Origin: Centroberyx gerrardi
Taxonomy: Eukaryota; Chordata; Actinopteri; Beryciformes; Berycidae
Length of the DNA stretch: 64,000 bases
Assembly (NCBI RefSeq): GCF_048128805.1
Contig: NC_136015.1
Location: 27,388,116 to 27,452,115, forward strand
Reading direction: 5' to 3'
A program made the translations under genes and the position numbers. This document shows positions 1 through 64,000 of this stretch, in pieces. How positions within the stretch are numbered: the stretch's first letter is position 1; each line of letters starts with the position of its first letter. The notes under the pieces are model-generated. The model had not been told where the DNA came from. It searched no databases and saw only the letters and a program-made list of their open reading frames with translations.

Positions 1-507
1 ATCAATTTGGAGGGGCTAGAATAGTGGGTGAGGCAGACAGCTGTTATTGCTACCACCTAGGCACATCTCTCTGGTTTTTGTCACATTAAGTTTGTACGGA
101 GCCCCCCAGGGGTCACCTGGTAAAACAAAAATGATGTGGTAATCCGTGGGCACGGTTTGTTAATCTGTTTTAAACCCACAGATTAGTAAACCGTGTGCAC
201 GGATTTGTAATATATATGTTGTACGTTGATAACGTCAAAGAGGGCCTTTTGGTCCATTTCTGAGACATGCATACGAAAACAACCAGGACAAGCCACACAA
301 AGGTGAGATTTTATACTTTATTGCAAATACTTTCACACAATATGATCCACCGTCCTAACAGATAAGGGTTCAGGGAATCCAGAAAGCTTGTCAGATTGGC
401 AAAATTCGATTTGTGAACCTTGGCCGGTACGCCGGAAATTTTCTGTTCCATCTACATGCTAGGTTTCTAATGCAGGGAGCGTGACACCACACACAGTGTG
501 GTGTCAC
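1..507. other. no gene seen; two inverted repeats
   Basis: I see no coding region here. The stretch holds two separate inverted repeats (listed next) and ends where homology to a zinc-finger-unit intron begins. It could be part of an unrecognised non-autonomous DNA element. Confidence 0.4.
141..205. repeat. imperfect inverted repeat
   Basis: Two 28-base arms (141-168 and 178-205) match in opposite orientation at 24 of 28 positions around a 9-base loop. Both arms carry the core CACGGTTT. The structure could be a small foldback element or a transposon end; no target-site duplication was resolved. Confidence 0.7.
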
Positions 508-508
508 G
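480..508. repeat. perfect 13-bp hairpin
   Basis: The arm CGTGACACCACAC is followed by a three-base loop and its exact reverse complement. It abuts the zinc-finger intron relic that begins at about 508, so it may mark a rearrangement breakpoint or an element end. It has no known function. Confidence 0.75.
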
Positions 509-628
509 GAAGAGCATGACCGTAAGTTAACCTAAGTTTGTTACCGTTACTTCATAATGTTAATGAGATCAATGATCCTAGCATTGCAGTTACAAAAGAA
601 ATGTGATAAAATGTGTATGGGTAATGTG
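508..628 (-). pseudogene. orphan intron piece of a zinc-finger unit
   Basis: This stretch is closely similar to the intron of zinc-finger unit B (about 12586-12716), including a shared segment around TTAATGAGATCAATGAT and the following CATTGCAGTTACAA. In units B and D this sequence runs directly into the first coding exon. Here the similarity stops at about 628 and LINE sequence takes over. It is therefore the remnant of another unit whose exons have been lost. It makes no protein. Confidence 0.7.
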
Positions 629-835
629 AATTGTACCACTTCTTTTTAATCTATATACTTCTAGGACATATTATAAGGAGTCAAAATATTAAATATCACA
701 ACTACGCTGATGATACACAGCTCTATATCTCCTTAACCCCCAGATACTTAGGCCCCATAAATTCTTTAACTAGCTGTATCAAAGATATAAACACATGGAT
801 GTCTCATAACTTCCTACAGCTGTGAGCATTTAATA
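629..835 (+). mobile_element. LINE reverse-transcriptase fragment
   Basis: The frame encodes the reverse-transcriptase active-site block NYADDTQLYISL, followed by a CIKDINTWMS..FLQL block typical of the palm of fish LINEs. Only about 65 residues remain, with no start or flanking domains, so this is a dead 5'- and 3'-truncated copy. The insertion replaced the expected first exon of a zinc-finger unit. The exact LINE family (Rex1/CR1/L2 type) is not assigned. Confidence 0.75.
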
Positions 836-1094
836 AACTGTCTGTATTTGGGGAGTAACTATAACAGCCTGACTTTTCGTGGTAACAGCGATTTTTAAAA
901 TTGAAACTATGTCTTTGTGAACTGTATTTAAAGGTTTTTAGCTTACAATTGGAGCCAATGACTTCTGGGTTGATGGCTAAAAACGGTACGTGGGATGTCA
1001 GAAAGTAACGGGAGTACAGCAAACGCATTGTTGATTTTGTTATTTTCATAGGATTTGTTGACAGTAAGCAATGCATTAAAAAACACCAGCAAAC

Positions 1095-1402
1095 ACCTCT
1101 GAGTCTACCAAACAAGCTGTCCTGCTGGAGCTGACAGTCCCCTGGGAAGAAAGGAAGCTTGCCAAGTATGAGGACTACTGTAGTCAGCAGCTGTCAACCA
1201 GCTGGATGGAAAGCAAGGTGCTTACCGATTGAGGTCGGATGTAAGGGCTTTGCAGCCCGATCCCTGTCCAGAGCCTTCAGTTTTTTGGGCATCGAGGGAG
1301 TGAGGAGGATAAGAGCCATCCGCAACAAGACCAAAGCAGCAGAGAGGGCCTCAAGATGTCTGTGGCTCAAGAGAAGAGAGCCATGGAGGCAGAGTAGCTA
1401 GC
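1095..1402 (+). mobile_element. degenerate LINE ORF2 C-terminal fragment
   Basis: The first frame reads about TKQAVLLELTVPWEERK. After a frameshift near 1180-1200 the next frame reads GWKARCLPIEVGCKGFAARS and ends AAERASRCLWLKRREPW. I recognise this pair of blocks from fish non-LTR retrotransposon polyproteins, near their C-terminal end. The family, possibly one with a restriction-like endonuclease, is from memory. The frameshift and missing upstream domains show it is dead. Confidence 0.6.
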
Positions 1403-1934
1403 TAGTCAGCTGGACAAAAGCTGAGGTCTGATCAGCCTCAGCTTGGTCACCTGGATGAGGATGTATGATGTTGAGACACCCGATGATTCCAGGAACATCA
1501 CTGAAGATGTGTCCAGAAGCATCAGCAGATGTATTTGCACACCTATACCAATTAGTGCAGTCATGAGGCCATAATTTTGATATTTATAACAATACACAGT
1601 TTACTATCTGAAAATTCAATGCCACCACGATACCACAACAAACAAGAAAAATCATCAAGCAATGTGTTTCCACAATTGACTTGGACAGCTTTGTAGAGAC
1701 TTCTGCACAGAGGTTTGATGACGGTCGGTCTGTCTTGTCAGCTTTGTAAGTAGTTCTGTATTTGGCTCCTGGCGCCAGTTTGGCCAACTATATACAGTAT
1801 ATAGTTTACCTGGACTGTAACCCAGCTCAAGACATGATGGAGTGATTGATGTTGTTGAATGTTTTGAGCTGTTTGACGATGACGATGGGCATTGTTTTCA
1901 ACTCTAGAAAACCTTGACTTTGCTGATGATCTGG
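1403..1934. other. no gene seen
   Basis: Only short open frames without recognisable motifs are present. The stretch may be the untranslated 3' part of the LINE debris on either side. Confidence 0.3.
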
Positions 1935-2010
1935 CTCTTCTTTTTCAAGGTCTCTCTTGAAAAAGAGATTGCATCTCAATGAGTCAACCTGGTAAAATAA
2001 AAAAATAAAT
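1935..2010 (+). mobile_element. LINE 3' tail
   Basis: The stretch has CTTGAAAAAGAGATTGC, then TCTCAATGAGTCAACCTGG, and ends in an A-rich AAATAAA tail. The same kind of tail occurs in reverse at 13.5 kb and 49.5 kb, so it is a dispersed LINE 3' end. Confidence 0.5.
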
Positions 2011-2777
2011 TCTTTCATATAAGCATCAATAGGCCCATTTCACAAGCATGGCTGCCATACTTACGCAGGGTATAGCTCGGTTCTCACCATTGGCAGCAAT
2101 GTTAAAAAGCCTGTGATCACTTATTGTGTGTTTCAATATAATGTATAACACAATACAGTTGTTGTCACTGACATATCTCTGACATATGTCTCTGTTTCTG
2201 CTGCCACTGAATGCACTCGCCTTTTCTACTTTAGCTGTATTTCTACAGGGAAACAGACTGAGAGCAAGCCCTGTTCACAAGGACATCAATAAAAAACTGA
2301 GATTGGTTACGAAAAGCAAAAGACATCAACTTGTAAAGGAAGAATAGTGCAACAATGATACAGTGGCACCATTACTGAAATCAAGCACACACATCCAGCA
2401 TATTTGATCCAGTAACTGATAGAAACTGTGATAGTGGGAGAAGAGATTGTAATAACAGCTGAAAGCAAGTTTTCCCTGTTCATTTCTGATTCAGTGTCTA
2501 AAGGAAATGGTCCTGGGATCAAGTGTGATAGGCAGAATATTTATTTTGTAAGAGACAAGTTAGGAAATGAGTCAGTTTCTGTTGTAAAGCCTGATACAAA
2601 CGTAGCTAACAGTGTATTTCACGGCAGGTAGAGAGAGAAAAGACAAATTTACATGTTGATGCAGAACAGTGACATCAATATGTCTGTTTCTCTCACCACT
2701 TATTTCTGTTGTGTGAACAGGCATAACATGGAGATGAATTTGATAACAATAACAACAATTATCATCAGCTCATTACC
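2011..2777. other. no gene seen
   Basis: AT-rich intergenic sequence with short open frames only. No domain or repeat was recognised. Confidence 0.3.
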
Positions 2778-3247
2778 TTTATTTGTGTAGCCCTTTTCCA
2801 AAGCAAATACCTAATGTGCTTTAACAAAAAACCAAATGTATAAAAATTGAAAAAAATGAATATAAAGTGAATAAACTGACTGGAACAAAAGGTTTGTGTT
2901 TTTGTGCTCGGTATGGTAGAACAGTTATACAGCTGTCATGTGACCACTGGCATAATATTCAGCATGATTTAAGGAAAAGAAAAAGAAAACAATAGTGTAT
3001 GGGAAGAACGGTTACAACTCTATAACTCAGCAAGAACAAGTCCAATTACAGTTTAAATTCACAATGAATATGAGCACATTGAATAAAACATGACAGGAAT
3101 TCCATTTCAACATAAAATCAATTATCCATTACTGATTGCAATTAATTGTGGGAACAAACTGAGTTTTACAATGTTTCATTGCAATACTCTTTAGTTTATA
3201 ATCAGGTAAAAGTTTATAGTTTCCTTCAACCTTGTCGAGCTCCACTT
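2778..3247 (-). other. 3' UTR of zinc-finger unit A with poly(A) signal
   Basis: Read on the minus strand, sequence after the stop codon continues to an AATAAA signal at 2783-2778. The body, with blocks such as CATATTCATTGTGAAT and GTGGTCACATGACAGCTG, is homologous to two plus-strand stretches near 14.3 kb and 56.0 kb. It is therefore a family-specific 3' UTR and not random flank. Confidence 0.6.
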
Positions 3248-4575
3248 TCAGTTCAGCTCAACCAGCAGCTCTGCAGCTTCACCAGCACACTTATGACTTC
3301 TGACATGTGATTGCCGGCGAAAACTTCTCCCACAAACACTGCAACTGAACGGTTTCTCTCCTGTGTGGATCATCATGTGTCTCTTCAAATATCTGTTTTC
3401 ACTAAAACTTCTCCCACAAACACTGCAACTGAACGGCGCCTCTCCTGTGTGGATCATCATGTGTTTCCTCAAATATCTGTTTTCACCAAAATGTTTACCA
3501 CAGATTGAGCAACTAAAGGGTTTCTCTCCAGTATGGACTCTCATGTGTTTCAACAAAACTTCTTTATGGGTAAAATGTTTTTTACAAACTGAACAACTGA
3601 AAGGTTTTTCCTGTGTATGAATTCTCATGTGTGAACTTAATGTTCCACTCTGCCTGAATATTTTACCACAAACTGAGCAGCTAAAGGGTTTCTCTCCAGT
3701 ATGGACTCTCATGTGTATAACCAATGCGCCACTCTGGCTAAAATGTTTGTTACAAACTGAACAACTGAAAGGTTTTTCCCCTGTATGGATTCTCATGTGT
3801 GAACTTAATGTCCACCTCTGGCTGAATATTTTACCACAAACTGCGCAGATAAATGGTTTCTCTCCTGTGTGGATTCTCATGTGTTTCTTCAAGTCTCCTT
3901 TATAACAAAAACTTTTACAACAGACTGAGCAACTAAATGGTTTCTCCCCTGTGTGGATTCTCATGTGTTTTGTCAAATCTCCTTTATAACAAAAACATTT
4001 ACCACAGACGAAGCAACTAAAGCGTTTCTCCCCAGTATGAGATCCCATATCACTTACAAGGACTTCATTGTTTTTCTGTGAGTCTAAACCTGACTGAGGT
4101 TCTCTGGTCTCCTTCCAGTCACCATCACTGTCTTCAGTATCAGGTTCAGGAGAGTCTGAAGTCTTGCCATCACTAGTTGGTTGTAAATGACTAGCTGGAT
4201 CTAAGTTCCTGGCTGGTTGTGATACTCCACAGTCCTCTCCATCAGCTTCTGTTTTCATCTGTTCAGTTGAGCTGCTGGCTAGAGGCTCTGCCTCTCTGTT
4301 CTCCTCAGTTTGGCTTTGATGAAGCTGTGAGGACTGAGGTGTCTCTTCATCATCTTCACTCTTCACAGGGACAGGAGTGAACGGGAACTCGGTGATATCG
4401 GCCTCCTCCGGCCCTTGAAGCTGCTCTCCCTCCTGACTGGTCCAGAGTTCCTCCTGTTCCTCTTTAATGTGTGGGGGCTCTGGGTCCTCCTGGTCCAGAC
4501 TGGGGCTCCAGTCCTGCTGCTCAGGGGGAACCTCTTCTTCACTGACCAGCAGCTGCTGGATGTCTGGAGGTAAGG
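3248..4575 (-). CDS. C2H2 zinc-finger protein, unit A, exon 2
   Basis: Exon 2 of a two-exon gene whose exon 1 lies at 6723-6531. It starts after the acceptor TATTTCAG at 4576 in phase 1. The first roughly 180 residues are acidic and Gln/Ser-rich ([20 protein letters not shown] at the start) with three SUMO-type motifs: IKEE, VKSE and MKTE. Eight regular C2H2 fingers follow, then a ninth atypical one ending HKC. Linkers are mostly TGEKP; one is TQEKP. Fingers 1 and 2 are nearly identical, as are 7 and 8, suggesting finger duplication. The C-terminus ([11 protein letters not shown]) differs from the GESSSR ending of the paralogues because about 17 bases are missing near the end. The likely role is nuclear sequence-specific DNA binding. 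The target and direction of regulation cannot be read from sequence. Confidence 0.9.
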
Positions 4576-6530
4576 CTGAAATACACACATACACATATTA
4601 AGGAAAATTGTGACGGGTGTTCAAGTAAACCAACACTCTGATTACAAAAAAATCAGAATCATCAAATTATGGAGCTATATTTCCCCCAAAACAAATCGTA
4701 CGTAAATCCCAAGATTGTGAAATGGTTCAATCATAAGAAGGTAATTTGAAAACCCAAAGTCAGTTCTGTAAATCTTTAAACAAGATTGTAATCCACGTTT
4801 GCCAAATGAAATCCTTATGTTACAACTACAAATAACTATGTAAACCCTCGGTTCTCATTTTGTATTTTTTACCTTCAGACTTCGGCTGTTTGTAGCCTCA
4901 CTCGTAAAACACAATTTGTATATAGACAGTGTTTTCCTGGAAGTAATGTTTTTCAATGTGGTTTCTGCCTTGGCATTTTCAAACAAAAGTTCTTAACCGA
5001 GGCAGTGTCATTTCTACACCAGCAGATGGCAGTAGGCTACAACTTTGTCACATTTATTTTCATCATCATTATTATTATTTACACACTTTGTTTTAGTTCG
5101 CTTGTTATTTTGGTTTTCTTATAGGAGGGATCAGGCCTAAGGTAGGCTGATTGTGTAGTAGCACACATACATTACAATTTTCTGTAGTTCAAATGGACAT
5201 TAATCATGCAAACATATTGAAAAATGCATGAAATTGGACTTAAATACACAAATCTTGGGACCTCACTCAATTTTGGTCTGTCTACGGCTCTGCTTTGACG
5301 ACGCTGACGTTGGCTACTTATTCAAAGCTACTTATTCTTGGGTTGTCGGGAACGATTTGATTTTTTCGAACAGAAGGTTTCCCTGCCATATTTGTTACTT
5401 ATTTCTGTTCAGTTTGCTCTCCTCCATCATCAGGGGCGGATGTACAGTATACATGTCCATGTTGATGCTGTTCCCTGTAGAGTTTGATGTTGTGTGCCTG
5501 CAACTAATTGTAAGTTAAACTATTAATTATGTTCCCAAGAATTTGTAATGTCCTGTTCCTCCCTTTGGCATTGAATATATGCTTTTGATGAACATACTAT
5601 GTAGATGATAATTAGCATAGCACATTAGCATTAGCAATTTGTCTCTTTTGACCTTGACATTGCTGCCATGTAGTTCATTCTGTTAAATTTGACCGGTTAG
5701 CTGTTAGCCGTTAGTCTTATTAGCGCTGTGCCAAACTACATGGATGTCTGCTGTTCTACTCACTGGATTTATTTTCTCTGTTAGATCCACACACATCTTT
5801 GAAAGTTTGGATCATCAAGAGTGGTTGCTCTTAATACTGTTTTGGCTGGCATTTGATGGAATAAATCTTTCAGTGATTGGACATGAATGAGGTCTGATGT
5901 ACAGGTATATAGTACAGATATAGTTGTGGTTGCACTTTCTGCCTATTTGCTTTGGCTCTACCTCTTGATTATCAAAATGTCTCAGGAATCTGACACTGAG
6001 GCGTTACAGACAATAATTATTGGTGATAAATGATATTGTCTCTGTCCTGAAGGGAAACAGTGTGCAGCACTTTTTACTGACCAATCTAAAGCATTCGACA
6101 CTGTTGATCATTCCTTGTTTTTTGTAACGGTTGTGTGATTTTGGCTTTGACCCTAATGCATGTAACACGTTTACCTATTTGTTATGGTCTTGATTTATCA
6201 AAACGTCTCAAGAATCTGACACTGAAGCATTACAGACAATATAACAGAGTATCAAAATCCTTAATTATGAGGAATAATTCAATAAAAATGAATATTTATT
6301 AGTTGCTATCAAGTGTACATTTATAAAAGGTATGTTTTTAAAAGAGGCTTCAATGAATGTAAGACTTCTGCTGGTTTAATGTGTAAAGGTAGACGATTGC
6401 AAAATTTGGGGGCCCTGATAGTGAAAGCTGTATTACCTTTGGGGCAGAAAGGGAAAAGGCCTCTGGTAGAAACACACCGGGAGGCAGAGAGGACCAAGAC
6501 CTCGTAACACAACATTTAAATGTCACCAAC
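4576..6530 (-). other. intron of unit A, enlarged by insertions
   Basis: GT-AG phase-1 intron of 1955 bp, against 162 bp in unit B and 117 bp in unit D. The extra length includes a LINE reverse-transcriptase scrap (6037-6170) between two diverged direct repeats at about 5940-6015 and 6172-6242. The stretch 4600-5900 holds no gene that I can recognise. Confidence 0.6.
6037..6170 (+). mobile_element. LINE reverse-transcriptase scrap
   Basis: One frame reads ALFTDQSKAFDTVDHSLFF, which matches the (D)xSKAFDTVDH motif of LINE reverse transcriptases; the next block is frameshifted. It is far too short to be functional and sits in the intron of unit A. Confidence 0.6.
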
Positions 6531-6723
6531 CTGCTCTGTGTAACCGCACTTCAGGATTTAAAACAGCGTCCAGTAGCTTTCGTTGTCGGTCGTTCTGCTC
6601 TTTTGAACGAGAAACTTCCTCCTCGTACTCTGCTATCGTTCTTTCAAACAGCCCAAATATCTCTTCAACAGCCGCAGTTAGTCGCTGCTTCACCGACGCT
6701 CTCAGCTTCTGGACTTTAGACAT
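6531..6723 (-). CDS. zinc-finger unit A, exon 1 (coiled-coil module)
   Basis: First coding exon: ATG at 6723, 64 codons plus one base, donor CAGAGCAG|GTTGGT at 6531/6530. It encodes MSKVQKLRASVKQRLTAAV and continues through EEIFGLFERTIAEYEEE to VRLHRA. The pattern is amphipathic, predicted helical, with leucine/isoleucine heptads, so a dimerising coiled coil is likely. The module is identical in units B and D. It is not KRAB, SCAN or BTB. Joining to exon 2 in phase 1 gives LHRA-ALPPDIQQ. Confidence 0.85.
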
Positions 6724-7062
6724 TATACAATAACGCTGCTTACTGAGTCAAAACACAACCTGGTCGATATCAAACGGTCTCTTTAGCTAGCTAGCGTTGT
6801 GTTGCTAAGCTCCGTCCCTGTCTGTCTGTTAGCAGCTAGCTAGCTATGCTAACTTAAAAAGCTTTGTAGGCTACCGGGAGAAGAGTCTGAGGTAAAACCT
6901 TAAGAAAGAAGAGCGAAGGGCGCGAGCTGCATTCAGATAGAGTTATCCATACACACACAGTCTTCTGCTGCTTCATTAAACATGGAAACTACACTTTAGA
7001 AAGTAATCCTCCGCTTCACGAAAGTTGACAGACACCGGCCGCCATCTTGCGCGAGGCCACAA
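6724..7062 (-). promoter_or_regulatory. conserved promoter/5' UTR cassette with YY1-type motif (unit A)
   Basis: A nearly identical block of about 330 bp precedes exon 1 in units A, B and (in part) C and D. It includes two TAGCTAGCTAGC-like runs and GCTAAGCTCCGTCCCTGTC. Its far end has GCCGCCATCTTG at 7038-7049, whose reverse is the YY1 consensus AAGATGGCGGC in the gene's sense orientation. Cross-paralogue conservation and position support a promoter; the start site itself is inferred. Confidence 0.55.
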
Positions 7063-7320
7063 AGCTTCTTCTTCTTCTTCTTATTGAAGTAGCGGCAGTT
7101 TAGATGCAGCTAGGCATAGCACCGCCCTCCACAGGATGATATAAACTCCAACATCATCAGTCTTGATTATACAGGCCGGCATGTAGAAAAAAGCTTTTAT
7201 TGTAATTATTTGGTCTTTCCTTCCTGGGCCAAGCGAAGTAAGAAAAAGAAGAAACCCCAATATAGATCTAGTGAGGCCTTGTTTAGATTTCACACCATTT
7301 GTTGCAGAACTCCTCACTGC
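7063..7320 (-). mobile_element. LINE 3' end with (GAA)n tail, 5' of unit A
   Basis: On the minus strand an open frame ends ...ILWRAVLCLAASKLPLLQ and runs into a (GAA)n-type tail that appears as CTTCTTCTT at 7067-7081. Copies with the same ending (DLWRAVIRLEASKLP) lie at the equivalent place in unit C, and a related one in unit B. This is the C-terminal end and 3' UTR of a 5'-truncated LINE. Confidence 0.6.
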
Positions 7321-7984
7321 TGCGACCGGCTGGGAGCCTTTCAGACTCTGAGGCCCCCAGGGATTCGTTTGGCTCTGACAGACTCAGAGTTGAGCCATGA
7401 CGTTTAGCCTTGCTGCCTTCAGTGAGAGGTGTTTCAACTTTTTTATAAAGTCTTCCTCAACCACACAAGGAATGTCTGGTAATTCAGCATGAGGAAAATG
7501 ATCCTCTTCTGCAGAATAGGAGTCTGTACTTTAGTATCTGTAATGCCTTGAATCTCAGCAAAAGTAGCCATGATAAACCACTCAAAGCTCAGGGAATGGG
7601 GGCAGCAAACATGCACTAAAATCCACAAGTCCAGTAGGGGTGTTTGGGATCTTAACACAAAGGCACAAAAAGGGAAAACATTTATTTACATAATGCCCAA
7701 CTAAAATGTGTCAAAGGTGCAGCGAACAGACTAAAGGTGGGAGAAGGTTTCTCTGGGAGAATGGATAGGGAAACAGTTCTGTCTTTGAGTAGGATGAACA
7801 GTCTGGTCTGTAAACCTGGGCTTGGCCCTCATGAACAAAGAATGTGACGATCAGGAAATTCATTCCCAATTTGCAGACACTACTTTCTCTGTCAAACTAG
7901 AAGCGGATCCTACTAGGACACCCAAACAAGAGATGGACTCTTCTCTTACATTTCAGTCAGAATTTAAGTTTTAACAAAAGATCA
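7321..7984. other. no gene seen; possible transposon flank
   Basis: No open frame of interest. The last 200 bases have scraps in frame with the Penelope-like element that follows and may be its degraded upstream part. Confidence 0.3.
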
Positions 7985-8465
7985 TCCTACTGTACCTGTA
8001 GTGTTTGCCTTACCTAAAGTACACATCTCTAGGTTGCCCAATTGTTGCCTCTAATGAAAGTCTATTGGAACCTCCATCTATCTTGACAGGTGCCTGCACC
8101 CCCTTGTGGTACAACTACACTCTTATTATTTACCTACAGTCTCATGGTGTATCCATGGGTTCTAGCTTTGGCCCTGATTTTGCCAACTGTTTATGGGCTA
8201 TTGGGAATATAAGTTCCTCCTTAAACATAAAACCTTTCTCCAGTCATATTCTCATGTACAAAAGATATATTGATGATTGTTTCCTTCTGTGGCGGGCTCC
8301 ATTGGAGAAATTAGATGAAATCACTTTATACTTATCAACATGAACCCCACAATAAGGTTTAATGTTGAACACGGTGATCATGAGATTCCCTTTTTGGACA
8401 CTAGGGTCTGCTTTCAGGACAGTCTGATCACCACCACCCTTTACACTAAGGGACTGTTCGTTATT
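7985..8465 (+). mobile_element. Penelope-like element, reverse-transcriptase part
   Basis: Several frames carry Penelope-type reverse-transcriptase blocks in order: VPVVFALPKVH, GCPIVASNESLLEPPS, GVSMGSSFGPDFAN, YIDDCFLLWRAPLEKLDE, and a frameshifted IPFLD.R..FQDSLITTTLY. The (R/Y)YIDD active site and the following FLD block are characteristic of this order of retroelements. At least two frameshifts make it non-functional. The C-terminal part of what looks like the same element resumes at 10160. Confidence 0.7.
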
Positions 8466-10159
8466 TATGAGAGGGGGGGTGCAAAACGGGGGAGGCACGT
8501 CAAATAATTTTTTAAGCACTGGGGAGGGACTTATGTTTTTTATTTTGGCTTTAAGGGAGGGACATACAACTTTAAATGGTTGTATTTTGTATGTATTTTA
8601 AATACGTTTTTCTTTTCAGAATACGTGTTTTACCGCTGCATGGTGACGGGACTCACTAAACTTGGGATCTCCACCCCTACCTTAACCTCATTGGACCTCA
8701 CGCCCGACTCATCAGCAGTACGGAGATGTGCTCCCGGTGGACAGCCACAATACCCACATGGGTTTGCGTCGGGTCCGGGCTCATATTCTTCACAGTCCCT
8801 ACAGGAAAGACACCTGGGGCCTCATGCTGGTTTTCACGCACACGTCGCGGGATGTATAAAAATGAACTTGACGTGAGAATGTGCGGGCCGTCCCGCAAAC
8901 TTTAGACCATGCGTACGCACATTTGTCTGGCTTTGTCAGTTGGCGACGCCAAACTACGAAGTAGTGAAACTCTCCAAATGTTTCAAAATAACGTTTTCAC
9001 TCAATTCACTGTGCTATGTCTATGAAGTAGTCTATGAAAAACCATAATTATTTCCGCTGATACACCATAATAGTTTGGTTATTTATGTGGATAATGTTTA
9101 ACATTAGAAAGGCCAAAACCCATCTGGCATTGTTATTTTAAATTTTTAGTTCCTCCAACGCTGGAGGAAAATGGTATTTTTTCCTCCCTCCATAACTTTT
9201 CCTAAATATGAGGGTTTTAAATGAATGAAAAAAAACACTTAGGAAATAGATACAGGCACTCTCCGCTATATCGCCGCGTTGGTTTGTGTGAATGCGTCTC
9301 TCTCTCCTCCGGCTCGCTTCAAGTAGGTCTGACTTATTGAGCGCAATGAAAACCTAGTCAAACTAATTTCCCACAGATGACATCAGGCCTTACTCACAGT
9401 GCCAAAACCAAGATCGCCAGTAAACTGGACAGTTTTCTTTGTTTATGTGACATGGAGATGTTAACGCAGGTCGGGGACTGTACAGTTGCCGAGGCGCACA
9501 GAGATCCACGGCGCACAGGAGGCGAGGCGCACAGATCCATCTCTCCTGGGAAGAAAACGCAGTGTCGGGTGGGCAGATGCACTCGGAATAAGTCCTGGAA
9601 CAACTGTGTGATGTCCAGACGAGTTGTGTGTAGCACCTGCTCACACAAACCACCGAAGCTGTGCGCTGACTGCGGGACTGAACGGTAAGAAAGGAAAGGC
9701 CACCCGTGCGGAAAACTAAAAAAAAAAAGTAGTGTAGAAAAAAATGCCACAAATTGCCATATTTGGAGCGGCAGCACTGCGAACACTGGACATGTCACAT
9801 TATATGGTTTTGTTTGTAATCTTTGCACCAGTTCAATTGTGGAATTTTACCTTTATTTACAAAATATTCTAAAAAATAATATTTAAAAAGTCATCAGTTC
9901 TAATTTTATTTATCAATTCATAATTTGACAATCAACATCTATGGTTGGAAAAGGTCAGCCTTTGCTTTTTATTTTCTCCAATACTACCTACCTTTGGTGT
10001 GAATATAATAAAATATGGTTATTTATGGTGGAGGGAGGGTCATGCATTTTCCCCCAGTCACTCAGGGAGGCTCAAGGAAAAATATTTGCAGCTCCGGGGA
10101 GGGTCAAGATAAAAAAAAAAAAAACGAAGTCACACCCCACCACAAATATTCATGTGTGT
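8466..10159. mobile_element. probable DNA transposon nested in the Penelope-like element
   Basis: This 1.7-kb block separates two consecutive parts of the Penelope-like element. Both ends carry related G-rich sequence (GGGGAGGGACTTATG near 8520; GGGGAGGGTCAAGAT near 10097). The inside holds a short cysteine-rich frame (next entry). No clean terminal repeat or TTAA site was fixed, so the class is a guess (piggyBac-like). Confidence 0.35.
9377..9688 (+). pseudogene. cysteine-rich frame, perhaps transposase C-terminus
   Basis: An open frame of 103 codons ends with a Cys-rich stretch, CRVGRCTRNKSWNNCVMS followed by VVCSTCS and LCADC. Spaced CxxxxC and CxxC pairs like these resemble the C-terminal zinc-binding domain of piggyBac-type transposases. 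The rest of the frame is unremarkable and there is no catalytic domain. It is probably a decayed fragment. Confidence 0.3.
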
Positions 10160-10435
10160 CACTACTTATTCTCCCCTTAATGGTGAGATCAGGGACATCA
10201 CTGAGAAACACTGGGATGTGTTGTGTTTGGATCCAATCTGTACAAAACCTTTGTCTGACGGTCCTCTCCTCTCCTATTACAGGTCTAGAGATGAAAGAGA
10301 TTTCCTTGTACATGCAGACAGCTTGATCCCCTCTGTATTTATCCAGAGACGTTTGGACAGCCTGACCAGATTCTTCCCCTGCCGCAACTGTACGGCTTGT
10401 GAGAAGAAAAACACTTTCAAGATTCACGATTGAAT
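10160..10435 (+). mobile_element. Penelope-like element, C-terminal part
   Basis: The frame reads YSPLNGEIRDITEKHWDVL, then a YYRSRDERDFLVHAD block and F.PCRNCTACEKK. The (h)W..L..DP...YRR..NLRD.LVH order with a following CxxC..C cluster matches the linker ahead of the endonuclease in Penelope-like elements. The endonuclease domain itself is not recognisable downstream. Confidence 0.6.
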
Positions 10436-10611
10436 ACTTTATTGCCATACAACATTAGTTGTAAGGAATTTGTCTCGGTGTGCTCATAACAGAACATTAA
10501 CAGCAGGGACCATAAGCATAATATAACATAAAAACATGAACAAGCACATAAGGCACATGATAAAATACATGTCATAATGTGCAAGATACTTTCTTCAACC
10601 CACTTACATTT

Positions 10612-10784
10612 TTTAGACATTTTTTTTTTTTTTTTTACATTTTTACCTTTATTAGACAGTTCAAAGTTGAGAGACAGGAAAGACTGGTAGAGAGAAGGGG
10701 AAGACATGTGACAAAGGTCCTGGGACAGATTGGAACCCAGCAGGACGTCGCGTTTACATGGTGCTGAGCCACCAGGACGCCCCT
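10612..10784 (-). mobile_element. tRNA-derived SINE
   Basis: On the minus strand it starts GGGGCGTCCTGGTGGCTCAG and carries a degraded B-box (GGTTCCAATCTG). It continues with the pyrimidine-rich CTCTCTACC..TTTCCTGTCTCTC body and ends TAATAAAGGTAAAAATGT plus an A-run (a T-run on the plus strand at 10619-10636). I know this head and tail as a very common teleost SINE. Confidence 0.75.
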
Positions 10785-10809
10785 TCTTCAACACATTCAA
10801 TATAAAACA

Positions 10810-11263
10810 TTTTCAAATAACATTTTCCAATTTGTGTGAGATCTCAATTTGTGAGAGATTTCAATTAGTATTTGCTTTTTATCATTAATTTATACGACAG
10901 AATTGTGTATCACAATAGCTTGTTCGCTGTGTATCAGGATATGATTCTACTGAAAGCCAATAAATAACAATGAATTACTGCCCAGCCTGATATTAAGGAG
11001 CCTGTAACAGTGAAATAAAACTCACATGGGAATGTTGAACCTGAATTTGAGCCAAAGAGCAGCAACAGTAATTCTCTCTCTCACATTAGCCAACATTAAC
11101 ACAAGATGTGTATGAGCAGTATTCAGATCTGGCTGCATCCCGAACCACATCACTGACTAGAAGGGTTTGGGTTTCCTCCTGAATGATGGACTATCATGAT
11201 GTGTCTCTAGTTTATTGTTCTGTTTCTGCTGAACAGTTCAGCTCAACCAGCAGCTCTGCAGCT
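10810..11263 (-). other. 3' UTR/flank of unit B
   Basis: Highly similar to 30205-30636 behind unit D: both have ATTTCAATTAGTATTTGC, the CACATGGGAATG / TGACATGGGAATG stretch and the TGAATGATGGACTATCATG block just after the stop. The last 100 bp are also shared with units E and F. It shows that B and D arose by a duplication including the 3' flank. Confidence 0.65.
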
Positions 11264-12572
<1,309 letters not shown>

Positions 12573-12734
12573 CTGAAATACACACATTAAGGAAAACTGT
12601 GAGTAAGTTAACCTAAGCTTGTTACCATTACTTCATAATGTTAATGAGATCAATGATGCTAGCATTGCAGTTACAACAGAAATATGATAAAGTGTGTATG
12701 AGTAATGTCAAAATAACATTTAAATGTCACCAAC

Positions 12735-12927
12735 CTGCTCTGTGTAACCGCACTTCAGGATTTAAAACAGCGTCCAGTAGCTTTCGTTGTCGGTCGTTCT
12801 GCTCTTTTGAACGAGAAACTTCCTCCTCGTACTCTGCTATCGTTCTTTCAAACAGCCCAAATATCTCTTCAACAGCCGCAGTTAGTCGCTGCTTCACCGA
12901 CGCTCTCAGCTTCTGGACTTTAGACAT
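12735..12927 (-). CDS. zinc-finger unit B, exon 1 (coiled-coil module)
   Basis: ATG at 12927; 193 nt ending CAGAGCAG|GTTGGT. The encoded module is identical to that of units A and D. The intron to exon 2 is only 162 bp. The phase-1 junction gives [12 protein letters not shown]. The identity suggests recent duplication or gene conversion. Confidence 0.85.
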
Positions 12928-13262
12928 TATACAATAACGCTGCTTACTGAGTCAAAACACAACCTGGTCGATATCAAACGGTCTCTTTAGCTAGCTAGCG
13001 TTGTGTTGCTAAGCTCCGTCCCTGTCTGTCTGTTAGCAGCTAGCTAGCTATGCTAACTTAAAAAGCTTTGTAGGCTACCGGGAGAAGAGTCTGAGGTAAA
13101 ACCTTAAGAAAGAAGAGCGAAGGGCGCGAGCTCCATTCAGATAGAGTTATCCATACACACACAGTCTTCTGCTGCTTCATTAAACATGGAAACTACACTT
13201 TAGAAAATAATCCTCCGCTCACGAAAGTTCACATCGCCGCCATCTTTGCGCGACGTCACAAA
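12928..13262 (-). promoter_or_regulatory. promoter/5' UTR cassette of unit B
   Basis: Near-identical to the cassette of unit A, with the TAGCTAGCTAGC runs. At the far end it has GCCGCCATCTTTGCG (13236-13250) followed by CGACGTCAC, a CRE-like TGACGTC on the sense strand. The YY1-type core GCCATCTT is kept. Confidence 0.55.
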
Positions 13263-13905
13263 GCTTCTTCTTTTCGAGTTGTGGCAGTTTAGACGCTTCA
13301 AGGCGTATTACCGCCCTCTGTAGGTCACCTCAAATCCATCTGGATGTTTTCCTACAATCTGTACATATTTGTTCGGTCCTCCTCAGCCTCAGTCTTGTTC
13401 ATTTAACCGTCTCTCCTTTCTCCCGACATGAAGACGTTTCTCTTTTTAACTGACTCTTGAACTGGATTTAATTTTTCTTTATTTATTTTTTTATTTAACC
13501 TTTATTTAACCAGGAGTGGAGTCTCATTGAGATTAAATTAAATCTCTTTTTCAAGAGTGTCCTGGCCAAGACAGGCAGCAGCACAGTTACACGGTTGCAG
13601 ACATAAAACAAACATATAACAATTTAGAATGAAAACAAAGAACATATTTCATCAACATTCAAAACATCTACAACCAGATGTGTTTGCTTCCAAGTCATTT
13701 AGAAACACTTTAAATGCATCCAGTGAGACCAGCTCCCGAACATTCAGGTTTGAATTTGTCCTCTCCTCCTGACATGTCTTTTCTATCCCTCTCTAATGTT
13801 GCTCAGGTGTTCTGCTCTGCCAAGAAGCATTTTGAATTCTGTATTTCCTCTCCCTAAAGAAGACTTTACAGTAGAGTCCAGTTTTTCGTTTCTGTGGTAG
13901 AAAAT
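13263..13905 (-). mobile_element. 5'-truncated LINE (RNase H-bearing type), 5' of unit B
   Basis: It starts with the (GAA)n-type tail (CTTCTTCTTTTCG on the plus strand) and CGCTTCAAGGCGTATTACCG. From 13334 to 13470 and 13758 to 13880 it matches 29193-29460 almost base for base; there the minus strand encodes a LINE RNase H and a terminal zinc knuckle. The copy is split by a 287-bp insertion (next entry). Confidence 0.65.
13471..13757 (-). mobile_element. LINE 3' end nested inside the LINE copy
   Basis: Absent from the equivalent place at about 29333. It contains ATTTAACCTTTATTTAACCA, then TCTCATTGAGATTAAATT and CCTGGCCAAGACAGGCAGC, the reverse of a widespread fish LINE tail. The flanks AATTTTTC and AATTTGTC look like an imperfect target duplication. 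Confidence 0.6.
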
Positions 13906-14289
13906 CAACACATGCCTAACAGCTGTACTGGGTTTACTAGAAGGAATGTACAGATCCTTGATGAACGGTTACCTCACTGTGACTCACTAGGCCAGAGGTC
14001 CCGCTGGTCAGGATCGTTGTGACCATGGAGGCTCTTAAGACACAATATGTGTAACTTACATTCTCTTTGGGGGTTTATCCTGATGTCTGCACATTCCGTC
14101 CTGCCCTTGGTTCAGTGGATTCCTCCTCTGTGTGCATCTCTTCCTCTTGCAAGAATCACCTTCAATAAATATATACTCAAATAAGACGAACTTCTGACTT
14201 TTATTCAACAAGATTTTTGAGATTCACTGATAAAAGTGTTTCTGTTGATGGGGGGGCATCTGAAAGGTGAGCTGACAATTAATTAAATT

Positions 14290-14618
14290 GGTAATGGAGA
14301 ATTGATTTTATATGGAATTCCTGTGCTCATATTCATTGTGAATTCATACTGTAATTGGACTGGTACTCACTGAATAATTTTACATTAAGCCAGTGGTCAC
14401 ATGACAGCTGAATAACTGTTCTAGCACACTGAGCATAAAAACACAAACCATATCTTTTAGAAAATGTACTTGGTCTGGTTTCTCTTGTTTTTGCTGTTTG
14501 CTGTTTTATTCACTGACCCTCATTTCCAGTCAGTTTGTTCACTTTCTATTTACTGTTTCAAATTCATACACATTTAACTTCTTTAATAAAAGTGCATTGT
14601 ACATTTGGTACAAATAAA
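14290..14618 (+). pseudogene. orphan plus-strand 3' UTR of a lost zinc-finger gene
   Basis: Homologous to the 3' UTR of unit A but in the opposite orientation. It shares ATATGGAATTCCTGTGCTC / GGAATTCCTGTCATG, CATATTCATTGTGAATTC and GTGGTCACATGACAGCTG, and ends with AATAAA at 14613-14618. No fingers were found upstream, so the coding part is gone. Confidence 0.6.
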
Positions 14619-16133
14619 GGTTATGATGATGCTGTTGATAATTATTGTTATCAAATCTGTGTCCATGTTGTGCCTGGTCACACAACAGAAATAAATGGCG
14701 AGAGTAAATTCTCACTTGCTTGTCCGTTTTTAAGCTCTTTTGAGCTCCAGCATCCAGAGGAAAGAGAAGTTTCAGCATTAGCTTGTTGTGATAAACAAGC
14801 AGAAACCTCAGACTGTAGTTTCTGTTCTCCACCAGTGGGGAGCGGTACGTCAACACAGATCAAGCCAACAGTTCAGTCCAGCTGGTTAAAGACCTGCTCT
14901 ACGTTCCTGTCCAGCAGCAGGATCCTGCTTAGGGCCTCAGCAGGGTATGAAAACCTTCTCCTCCATATAGAAGAACGTTGAAAACAAGCTCATGTGCATA
15001 CTGATCTTAGTTTCTCAGTGATTTTCCACTCTGATGATAAATTCTTCTTCAGTACTTGTCCACCAAGCTAAAGTTGATAAATCCAGTTCCATACAAGGAG
15101 TGTCATGTTATGGCGACCCTAAGCCTAATACAGAACGAAATCAGAATGTATTTACCATTTTCTATTCAAAAGATACGAACACATTTGTGCCTGGTGGACA
15201 GGTTGCTTTACAATCTCTACTAGACATCAGCGGCTAGAATTCTAAATTTAAAAGACACATACACTGAAATTAACATTTTGTGTTCAATTTAACACACTTT
15301 ATTTATAAAAAACAAAAGCTAAAACCACATTTAATACAGCAGAATGACAGAAAACAGACTTATTGATTAGAAAATTATTAGATTGAAAAATTGGGATGTC
15401 AACCAGTTTGAAATAAAAACAATACTTTACAATACACATGCACATTACCGCACAGTATGGCAGATAATTGGCATGTGATCAATACAATCAGTTAACTTTA
15501 TCCATACATTCATACAAAACAAATATTTCCAAACATTATTACTGTAATGATTAGGAAATACAAAAGTGTTACAATGAAAATAAAATTCACATTAGTAAGA
15601 CAATTATCATGTACAATATTTACATAAAGTCTAATCAATACTACTCCTAATCTCATGTAGCACTCTGGAGAAACAGTGAGACATCGCTGAGCCAAAGGCG
15701 GCAAATTGATTGGCTCACAGTTTCAAACAGGATTCTCATACGAGCATCGGAAATGGCTTGAGCATTTAGCCTTCAAAATAAAAGCGCAGAAGTTTAAATG
15801 TGCAGAACCTTTGTTTTAAATCAATGAATTTGCGGACTCGAATCTATAAAAAAATTGCAATAGCGTGGATTTAAAAAGGTTCATAACATCTTCATAAAAT
15901 CCTGTACTATGCAACAAGCCTGAGCAGAGGTGTTGTTTGGGTATGGGAGGAAAAAATACTCTCAAAGTCCATATGATTGGTCAAGAAAGAAGCCGGAGGA
16001 GTGGTGCATTATGGGTTGATCACTCAAGAATGAGGAGGAGCAGTACAGAGTCGGAGTGAGAGACGGCACACATCGCTTCTTGGAATTTAGTATTCCTGTA
16101 AGTTTTTTTAAATGAAATTGATTTTAATTAAAT
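14619..16133. other. no gene seen
   Basis: Mostly AT-rich sequence with short unconvincing frames. A strong plus-strand splice donor (CCT|GTAAGTTTT at about 16099) follows a moderately GC-rich 100 bp and might be an untranslated first exon, but nothing else supports it. Confidence 0.3.
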
Positions 16134-16439
16134 CAGTGGTTCTCAGCGTGGGGTCCGGGGACCACCAGGGGTCCTTGAGGGGGTTCCAGGGGGTCCCCAG
16201 CAAACTGATGAAGTGTTAAACTTCAGCATTATTTCATTTACAAGAAGTTAAAACAGTTAGAGAATGTAGAAGAAAAGACTGTTCTGATCGGTTTCTCTGT
16301 TATCTCTCTACCTGCAACACAGACAGTCATGGAGTTCTGGACAAAATCAAATCTGACAATAAAAATATTCTCAGATTTGGGTCCAAGAGACAGGTACTAA
16401 ATTAAGGGTCCTTGATATGAAAAAGGTTGAGAATCACTG
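16134..16439. mobile_element. hAT-type miniature element (MITE)
   Basis: The 306-bp element begins CAGTGGTTCTCAGCG and ends GGTTGAGAATCACTG, an inverted terminal repeat of the CAGTGGTTCTCAA class seen in hAT elements. The adjacent bases AATTAAAT and CTTTAAAT match at 6 of 8 positions, as expected for an aged 8-bp target duplication. There is no transposase inside. Confidence 0.75.
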
Positions 16440-16740
16440 CTTTAAATCACAAATCTCATCAACTGTCCTGACTCAGTTTCATGTATGCGCCTAGAAATGG
16501 TGACAAACGCAAAACAGAATATAATGACGCTTCCCAAAGGCACTTAGGTCAGATTTGTGGTAATTGTAGGCCAAGACAGGGCTTCAACAGAGGAAAGTGT
16601 GCACATGCAACTGGGAAAAAACACACCTCTAATACTAAATGACTCTGGAGGAATCTGTCTGTGGCGGTCTACAACAAACTAAGTAGGAAACTCGAATACA
16701 AAAGAATCTACCTGTGCATGTCTCTGTGCCGACTGCGCGC

Positions 16741-16741
<1 letters not shown>

Positions 16742-16771
<30 letters not shown>
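16742..16771. repeat. (GT)15 microsatellite
   Basis: Uninterrupted GT dinucleotides. Confidence 0.95.
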
Positions 16772-17011
16772 GTTGATCGAATATGCGGATGGTCCGTGAC
16801 TCCAGAGTCCAGGACTCCTCATCAAACTTGTGCATGAAAACACCGTCCACCACGTCTTCTCTTTTGTACCGTCATCATTCTGCGGAGGAAAGGAAGAGAG
16901 AATAAATAAGAGGCTGATGTGACACAAGGAGGAAGGGCATATGGATGTGGATGGGGCATTGCTGTGAGAGAGCAAGTGCAAAATCTAACTATTGTGAATA
17001 AAATAAAATAT

Positions 17012-17225
17012 ATATACTGTATATACACACTACTAGTGAAAAGTTTGGACACGCAACATTTTTCTTTATTTTTAGTATTTTCCACATTTTAGAATGACAG
17101 TAAAGACTCAAAACTATGAAATAACACAAATGGAATTATGCAGCGACCAAAAAAGTGTTAAACAAATCAAAACTGTCTTATATTTTAGATTCTTTAAAAG
17201 TAGCCGCCCTTTGCCTTGATGGAAG
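17012..17225. mobile_element. Tc1/mariner-type transposon end
   Basis: The stretch contains CACTACTAGTGAAAAGTTTG, then AACTATGAAATAACACA, CCAAAAAAGTGTTAAACAAA and GTAGCCGCCCTTTGCCTTGA in order. I know this as the terminal region of a very abundant fish Tc1-like family. It stops abruptly, with no transposase and no second end, so it is a truncated relic. Confidence 0.8.
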
Positions 17226-18054
17226 AAGGAATTCATACATAGCCGTCAACTTCGCTATTTATATATTTGTCTATGGAACAAATTTCAAGCATTTAAGCAG
17301 AAGCCTTTAGATCAAAACGGCTTTAAGAGAATGAAAAACCAAACTTTGGACTGGTTGTGTATGTATGCAATACGTAATCCAGCCATTAGAGGCATGTAGG
17401 ACTTCTCACAAGACGAGTGTTTTTCACAACTGTTGTTCTTGTCTAGGTGTAAATTAACTGACAAAACAGACATCCAAATCCCTCCATTCTTCCAGTAGTT
17501 TGTCCCAAGAAAAATGTAGAATGTTCTGAGGAACTCCTGCGCCGCAACACAGTGTCCATTTTTTTGTACAGGACAGTCCCGCGCATTATTTTTCAATTCT
17601 ATCTTCAGTACTTGTTTGATGCAATTTCATGTCAACGCCGTGACCTTTAACAACACAAACATACAGATTTAGGTATGTGATCTGGGCATTTGGAATTAAA
17701 CGTGCTTCACATTAAATGTCTAACGTGTGGAGCACATTTGAATTTATAAACATTGTGTTGTTTTTTTTTGTAGATTGTTTTTGGGCCCTTTTTTCCTTTT
17801 TTCATTAGATAGACACTAGCAAAGAGAGACAAGAAAGGTTGGGAGAGAGGGGGGATGACTTTAACTGGATGCATAATATTTATCTGAATGATGCTACAAA
17901 TGTAACGATAGAAGGGTTGGCATGGATTCAAAAATAATTGCGTCTGGGGAGAGGACGAAGAAAATAGGTTAATAGGAATCAATCACTACAGTAAATGACC
18001 AATCTAGAGTCAAATGGGAGCAAATGGTCATGAACATAACGTTAATTTGCCTCG
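17226..18054. other. no gene seen; SINE-like remnant at 17755-17865
   Basis: A T-rich run followed by GAGAGACAAGAAAGGTTGG and GAGAGAGGGGGGATGAC resembles the degraded body of the SINE at 10612-10784 in the same orientation. The rest holds nothing I recognise. Confidence 0.3.
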
Positions 18055-18111
18055 TCAACATACAGAAATGTCTCGGTTGACTTTATGCTTACGTATAGCC
18101 GGATGACTTAC

Positions 18112-18363
18112 CTTTACTTTTGAGTGTTGGGTGTCATTCTGATGATCCACTGGTGAAGTAGAGGTGCAAGAGATTGGGATTGTTTCTGCCAGCTGTTCCT
18201 CTGACCCAGCAGCTGGGACTGGAGACAGGCTCTTGCCGGTCTTCCCCCCCTCTGTGGCCGCTGCACTATGTTTAAACCTCGCCTTCGCATTTACGTTTTC
18301 AAGAATAAAGGCTCCAACCGCACTTGGGCTATATTTTAGTCTGAGACTGTGACTTTGGTACAC
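18112..18363 (-). other. candidate minus-strand exon of unknown gene
   Basis: An open frame of about 84 codons, Ala/Ser/Thr-rich with no recognised domain, ends at a near-perfect donor (AAAGTAAAG|GTAAGT, 18112/18111) in phase 0. No convincing acceptor or partner exon was found downstream. It lies just beyond the end of the transposase gene, and could be a lost host exon or chance. Confidence 0.25.
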
Positions 18364-18729
18364 ACCACTCTTAGAAATCTATCGCCCAACGTGACGGGCG
18401 CTGCCATTACTTCTTGGTGAAGTCTGCTCATACGTTAGACGTTTTATCTCGCAAAAGGTTATGTTTGCTTTTATATGCTCTGTTGGTCTGCTCTGAGGTG
18501 CGGCTACGTGAGATTAACTGTCTCCATAAAGGCCATCTCAGCAGTTTAGATATGAAATTTACCTGCTTACCAAGGCTAAAATGTGAATCTGCAGGCTTGA
18601 TACAGCACACTAAGCAGATTAAAAAAAAAAATTGAGAGTAAGGGGATGACTGACTTTATACTGTACACCTGTGGGGGGGTGGGGGAGAGGAGGAGGAATA
18701 TGGGACATGGGATGGGGTTTGAACAGGAC

Positions 18730-20401
18730 CTATAGCTCTTTGCGAATTTTGTCACACTCAGCGGAGTGCCAGGACTTAAAACAGTTCCTGTCTCGTGTGA
18801 AGCAAAGCCTTTTACCGTTACACCCAGGTGCCAAGCAAGCTACTTTGGTCCTATTTTCTACCTTGAGTTTTCTGTAGCAAAGCCAGCAGTTCCTCGACAA
18901 GTCCTGCAGCTGAGGGACGTGAGCTGAATGGAACGACTCAGACGGAGGCGCCAGAGGCTTTAGACTATGCGATGGTAAACTTGCGTTGGCATCAATACCA
19001 CCCAGCTGACGAGCCAGGTTCTCCCTGAAATCTACCTGAGTATAGTACGAAAAACGATTCTCTTTCCCGGGCGCCGCGTGACACTGTTGCCACTCCTGAA
19101 ATAACAGGAAACTATTGACCACCGCAATATCGATGAAGTGGTAGAAAAGTGTTTTCCACCACTTCTGAGTTTTATGCTGGACTTCATAAGTTTTAATCAT
19201 ATCGTCAGACGTATCAAGTCCCCTCGTTTGTTTATGATAATCACCAATTACTTTGGGTTGGCGGATTACAGTTTTATCCCTGACACCATCACGTTTGACA
19301 AACCGTGTCACCTCAGTCGTGTCATTTGCTTTGTGGTAATTGGAGAGGTAAGTAACTGCACGCGTGTCCTTCCACTGTAAAGCCAGAACGTTGCCCGGCT
19401 CTATCCTACACCACCTCATGTCCCCACAATCAGCCACGCGCTCCCAACTTCTAATATCCTTGAATTCTACAGGGAAACTCTTTCTGTTTGTTCTACATGT
19501 CCCACAAGCATTAAGCCCGAGTTGTCGCAATGTAGCCACGAGTGCCGGAGATGTATAGAAACTGTCAAAAAACACGTTGTGGCCCTGATCTCTGAATGGC
19601 TGTACCAAGGTCTCTACTACTTTTGAGGCAAAGTCAGTAACATGGCCGTTAGAACTTCCCATGTCAATGTTGAAGTCTAGAGTATACCCCGCGTCTGACG
19701 TTACAATAACCCATAATTTAAAACCCCAACGAGCTGGCTTGCTTTTCACATAATCCATGAACCCTGAACGGCCCTTTGATTTTACCATGCGCTCATCTAT
19801 GGCTAGATTTTGATTTGGCTGAAATAGCTCAGTGCTCTTTTGTTTGAGGTGATCCAAAAGAAAACGAAGCTTCACAAGACGGTCCTGGTTATCCTCTGAG
19901 GAAGGGTCTACAATATGCAAAGCTGCCAGCAGAGATTTGAAACGATTTCGGGACATAAACATCTTCGACCAGGAACCCTGAAGCGGCTTTGTTCCCCAGT
20001 AACGCTTAATGTCAGGAAGATGGGTGAATCCCATGTAAATGAGAAGCCCCATGAACCTGTAAAACTCAGCTGCGGTCATCTCATCCCAACCACCATCACG
20101 GTTGGCGTATGACGGGCAGTTTAACACGAGCTCCCACCCCTGTTGGTTTGAAAAGCCGCAAATCTCAGAAACGATAGCCTGCGTAAAAAACAGCATGAAA
20201 AAATCTATTTCACGTAACACGGTATCGGCAGTCGACTGGACTGCACGACGCACGCTACCTAAATCTATACCAAGTGGGCGGCGGGGAGTAAACGGCAGAG
20301 GTTTCGGTGCCTGTACATCCTGCTCATCATACGAAGGGAAGGGGGAAGAGTCCGCAAAGCGCTTACGCTTTTTAGCTGGCACAGGACCTGCAGTGGAAGG
20401 G
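18730..20401 (-). CDS. piggyBac-type transposase domain, last exon of unit C
   Basis: The frame is open for 561 codons from an internal ATG at 20415. With the acceptor GGTCAG|CCCTTCC (exon start 20401) it is entered in phase 2, and a consensus branch site TACTAAC lies at 20436-20430. A basic KKRKR stretch, a likely nuclear signal, is near the start. Residues 65-430 form a piggyBac-like RNase H-fold core with aspartates in AIDERM (207), FFDSFYTS (284) and GLDTSDD (401/404), so the catalytic set is complete. A cysteine-rich domain with CxxC pairs closes the protein (510-553). Known members cut and paste at TTAA or have been domesticated. I found no terminal inverted repeats and no TTAA pair around it, which favours a captured gene over a mobile copy. 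Confidence 0.85.
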
Positions 20402-20513
20402 CTGACCATGGCCAAAATAATGACACTAAGTTAGTACTGATGTGAATAATTAATGACATAAAATATCAATACAATATTACACCAACAGCATAACAATAAT
20501 CATACACACGTAC

Positions 20514-20712
20514 CCCAGTGATGTTGTCCCTGGCTGAGGAACAGGGTCCATCTCCACCTCTCCCTCCTCTTCCTCCTCCTCGTCCTCCTGCTGCTCATCG
20601 ATGAGTTGAGCCTGTCTGAGCTCTGCATTGAGCTGGTCTTCTTCCTCCATGTCCATTCCTCCATGGTCCTCAACAGTCTGCTCTACAAAATGCCTCAGAT
20701 CAGCATCCGGCT
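20514..20712 (-). CDS. acidic exon upstream of the transposase exon (unit C)
   Basis: The minus-strand exon is bounded by an acceptor (TATTGTAG|AGCCGG, 20713) and a donor (CTGGG|GTACGTG, 20513). It encodes EPDADLRHFVEQTVEDHG followed by a long Glu/Asp run ending PQPGTTSLG. Length is 199 nt, entering in phase 1 and leaving in phase 2, which fits the transposase exon 112 bp away. It has no start codon before its first conserved residues, so it needs an upstream exon in phase 1. The nearest donor in phase 1 is the finger-less exon at 21905. Confidence 0.6.
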
Positions 20713-20880
20713 CTACAATACAATACACGCAGTACATATAAATACATGTCTCACAGTATCCATTTTGACTCAACACTCATTAAACGTATTTAGCCAGACT
20801 TTTGTTTGTTTAATTTTCAAATATTGTCTGTAGCCACATAAGCAAAATTTATCATCAAGGTAAAAAGTAGGCTACCAAGT

Positions 20881-20990
20881 AGGGCTGGACCCGAATATTC
20901 GACTATTCGAATATTCGTTCGTTGGGTAGGTATTCGGTTTTCAATTTTGGGATTCGGATACTGTTTTTTTTAATGTAATTTTATATGTAA
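20881..20990. mobile_element. hAT-like terminal fragment
   Basis: Begins GTAGGGCTGGACCCGAATAT and repeats ATTCGAATATTCG. Such GGGCTGG...CGAATATTCG ends are typical of fish hAT miniature elements. It is interrupted by LTR sequence at about 21000. Confidence 0.4.
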
Positions 20991-20999
20991 TGATCGCTG

Positions 21000-21690
21000 C
21001 TTGGGTGTCTATATAGTGACGTCACACTTCCGCTCTTGTGGAGTCAGAGTTTACTTTTGTATGGGGAAGTCGCTTGTCTGAGCCGTTGTCTCTAACTTTA
21101 TGTTATAAGTCTCTTTTTGGCTGCTGAAACCTTGACCTATATCACAACAACGTCCGCCCTTAATAAAACTACAGCTGAAGTCTGAAGTTTTTCGTCTGGT
21201 GTTCATCTCTTCTTCTCTAACAACTCCCCGGAGATCATCCACATCTCTACAAACGGCGCCCGAACCGTGTCGTCGTCACCTCGGATTTAAGCTGCGGACG
21301 CTCTCTGAGTGAGGTCAGACCGTTGTTTGAGTTCAAGTGGATTCAGCGTGGTCGCCGTGGACCGCTATCTCCGCGCTATGACGGTGTCTCAGTGGATATT
21401 AACGGTGCTAAGCTACATTTTCCTCGGCCGCTAACTGAAGGAGCTACAAGACCGCTGGCTGGCCGGTTGCCGCTGAGTTTGCTCTCCCGTGTTGGAGCGT
21501 GTTGGAGCGTGTAGGAGCGACGGACCTGTGGACGCCACCGAGTATGTTTTCAGCTCTGCGTTTTTGTGAGGAGGAACTGTGACTATGTGTGAACTTTGTC
21601 GGGTGAACTGTTGCCCGTGTATGGAAAGCCAAGCAGTTTGAAGGTGCGTGACTCTTAACACGACTAGTCTGACTTTACCTTTAAGTTAAC
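21000..21690 (+). mobile_element. LTR and leader of an LTR retrotransposon
   Basis: The stretch has a TATA-like TATATAGTG and an AATAAA at about 21164. It ends as an LTR in TCTCTACA, followed after two bases by CGGCGCCCGAAC (21254-21265), which matches a lysine-tRNA primer-binding site except for its first base. About 420 bp of GC-rich leader follows, then homology is lost. No gag or pol is present. It lies in the proposed intron between the finger-less exon and the acidic exon. Confidence 0.55.
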
Positions 21691-21904
21691 TTTTATATCA
21701 CAGGAAAATCCCGCCTCCAACACCATGAACCAATCATATCTAATTCTGGTTTATTTTGCCAGTTTTCATGAAAAAATAATTATCATTGTATAACTTAAGC
21801 AATGAACCACTGGAATTTATATAAAAATTTTTGTATGAGCAGCCTGAAAAGTGTGAAAAGAGCTCAATGGAGTAAGTACAATGTAAAAAAAACCTTCTAC
21901 AAAC

Positions 21905-22519
21905 CTGCTTTGTTGATCTGGATCTCAGGCTTCAGAACATCTTCCAGCAGCCTGCGTTGGCGATCAATCTCTTCTTCGTACTCTGCTATCGTTCTTTCAA
22001 ACAGCCCAAATATCTCTTCAACAGCCGCAGTTAGTCGCTGGTTGACTGATGCTTGATTTTTCAGAGAATGACAGGAACTCGGTAACCTGAATTTGCAGCT
22101 GACTGAAAAACTTCCTTCCTGCCTTCCTTCAATTCTCTGTGTCGTCTTTGATTTCAGCGTATCTAAGCCAGGATCTAAGTTCCTGGCTGGTTCTGATACT
22201 CCACGGTCCTCTCCATCAGCTTCTGTTTTCATCTGTTCAGTTGAGCTGCTGGCTAGAGGCTCTGAGGACTGAGGTTTCTCTTCATCAGCTTCACTCTTCA
22301 CGGGGACAGGAGTGAACGGGAACTCTGTGATATCGGCCTCCTCCTTGAAGCCTCCTCCTCGAAGCTGCTCTCCCTCCTGAATGGTCCAGAGTTCCTCTGG
22401 TTCCTCTTTAATGTGTGGGGGCTCTGGGTCCTCCTGGTCCAGACTGGGGCTCCAGTCCTTCTGCTCAGGGGGAACCTCTTCTTTACAGACCAACAGCTGC
22501 TGGACGCCTGGAGGTATGA
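21905..22519 (-). CDS. chimeric finger-less exon 2 of unit C
   Basis: The exon starts after TATTTCAG at 22520 (phase 1). It first encodes the family acidic region (LLVCKEEVPPEQKDWSPSLD, IKEE, VKSE, MKTE). After NLDPG it switches, with no stop, through about 37 new residues into a second copy of the coiled-coil module: VNQRLTAAVEEIFGLFERT, EYEEE, and then IQINKA. It ends at the module's own donor (AAAGCAG|GTTTGT, 21905/21904). All zinc fingers are missing. The exon is 615 nt, phase 1 in and phase 1 out, so it can be spliced onward to the acidic exon at 20712. If unspliced, translation would stop two codons later. A deletion joining exon 2 of one unit to exon 1 of the next is the simplest origin. 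Confidence 0.75.
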
Positions 22520-24638
22520 CTGAAATACACACATACACACATTAAGGAAGAGCATAACTATACGTTAACCTGAGCCTGTTACCATTATTTCATAATGTTA
22601 ATGAGATCGATGATGCTTCCATTGCAGCATGGCTGTAGCCACATATGAGGACATAGCAAAATGAGGTGCATAGCAAATTGACATCTCATTTAAATCTAAA
22701 AAAAGTGTTAATCATAGCAATAACAAATTGGGCTACTCCTGTCATTACCTAAGTCAGGGGTATGCAACCATGTGCCGTGGAGGGCTGAGAATATGCAGGT
22801 TTTCAGTCCAACCACAGACTACAGCAGGTGATTCTGTTCTGGTCCTCTTAGTCATGGATAAATGAGTACAATTGGATTTAAAAAGCTAAAGAATGCCTCA
22901 ACTAAGACAATGTTATGTTTTTCTATGTCTATGCCAAAACCTGGTGTCTATAGAAGCATGAAATTAGAATAGAAGGAGTATGGGTTAATTAGGACGCAAT
23001 GACAAACCCAGACCGGCCACACTTAAAGCTGATTTAGGCCTATCGTTTGCTGACGAAGTGTCGCCTGTAGGCGTCTACGGTGGTGCGAGTATTTATACTT
23101 CTGTGTTGGTGGTTCTGCGTGTTAAGTACCAAAACACGAGATGGCAGTGGCGTGCTTTGTAAGCATGGACGTAATAACAAAAGAAGTAGTATTGATTACA
23201 TTCTCTGAAACTTTTCTTTTGGGATATTTCTCACCACAAATTTATGACATCTGGTAATCTTTATAATTCGGAGATGAGGTGTTGTACAAATTAATTTATT
23301 TGCCAACCTCCTCACCTCGTCTCTCTTGGATCTCCTCCATGTTGTCTTCACTATCGGCGGACTTCAACCAGATACAGGTAGGAGGAAATACCAAGCGGGC
23401 CAGTCTGAGTTCTTGCAGTCTTGCGTCGCCCCACGCACAGTTACATTTTTGGAGATGTGTAGGCAAGCTACAGAGACACCGCAAAGACCTACGGCGTAGC
23501 TACAGCGACACTGTGATGCAGAACTATAAATAAGCCTTAAGACACCACTTTGGCCTACGCCTCTTTTTGAGCCAGGAAAAACCCTGCAGCATCATATTAA
23601 ATTTGTCTACACCCATTCCATGCCCACAAAACGTCCAACATACTCAAGCGCATCGCTGCCAAGCACCGGGAGCGTTGTCAGTGGACATTCACTTTAATTG
23701 TAGGTTTTGACCGGGGCGTCACGGGACAGGAGGGAACGTCCACAAGTGTCCAAGTGTGCCGTGAAATTTTAAGACCGCCAGTGCCTTTTACTCATAGTCT
23801 AAGTTAGCTTCACAAAAGAGCCTCTGAGTTACTTTTCAATGCAACGTAATTAGGAATTTGCAGTGACGAAGATGAAAAACTGCATTGATGGAGAAGCAAA
23901 CAACCTCAGAACCAACCAGCCATCAGAGACACCTTTAAAATACTGTCATTTTGCTTAGTTAGCCTATTGTAACCTAGTAGGTGCAGTAGTGAAGTTGCAG
24001 ATAATTAAGTTCAGTCTGGGAGCAGCCAGCACCCTCTGATTCTTTTACCTTGACTTCATCACACTCTTTGTCATTGCAAATTGTTGCAGAACTGGAACTC
24101 TCTATTGTTTCTACAACTTAGTTTACACACCTGTTGGCTACACCCATCTGGTCCAAACGACTTCCCTGCTCCACTGTTCTCTGTGTAGCTTCTCAGACCC
24201 ACACTATGTCTTCAGTTGCACATATCAGTGGTATTTATACCGTTTTTGAAATAATAATTAGTTCTGAATTCACATCAAAATATTTGGCCAATCCTGCTTA
24301 TTGATCCTCCATAGAACTGTGTGCGTGTGTGTGTGTGATACATCTGTATACAATATAATGATAAAATGTGTTATTCAATGTAATTATGACTACATTTATA
24401 TTTAGGTGTGCCTTGAGATTCAGGCTTGACCTTTGGTGTGCTTTAGCCCGAAAATGTTTGAGCACCGAGCTGTGCCACGAGGGCCAAGAGTTTTCATTCC
24501 GACCAAAGAAACTGAATCCCCTCGGTCACCGTCGACCGGGTCCGATCAACTTTCGGTCTGTCTACGGCTTTGCAGATGCTCACAACAGAATACAACGTAG
24601 CATGAGAAATGTGAAAATAGCATTTAAATGTCACCAAC
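22520..24638 (-). other. intron 1 of unit C with transposon debris
   Basis: A 2119-bp GT-AG phase-1 intron. Its start keeps the family intron sequence (TTAATGAGATCGATGATGC). About 23040-23560 has opposed blocks (GTATTTATACTTCTG and ACTATAAATAAGCC, CTACGGCGTAGC) resembling a PIF/Harbinger-type miniature element. Stretches near 22760 and 24400-24500 (GTGTGCCTTGAGATTC, GGGCCAAGAG..TTTTCATTCCGACC) are diverged copies of one dispersed repeat also seen near 53040. Confidence 0.45.
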
Positions 24639-24816
24639 CTGCTCTGTGTAACCGCACTTCAGGATTTAAAACAGCGTCCAGCAGCTTCCGTTGTCGGTCG
24701 TTCTGCTCTTTTGAACGAGAAACTTCCTCCTCGTACTCTGCTAACAGCCCAAATATCTCCTCAGCAGCCGCGGTCAGTCGCTGCTTCACCAGCGCTCTCT
24801 CTTGGACTTCTGACAT
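24639..24816 (-). CDS. unit C exon 1, shortened coiled-coil module
   Basis: ATG at 24816; 59 codons plus one base; donor CAGAGCAG|GTTGGT at 24639/24638. It reads MSEVQERALVKQRLTAAAEE. Five residues present in the paralogues (FERTI) are deleted, so the heptad register of the coiled coil is shifted. Upstream in frame there is another ATG at 24876, but MSEV aligns with MSKV of the paralogues. It joins 22519 in phase 1. Confidence 0.75.
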
Positions 24817-24910
24817 TTTCACAAGAACTTTTCCTCCTGAACTTTTTACTGACAAACTTTGTCCTTCAAAGCTCAAACCGCTTCAGAGCCATGAGTCCAC
24901 GAGAGAGAGA

Positions 24911-24950
<40 letters not shown>

Positions 24951-24985
24951 CTTCTTCTTCTTCTTCTTCTTCTTCTTCTTCTTCT
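24911..24985. repeat. (GCT)13 followed by (CTT)n trinucleotide tract
   Basis: On the sense (minus) strand of unit C this is an AAG run followed by 13 AGC/CAG units, about 95 bp upstream of the exon 1 ATG and so probably in the 5' UTR. It lies in a segment of about 500 bp that the other units lack. Confidence 0.9.
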
Positions 24986-25329
24986 CCTCAGAACTAAACG
25001 GAGCCTCTGCTTCAGGAGCACGTTCAAAGTTTGCACCGTTTTGCTACGTGAAACGTTTTGCGTTACGTTTGACCCCGTTCAGGGTGATTCTACATTTTTA
25101 TTGGCTACGTACAAACGCCTGTCACGCGGAATCGTGTTTCAGCCAATAACAGCCCATAATAACAAACGCTTTGCAACAGGACCTTCAATGCACTACCGTT
25201 TCCTGTTAAACTTCCTGTGCTACGTTTTGGGGGCAATTGAACGCGCTAGTTTTGTTGTTGTTGTTGTTATCCACTTTAACGTAGACGTGCAATTCACTTT
25301 CCGAACTTTTCTCCCCTTTTATCATAATT

Positions 25330-25670
25330 ATTACTCATTATTGTACAATAACGCTGCTTACTGAGTCAAAACACAACCTGGTCGATATCAAACGGTCTCT
25401 TTAGCTAGCTAGCGTTGTGTTGCTAAGCTCCGTCCCTGTCTGTCTGTTAGCAGCTAGCTAGCTATGCTAACTTAAAAAGCTTTGTAGGCTACCGGGAGAA
25501 GAGTCTGAGGTAGAAGAAAGCAAGAGGTCCATTCAGATAAAATTATCCATACACACTGAGTCTTCTGCTGCTTCATTAAAGATGTAAACTAGACTTTTGA
25601 AAGAAAAAACAATAAGTAATACTCCACTCACGAAAGTTTACATACACCGGCCGCCATCTTGCGCGACGTC
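25330..25670 (-). promoter_or_regulatory. promoter cassette of unit C
   Basis: Shares the cassette of units A and B from ACAATAACGCTGCTTACTG to GCCGCCATCTTGCGCGACG (YY1-type motif at 25650-25661, CRE-like GACGTCAC next to it). The cassette is about 500 bp further from the ATG than in A and B. Confidence 0.55.
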
Positions 25671-25869
25671 ACAAAGCTTTTTTTTTTTCCACTACTGCAC
25701 CTTTCCTTCCCGCTTAAAAACTACACTCCTTTTTGCAGCTTTAAAAATGAAGCAGAGTACTGTTACTGCACTGATTCTTTTGAATATCTCTATATTTGAT
25801 ACTGTAAATAAAACAAGTTAAAACATAAAGGAAGTACACTAAAAAATAAAGCCATTAAAACAACTTTGC

Positions 25870-26035
25870 TTCCCGCTTCTTCTTCTTCTTCTTCTTGTAA
25901 GATTTCCGGCAGTTTTGACGCTTCAAGGCGTATTACCGCCCTCCAAAGGTCAATGTAAACCCAGTTCAGGGCGCTATAGCCTCGACTTCTGTCCGAGGGC
26001 GTATAACCCAGCAAACAATCACTTAAATGCAAGCA
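25870..26035 (-). mobile_element. LINE 3' end, 5' of unit C
   Basis: The minus strand encodes VYIDLWRAVIRLEASKLPE then a (GAA)n tail. It is the same LINE ending as at 7063-7320 and sits at the same place relative to the promoter cassette. A short sequence between the cassette and the tail (25713-25870) is bounded by two CTTCCCGCTT copies and looks like a later small insertion. Confidence 0.6.
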
Positions 26036-26039
26036 AATT

Positions 26040-28680
26040 GATTTTAAATGTGCAACTGAAATTGAATGCCCTGCAATAACATCAGTCCCCTGTCAATAAA
26101 TGTTATTGGTGTATACAGACTCCCCTCAGCTGACATGATGTTTTATGATCACTTTAGAAACCTGCTTAAGGAACTGGATACAAGTAAAGAGTGTATTGTT
26201 CTTGGTGAGTTTAATCTGACAAAACAATAAAAAAGAAGCTCAAAGAACTCATCTAACCCAACTCATAGATGGCCCTTCTAGGATAACAACCTCCTCAAAA
26301 ACCCAAATTGATTTAATTTTTAGTAACAAGCCTGAGAGAATTACAAAGTCTTTCAATCTGTTTACTGGGCTGTCAGATCATAACATGACCCGTATCTCCA
26401 GGAAACTAACCAAAAAAAAAGTTTGTTTACCATAAAGACAAACAGCAACATTCCTATAGAATACCAAAAAGAAGTATGCATAATTTTGAGGAAGAACTTA
26501 AACAAATTGATTGGATGCAGTTTCTATCTACTGAAAATCTAGAGACTTCATGCCAACTTCTTACAGACACAATAAATAGCATTTAATAAAAAAAAACTGC
26601 ATTGAAATCTGGTCTAAGACAAGACAGACTAGTTTTTAATGGTTTACAAAACAAAGTAGTACAAGAATTGAGGAAGGCCAAGGCACATTTATTTTTACTA
26701 AGATCATAAATGAAGCCAAAGGAAATAACAAAATGATATGGAGTCTTTCTTTGTCAGTTGGTTAATGGTTTCATTAACCAACTGACAAAGAAAGACTGTA
26801 GGTCCAGTGATAGAAAAGACTTAGAATTGGACGTGGAAACTTAACTCATGAGCCTGATGAAATCTCTGCTGCATTCAACAACTATTTTATTGACTCAGTA
26901 CAGAACCTGGCACATTGCTTTGGCACCAGAACTAAGGAGATATCTTTTCCTAATCCAGTTTACCCTGTTCTTAATATTATGGAAGTTTCTACAATCTACA
27001 AGTTTCTAAGTACTCTCAAAAACTCTAAAGCCAAAGACATTTATGGATGGGACTCTTTAAAAAAAAGAGGCTCTATTGCCACCTATTGCCCACCTTGTTA
27101 ATCTTTCCATAAATCAATCAACATTCCCAAATGCCTGGAAATCTGCGGTTGTGACACCCATTTACAAGGCTGGTGGACCAACAGATGTGGCAAACTATAG
27201 CATTCTGCCAATAGCTTCAAAGATCACAGAAAAAGTGGTAACAGAGCAACTCTGAACACAGGACATGTCTCACTTCAACCAAAGCAATTTGGTTTCAGAA
27301 AGCTGCAAATTGTTATCTCATAGAGCAAATTAAGTCAAAGCTGGACAGGGGTGGCGTTTTTTGGGGGGAATTTACGCAGGGCATTTGACACTGAATTATA
27401 ATGTCCTTCTGTCTAAGCTTTCACATTTTAATTTTTCTGAAAACACTATGAAATGGATGGAGTCCTATCTCACAACGAGAAGGCAATGCACACGGATTGG
27501 AACAAAGCTCTCTTCACCAGTCGACTGCTCCACAGGTGTGCCCCAGGGATCTGTCCTGGGCCCCTTGTGTTTTAGCTTATATGTTATGAAGTTCCTACTG
27601 TATGCCCTGATGTAATGACTCAAATGTATGCAGATAACACCATAATTTATGTGCATGCCAAGACAAGACAGCAGTTGGCACATACGTTAATGGCAGCAAT
27701 GTCTAGTATCTCTGACTGGCTCACTCAGTCCTGTCTCACATTATCAAGACTGCATGTATGTATTTTTCAAACAGGAGGAAGGATGGTCATCAGCCTGAAA
27801 TCTTTGTTAAGGGTGAAAAGCTCCAAATAGTCTCCGATTTTAAGTACCTTGGGATAATTATTGATTCACACCTAACCTTTGAAAAACAGGTGAGAAGAGT
27901 CATCTGTACAGACAAACTGAACCTTAGAAATTTTGAATTAATTAGGAATCAATTGTCAACAGATGCTGCCAAGTTGTAAATGCATTCTATGATTTTTCCA
28001 CATCTGTCATGTTGTGTTACCACTTGGTCCCAAGCAGCAAAAAACATTCTTAGGCTCAAAATATTGGATAAAAAGTCTGCAAGGTATCACCACTGTCATA
28101 TAATTACAAAGTATAACCTTTTGACCTTTGATAATTTTGTCTACCTTGCAAACTCCTGTTCAGTGTACAAAATTACCCATAATCCTGCTCCTCCCCTACG
28201 GACAGAGTTTGTTTCACTATGCCCAGATAACATTAGGCAGACAAGAGCATCTACCAGAGGCAACTGTGTAGTGCAGCACAGGTCCACTGGATTTGGCCGG
28301 TCAGCTTTCTCCATCAGAGCTACAAACCTTTGGAACACAATACCTAGCTCTATCAGACTGCTCTACCTTCACTAGTTTTAAATCACAATTGAAATCATGG
28401 GTGAAACAGAACCAATCATGTGACCATTAACCACTTAAATACATAGAGCATTTAATTCTATTTTTGTATGATATAACGTTTTTATTGTATAGTGCTTTCA
28501 GTTTTGTACACTCTTATGTTTGTTTACTATACCCTGTATGATTTTTAACATTTGATACTGTAATTTTTTGTAAATTTGCCTGCCCAGGGACTGCAGATGA
28601 AATTTAGCTATCTAGCTAACTCTGGGATAGTCAATGACTGTCCACTGTCCCGGTTAAATAAACAAATAATAATAATTAAA
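26040..28680 (+). mobile_element. degenerate LINE with endonuclease and reverse transcriptase
   Basis: In order: an APE-type endonuclease (VIGVYRLPSADMMFYDHF, IVLGEFNL, then IDLIFSN and GLSDHN), a connecting region, reverse-transcriptase blocks (CSTGVPQGSVLGPL; QMYADNTIIYVH; FKYLGIIIDSHLTF), a C-terminal part (NLWNTIPSSIR) and a 3' UTR ending in AAATAA repeats. Many frameshifts and stops are present, and YADD is changed to YADN, so it is dead. Domain order and motifs suggest the L2/CR1 group. It may have split a minus-strand LINE whose parts lie at 25870-26035 and 29000-29790. Confidence 0.8.
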
Positions 28681-28689
28681 AAAAAGATA

Positions 28690-28999
28690 ATAATAAAGCC
28701 TGCACTGACCCTTAGGGCTGGACTAAGGGCCCACAACAGGGTCCAGAATTTGCTCATTGACAAATGGTTGGCCCCTCAGCGCTGGCCCTGCACGGCCACA
28801 CGCAGGCAGCCCTGAGTGTGGGCTGCCCACTGTTGGCCCTCAAGAATCCCAAATGTTGTATGGGCTGCCCTTACTGGACCCATCATGGGCCAGTTCATTT
28901 GACTGCCCCCTGTACCACAACCCCATACTCCCCAAATGATGATGCTGGACATCTAGACGCAAGCCGGGACAGTGCAGAGCTCCAACAACTGGTGAGGTG
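28690..28999. other. unclassified GC-rich block
   Basis: Internally repetitive GGGCTGCCC / GGCCC-rich sequence ending with TCTAGACGCAAGCCGGGACAG. It is probably another repeat fragment; not recognised. Confidence 0.3.
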
Positions 29000-29790
29000 A
29001 TCCAGGTTAAGCCGTGGCCTCAATTTCAGTTAGTTGATGGTTCTGATTTCAGCCAAGCAAAGTTTAAAAAGAAAAGGAAGAAACTCCTACATCTGAAACA
29101 TCTTTGAATAAAACCTCCTTTTCTTTACTGTGTGCCTTGCAGACTAAAATGACATGCTGGACTGTCTCAGGACCGCCACACTCACATGACCCATCTGGAT
29201 GTTTTCCTACAATCTGTACATATTTGTTCAGTCCTCCTCAGCCTCAGTCTTGTTCATTTAACCGTCTCTCCTGTCTCCCGACATGAAGACGTTTCTCTTT
29301 TTAACTGACTCTTGAACTGGATTTAATTTTTCCTCTCCTCCTGCCATGTCTTTTCTATCCCTCTCTAATGTTGCTCAGGTGTTCTGCTCTGCCAAGAAGC
29401 ATTTTGAATTCTGTGTTTCCTCTCCCTACAGAAGACTTAGAGTCCAGTTTTTCGTTTCCCTCAACTCCAGCATGTCCTGGGACCCACAGCAGCTTCAGCT
29501 CACAGCCCAACTTCTCTGTTCTACAGAAACACTCCAAGATCCCATTCACAAGATCAGGATGAGCTTTTGATGACCCGCTCTTCAAAGCAACAAGGCAGCA
29601 CCAAATTAAGGCAATTCAGTAGAAAAAAAACTGATGCCTCATCTGTGATTCTCTTGCCTTGCTGGATCTCAAGCTGTGCCACGTACTTTCCACATCCTGT
29701 CTGGATTCATAGATCCATCTGTGTATATCTTCAGTTGAGACTCCCATTTCTGACTGATTTAACCCTCAACATCAAGGTCTGAGGCACCGA
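29000..29790 (-). mobile_element. LINE RNase H and zinc-knuckle fragment
   Basis: The minus strand encodes LKIYTDGSMNPD (first RNase H aspartate), then LLWVPGHAGVEGNEKLD (third RNase H block) and a CEC..PETVQHVILVCKAH cysteine/histidine block, the usual order at the C-terminus of RNase H-bearing LINEs. Stops and frameshifts interrupt it. The part 29193-29460 is duplicated near 13.4 kb. Confidence 0.7.
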
Positions 29791-30204
29791 CACCTTTCTC
29801 TGGAAGGTCAGATCTACCTCAGGCTCTGGGAGCAGCCAAAAAGGAATTGTTGGCCAGCAGCATACATGATTTATAAGTTTCTTGAACCCACAAGAACTTC
29901 ATGAAGCCACTTCACCCACTGAGCCACACAGTCTTACTGTCTGTACTTGTTTGTCACTCCCAACAAAAACCTTGTTCTCTTCCTTCTTCTCAGAAGAGCA
30001 TTATTCACCCTTTCTGAATGTGTCTCTCTTCCCATGCACATGAATAAATGATAGACTGAAGACTACAGCCTTATTGACTTCTTTAATTCTTCGACAATCG
30101 ACAGATCACAATAGCCATACCAATAATCCAATTGATGTTCATTTAACTGAAATGCATGGTGATGTAAAGTGTAAAACTGTAATTTTCAAGTAATATTCCC
30201 TACC

Positions 30205-30636
30205 TTTTCCCAGATCTCATTTTGTGAAAGATTTCAATTAGTATTTGCGTTTGATCATTAATTTAGATGACAAAATTGTGCATCACAATAATGTGATCAA
30301 CATGTATCACAATATGATTCTACTTAAAAAATAAATACTATTGAACCATTGCCCAGCCTGATACTAAATGAGCTGTAACTGAGAGAAATAAAACTGACAT
30401 GGGAATGATGAACCTGAATTTGAGCCAAAGAGCAGCAACAGTAATTCTCTCTCTCACATTAGCCAACATTAACACAAGATGTGTATGAGCAGTATTCAGA
30501 TCTGGCTGCATCCCGAACCACATCACTGACTAGAAGGGTTTGGGTTTCCTCCTGAATGATGGACTATCATGATGTGTCTCTAGTTTATTGTTCTGTTACT
30601 GCTGAACAGTTCAGCTCAACCAGCAGCTCTGCAGCT
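30205..30636 (-). other. 3' UTR/flank of unit D
   Basis: Closely matches the 3' flank of unit B (10810-11263), including the TGAACCTGAATTTGAGCCAA block and the sequence around CTCTAGTTTATTGTTCTG just after the stop. Confidence 0.65.
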
Positions 30637-31697
30637 TCACCTGCTGCTGCTCTCACCAACACACTTATGTCTTTTGACCTCTGAATGCTGGCGAAAACTT
30701 CTCCCACAAAGTCTGCAACTGAACAGTTTTTCTACTGTGTGGATTCTCATGTGTACAATAAATACTCCTCTGTAGGCGAAACATTTTTTACAAACTGAAC
30801 AGCTGAAAGGTTTTTCCCCTGTATGAATTCTCATGTGTGAACTTAGTCCTCCATTCTGCCTGAATATTTTACCACAAACTGAACAACTAAATGGTTTCTC
30901 CCCTGTGTGGACTCCCATGTGTTTCTTCAAGTTTCCTTTATCGTTAAAACTTTTACTACAGACTGAACAACTAAATGGTTTCTCTCCTGTATGGACTCTC
31001 ATGTGTCTCTTCAAGTGTCCTTTATGACCAAAACTTTTAGCACAGTCTGAGCAAGTAAATGGTTTCTCTCCTGTGTGGATATGTATGTGTCTCTTCAAGT
31101 GTGATTTATTACTAAATCCTTTACCACAATCTGAGCAACTAAAGAGTTTCTCCCCAGTATTCAATCTTTTATGACTTACAAGGACTTCATTGTTTTCCAC
31201 TGAGTCTAAACCTGACTGAGGTTCTCTTGTCTCCTTCCAATCATCATCTCTGTCTTCAGTCTCAGGTTCAGAAGAGTCTGAAGTCTTGCCATCACTAGTT
31301 GGTTGTAAATGACTAGCTGGATCTAAGTTCCTGGCTGGTTCTGATACTCCACAGTCCTCTCCATCAGCTTCTGTTTTCATCTGTTCAGTTGAGCTGCTGG
31401 CTAGAGGCTCTGCCTCTCTGTTCTCCTCAGTTTGGCTTTGATGAAGCTGTGAGGACTGAGGTTTCTCTTCATCATCTTCACTCTTCACAGGGACAGGAGT
31501 GAACGGGAACTCGGTGATATCGGCCTCCTCCGGCCCTTGAAGCTGCTCTCCCTCCTGACTGGTCCAGAGTTCCTCCTGTTCCTCTTTAATGTGTGGGGGC
31601 TCTGGGTCCTCCTGGTCCAGACTGGGGCTCCAGTCCTGCTGCTCAGGGGGAACCTCTTCTTCACTGACCAGCAGCTGCTGGACGTCTGGAGGTAAGA
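30637..31697 (-). CDS. C2H2 zinc-finger protein, unit D, exon 2
   Basis: Starts after the acceptor at 31698 in phase 1; the intron to exon 1 is only 117 bp. The acidic region matches unit A, with IKEE, VKSE and MKTE. Five regular fingers follow, then an atypical last finger ending RHKC. Linkers are TGEKP except TVEKL before the last. Predicted base-contacting residues (-1,2,3,6) run NSHR, HGHR, DGNK, QGGS and YGVV. It ends GESSSR. The frame is intact, so it is likely a functional nuclear DNA-binding protein with a shorter array than unit A. Confidence 0.9.
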
Positions 31698-31814
31698 CTG
31701 AAATACACACACACACACATTAAGGAAGATCAATGATGCTAGCATTGCAGTTACAACAGAAATATGATAAAATGTGTATGAGTAATGTGAAAATAACATT
31801 TAAATGTCACCAAC

Positions 31815-32007
31815 CTGCTCTGTGTAACCGCACTTCAGGATTTAAAACAGCGTCCAGTAGCTTTCGTTGTCGGTCGTTCTGCTCTTTTGAACGAGAAACT
31901 TCCTCCTCGTACTCTGCTATCGTTCTTTCAAACAGCCCAAATATCTCTTCAACAGCCGCAGTTAGTCGCTGCTTCACCGACGCTCTCAGCTTCTGGACTT
32001 TAGACAT
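31815..32007 (-). CDS. zinc-finger unit D, exon 1 (coiled-coil module)
   Basis: ATG at 32007; 193 nt; donor CAGAGCAG|GTTGGT. Protein identical to exon 1 of units A and B. The junction gives [12 protein letters not shown]. Confidence 0.85.
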
Positions 32008-32225
32008 TATACAATAACGCTGCTTACTGAGTCAAAACACAACCTGGTCGATATCAAACGGTCTCTTTAGCTAGCTAGCGTTGTGTTGCTAAGCTCCGTC
32101 CCTGTCTGTCTGTTAGCAGCTAGCTAGCTATGCTAACTTAAAAAGCTTTGTAGGCTACCGGGAGAAGAGTCTGAGGTAAAACCTTAAGAAAGAAGAGCGA
32201 AGGGCGGAAAGTAATCCTCCGCTCA
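32008..32225 (-). promoter_or_regulatory. partial promoter cassette of unit D
   Basis: Shares the cassette with A, B and C as far as GAAGAGCGAAGGGCG, then diverges. The YY1-type GCCGCCATCTTG end is missing, so this unit may be driven differently. Confidence 0.5.
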
Positions 32226-32289
32226 CGAAAGGCAGCAAGCAGCAGCCGTGCTCTTGCTCCAACTACCTTCCAGATTTTCTTCTGTGGAC

Positions 32290-32400
32290 TGTGCGTTGCT
32301 GCTTCTTCTTCGTCCTCCTCTTCTTGGCATTTGGCAAACGATCTTAAGGTGCATCACCGCCACCTACTGGACTAGATGCACCAGGACTTTGGATTTATTG
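32290..32400 (-). mobile_element. LINE 3' end with CTTCTT tail
   Basis: The minus strand reads CCAGTAGGTGGCGGTGATGC then CACCTTAAGATCGTTTGCC and a degraded GAAGAAG tail, a familiar fish LINE 3' end. It is a different subfamily from those upstream of A-C but again lies just behind the promoter region. Confidence 0.55.
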
Positions 32401-32762
32401 GCGGTTGGCAAACAAACCGCCACACATCGATCTGGAGGGTGTATTCACAATATCTCTCATAATAATAATAAAGATACAAAGGATTGGGGAAAACCCTATA
32501 TATACTCTTGAGGGGCAACTTAATGGAGTGGCTGGTTTCTTTACATCTTGTGCTGCCTGTAAAGTTTTTATATTATTATTTAATTTATTAGCCAGTAGAC
32601 AGGTCACTGGAGTCCAGTGTAGTTCATGAGTGCCAGAGTTAAACCACATGACATTAGAAGATAAAGACTATGTTGATGTGCATGTGTAACATGTGCTTCA
32701 TGTGAAGCCTTTGGGCTAAAAACAGCACCAAGTGCATCAATCTGCCCTCAGCAGAGCGACAT
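32401..32762. other. no gene seen; LINE-like debris
   Basis: An AATAATAATAA run and ATATATACTCTTGAGGGGC suggest more minus-strand LINE 3' sequence. Nothing coding. Confidence 0.3.
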
Positions 32763-32808
32763 GCTCCACTCCTGCTGCTCAGGAACCTCTTCTTTACTGA
32801 CAAACAGT
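32763..32808 (-). pseudogene. relic of zinc-finger exon 2 start
   Basis: ACTCCTGCTGCTCAGGAACC and TCTTCTTTACTGACAAACAG match the beginning of the acidic region of exon 2 in the units (CCTGCTGCTCAGGGGGAACC; TCTTCTTTACAGACCA) with small deletions. It is an isolated fossil of another unit. Confidence 0.55.
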
Positions 32809-33249
32809 GCAATATCTAACGGAAAGGGCAAAAACAATAAAACCAGTTAATTCACATTCGTCTGTTTTTCTTGTGGTTATCAAACTGTTAATTATTAGCT
32901 TCTCTACAGTGTACCAACTCTATACAAAAAAACCTACCCCAGCTAATATTCCTCAGGATAAGTGTCATAGTCCATGGCTTCAGAACATTTTTCATGCTAA
33001 GGACCCCAGACAGACAGACAAATTAATTAATTATCTTATTCTGCTGATTAATAAATTAAATGGTAGCAAACTGATACCATCCGTGATTCTCTCGGGACCA
33101 TCTAAGAACTCCTCCAGGACTTCCTGGAACCCACTTTGAAAAATACTATAAACGCTGGCCAACCAGATACTAGCAGGGTAGTGCTAACTCACTAGTAATG
33201 TTACCATCCCCTTTATTGAAACAATGAGGACAGCAAGTACGAGCAGCTC

Positions 33250-34440
33250 CTGACCGCAGCTAGGCCTGCTGTTCAGAAGTGAAACGACATTTGATCAGTC
33301 CCATTGAGCCTGGTTGTCTTGGCCCTCCTGGTGGACCAGCAGAGTTTCGATACAGTCTCATCCCACAGAAGTGTTTATTCACATCTGACCTCCATGCTCA
33401 GGTGGAGAAACTGGGGCAGATAGATGTGTTGCCATACTGGAGTAAGAAACTCACCACCAGATACCAGCAGGATACGGAAGCTGTCAAGCTTCTTCAAAAG
33501 AAGACAAAGTGGGTTTATGGTGATGGAGTGCTTTGGTTTAAGAAGTGTTCTGAAGTTTCTGATGGGGCTTCTGTAATGCAGTTCGAAAATGTGACGGGAG
33601 CCGCATATTTCTGCTTGTACCTTCTCCTCAGAACAACTCCCGGTAAGCTACTGTATGTCTGTGTAGACCGGAGGTGTGACTATAAGGACACCGGGAAAGC
33701 ATTCAGTTCCTGAAGGGAGATAGCAGAGGCTATGGGGTGCAGTGTGGACACGTGACAAGCTCAACAAAGCCAAAAAACAAGTGGGAATCCACTGTTGGAC
33801 TGCAAGGTCGCTGTATGGACTGGTGGCCACAATGCACAACATACAAAGTCCTTGCTAGCCATTATGACCCCCTTGGTTATATTGTCCCATTTACCATAAG
33901 AGCAAAGGTATTGGTGCAGCGCTTGTGAAGCAGGAAAAGGTGGGATACCCCACTGTTACCACAGAACTTGCTCAGCTCATGGCCCACATGGGAAAGAAAT
34001 CTGGACCTCCAAAGCATCTGCTTGCCCAGATGCTACATCGGCTCAAAGCTAGGCTGCCCAAGCAGTGTCGGTGACATCCATGTGTTCTGCAGTGCCTCAG
34101 GGCAGGAATATGGTGCTGTCGCCTATCTGAGGACAGACAAATCTCTGGGTGACCATTCGCTGTGCACTGCTCTAACTGGCAAAGGTTCTCAGAACTGAGT
34201 TAACCCTCCCTATCCACAGTGACACCTTCTGGACAAACTCTACAATGGTACTTACCTGACCATTTTCAGATTCCTACTGCTTCAAAATATTTGTGGGAAC
34301 CTGTGTGGCAGAGATACAGGACTGCGAACTAACTGCCATTGACTCTGTCAATCCAGAATTGGTGAGTCGTATCCAGTGGCAGCCTTGGAACCTGGTCTGT
34401 CAGCAAAACTGGCCCCTGAATTAAAGATGGTCCTTCACTA
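33250..34440 (+). mobile_element. degenerate BEL/Pao retrotransposon
   Basis: Successive frames give blocks of a BEL/Pao polyprotein in order: LHAQVEKLGQIDVLPYWSKK with a following EAVKLLQKKT, then SHYDPLGYIVPFTIRAKVLV, VFCSASGQEYGAVAYLRTD (RNase H) and a frameshifted VAEIQ...DSVNPEL. Many stops and frameshifts; no LTRs were recognised. Family assignment is from these motifs. Confidence 0.7.
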
Positions 34441-35290
34441 AAACCTCACAGTTATTATAAGTAGAGAGAACTTTTATAAACAAAAAACAACCAAAGAAGA
34501 AAACAACCCACTTAGTTTCTTGCTAAGTATTTATCATGGTGTAATTATGCAGGACAACCTAATCAATAGCCCGTTGGTGAAGAATTCTCTCTTAAAGTCA
34601 GACACCAGAGAACTAACACTTGAACCTGTGGTTATGATGTCATCAAAATAGAAAATAAAAATGAGCTGCTTCATAGAGAATGAATTTGGAAAGCCAGAGT
34701 ACCCAGGAGGATTTTCAGGACATCCTGGAGGGCATAATGTGGAGTTTAATAAGTTCAAATGGATGTCCAAAGGAAATTTACTGCACCCCTTCAGCCAGGA
34801 AGGCAACAAGAAATCATCTGTCTTTAGATTTAGGAATGCACACCCAGTGAGGTGCTGACCGGTGGTTGATCCCAGTCAGTCTAACAACACAAATCCAACT
34901 GCACACTCACTTTCGTCCTTCATCAGGATACATGCAAGTGACAACATATCCTTAATTCATTTATGTGTGCTATATAGGGCCTTCTCTGACCTTGTGATCA
35001 TTGCCATAAAAATAAATTCACAATTTGTGTTATATGTTATATCATAGCAAATTTTATTTATTTTGCAGTAATATACACGACCGAAAACAGTCCATTTTCG
35101 TATCATTTCTGTTAATCCACAATCATCAACAATTATTTCTCATAGCAGAGAAAGGAAAACAGGGAATTTGTTGATGTTAATTTGTTAATTAAGAAATATA
35201 TTGTAGAATATTAGAAGTAAACTGCTGGCACTACTAGCAGCCTTTCTTAGACTGTTAGGTTGGGGTGCTGGTCCCAGGGTAGAGTCATAA
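34441..35290. other. no gene seen
   Basis: AT-rich sequence without recognised coding content. Confidence 0.3.
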
Positions 35291-35402
35291 ACATGTGAAA
35301 AATGGTCCACAGCTACCAACAAAATGATCCACCACTTGTAGAATTTCAATATCTATTTATTTTGCACCATTTTGTTGGGAGTTGCGGACCATTTTTCACA
35401 TA
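35291..35402. repeat. small foldback element
   Basis: Arms 35291-35326 and 35367-35402 match in inverted orientation at 32 of 36 positions (GTGAAAAATGGTCC ... GGACCATTTTTCAC) around a loop of about 40 bases. Probably a miniature DNA element. Confidence 0.65.
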
Positions 35403-36194
35403 TTGTAGAATATGTTGAATTAGTCATGACAGTAATTCCATATTAAAACAATCCTCCTTTATTGATCATAATTACTTGTACTTGCACGCTGCTAAGTAAT
35501 AAATTTTTACAAGATTTTATTGCAATGAGCTTCATTCAGTTTATAATCCTATGTAACTAATCACAGTTTTGGTAAAATTCATGCAGTTGATTATTCATGA
35601 CAGATTATTTTGTATTTGCAGCGAGAAAATGAACAAATGCTTTACTTCTGTGTATGAGCAGTATTCAGATGTGACTGCATCCCGAACCACAACATTGACT
35701 AGAAGGGTTTGGGATTCCTCCAGAGCTCCATTCTTCATACGTTGCTTGATCAATTCAGGCTAATACGATGCCAGCTATTTCAAATTATCTTGCTAATCCT
35801 CATCCGGCTAATTTTGTTTTTTGAAAGCAGCTGTTGGATTACTGATTAGTCAAACGTGGATGTAGTTATCTTGGATAACTGCACACTACCATTTTTAAAT
35901 AAAGGGTAACATCAGTGGAGAGTTGAAACCATGATCAGCAATCATGATTGGCCGCACAGCACCACGGCTTAAAGAGAGAGCAGCTTTTATACTGAGCAAG
36001 AGTTAATAACTGAAAGAAAAACAAAACAAAAAGATATCTTCACCATGAAATGCCACAAACACTCGGCATGGATAACTGAGTTAGCTATCCATGTACGAGG
36101 AGCAGAGTCCTGAATGATGGACTATCATGATGTGTCTCTAGTTTATTGTTCTGTTACTGCTGAACAGTTCAGCTCAACCAGCAGCTCTGCAGCT
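35403..36194 (-). other. 3' flank of unit E, shared with unit F
   Basis: From ATTGTAGAATATGTTGA onward it is homologous to 41990-42629 behind unit F, except for the 386-bp insertion listed next and the large (TA)n tract in F. E and F are therefore a duplicated block of about 3 kb. Confidence 0.65.
35722..36107. mobile_element. 386-bp insertion in the 3' flank of unit E
   Basis: Units B, D and F read TTTCCTCCTGAATGATGG at this point. In E the sequence breaks after TTCCTCC, continues for 386 bp and resumes with TCCTGAATG, so TCC is duplicated on both sides. The ends (AGAGCTCC..., ...GGAGCAGAG) are only weakly inverted. A 3-bp duplication fits PIF/Harbinger or CACTA types, but the class is not settled. 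Confidence 0.55.
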
Positions 36195-37261
36195 TCACCT
36201 GCTGCTGCTCTCACCAGCACACTTATGCCTTCTAATGTTTGACCGACAGAAATAGCTTTTCCCACAAACACTGCAGCTGTACGGTTTCTCACCTGTGTGG
36301 AATCTCATGTGTTTTTTCAGACATCCCATTTCACTAAAACTTTTACCACAAACTGAGCAAATATATGGTTTCTCCCCAGTATGAATTCTCATGTGTCTTC
36401 GCATCGCTCCACTCTGACTAAAACTCTTGTTACAGAATGAACAGCTGAAAGGTTTTTCCCCTGTATGAATTCTCATGTGTGTAATGACTCCAACATGAAG
36501 GCTGAATCCTTTGCCACAAACTGAGCACAGAAAAGGCCTCTCCCCTGTGTGGCTTCTCATGTGTACCTGCAAGTTTCCATCCTGATGAAATCCTTTACCA
36601 CAAACTGTGCAACTAAATGGTTTCTCTCCTGTGTGGAGCCTCATGTGTCTCTTCAGATGGTCTTTTCGACTAAAACTATTGCCACAAAGTAAGCAAATTA
36701 AGGGTGTCACCCCGCTATGAGATCCCATATCACTTTGAGGAATCTCATTGGTTTTCTGTGAGTCTAAACCTGACTGAGGTTCCCTAGTCTCCTTCCAATC
36801 CTCATCACTGTCTGCAGTCTCAGTTTCAGAGGAGTGTGAAGAGAGAAGCTTGCCATCACTAGTTGGTTGTAAATGACTAGCTGGATCTAAGTTCCTGGCT
36901 GGTTCTGATACTCCACAGTCCTCTCCATCAGCTTCTGTTTTCATCTGTTCAGTTGAGCTGCTGGCTAGAGGCTCTGCCTCTCTGTTCTCCTCAGTTTGGC
37001 TTTGATGAAGCTGTGAGGACTGAGGTTTCTCTTCATCATCTTCACTCTTCACAGGGACAGGAGTGAACGGGAACTCGGTGATATCGGCCTCCTCCGGCCC
37101 TTGAAGCTGCTCTCCCTCCTGACTGGTCCAGAGTTCCTCCTGTTCCTCTTTAATGTGTGGGGGCTCTGGGTCCTCCTGGTCCAGACTGGGACTCCACTCC
37201 TGCTGTTCAGGGGGAACCTCTTCTTTACAGACCAGCAGCTGCTGGACGTCTGGAGGCAAGG
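36195..37261 (-). CDS. C2H2 zinc-finger protein, unit E, exon 2
   Basis: Starts after TATTTCAG at 37262 in phase 1. The family acidic region is present with IKEE, VKSE and [24 protein letters not shown] shows small changes from A. Five fingers follow a degraded linker (SGVTP), then an atypical sixth (RRHKC). Contact residues (-1,2,3,6) are RDHR, QGNV, LVGT, QGAR and EGCK. It ends GESSSR. Fingers 1-3 are identical to those of unit F, so the two are sister genes with diverging C-terminal fingers. The frame is intact. Confidence 0.9.
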
Positions 37262-38098
37262 CTGAAATACACACATACACACAGAGTGAGCATAAATCAA
37301 ATAATCTCATTCCAATAAAACCAATTTAAGAAGAAAGTTTCCACTGCATTGGTCAATAACTCCACCATTTTTTGACCGATTCCCTAGTTACTTTAAAACA
37401 AAGTAAAGGCAAGTCTAAGAAGCCTGCATACTAAATTTTGTGTCATTCTGACTTGTTCATAAGAGCACCCAAGGAATTATGGGAAATGGAGTCTTTGTTA
37501 TAATATAGCAACAACTTCAAAGGGCTGTAATTTGCTCAAATGTCAACATATGATTATGTGTTTTGACAGGTCGTTTTATTATGATGTTTCTGACCACTCT
37601 TACATGTTTCAAGCTGATTGATTACTGTGGCATGATTTTACAATCATTTGAACTTTTTGTGCCAAAGTAATAAAATAAAATAATAATAATAATAGGAATT
37701 CCAGCAATTACAATAGGTATCCCTGCTTCGCAGTGGAAACCTACATATACAAACCTATCCAATAAAGGTCCCACAGCAGACTAGGTGACTTAAAACAGCA
37801 TCATGTCAGCTAGAGTTAACAAGAATAACTCCAGAAGTACGGTGAGTTCCCCTTCACAATAAGAGCGTAAATGTGTCATTTTTGGGAAAGCATATACGTT
37901 TCCCTTTAGGAAAACCAACAAAGTTTACTACTTTCATTTACTACAGATTCGTCCTCTCATACTGTGTATTATTACTCAAAAAACGTTGCAACATATTTTC
38001 GTTGATAGGGTTTTATTTTGAAAGCTGTGACCGGAAGTCATCCCTTCTTATTGTGGATAGTTTGACGCTGCTCCTAGCTACGGTCCGGACTGACTAAC

Positions 38099-38384
38099 CT
38101 GCTCTGTGCAGCTTCACTTCGGGTTTCAACACGACATCGAGCAGCTTCCTCTGGCGGCGGATCTCCTGCTCTGACCGGTGAACTTTGTCTTCGTACTCCG
38201 CCACGGTTTTCTCAAACAGCCCGAAAATCTCCTCCGCAGCCGCCGTTAGCCGCTCGGTGAGCAGCGCTCTCAGCTCCGGGATTTCAGCCGTTTCTTTTCC
38301 TTTTTCCACCAGCAGCAGAAAGTCTTCAGCAGCGGCGCTGATCCGCTCCTGTACAGACACCCTCAGCAGCTGCACGGCGCACAT
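38099..38384 (-). CDS. zinc-finger unit E, exon 1 (long coiled-coil module)
   Basis: ATG at 38384; 95 codons plus one base; donor CAGAGCAG|GTTAGT. It starts MCAVQLLRVSVQERISAAAE and continues through VEKG to TERLTAAAEEIFGLFEK and KLHRA. The second half is the module of A, B and D. The first half (LRVSVQERISAAAEDFLLL) looks like a diverged duplicate of the same helix. Identical in unit F. The 837-bp intron leads to exon 2 in phase 1. Confidence 0.85.
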
Positions 38385-38560
38385 TTTACTCCTTTTCTGC
38401 GCACTTTAGCCTTCCGCCAAACAAAGACAGGCAGCAAGCGGGAAAGTAAATAGAGCCGCTGACTTCCGGATCAACGTGGTTCGTGTTTGTTGAGTGAAGC
38501 GGAAAGAGCAGAGCGCGCCTCCTGCCGGCCTGGAGGGGCACGAGAAGATTCAACTTTAGA
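38385..38560 (-). promoter_or_regulatory. putative promoter/5' UTR of unit E
   Basis: GC-rich stretch (GAGCGCGCCTCCTGCCGGCC on the plus strand) shared with unit F (44769-44880) and different from the A-D cassette. So E/F and A/B/C/D have two separate promoter types. Confidence 0.4.
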
Positions 38561-39301
38561 GTCACACACTGAAATGAAAAATGACCTTTTCGCCTTTTTA
38601 GATTCAACAGATTCCAATACTCAAGGGGCCCCACAAAAAATATTTAGGCCTATATTTTAAAATAGAGATAATAATGTCAAAAGCGGCAGTTTTATAAATT
38701 AAATTATATTTAACATGAATAGTTATGAAATAGCGACTATTTAAAAGAGCCTACAATGTTAATTGTCAAGCGCACATATTGCTACAAAATATAGCAAGGC
38801 GATGTTACACTAAGCATGTAAATGCAGGTTCAAAGCAGTAGACCTACAACTTCCACAGACCAGAGACACATCAAAATAACCTCAATATTCCCTCAAAAGT
38901 GGCTCAACTTCCTCCTGCTAGAGGAAACATGACATGACAAAAAAGTCAATGCTCAAAATATCATCCATTAATATTTATTATACAATGGCCTGGGTGAATA
39001 CTTGATTCTGATTGGCTGGAGGGGTGTTACTTAATTTCAGATACCACAGAAACTCTGAGGAAGGCCAAGGGGCTGAAATGCGTACGTACTATAGCTGCTG
39101 TGCAAATAAAAGACTGGCATGAATATATACACGAGTGCAGACATTTTTCTATATAGCTTAAGTTTCTTGAGTCGGCACCCGAAGAAGTTGAAGTTTGGAG
39201 TCGAGCACGCCTATTCTCTTTGTTCCATAATTTCAGATACCCACATGAGTTTGACATAGTAGTCCTTATCACTGGTCTAAATGAATGCACCATGTTGAGA
39301 C
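38561..39301. other. no gene seen; repeat-like stretch
   Basis: The part from about 38980 (CAATGGCCTGGGTGAATACT, TGATTCTGATTGGCTGGAGG) and GAAACTCTGAGGAAGGCC looks like dispersed repeats I have seen in fish genomes. No coding content. Confidence 0.3.
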
Positions 39302-41305
39302 TTGCTTACCACCTCAAAGCTGATCAGTGCCCTTGTCCAGCTGTTTTCGCGTGTAGGTATCGCTGAGGAGATCCTGACTGACCAGGGAACAAACTTCACT
39401 TCACATCTGATGGGTCGTCGGCACAAGGACTCGGGGATCACTGCCTTGAAGAAAACCCCTTACCACCCTGAGACGGATGGCATGGTTGAGAGATTTAATC
39501 AGACTCTGAAACGTATCCTCAGAAAGTTTGTGTCTGATATGGGAAAAGATTGGGACAAGTGGCAAGTCTTCTTCTTCTTCTTCTTCTTCTTCTTCTTCTT
39601 CTTCTTCTTCTTCTTCTTCTTCATCTTCTTCTTCTTCTTCTTCTTCTGCTGCTCCTCCTGCCATCCTCTTATAGCAAGCTCCTTGCTAAGTGGCAAAGCC
39701 CATTCACGGTGGTGAGGAAAGTGGGCCCGACCACCTATGAAGCTCTGCACCCAGAGAAGGGAAAAGAGCGGCAGATTTACCACATCAACCTGCTGAAGGG
39801 ATGGAAGAAGAGAGGGGGTCCAGTCAAAAGCACAACCTCTTGGTCCGCCAGGTTGCAGAGGAGGATGACTCGGAAGGGGTTGTGGAGGCCTGGAAGGGGC
39901 CTGAGAAGGTCGACCTCTGCCACCTTGATGGCAACCAATCAGTGGAGCTACAGATGGTGTTTGATGTCTTTCCACAGCTGTTCCAGCAGAAGCCAGGGCT
40001 GACCAATGTCCTGAAACACACCATCAGAGTCAAGTCTGACCAGGGTCCAGTACGCCAGAGCTGCTATAGAGTGCCAGAGCGACTTGTCGGGGCCTTGAAG
40101 GAGGAGATTCGGACCATGCTGGAGCTGGGAGTCATCGAGCCCTCAGACAGTGAGTGGAGCAGCCCCATTGTCATCCTGCATTGATTTCCACAAACTGAAT
40201 GCCATCTCCTTCTTTGATGCCTACCCCATGCCCCGCATTGATGACCTGCTGGACAGGATTGGACCACACTGGATCTCTGCAAAGGTTACTGGCAGGTCCC
40301 ACTGGATGACCAATCAAAGGCCCTCACTGTCTTCCAGACACCCCTGGGCCTGTTCCAGGTCACTGTCATGCCCTTCGGCCTCCACGGCACACGTGCAACC
40401 TTCCAGCGGCTGATGGACTGGGGGCTCCAAGACTGGAGCGCCGCCTACCTTGATGAAGTGGTTATCTACAGCCAGACCTGGTCCAAACATCCAGAACATC
40501 TGCGCAGGGTCCTGGGAAAGATCCATGCCGCTGGCTTAACCCTCAACCTGCAGAAATGTGAGTGGGCAAGACGGTAAACAAAGCACCTGGGCTACCAGTT
40601 AGGACAGGGGGACGCCCATCCACAAGTGAACAAGGTAGAAGCCACCCTGAACAGACCAACAGACCCCACACAAAGAAAAGGTCCTTCCTTGGTGTGGTAG
40701 GATGGTATCGCAGATTTGTTCCCCAGTTTGCCACTCTTGCCGCACCTCTGACGAAGCTGGCGAGCAACCCAGTGAGGCGGACAGCCGAATGTGAAAGTGC
40801 TTTTCAGGCTCTTAAAGTCCACATGTGGTCTTCTCCTGTACTCCAGAGCCCAGACTGTAATCGACAGTTCCTTGTCCAGGTGGATGCCTCGGGGGTGGGT
40901 ATTGGAGCTGTGCTGGCACAAGGAGAACCTGGGGAAGAGCGGCTTGTCCTTTACCTTAGTCGGAAACTCTTACCTCGGGAAACCAGGTACTCCACCATTG
41001 AGAAAGAGTGTCTCGTCATCAAGTGGGTCCTCGACAGCCTGAGGTACTGTCTCCTCGGCAGGGAGTTTGATCTTCATACAAACCACAGAGCGCTGACCTG
41101 GATCCAAACAATGAAGGATCGGAATGCCAGAGTAACACGGTGGTATCTTGAGCTTGAGCCTTTCAAGTTCTGCGTGCGCCATAAAGCAGGAGAGGACAAC
41201 ATGACTGCAGACTATCTCTCTTGGCTGCCTAACATCGTCACAGCAGGAGAGGAGGGTGGTAATGTGACAGAGAAGCCATCACTAGCCGCGGGCAGCACTT
41301 GGTAA
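39302..41305 (+). mobile_element. Gmr1-like Ty3/gypsy retrotransposon, degenerate
   Basis: The order along the strand is integrase core (EEILTDQGTNFTS, YHPETDGMVERFNQTLK), then an integrase C-terminal GPY/F-type block (KVGPTTYEALHPEKGKERQ, IYHINLLKGW). Reverse transcriptase follows (VIEPSDSEWSSPIVIL; LTVFQTPLGLFQVTVMPFGL; YLDEVVIYSQ), then RNase H (FLVQVDASGVGIGAVLAQ, STIEKECL, LHTNHRAL, ADYLSWL). Integrase upstream of reverse transcriptase is unlike ordinary gypsy elements but typical of the Gmr1 group of deuterostomes. A (CTT)n tract interrupts the integrase, and at least two frameshifts and a YLDD-to-YLDE change show it is dead. No LTRs were identified. Confidence 0.75.
39570..39650. repeat. 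(CTT)n microsatellite inside the integrase
   Basis: About 80 bp of CTT units, with one CAT and one CTG variant near the end, inserted in the integrase coding region just after GKDWDKW. Confidence 0.95.
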
Positions 41306-41985
41306 ATGCGCTCCTTACGCATACTGGCATACACATACTCACACACAAACACTGCCCTTTCTTCCCACTGTCATTGTAGTGAGTGCACGCACCACAATGC
41401 CTAGTTCTGGGTCTGCAAATACTTCACCATTTACCTCCCTGTAATGTATTTAAGACACAATTTATAATCATCAATAATTATGTGGATTTATTATTGTAAA
41501 CAAAACAATTAGTTAACTTAATATTATGGACTAGCATGTGTTACTATATTGTTATAAACATTGTGGATCTTTGCAGATGTTTTTATACATATGTTAGGTT
41601 GATTAATTGTTAATGGGTATATGGTATCTCCCATCGAGTACAACGGGAGCTCATCCTCCACAGTTACGGCAGACTGGGGTTGGCTGTGCCCAGAACTGTA
41701 GCTGCCATTGCTTTTTTGGAGCCGTTTTCTAGTGCTTTGCTTTTGTAAATACTTTCTTTTGCCTTTATTAAATGGACGTCTATTTTTCTTTTTTATTATG
41801 GAGCACCAAATAAATACCATTGCACTGAAGTGCTGAGCGACTTCAGACATTTTTTGTCAAGCCCACACTCCATAAGACAAATCCTTACATTAGCCAATAC
41901 ATTGAATTTCCAGAAAAGGTGACACAGTGTTTCCAAAGCCAAATTAACTGAATGTTTGTGAGGTCGATATTATGAAATTTGTTTA
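41306..41985. other. no gene seen
   Basis: A short minus-strand frame at 41524-41850, rich in Lys/Arg, has no recognised domain. The remainder is AT-rich. Confidence 0.3.
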
Positions 41986-42199
41986 AATAATATATTGTAG
42001 AATATGTTGAGTTAATCATGACAGTAATTCCATTTCCATATTAAAACAATATTCCTTTATTGATTGTAATTACTTGCAGGCTGCTAAATATATATATATA
42101 TATATATATGTATATTACATATATATACACATATATATACGTATATATATATATATATATACACATATATATATATATATACACATATATATATATACG

Positions 42200-42291
<92 letters not shown>

Positions 42292-42629
42292 TATATATAT
42301 ATATATTTTTTTTTTTTACAATGTATTATTGCAACGAACTTCACTGTAGATTATAGTTTTTAATTCTATCTAACTAATCACACTGTTCTGGTCAAATTCA
42401 TGTAGTTGATTATTCATGACAGATTTTGTACTTGCAGTGAGAAAATGAACAAACACTTTGTTTAGTAAAAGATGTGTATGAGCAGTATTCAGATCTGGCT
42501 GCATCCCGAACCACAACACTGACTAGAAGGGTTTGGGTTTCCTCCTGAATGATGGACTATCATGATGTGTCTCTAGTTTATTGTTCTGTTACTGCTGAAC
42601 AGTTCAGCTCAACCAGCAGCTCTGCAGCT
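41986..42629 (-). other. 3' flank of unit F with large (TA)n expansion
   Basis: Homologous to 35399-36194 behind unit E. The segment 42088-42306 is an almost pure TA/TACA tract absent from E, so it expanded after the duplication. Confidence 0.65.
42088..42306. repeat. (TA)n/(TATACA)n microsatellite
   Basis: About 220 bp of TA repeats with CA and CG interruptions. Open frames across it are artefacts. Confidence 0.95.
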
Positions 42630-43687
42630 TCACCTGCTGCTGCTCTCACCACAACACTTATGGTTTCTGTTTGACTGACAGAAATAGCTTTTCCCACAAA
42701 CACTGCAACTGTAGAGATTCTCTCCTGTATGGACTCTCATGTGTTTCTGCATATGACTCTTCTGAACAAATGTTTTACCACAAACTGAGCAAATAAATGG
42801 TTTCTCCCCAGTATGGATTCTCATGTGTCTTCGCATTGCTCCACTCTCATTAAAACTTTTGTTACAGAATGAACAGCTGAAAGGTTTTTCCCCTGTATGA
42901 ATTCTCATGTGTGTAATGACTCCAACATGAAGGCTGAATCCTTTGCCACAAACTGAGCAAAGAAAAGGCCTCTCCCCTGTGTGGCTTCTCATGTGTACCT
43001 GCAAGTTTCCATCCTGATGAAATCCTTTACCACAAACTGTGCAACTAAATGGTTTCTCTCCTGTGTGGAGCCTCATGTGTCTCTTCAGATGGTCTTTTCG
43101 ACTAAAACTATTGCCACATACTAAGCAAATTAAGGGTGTCACCCCAGTATGAGATGCCATATCACTTTGAGGAATCTCATTGTTATTCACTGAGTCTAAA
43201 TCTGACTGAGGTTCTCTAGTCTCCTTCCATTCATCATCACTGTCTTCAGTCTCAGGTTCAGAAGAGTCTGAAGTCTTGCCATCACTAGTTGGTTGTAAAT
43301 GACTAGCTGGATCTAAGTTCCTGGCTGGTTCTGATACTCCACAGTCCTCTCCATCAGCTTCTGTTTTCATCTGTTCAGTTGAGCTGCTGGCTAGAGGCTC
43401 TGCCTCTCTGTTCTCCTCAGTTTGGCTTTGATGAAGCTGTGAGGACTGAGGTTTCTCTTCATCATCTTCACTCTTCACAGGGACAGGAGTGAACGGGAAC
43501 TCGGTGATATCGGCCTCCTCCGGCCCTTGAAGCTGCTCTCCCTCCTGACTGGTCCAGAGTTCCTCCTGTTCCTCTTTAATGTGTGGGGGCTCTGGGTCCT
43601 CCTGGTCCAGACTGGGGCTCCAGTCCTGCTGCTCAGGGGGAACCTCTTCTTCACTGACCAGCAGCTGCTGGACGTCTGGAGGGAAGG
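42630..43687 (-). CDS. C2H2 zinc-finger protein, unit F, exon 2
   Basis: Starts after the acceptor at 43688 in phase 1. The acidic region carries IKEE, VKSE and MKTE. Five regular fingers have contact residues RDHR, QGNV, LVGT, EGAR and QSHK, then an atypical sixth (NHKCC) that is one residue shorter than in unit E. Fingers 1-3 equal those of E; finger 4 differs at contact position -1 (Q to E) and finger 5 is quite different. It ends GESSSR. The frame is intact, so a nuclear DNA-binding protein is expected. Confidence 0.9.
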
Positions 43688-44482
43688 CTGAAATACACAC
43701 ATACACACATTAAGGAAAACAGAGGAATCTATAAAGACGGAAAAGTCAGATCAGAGCCATGTGTGTGAGTGTTAATTGAAAACAAACTCTAAATCCTGCA
43801 GCACAATTTCTATTGTATTGTTTTTGAAGCCTCAATTTCAAACGCATTGTACCTTTGTTATTTGGTTTACTGGCTAATGTTTTCACATAAAATTTTGACT
43901 GATAAATGTGTCAACTCTTAAACTTATTTTTGAGATGGGATCGGTCTTCAACCCCTGCTGTGAAGGTAAGCAAATAACGTTAACCTCACTAGAGCTTATT
44001 CTATTGGGTAACACTATTCAGAACCAACAAGGCAAGCAACAGTTTCAGTGTATCATCACTACAGAGTGAGCAGAAATCAAATAATCTCATTCCAATAAAA
44101 CCAATGATTTAAGAAAATATTTAAAACATATATAATAAAGGTCCCACAGCAGACTAGGTGACTTAAAACAGCATCATGCCAGCTAGAGTTAACAAGAATA
44201 ACTCCAGAAGTACGGTGAGTTCCCCTTCACAATAAGAGCGTAAATGTGTCATTTTTGGAAAAGCATATACGTTTCCCTTTAGGAGAACCAACAAAGTTTA
44301 CTACTTTCATTTACTACAGATTCATCCTTAAACACACTCTCATACTGTGTTTTATTTCTCAAAAAAACGTTACAGCATATTTTCGTCGATATGGTTCTAT
44401 TTTGAAAGCTGTGACCGGAAGTCATCCCTTCTTATTGTGGATAGTTTGACGCTGCTCCTAGCTACGGTCCGGACTGACTAAC
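43688..44482 (-). other. intron of unit F
   Basis: 795 bp, GT-AG, phase 1. Its distal half (from about 44060) matches the intron of unit E. No gene inside. Confidence 0.7.
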
Positions 44483-44768
44483 CTGCTCTGTGCAGCTTCA
44501 CTTCGGGTTTCAACACGACATCGAGCAGCTTCCTCTGGCGGCGGATCTCCTGCTCTGACCGGTGAACTTTGTCTTCGTACTCCGCCACGGTTTTCTCAAA
44601 CAGCCCGAAAATCTCCTCCGCAGCCGCCGTTAGCCGCTCGGTGAGCAGCGCTCTCAGCTCCGGGATTTCAGCCGTTTCTTTTCCTTTTTCCACCAGCAGC
44701 AGAAAGTCTTCAGCAGCGGCGCTGATCCGCTCCTGTACAGACACCCTCAGCAGCTGCACGGCGCACAT
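44483..44768 (-). CDS. zinc-finger unit F, exon 1 (long coiled-coil module)
   Basis: ATG at 44768 chosen by alignment with unit E, although the frame is open 20 codons further upstream. 286 nt; donor CAGAGCAG|GTTAGT. Protein identical to exon 1 of E. Confidence 0.85.
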
Positions 44769-44882
44769 TTTACTCCTTTTCTGCGCACTTGAGCGGAAAG
44801 TAAACAGAGCCACTGACGTCCGGACCACCGTGGCTCGTGTCTGTGGAGCAGAGCGCGCCTCCTGCCGGCCTGGAGGCGCAAT

Positions 44883-45346
44883 GGGTCAGATGCGCTTAGA
44901 GGAAAATTAAAGGGGCAATAAATTCGTGTTTTAGTGATATAAAACCAACAAGGACTTTTACATTCTAGTCATTTTGCTAAAACTTCAACAGAAGAATAAA
45001 CTTCAATTCTTACATCACCAACATTACAAGCAACCAATAGGAATGGAGGTCAGGGGTCACAGTGTTGAGATCCTGCTGCTCTGCTATTGGACAACTTTCT
45101 TTTGGAGAATCTTATGGCGAATTTTGATTTTGCACTTATAATCACCTTTTATATGATTTTGCTCTCAAGCAATGTTGTATATTGTTATTAAGTGTGTTTT
45201 GTTGCCCTGGTGGCTGCTGGGTATGGAGACTTTGGATAAATATCAAATCCAAGAAAGTCAAGTCGATCCTCGTTTCCTTATGGAGCAAATTCTCCTCAAC
45301 GAAGAGAACAGAAAAACATCCCGACAGTCTGATCTGTTTCTCCTGT
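44883..45346. other. no gene seen
   Basis: Intergenic stretch between unit F and the first foldback element. Short frames only. Confidence 0.3.
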
Positions 45347-45816
45347 CACTACCAAACCAAACCCCTTAATTTTATCCCTGAAATGTTATCTCCATTACAC
45401 AAACATTAATTATCCATTAAAAATAACACAGCTTTAATAAAGTAAGGTTAGTATCATGGATTTATAAGGGATTTATTCATGGGCTGGTTCACAGAGACTC
45501 TAGAAATTAAGGGATTTTTCATGCCTTTTGTGCAGGTTTACAGGTTATTAATGAGTTATCAATGGAAAGTTCCTGTCTGCCTGAATTTTACATTAAATTA
45601 GAAAGTAAGGAGGCAAGATTAAGGGGAGTTTAAGACATGAAAAATCCCTTAATTTCTAGAGTCTCTGTGAACCAACCCATGAATAAATCCCTTATAAACT
45701 CATTATACTAACCTTACTTTTTGAAAGCTGTTATTTTTAATGGATAATTCATCTTTATGTAATGGAGAAATTAAGGACATTTCAGGGATAAAGTTAAGGG
45801 GTTTGGTTTCGTAGTG
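45347..45816. mobile_element. 470-bp foldback element
   Basis: Begins CACTACCAAACCAAACCCCT and ends with its inverted counterpart AGGGGTTTGGTTTCGTAGTG. Inverted similarity extends over most of each half (GGATTTATTCATGGG in one arm, CCCATGAATAAATCC in the other). No coding sequence. The CACTA-like tips are suggestive, but no 3-bp target duplication was found. Confidence 0.7.
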
Positions 45817-45829
45817 GACCTGCCAAAGC

Positions 45830-45879
45830 GTTGCTAGGATACAGTAAACTCTGCCGTGTTCGAGGCGTTGCTAGGAAAC
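45830..45879. promoter_or_regulatory. two X-box-like RFX motifs upstream of dnai2
   Basis: GTTGCTAGGATAC (45830-45842) and GTTGCTAGGAAAC (45867-45879) fit the two-half-site RFX X-box pattern (GTTGCY, short spacer, GGNAAC), the second better than the first. RFX with FOXJ1 controls motile-cilia genes. About 100 bp downstream is a donor-like CAGACAG|GTGGGA (45985/45986), so an untranslated first exon of dnai2 may lie at about 45890-45985. Confidence 0.45.
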
Positions 45880-46133
45880 GGTAAACTGTGCCGCTGGCCT
45901 GTGGACCAAAACACTGCTGGGAGGTGAAATTTAGCGAAGTACGAAGCTGCTTGTAACGGAGATCCGTCCTCACAGGAACAGACAGGTGGGAAATAAAGTT
46001 TACTGTCATTTCTATTTTAGAGCGACGTAGTTCGGCTGAGAGTCTAAATAACTGCGACACAGTTAGCTCACTTAACTTAGCTGGTTTTCTACCCAGAGTG
46101 TCGTGATGCACAACAGGGTTACAGGCCTACAGT

Positions 46134-47275
46134 CACTAAACCAAACTCCTTCATTTTATCCCTCAAATGTCCTTAGTTTCTCATTACATAAACATTAATT
46201 ATCCGTTAAAAATAACGGCTTTAAAAAAGTAAGATTAGTAGGCCTATCATGGGGTTTTAAGGGATTTATTCATGGGTTGATTCACAGAGATAGTAGAGTA
46301 TACAGGGTCATTAAGGGGAAATTAATGGAAAAGTTCCTGTCGCCCTGAATTTTTCATTAAATTAGAAAGTAAGGAGTCAAGATTAAAGGGGAGTTTAAGG
46401 AGGTTTCGATGGGATATTTTTTTTTATTTTAGTAATTAAATTAAATAATGAATTTAGCATTAATTAAGGGGTGAATTAATGTAAATTAATGAAAATGTAA
46501 GGTTATTTTAAGGGATTACTGGTTCGTAGACAAAACAAACTCCAAACCTGGTGCAACACTGTCTGCAGTCGCGTCTTTTTGCCACAAGATGTTGCAGTTA
46601 TTTAGTTAGAAATCAACATGGAACCACACTTTGTGTCCTAACCGCTGTTTGCCTTTGTGTCTAAATGCTTAATCCGCTTCAAAACACCTTATTTATGGAA
46701 CTTTTATTGAATTTCATAGGAACAGCCACTTCTTTATGTTTTCAGCCAATTATTTTTCCAGAGAGAGAAGTCAAAAGATCAAAAGTGTGGCAATTGTGTT
46801 TATTATTATGTAAGGAGTTGCATTTATAGTTAATTTTGCAGTTGTCATGAGGATTGATACATTCTCTACGAACCAGTAATCCCTTAAAATAACCTTAGTT
46901 GTATTAATGTACATTAATTCACCCCATATTTAATGCAAAATCCCCTTAAAATTAATTAAAGGAGTTATTAATGGAGGATGCCCCATCAAAACCTCCTTTA
47001 ACACACCTTAATTTTTGACTCTCTAATTTAATGTAAAATTCAGGGATACAGGAACTTCCTATTAATAACTCATTAATAACCTGTAAACCTGCACAAAAGA
47101 CATGAAAAATCCCTTAATTTCTAGAGTCTCTGTGAATGAACTCCCTTATAAATCCCTTATAAACCCATGACCTTACTGTTTTAAAGCTGTTATTTTTAAT
47201 GCATAATTAATGTTTGTGTAATGGAGAAATTAAGGACATTTCAGGGATAAAATTAAGGGGTTTGGTTTCATAGTG
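46134..47275. mobile_element. 1.14-kb foldback element, same family
   Basis: Starts CACTAAACCAAACTCCTTC and ends AAGGGGTTTGGTTTCATAGTG. The arms extend about 400 bp each (TAAGGTTATTTTAAGGGATT near 46500 pairs with AATCCCTTAAAATAACCTTA near 46880) around a centre of about 310 bp. The outer arm is shared with the 470-bp element. No transposase. Confidence 0.7.
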
Positions 47276-47593
47276 ATCTAAATGTAAATTTAATGTAGCT
47301 GCACCAGCTAACATTAAGCTAACAGCTAACAACACCAAAACTCCAAAAATGAATTGCATTTCTCATGAAACAGATATTGTACAATATTTGAATATTTGTA
47401 AGTGTGATTAAAGGTTATACAAATAAACTTGGCTTCACTTGATATATTTATGTATTTATTTATAAAATAATGGATTTAGACCCCAAAAATGTGCATCCTG
47501 TCATTGACCCAATTGGTAGGAAATGTAAATGAAGATGTGTGTTAACGGAGAAGCTCTCAGTAACGCGGAGCGTGCGGTCTGGTGGTCTGCAGG

Positions 47594-54617
<7,024 letters not shown>

Positions 54618-54722
54618 CAGTGAATAGATGCGGTCTGTGTTTGGTGTCGGTGAGTCACAGAACTCATGAATAATATCGATATGATCACATTTATTCTCCT
54701 CATCACACGGCCGTCTGTGCAG

Positions 54723-54728
54723 AATAAA
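54723..54728 (+). terminator. dnai2: poly(A) signal of dnai2
   Basis: AATAAA about 105 bp after the stop codon. Confidence 0.6.
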
Positions 54729-54839
54729 GGTTCCAGTAAAGTTGCAACAGCGATTGATCCTGAAATACGAACATCAGCTTTAGAGGGAATTGAACTCGCA
54801 ACCTCCGGCCTTCTGACTGACTTATAACATGCTATGATT

Positions 54840-55195
54840 CTGAGATGTGACCAAGTCAGCTTTGCTCGAGTCCCAAGTCAGTCTCAAGTCTCAAGTCAAG
54901 TCCCAAGTCTAAAATGTAGATTACCAAGTCAAGTCCAAGTCAAGTCCATGTCATTAATGTCAAGTCTCAAGTCTAAACAAACGAATCAAGTTTGATTTCT
55001 ATAATCAGTTTCAACTTCAATAAATTCAATCATTCCATACAAATTCAGAAAACAGAATTTAAATTCAGTCGTCTGCTCCCCAAGTCAAGTCCCAAGTCAC
55101 CAGAACCCAAGTCAAGTCTCAAGTCTTCTCTTCATGCATCAAGTCAAGTCTCAAGCAGTTAAAACTGACTTGAGTCCCCACATCTGTTATGATTA
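54840..55195. repeat. CAAGTC-rich dispersed repeat
   Basis: Multiple CAAGTC, TCAAGTCTCAAGTC and TCCCAAGTC units end in GACTTGAGTCCCCACATCTG. This is a familiar fish repeat with internal hexamer repetition, inserted 220 bp beyond the end of dnai2. Confidence 0.6.
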
Positions 55196-55714
55196 CATCA
55201 TGACATGCTTTGATACACTGAACATACTGTGACAGTCTGTGATAAACTACCGATGGACGATGCTTTGTGCCGATATTCAGTATCTTTACATTTTTCCATT
55301 TTCATGCCAAAATATGAGAAGGATTCAGTGTTTCCTGCTGAATTTTCTCCTCATCAGGATGGAAAAGTCTCTGAAACATTTAGAGCGTCATGAGAAACTA
55401 AAACTCTCCACTGAAACCAGACTGATGAAATTCTGTTAGGGTTAGCAGCTCTTTAAGGCATCAATATCCAAAACACATTATTGAACAATTAAACAAATAC
55501 GTAAAATGTGCAAAGGCAGCTGCGGTCAGGAGGAAACAGAGGAGACCGACACAGACACACCAACATCAGTCTAACTTCCCTCTGACCTGCAGCATGTTGC
55601 TGCTTCTAAACATCATTTACAACATTTTTACAGTAGTATCAAACATTAAACAAGAAATACTCACTTGAGGTTTAATTTAATCTTTTTATTTTCACCCTTT
55701 GCGACAAAATGTTT
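55196..55714. other. no gene seen
   Basis: Intergenic stretch with no recognised coding or repeat content. Confidence 0.3.
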
Positions 55715-56186
55715 GGTCACAGTGCGATGTTGGTGAGCAGCCACGCTGGAGAGAAACCGCACCGCTGCACAGCCACAACTGCCTGTTCATTTCCTCACTG
55801 ACAAATACAAACTATGTCATGAATAACTGACTGTATGAACTTTACCTGAACAGTGTTTTTAGTGAGATAATATTATAAACTAAAACCTACAATAAAATCC
55901 ATCGCAGTAAAACACTGGAACATGTTTTAGATTCTTTAGCAGCCTGCAAGTGATTACAAGCAAAAGACCATTCAGTTTTTATCTAGAAATGGAATTCCTG
56001 TCATGTTTCAGTCAATATTCAGTTCTCATATTCATTGTGGATTTATACTGTAATCGGACTGGTACTTGCTGAGTTACAGAGTTGTTAGTTCTCCATCCAT
56101 ACATTCATACTTTTGTTTTTCTTCAAATCAGACTGAATAATTTAATATAATGCCACTGGTCACATGACAGCTGCACGACTGTTCTA

Positions 56187-56224
<38 letters not shown>

Positions 56225-56416
56225 GCACAAACCTTTAGTTTAGAAAATATTCTTGTTCTAGTTTCTTTGGGGGTTTTTTGTCTTATTTTATTTTCATTGT
56301 CCCTCATTTCTAGTCCATTTATTCACTTTATCTGTTTTTTTTAATTTATGTACATATTATTTTCCTTACTGGAAGCACATTGTACCCTTGCTTTTGTAAA
56401 GGGCCGTACAAATAAA
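55715..56416 (+). pseudogene. relic of a plus-strand zinc-finger gene: finger scrap and 3' UTR
   Basis: At about 55715-55790 the plus strand reads FGHSAMLVSSHAGEKPHRC, a decayed finger end plus linker plus next-finger start. After about 200 bp comes sequence homologous to the 3' UTR of unit A (GGAATTCCTGTCATG, CATATTCATTGTGGATTTA, GTCACATGACAGCTG), ending with AATAAA at 56411-56416. The opposite orientation to A-G indicates an inverted lost unit. A (CA)n tract lies inside at about 56190-56223. Confidence 0.6.
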
Positions 56417-56469
56417 CGTTATGATGCCAATGATAATTATTATCATCAAATTTCTGTCCATGTCTTGTG

Positions 56470-57657
56470 TTTCCAGTCACTCGACGGGTTTGGAGATCAG
56501 GATATCTACAGGCTTTAAAACGTCTTTGAAAAGTCTTAATGATCTAAATTTAAGAACTTGAAAAGTATTAAAATGTCTTAAATACAATTTTTAGAGGTTT
56601 TAATGTTTTTTTCACATGTAATGACAGGCTTATTCTTTTAATTGTTTCATTTTGATGCAGCTCTAAAGATCATGTTCACTCTGAGTCAATACAGTCCAGG
56701 GTTAAAACAATATGGGAAGCAGGTTTTGTTTTCATCACATCAGCTTTAACAAACACAGTTGGATTTCATGTCTTTGCTTACACTGTCTATAGTTTCATAA
56801 ATCAGGCGTTTTCAATCAGAAAGAGATTGTTTTTGACAGATTTAGGTTTCTTTATCTTGGTTGTTAAATTGTTCTTAAATTTAATTCCAAGTACCATTAA
56901 AAGGTCTTAAAAAGTCTTAAATACTGCTTTTTTAAAACATGTCGAGTTGGCATTTAGAAATATGAGTAATGTTGTGCACAATAAACAGACACAGTGTTTC
57001 TTTCAATGGCAGAAATGACTCTTGAGTAACAGCATTTTTGGAATACTGTGTTTTCCTCTGCACAGCTCATCATCAATTTGCAGCATTTAAAAAGTAATTC
57101 TTTTACATTTTTACACATTAATGAAAACCAACTGATACAGAACATCAGTAGAAAACAGTTTTTAATGCTTCACACAAAGCTATAGACAGACGGACATCAC
57201 CAGATCAACTAACATGTGTCACTACAACTTAACTCTCAGATGTTTCAAACAACCAATATATTTCTATCAAATGACAAGACTGATCTGCGTGAGATGAAAA
57301 CATCTTAACATCTGGGTAATCTTGCTACTTACTACTCAGGAAAGTGTAAAAAAACAACAGAGGAACGCTTTATCATGAAACTGGTGGTTTTCCTTGTGAT
57401 CCTCATCTCAGGTTTTCGGTACTGTGGGGATTGAACAGCAGCAAAATCCTCCTCATTTAATATTTAATCAGTCACTCTTAGCAATTCAGACAGGCTGTGT
57501 TTCCCTTATGGAAAACTTCATGATGGTAAAACAAATTTAGAAATACCATTCTCACTTCCAACAAGGGAAGTGAATGTGAAAAAGAAAGTGTTTCAGTATA
57601 TTTCCGGTTGAAACTGGAAGTTGGGGCGGCTTTACTTAAGTGAAGCAGTTTGTGAAA
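56470..57657. other. 3' flank of unit G; no other gene seen
   Basis: AT-rich sequence with AGTCTTAAA / AAAAGTCTTAAAT near-repeats at 56530-56930. No coding content recognised. Confidence 0.3.
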
Positions 57658-58883
57658 TCAGCGGCTGCTGCTCTCAGGACATTTATGGCTTTTCAGATGC
57701 GGCATCTGCTTGAATCTCTTCCCACAGCTGCTACACCTGTACGGTTTCTCCCCGGTGTGCACTCTGCTGTGTTTCTGCAGAGTTCCTTTTTCGCTGAAAC
57801 TTTTCCCACAGACGGAGCAGCTGAACGGTTTCTCCCCTGTGTGGAGTCTTGTGTGTGTGATCAGCGTTCCCCTCCGACTGAAACTCTTCTCACACACCGA
57901 GCAGCTGAAGGGTTTCTCTCCTGTGTGACTCCTCATGTGAGTTCCCACCGCTCCGCTCTGGCTGAACCGTTTATCGCACAGCGAGCAGCTGAAGGGTTTC
58001 TCCAACGTATGACTCCTCATGTGACTCTGCATATTTTCCCTCTGACTAAACGTTTTGCTGCAAACTGAACAACTGAAGGGTTTCTCTCCTGTGTGACTTC
58101 TTATGTGTGTCTGTAAATTTTGCTTTTGGACAAATCTTTTACCACAAACTGCGCAGGCGAAGGGTTTCTCTCCAGTGTGAGTTCTCATGTGTCTTTCAAA
58201 ATCCACAATAGAACCGGATATTTTACCACAAACGCTGCAGGTCCTGTGAGACTGAAGGTGCCGTTTCAAACTTTCTGTGGGCTCCAACTGTTTTCCACAC
58301 AAACCACAATCTGCTGAATGGACATGAACATGCCGCACTAAAGAAGACTTTTTAGGAAAAACCTTTCCACACACTTCACAGCGAGGTCCAGATGGTGCTA
58401 AATCTGACTGAGGTTCTCTAGTCTCCTTCCAATCATCATCACTGTCTTCAGTCTCAGGTTCAGGAGAGTCTGAAGTCTTGCCATCACTAGTTGGTTGTAA
58501 ATGACTAGCTGGATCTAAGTTCCTGGCTGGTTCTGATACTCCACAGTCCTCTCCATCAGCTTCTGTTTTCATCTGTTCAGTTGAGCTGCTGGCTAGAGGC
58601 TCTGCCTCTCTGTTCTCCTCAGTTTGGCTTTGATGAAGCTGTGAGGACTGAGGTTTCTCTTCATCATCTTCACTCTTCACAGGGACAGGAGTGAACGGGA
58701 ACTCGGTGATATCGGCCTCCTCCGGCCCTTGAAGCTGCTCTCCCTCCTGACTGGTCCAGAGTTCCTCCTGTTCCTCTTTAATGTGTGGGGGCTCTGGGTC
58801 CTCCTGGTCCAGACTGGGGCTCCAGTCCTGCTGCTCAGGGGGAACCTCTTCTTCACTGACCAGCAGCTGCTTGGTGAAGGCGT
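57658..58883 (-). CDS. C2H2 zinc-finger protein, unit G, exon 2
   Basis: Starts after CCCTCTAG at 58884 in phase 1, with a different first stretch ([19 protein letters not shown]) from the other units. The acidic region has IKEE, VKSE and MKTE. Nine fingers follow. The first three are spaced irregularly, without TGEKP linkers (RCEVC, then DCGLC, then TCSVC). Fingers 4-8 are regular with TGEKP or TLEKP linkers. The ninth is atypical (SHKCPESSSR). Contact residues for 4-8 are QQNT, QENS, QGAT, RGTT and EGTK. The nucleotide sequence of the fingers is more GC-rich than in A-F, indicating an older, slower-evolving member. Confidence 0.9.
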
Positions 58884-59968
58884 CTAGAGGGAAGAGCAAA
58901 AAAAATGTGAACAATTACCCTTAAATCTAAAATACACTTATGCAGTTTGATTTTGGTCAAACATTTCAGTGGCGTTTCAGTTCAGAACAGACTGAACTCT
59001 ACTTTGAATAAATGGACAACAGCGCTGGTCAGAAAATAAAGCCTCTTTGTTCCTGTCATGGTCATCCATATGTAAATTTTATTTTGGCCACAATAATTAT
59101 TACTTTTATTTGTTAGTATTGTATATACTATTTACATTTTACATTATTTTTTTTACATTTTTCTATTTCTTTTTACATTTTTCTACTTTTTACATTTTTC
59201 TTATTCTTATTTGTCTTCTAGGAAAGGCTGAGCAGCAACACCAACTCCCCCAAATGATTGTAGCATAAGATGTTTTGAAAGAGCGCTGCAGGCAGAAAGG
59301 AGCTGAAGCAGCATGTTGTGATGAAGCGGCTGTTTGCAGCACAACTTGATGTGAAGACATTTCTCTGTGCAGAAGAAGAAAACATTTATCCTGCTGAAGT
59401 GTCAAGAAGAGCAAGTCACTGAATCCCTACCAGCTCCAGACCCTGACGTCTGACCTCTGACCCCTTGGGAGGGGGCAACTGGGGGTCAATTTCTTATCAT
59501 GAATTAAAACAGGACTACAGGGATGAAGGCGTCTGTTCTTTCTGAATAACGGCCCGCGCTGTTCCGGCTCTCATCACGTCACTCTGCAGCAGAAGTCCGG
59601 TCGATTTAGTTGATTTTCTAATCAGATTAAATGGCGACACCTTGTGGCAAAAATACGTCACTGCAGACAGTCCTGCTGGAAGCCGCTGATTATTGTTTGG
59701 CTTGTAATAAAATCAATATTTAGAGTCAAATGATGATTGTCTCTGGTTAGCAGCGGTGTGATGAGCAGGATAATGAACAGCGAGCCTCGGCTTCACGTCG
59801 GGTTTATTTTGCTGTAATCGGGCTGGATGGACATTAATAATTTATTAAGAGCAGATATTGTGCTACAGTTCTGGGTATGACGTCTGCTCTGCCCCGCTAC
59901 TTCATTATCATTATGAACCCACAGAGGAACCAGAGGAACCCGCTGCTGGATGCGGGTCTTGGTTTTAC
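58884..59968 (-). other. intron of unit G, homologous to the intron of unit H
   Basis: Segments 58890-59060 and 59220-59400 match, in inverted orientation, 63727-64000 and about 61880-62260 in the first intron of unit H. Examples are the block CAAATGATTGTAGCAT and GTAGAGTTCAGTCTGTTCTG. It therefore documents the inverted G/H pair. Confidence 0.6.
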
Positions 59969-60041
59969 CGACCGGTCCTGCAGGACTTGATTTTGGAGAC
60001 GATGAGCAGCAGCCTCCGGCGGCCCGCCTCCATCTGAACAC
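59969..60041 (-). CDS. candidate alternative exon 1 of unit G
   Basis: No coiled-coil module was found upstream of G. This 73-nt candidate has an ATG at 60041, 24 codons plus one base, and a donor CGGTCG|GTAAAA (59969/59968) in phase 1, matching exon 2. It would encode MFRWRRAAGGCCSSSPKS plus six residues, with no known domain. The phase match and position next to a GC-rich promoter-like stretch are the only support. Confidence 0.3.
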
Positions 60042-60245
60042 CCAGCTGCTGTTTCAGTCTGTTTCAGCCGTCCTGCCCGGGACTGAAGCACCGACACCGA
60101 ACACCGCTCCGTTACCGGCTGTAACGGCGCGTGTCGCCCGTTCACTGTCTGTCCGCACTCAAACACTTTCACACAAATCACAGTAAACAGGCGTTTCAGA
60201 TTAGCGGCTAGGCTAACGAGCTAACGTTAGTATTTTCGAAGATGA
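60042..60245 (-). promoter_or_regulatory. putative promoter of unit G
   Basis: CpG-containing stretch with TTAGCGGCTAGGCTAACG and GCTAACGTTAG, similar in style to the sequence just before unit H exon 1 (GTTAGCGGGTTAGCGTGC). Start site not determined. Confidence 0.35.
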
Positions 60246-61383
60246 CGTGATGACGTTGTCACGTCGCCTCCTGAACATCACGTCCCTTGATTGTATTTCC
60301 ATTCAACAGTTCTTCTCCTTTTATTATTGGAAATAAGAAAAGTGATGTCATCTTAAAACACTATGATCATGTTTTAATTGCAAGACTGATTGTCATTACA
60401 ATATTTATGTATTTATTTATCTATCTACTTGTTCATCTATTCATGCTGAGATTGTTTTCTAATCTTTATGTATTTTTGTGTAATTCTAATGAATGTATTG
60501 GTGTGTGATATGTTTATTTATTGTTATATTGGCAACGCCTGTAATTTTCTACATTTGTCAAGTCAAGTCTATTTATTGCCGATAGCTCTTCATCACAAGC
60601 ATTGTCTAAGTTTGTCTTGATTCATAAAAAATATATATTTATCAAGACTAACGACATTTTTCATAACCAATAAGGTCAAGAACATAACTCGGTATATTCT
60701 ATCCATACAATAAACCTACATTTTTCTCAAAATCGTGTTCAAATGTTCAAAAGAGAACAGATAAGAAGATCAGCAGCTCTTATTTGCTCATTAATAAGCT
60801 GTGATTGATTTGTGAACTGTCACTTCATGTTCCGAATTTGTCCATATTTCTTGGAAAATATTTCACCAGCCAAGCGAAATTCATGAACACGAAAACTGAA
60901 AAAAAAAACAGGAAAACAGCTCACATCTAGTTGTATGACTAGAATAAAACCGTTAGTAGTAAAAGGCTTTATCACCTGTCAACGTTTAAATACGTCAACC
61001 CGTTAGAATGATTATTTTACTGTAGTTTTTCCTCATTTCGCTGGCACAACTGTTGGTATCTGTTCTCTACATTTTATTATTGGGATAGTTTCTGCAAGAA
61101 TGAGATTTCCGGTCCTTTCATTTCAGAATAAAAGCGTAATTTGAAGAAATCCACAGCACCCAAATATTGACTACAAAAACATTATTTTGCACAAAAAACA
61201 ATAGATTAAGCAAAATACCTCCACAATAAAAATAATGTTTTCATATGCTAATAATTTGTTGTAATCCTTTTGATAGAACTTGTACACTTTTATTTTGAAG
61301 GCCGAACGCCCAAACAGGAAGTCTTAATATCGGTCATCCCGGGCACTTTATCTGGTGTCACAACAAACGCACTCCGGCGGAAG
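60246..61383. other. divergent intergenic region between G and H; no gene seen
   Basis: AT-rich. A piece near 60555-60610 (AAGTCAAGTCTATTTATTGC) resembles a LINE 3' end. No coding content. Confidence 0.3.
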
Positions 61384-61486
61384 TAAACAGACAAAGTGAA
61401 GCCCGTCCGCTCGCGACGTTAGCGGGTTAGCGTGCTAACGAATCGTTTCTCCGCCACAGTTTCCCCTCTTTGCTTTTTGTCTGGAA
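61384..61486 (+). promoter_or_regulatory. putative promoter/5' UTR of unit H
   Basis: GC-rich stretch with CTCGCGACGTTAGCGGGTTA directly before the ATG at 61487. It does not share the A-D cassette. Confidence 0.35.
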
Positions 61487-61679
61487 ATGGCGCGCGTGCA
61501 GAAGCTGAGAGTGTTCGTCAACCAGCGGCTGCACGCGGCGGTCGAGGAGATTTTCGGGGTTTTTGAAAAGACGATAGCTAAGTACGAACAGGAAGCCGCG
61601 CTGTCCCAGGAGGTGATCGCTCGCCAGCACGCGCTGCTGTGCGCGGTGCTCAAACCTCAGATGCAGCTGCCGACAGTAG
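61487..61679 (+). CDS. zinc-finger unit H, exon 1 (coiled-coil module)
   Basis: The only unit of the family on the plus strand. ATG at 61487, 64 codons plus one base exactly as in A, B and D; donor ACAGTAG|GTTTGT. The protein (MARVQKLRVFVNQRLHAAVE, then EIFGVFEKTIAKYEQE and MQLPTV) is clearly the same module but more diverged than A-F. Exon 2 is not in the window. The 3' end of its intron is present up to the last base, so exon 2 should start a few tens of bases beyond position 64000. Confidence 0.75.
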
Positions 61680-62313
61680 GTTTGTAAAACTTAAAAGCTC
61701 CTTGACCGTTTACTCTTGCCATGTGTGTCTTTATTAAAAGTATTTAAAGAAAAGTTAGGTAAGGTTTGCTGTTGTTATTCTCTAACCCCCTCTCGTCTCC
61801 ACCGAGCAGCTGGACCTTCATATTTCTTTCCAAGTCACTTTGTTAGAGACCCGAGGACGCGCTGCTGTGCTTCAGACAGTGGAGTCCAGTGGAAAAACAC
61901 ACTGGTTCAGAGTTTGAAATAGCAGTGAAGATGCAGTGAGACTTCACGGTGTTTTTCTTTTGAAGACCTGAAGAAAATGTCATTAAAAAGGTTCTGCTCC
62001 CTCTGAAGGGACTCTGTAGACCTAAAGACCGCCTCAGAGTTCTCATCTTATTCAGTAAGACGTTTCTACAAATCAAGTTGTGGCGCAAACTGCTGCTTCA
62101 TCACCAGATGCAAATTTAAACAGCTGCTGTAATCCACCAAGCTGCTTTCTGACTGCTGCTGACGAAGCTGCATCCGGTCTGAGCGGATTTGGGCGAAGTC
62201 TTCACACCTCCTTTCATCTCATGCTACAATCATTTGTTGGAGTTGGTTTTGCAAACTAACTAACTGTCACCTGGATGAAATAATGAGATTTACAGAGAAT
62301 TTCTATGCGTTAA

Positions 62314-63716
62314 CTGACGAAAGAGACCGGAGTAGCAAAGAGGTGCTACACTGATGAGCTGAAAAACAGGTTTTCAGCCAACGACCCGGCATCAGTGTGG
62401 AGAGGCCAGCAGGAAATCACCGACTGCAGGAGACCTTCCCCCCACCCTGGGGAGAACCTTCAACTGGCCAACGACCTGAATGTGTTTTACTGCAGGTTTG
62501 ATAGGCCCACATTCACACCCCACACCCACTCCGACCACATCAAACAACCATCTGCACCCCCTCCCCCCTCCCCACTGACCCCCCCACCTGCACTCAGGAT
62601 CTGTGAAGAGGATGTGAGACAGAAGACCAGGAAGGCACCAGGCCCAGACGGCGTGTCACCCTCTTGCCTGAAAGTCTGTGCTGCCCCCATCTTTCCACAG
62701 ATCTTCAACAGATCACTGGAGCTGTGTGATGTCCCCTCCTGCTTCAAACGCTCCACTATCATCCCGGTCCCCAAGAAACCCTCTATCACAGGATTAAATG
62801 ACTACAGGCCCCTCGCCCTGACGTCTGTGGTCATGAAATCCTTCGAGAGACAGGTGTCGGCCCACCTGAAAGACATCACAGGCCGCCTGCTGGACCCCCT
62901 GCAGTGTGCCTACCGGGCAAACAGGTCAGTGGATGATGCGGTCAACACGGGACTGCACTACATCCTGCAACACCTCGACTCCCCAGGGACATACGCAAGG
63001 ATCCTGTTTGTGGACTTCAGCTCGGGGGTTCAACACCATCATCCCAGAAATCCTCCGCTCCAAACTCACCCGGCTCGCTGTGCCGGCCTCCACCTGTCAG
63101 CGGATCACAGACTTCCTGACAGACAGGAGGCAGCAGGTGAGGCTGGGGAAAATCACATCCAGCACCCGGACAGTCAGCACTGGGATGTGTGCTCTCCCCT
63201 CTGCTCTTCTCCCTCGACACAAACGACTGCACCTCAGGAGACCCATCTGTCAAACTCCTGAACTTTGCAGACGACACAACGGTCATCGGCCTCATCCGGG
63301 ACGGTGACGAGTCTGCATACAGACGGGCGGTTGAACGGCCGGCCCTCTGGTGTGGTCGTAACAACCTGGAGCCGAACAAGCTCAACACTGTGGAGATGAC
63401 GGTGGACTTCAGGAGGAGCCCCCCAACACTGCCCCCCCCTCACCATACTCAACAGCACCGTGTCTGCTGTGGAAACCTTCAGGTTTCTGGGATCCACATA
63501 TATATACTTTTTTTTTTATGCTTTTTTATATATAAGCATATTTGTACATAGTAGTTAGATGTTTAGGTTTACCTCTGTTCATTTTGTTGTCCTTGTTTTT
63601 AGCTGTATATTTATTCTGTGTAAGTATATTGAGAGCAACGAAAAAACCGGAGTCAAATTCCTTGTATGTGTACATACTTGGCCAATAAAGCTGATTCTGA
63701 TCTGATTCTGATTAAC
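62314..63716 (+). mobile_element. 5'-truncated LINE in intron 1 of unit H
   Basis: The frame opens with ELKNRFSANDPASVWRGQQE-like sequence and continues with reverse-transcriptase blocks KAPGPDGVSPSCLKVC, FKRSTIIPVPKKPSITGLND, YRPLALTSVVMKSFE and ILFVDFSSG. After a frameshift come FNTIIPEILRSKL and FLTDRRQQVRLGK, then another frameshift and LLNFADDTTVIGLI with LNTVEMTVDFRRSPP. The 3' UTR ends with CTTGGCCAATAAAGCTGATT and short repeats. Motifs fit a Rex1/CR1-like fish LINE. Two frameshifts make it inactive. Confidence 0.85.
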
Positions 63717-63726
63717 ATAACAGGTG

Positions 63727-64000
63727 CAAAGAGGCTTTATTTTCTGACTAGCCATTGGACCGTTAGTGAATAGCTTGGTTTTCTGATTTGGTGGTTTTGG
63801 TGATACGGTGCACGCTCTTACCTGTGCAAACCATCACCTGATCTGAGTCAAAGTAGAGTTCAGTCTGTTCTGCTTCACCGCTGAAACACCAGTGAAGTGT
63901 GAGAAGACAAAGCAGAGGAAGATACCAAAAAGTGTGAATGTCACAAACATCTCACTGTTACTGTGTGATCAGGATGTGTTTTACATTTAATGTTAATTGT
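63727..64000 (+). other. 3' end of unit H intron 1
   Basis: Resumes homology to the intron of unit G after the LINE: CAAAGAGGCTTTATTTTCTG, then TCAAAGTAGAGTTCAGTCTG, and at the very edge GTGTTTTACATTTAATGTTA against GTGTATTTTAGATTTAAGGG in G. In G the acceptor lies 27 bp after the point where this window ends. Confidence 0.6.

Follow-up and report, generated by a model that had tools for sequence, protein, structure and literature searches.

A piggyBac gene, intact and probably domesticated, where a fish cluster unit would carry its zinc-finger exon, and its possible fusion to the cluster's upstream exons

New regulators are known to have arisen in vertebrates by the capture of transposases, with most described cases in tetrapods. 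A zinc-finger gene cluster of the fish Centroberyx gerrardi, which is itself probably evolving against transposons, raises the question of whether one of its units has exchanged its zinc fingers for a piggyBac transposase. The unit lies on the minus strand of the 64,000-nucleotide stretch of DNA that was analysed (the window; contig NC_136015.1, positions 27,388,116 to 27,452,115), and a first-pass annotation had read it as a four-exon fusion gene in which the transposase was captured in place of the zinc fingers. It is well supported that an intact, probably domesticated piggyBac gene occupies the zinc-finger-exon slot. That cluster exons 1 and 2 are spliced to it, as predicted from the sequence, falls in our estimate just short of an even chance, and the transposase may in this way have been captured into a new DNA-binding protein.

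The elements of the proposed gene model were all recovered. Four minus-strand frames are open and have GT/AG borders: exon 1 (24816-24639), a coiled-coil exon with an ATG and a phase-1 donor, of the same exon type as in the paralogous units; exon 2 (22519-21905), with an acidic part and a second coiled coil between a phase-1 acceptor and a phase-1 donor; candidate exon 3 (20712-20514), which is acidic; and exon 4 (20401-18730), the piggyBac transposase core, with three aspartates and a Cys/His-rich end. The junction phases are 1/1, 1/1, and 2/2, the exons join in frame to 2664 nt (887 residues plus a stop), and a TACTAAC sequence lies in the putative GT-AG intron of 112 nt (20402..20513) ahead of the last exon. 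As expected of a host-transposase fusion gene, the exons are open, their phases are compatible, and an acceptor that could be used is in place, although the splice scores, which come from approximate weight matrices, are rough. The agreement in phase is, however, no proof of fusion: by chance alone, a linking exon with matching phases and splice scores is found in 46% of real stretches and in 31% even after shuffling, so that phase agreement by itself is a weak argument. Linking exons of at least 199 nt are rarer (1.3% of shuffled and 12.5% of real stretches). By the same rough matrices, the phase-1 acceptors at 20712 and 20682 are near-equal (1.97 and 2.11), and use of a stronger one at 20387 (8.55) would bypass the acidic exon in frame.

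The first two exons belong to the cluster. Exon 2 is a normal exon of a three-exon gene class, and comparison with nine related units (A1-A9, selected among the matches listed because both parts of exon 2 were visible) led us to drop the idea that it is a broken chimera of two genes. In all nine, a zinc-finger exon follows 0.4-4.6 kb beyond exon 2. Exon-1 donors are in phase 1 in 10/10 units, counting that of the window. A scripted search located the conserved exon-2 donor in seven of the ten (A1, A2, A3, A5, A8, A9, and the window unit) and a clear exon-3 acceptor in four of the nine (A5-A8), the site in A9 being doubtful; these counts leave out the remaining units, whose sites the script mislocated. 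The second coiled coil was pattern-tagged in 6/9 fetched units (not A4, A6, or A7), and similarity over it is also seen in sequence comparisons beyond the pattern tag. The acidic part is shorter in A9, and exon 3 of A6 carries no acidic tag. Neither SCAN nor KRAB domains were found in exons 1-2 (Pfam, E up to 1). The coiled coil was also considered as a FiNZ domain, a 28-residue domain of zinc-finger genes; this was dropped, as FiNZ is reported from cyprinids only (PMC10547256).

In favour of fusion, both exons are still open despite indels, which in each are net in frame. For exon 1, dN/dS is 0.21 against three window paralogues, whose identical counts make this in effect one comparison; for exon 2, pairwise values against four fetched units are 0.36-0.47. 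Pairwise dN/dS of the acidic part of exon 2 is 0.34-0.65, and of its 13 codons unique to the window unit relative to five window paralogues, 5 are synonymous and 8 nonsynonymous, so that its unit-specific changes are close to neutral. This counts against fusion, as does the possibility that exons 1-2 are open only because their zinc-finger exon was lost recently.

Where that zinc-finger exon would be expected, the window unit holds the transposase, on the same strand. Between 21899 and 13051, no zinc-finger relic was detected at E up to 1 with eight exon-3 protein queries (A6 excluded), and the same search gave a strong positive control in the zinc-finger exon at 12.6-11.4 kb. The latter (11388..12572, minus strand, 9.3 kb from exon 2) is the next zinc-finger exon on the strand and a rival splice partner. 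The unit might have been recently disabled, ending at exon 2 or reading through to 12572 beside a silent piggyBac relic that happens to be open, with neither a fusion nor a working transposase gene. The exon at 12572 can take the phase-1 donor, and the resulting protein would have 659 residues and six HTGE finger linkers, but this exon already has its own coiled-coil exon (12927-12735). A possible gene end is also at hand: an AATAAA on the minus strand (21750..21755), 150 nt after exon 2, is followed by a G/T-rich stretch (77% G/T), and an in-frame stop lies within 8 nt past the donor at 21905, both of which count against fusion. The near-neutral changes in exon 2 and the broken state of the sibling transposase copies fit a disabled unit too. 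The separate coiled-coil exon of 12572 and the state of the transposase frame, described below, count against such a unit, which we consider unlikely.

The transposase itself is readily recognized. Exon 4 matches DDE_Tnp_1_7 with 258.6 bits against a Pfam cut-off of 22.4, and the three catalytic aspartates noted earlier do align with those of piggyBat and piggyBac, so that the catalytic domain characteristic of the piggyBac superfamily is present. The Cys-rich end is less certain: seven Cys and one His can be counted by eye in the last 60 residues, whereas the Pfam zf-Tnp_2 match (10.8 bits) stays below the 24-bit cut-off. Searches of viral and prokaryote collections confirmed no relatives, no Rfam family was matched, and a single-sequence structure prediction was uninformative (mean pLDDT 38.4) and carries no conclusion.

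The acidic exon, by contrast with what was first proposed, is not a host exon. Members of the piggyBac superfamily are described as having an acidic disordered region ahead of the catalytic domain (PMC9499001), and candidate exon 3 has this composition (37% Asp+Glu). We assign it to the transposase as its own N-terminus because the acidic segment runs contiguously with the core in two other genomic copies, C2 and C16. In these copies, contiguous coding sequence stands in place of the putative intron 20402..20513, which from 20487 on is common to a third copy, C1. Upstream, the stretch 20713..20790 (minus strand), which ends in the acceptor-like TTGTATTGTAG, probably belongs to the 5' flank that the transposon gene had natively; the BLAST match to the copies begins only at 20702, and the flank beyond rests on gapped alignments with C2 and C16. 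The native start region, present in both, has been lost from the window copy, yet reading from the native acceptor stays in frame (net 57 nt relative to C16 and 60 nt relative to C2). The acceptor retained from the transposon calls for a phase-1 donor upstream, as first proposed, and the cluster's exon-1 and exon-2 donors are in that phase.

It is not the case, however, that the exon lacks any start of its own, since in-frame ATGs occur at 20737, 20656, and 20650, and a further ATG at 20409 precedes the core. These could start the transposase alone, which counts against fusion. ATG 20656, a methionine conserved within siblings C2 and C16, opens a frame of 605 codons including the stop, and 20737 and the unspliced 20409 open frames of 632 and 560. 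The locus could be a stand-alone piggyBac-derived gene of two native exons, translated from 20656, with its own or a borrowed promoter and the zinc-finger exons at most as a 5' untranslated leader. The apparent constraint on the transposase frame would fit such a gene, but the native start region is gone, and exons 1-2 have kept their frames open although no zinc-finger exon goes with them; we regard it as rather unlikely. Transcripts that use their own start at 20656, end near 21755, or splice on to 12572 are rival readings of the locus.

The sibling copies bear on whether the frame is constrained. Of the four long copies in the genome, only that of the window is intact, C2, C16, and C1 being broken by frameshifts or stops. 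On the window lineage, 115 changes include no stop (~4.5 expected; neutral p 0.010), and 46 of the 115 are synonymous (p 0.006). This, together with the absence of frameshifts, speaks against a silent relic, as C1, with a similar branch length, has suffered three frameshifting deletions inside the frame. The dN/dS of the window branch is 0.41, although some of this branch may be older than the insertion, and the value for the broken copy C1 is similar (0.50). As C1 also shows no stops among 101 counted changes, the frame may have come under constraint earlier, while the element was still mobile. Moreover, the locus was chosen for its open frames, which biases ORF-based arguments. The transposase belongs to a low-copy piggyBac family; none of the other long copies exceeds 78% protein identity to it, which points to a single-copy lineage. 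A fragment at another site (C8) covers residues 17-64 at 75%.

No terminal repeats had been seen, and none emerged: TTAA-flanked inverted repeats of the kind that bound a mobile piggyBac element do not rise above control level, the best of 1400 TTAA pairs matching at 10/16 (control maxima 9-12). The CCC or CACTA end motifs described in PMC10813416 follow 0/11 TTAA sites at 20413-21905 and 0/9 at 17500-18733. The best inverted pair (17505-17522/25087-25104, 17/18) was rejected as element ends, having no adjacent TTAA and a score reached by 1/30 shuffles. As no ends are recognizable, self-mobilization of the window copy is unlikely.

For capture in place of zinc fingers, then, the slot, strand, missing relic, intact frame, and phase-1 acceptor remain as evidence. 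In our preferred model, a pre-mRNA starting from 24816 would be spliced from the exon-2 donor at 21905 to the transposon's native acceptor at 20712, yielding the 887-residue protein. Its two coiled coils and acidic parts would serve as interaction domains, and the DNA-binding parts of the transposase would stand in for zinc fingers as the targeting module, with sites related to old piggyBac ends as probable targets; catalysis may persist. That the cluster swapped one zinc-finger exon for a transposase through the native exon-trap acceptor and phase-1 donors, as a convergent counterpart of PGBD1, is a tentative proposal that we place somewhat below an even chance. The acceptor-like site by the family's start codon and the uniform phase of exon-1 donors would provide a mechanical reason for such a swap.

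Among the matches listed, we found no report of such a fish zinc-finger/transposase fusion in the open-access literature. Within the cluster, the closest comparison is with the coiled-coil/acidic/zinc-finger genes, which share exons 1-2; all nine units fetched have zinc fingers at their end, whereas the window unit does not. The closest solved relative of the transposase is piggyBat (PDB 9c0f; E 3e-38 over residues 108-449, aspartates aligned), which is described as an active mobile element (PMC11707139), in contrast to the window copy with no detectable ends. In CSB-PGBD3, the ORF of a piggyBac element, whose Met is closely preceded by a splice acceptor, is in frame with an upstream host exon, an 'exon trap' (PMC2268245). 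There, however, PGBD3 serves as an alternative 3' exon, its TTAA and terminal repeats are still visible, and a poly-A site lies ~130 nt on (PMC2268245), while the window locus has neither detected repeats nor the host's own last exon, and no AATAAA/ATTAAA occurs from the transposase stop to 17070, although variants exist (e.g. TATAAA at 18660). Mammalian PGBD1 likewise combines a piggyBac transposase with a domain characteristic of zinc-finger proteins, the N-terminal interaction domain SCAN (PMC6015446), and PGBD1 and PGBD2 are both described as having host exons upstream of one large transposase exon at the 3' end (PMC2268245). The window gene differs in having no SCAN or KRAB and in drawing its coiled-coil/acidic exons from a different cluster, and its fusion is predicted from sequence. 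If real, the fusion would give fish a counterpart of PGBD1 and CSB-PGBD3, show the capture route at work convergently inside a fish zinc-finger array, and provide a natural test of whether such arrays can exchange the module that targets them for an enzyme taken from the very parasite that they may keep in check.

The four minus-strand reading frames proposed in the first-pass annotation (24816–24639, 22519–21905, 20712–20514 and 20401–18730) are present, with GT/AG borders and agreeing junction phases (1/1, 1/1 and 2/2), and join to 2664 nt, or 887 residues plus stop. The last frame is a piggyBac transposase, as had been proposed, with a DDE_Tnp_1_7 match of 258.6 bits; its nearest solved structure is piggyBat (E 3e-38), and the positions of its three catalytic aspartates align with those of piggyBat and piggyBac. 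Terminal repeats had been reported missing, and a scan of 1400 TTAA pairs indeed yielded inverted ends no better than controls, the best pair scoring 10/16 against control maxima of 9–12.

The acidic part and second coiled coil of exon 2 (22519–21905), used as a query, form a combination found repeatedly in the cluster. In all nine related units fetched, a coiled-coil exon, an exon-2-type exon and a zinc-finger exon follow in this order on one strand, the last lying 0.4–4.6 kb past the exon-2-type exon. Exon-1 donors are in phase 1 in 10/10 units, exon-2 donors in 7/10 (all those located), and exon-3 acceptors require phase 1 in 4/9 (all those clearly located). Window exon 2 is colinear with that of two fetched units, A1 and A2, and the net indels are all in frame. 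The next zinc-finger exon, 9.3 kb from the window unit, has a coiled-coil exon of its own. At E up to 1, eight exon-3 proteins used as queries matched no zinc-finger relic in 21899–13051; the zinc-finger exon at 12.6–11.4 kb, serving as positive control, was recovered. Because every fetched unit carries a zinc-finger exon at this position and the relic search came up empty, the transposase occupies the place of the zinc-finger exon, in line with the original inference. A minus-strand tract at 22053–21860, comprising the second coiled coil and 45 nt of the intron after it, shares 94–95% identity with the exon-1 region in seven of the fetched units and 92% in an eighth, the remainder of exon 2 being ~70–86% identical to the units' exon 2; this is likely a gene-conversion tract, judging by the identity pattern.

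The window, at 27.39–27.45 Mb of the 28.24-Mb contig C19, was compared with its own genome (779 Mb, 278 contigs; counts are lower bounds) using the transposase as a query. Long copies, all broken by stops or frameshifts, lie on contigs C2 (73% protein identity to the window transposase), C16 (72–78%) and C1 (68%); further long relatives among the matches listed have 37–39% identity. Two of these more distant piggyBac frames, L006 (C13) and L007 (C20), are stop-free over 608 and 647 aa. Since no copy nearer than C2, C16 and C1 was found among the matches listed, the window transposase appears to be a single-copy lineage.

In C2 and C16 an acidic stretch immediately precedes the transposase core, and C16 retains a 373-residue frame that opens at a native Met, spans the acidic part and continues into the core; in C1 the stretch is absent within the DNA fetched. 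Because the stretch is contiguous with the core in C2 and C16, and PMC9499001 reports an acidic disordered N-terminus as a hallmark of piggyBac proteins, the comparison identifies the acidic exon as part of the transposase itself. The native Met is preceded by an acceptor-like site, TTGTATTGCAG, kept in the window copy as TTGTATTGTAG; the alignment is weaker in this upstream part, the BLAST match beginning at 20702. The most likely reading, still a tentative one, is that the unit would splice from donor 21905 to this putative native piggyBac acceptor in the fashion of CSB-PGBD3; the DNA-binding parts of the transposase would then do the targeting, and the coiled coils would have a role. A stand-alone transposase gene translated from Met 20656 is less likely. 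In the window copy the native start region is altered and 57–60 nt shorter, and the frame from the acceptor is retained.

The acidic exon has two phase-1 acceptors, 20712 and 20682, alike in rough score, and a stronger acceptor at 20387 would join the transposase directly, in frame, to a phase-1 donor. Phase agreement by itself is not above chance, because linking exons (open, 60–320 nt) with the right phases and like splice scores arose in 31% of 300 shuffles and 46% of 400 real window stretches. The length of the acidic exon is somewhat unusual, linking exons of at least 199 nt occurring in 1.3% of shuffles and 12.5% of real stretches. Its composition is unusual as well: 1/333 open 66-residue stretches is equally acidic, possibly the acidic exon itself. 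The putative intron 20513–20402 probably predates insertion at the window locus, because from 20487 onward it is common to the window and C1 and absent in C2 and C16. There, an Arg/Ser/Thr-rich coding repeat occupies the position of the intron-like stretch, which from the alignment would be intron gain or loss inside one transposon family.

In the 518 codons that align across the four copies, 115 changes fall on the window lineage: 46 are synonymous, 69 are nonsynonymous and none is a stop, for a branch dN/dS of 0.41. Against a neutral expectation per change of 27.5% synonymous and 3.9% stop, p is 0.010 for the lack of stops among these 115 and 0.006 for the excess of synonymous changes. Terminal branches give dN/dS 1.10 for C2 and 0.79 for C16 (window versus both together, p 0.03), and their common branch 0.29. 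Part of the signal may date from mobile-element life, since the broken C1 also shows dN/dS 0.50, with 36 synonymous, 65 nonsynonymous and 0 stop changes. The pairwise values for the upstream exons also carry constraint on the other units: exon 1 (24816–24639) gives 0.21 against three paralogues, effectively one comparison, and exon 2 gives 0.36–0.47 against four fetched units. The acidic part of exon 2 gives 0.34–0.65 against five window paralogues, and its 13 codons unique to the window unit (5 synonymous, 8 nonsynonymous) are near neutral. The least probable reading seems to us to be that there is no working gene here; what speaks best for it in the sequence is an AATAAA at 21755.

Elsewhere in the window, the plus strand carries a coiled-coil exon that belongs to the cluster's family (61487–61700), so cluster units occur in both orientations. 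Two open stretches at 26220–27100 (plus strand) resemble LINE endonuclease/reverse-transcriptase fragments, and long tandem repeats with a 5-bp/10-bp register, plus an AT-dinucleotide-rich tract, occupy 47759–48320 and 42094–42340.

PGBD1, as PMC6015446 describes it, is SCAN plus piggyBac; the window gene differs and is not PGBD1, because Pfam found neither SCAN nor KRAB in exons 1 and 2 at E up to 1. In CSB-PGBD3, an acceptor 7 nt upstream of the transposase Met acts as an exon trap, according to PMC2268245. If expressed, the window gene would work in the manner of these two systems.
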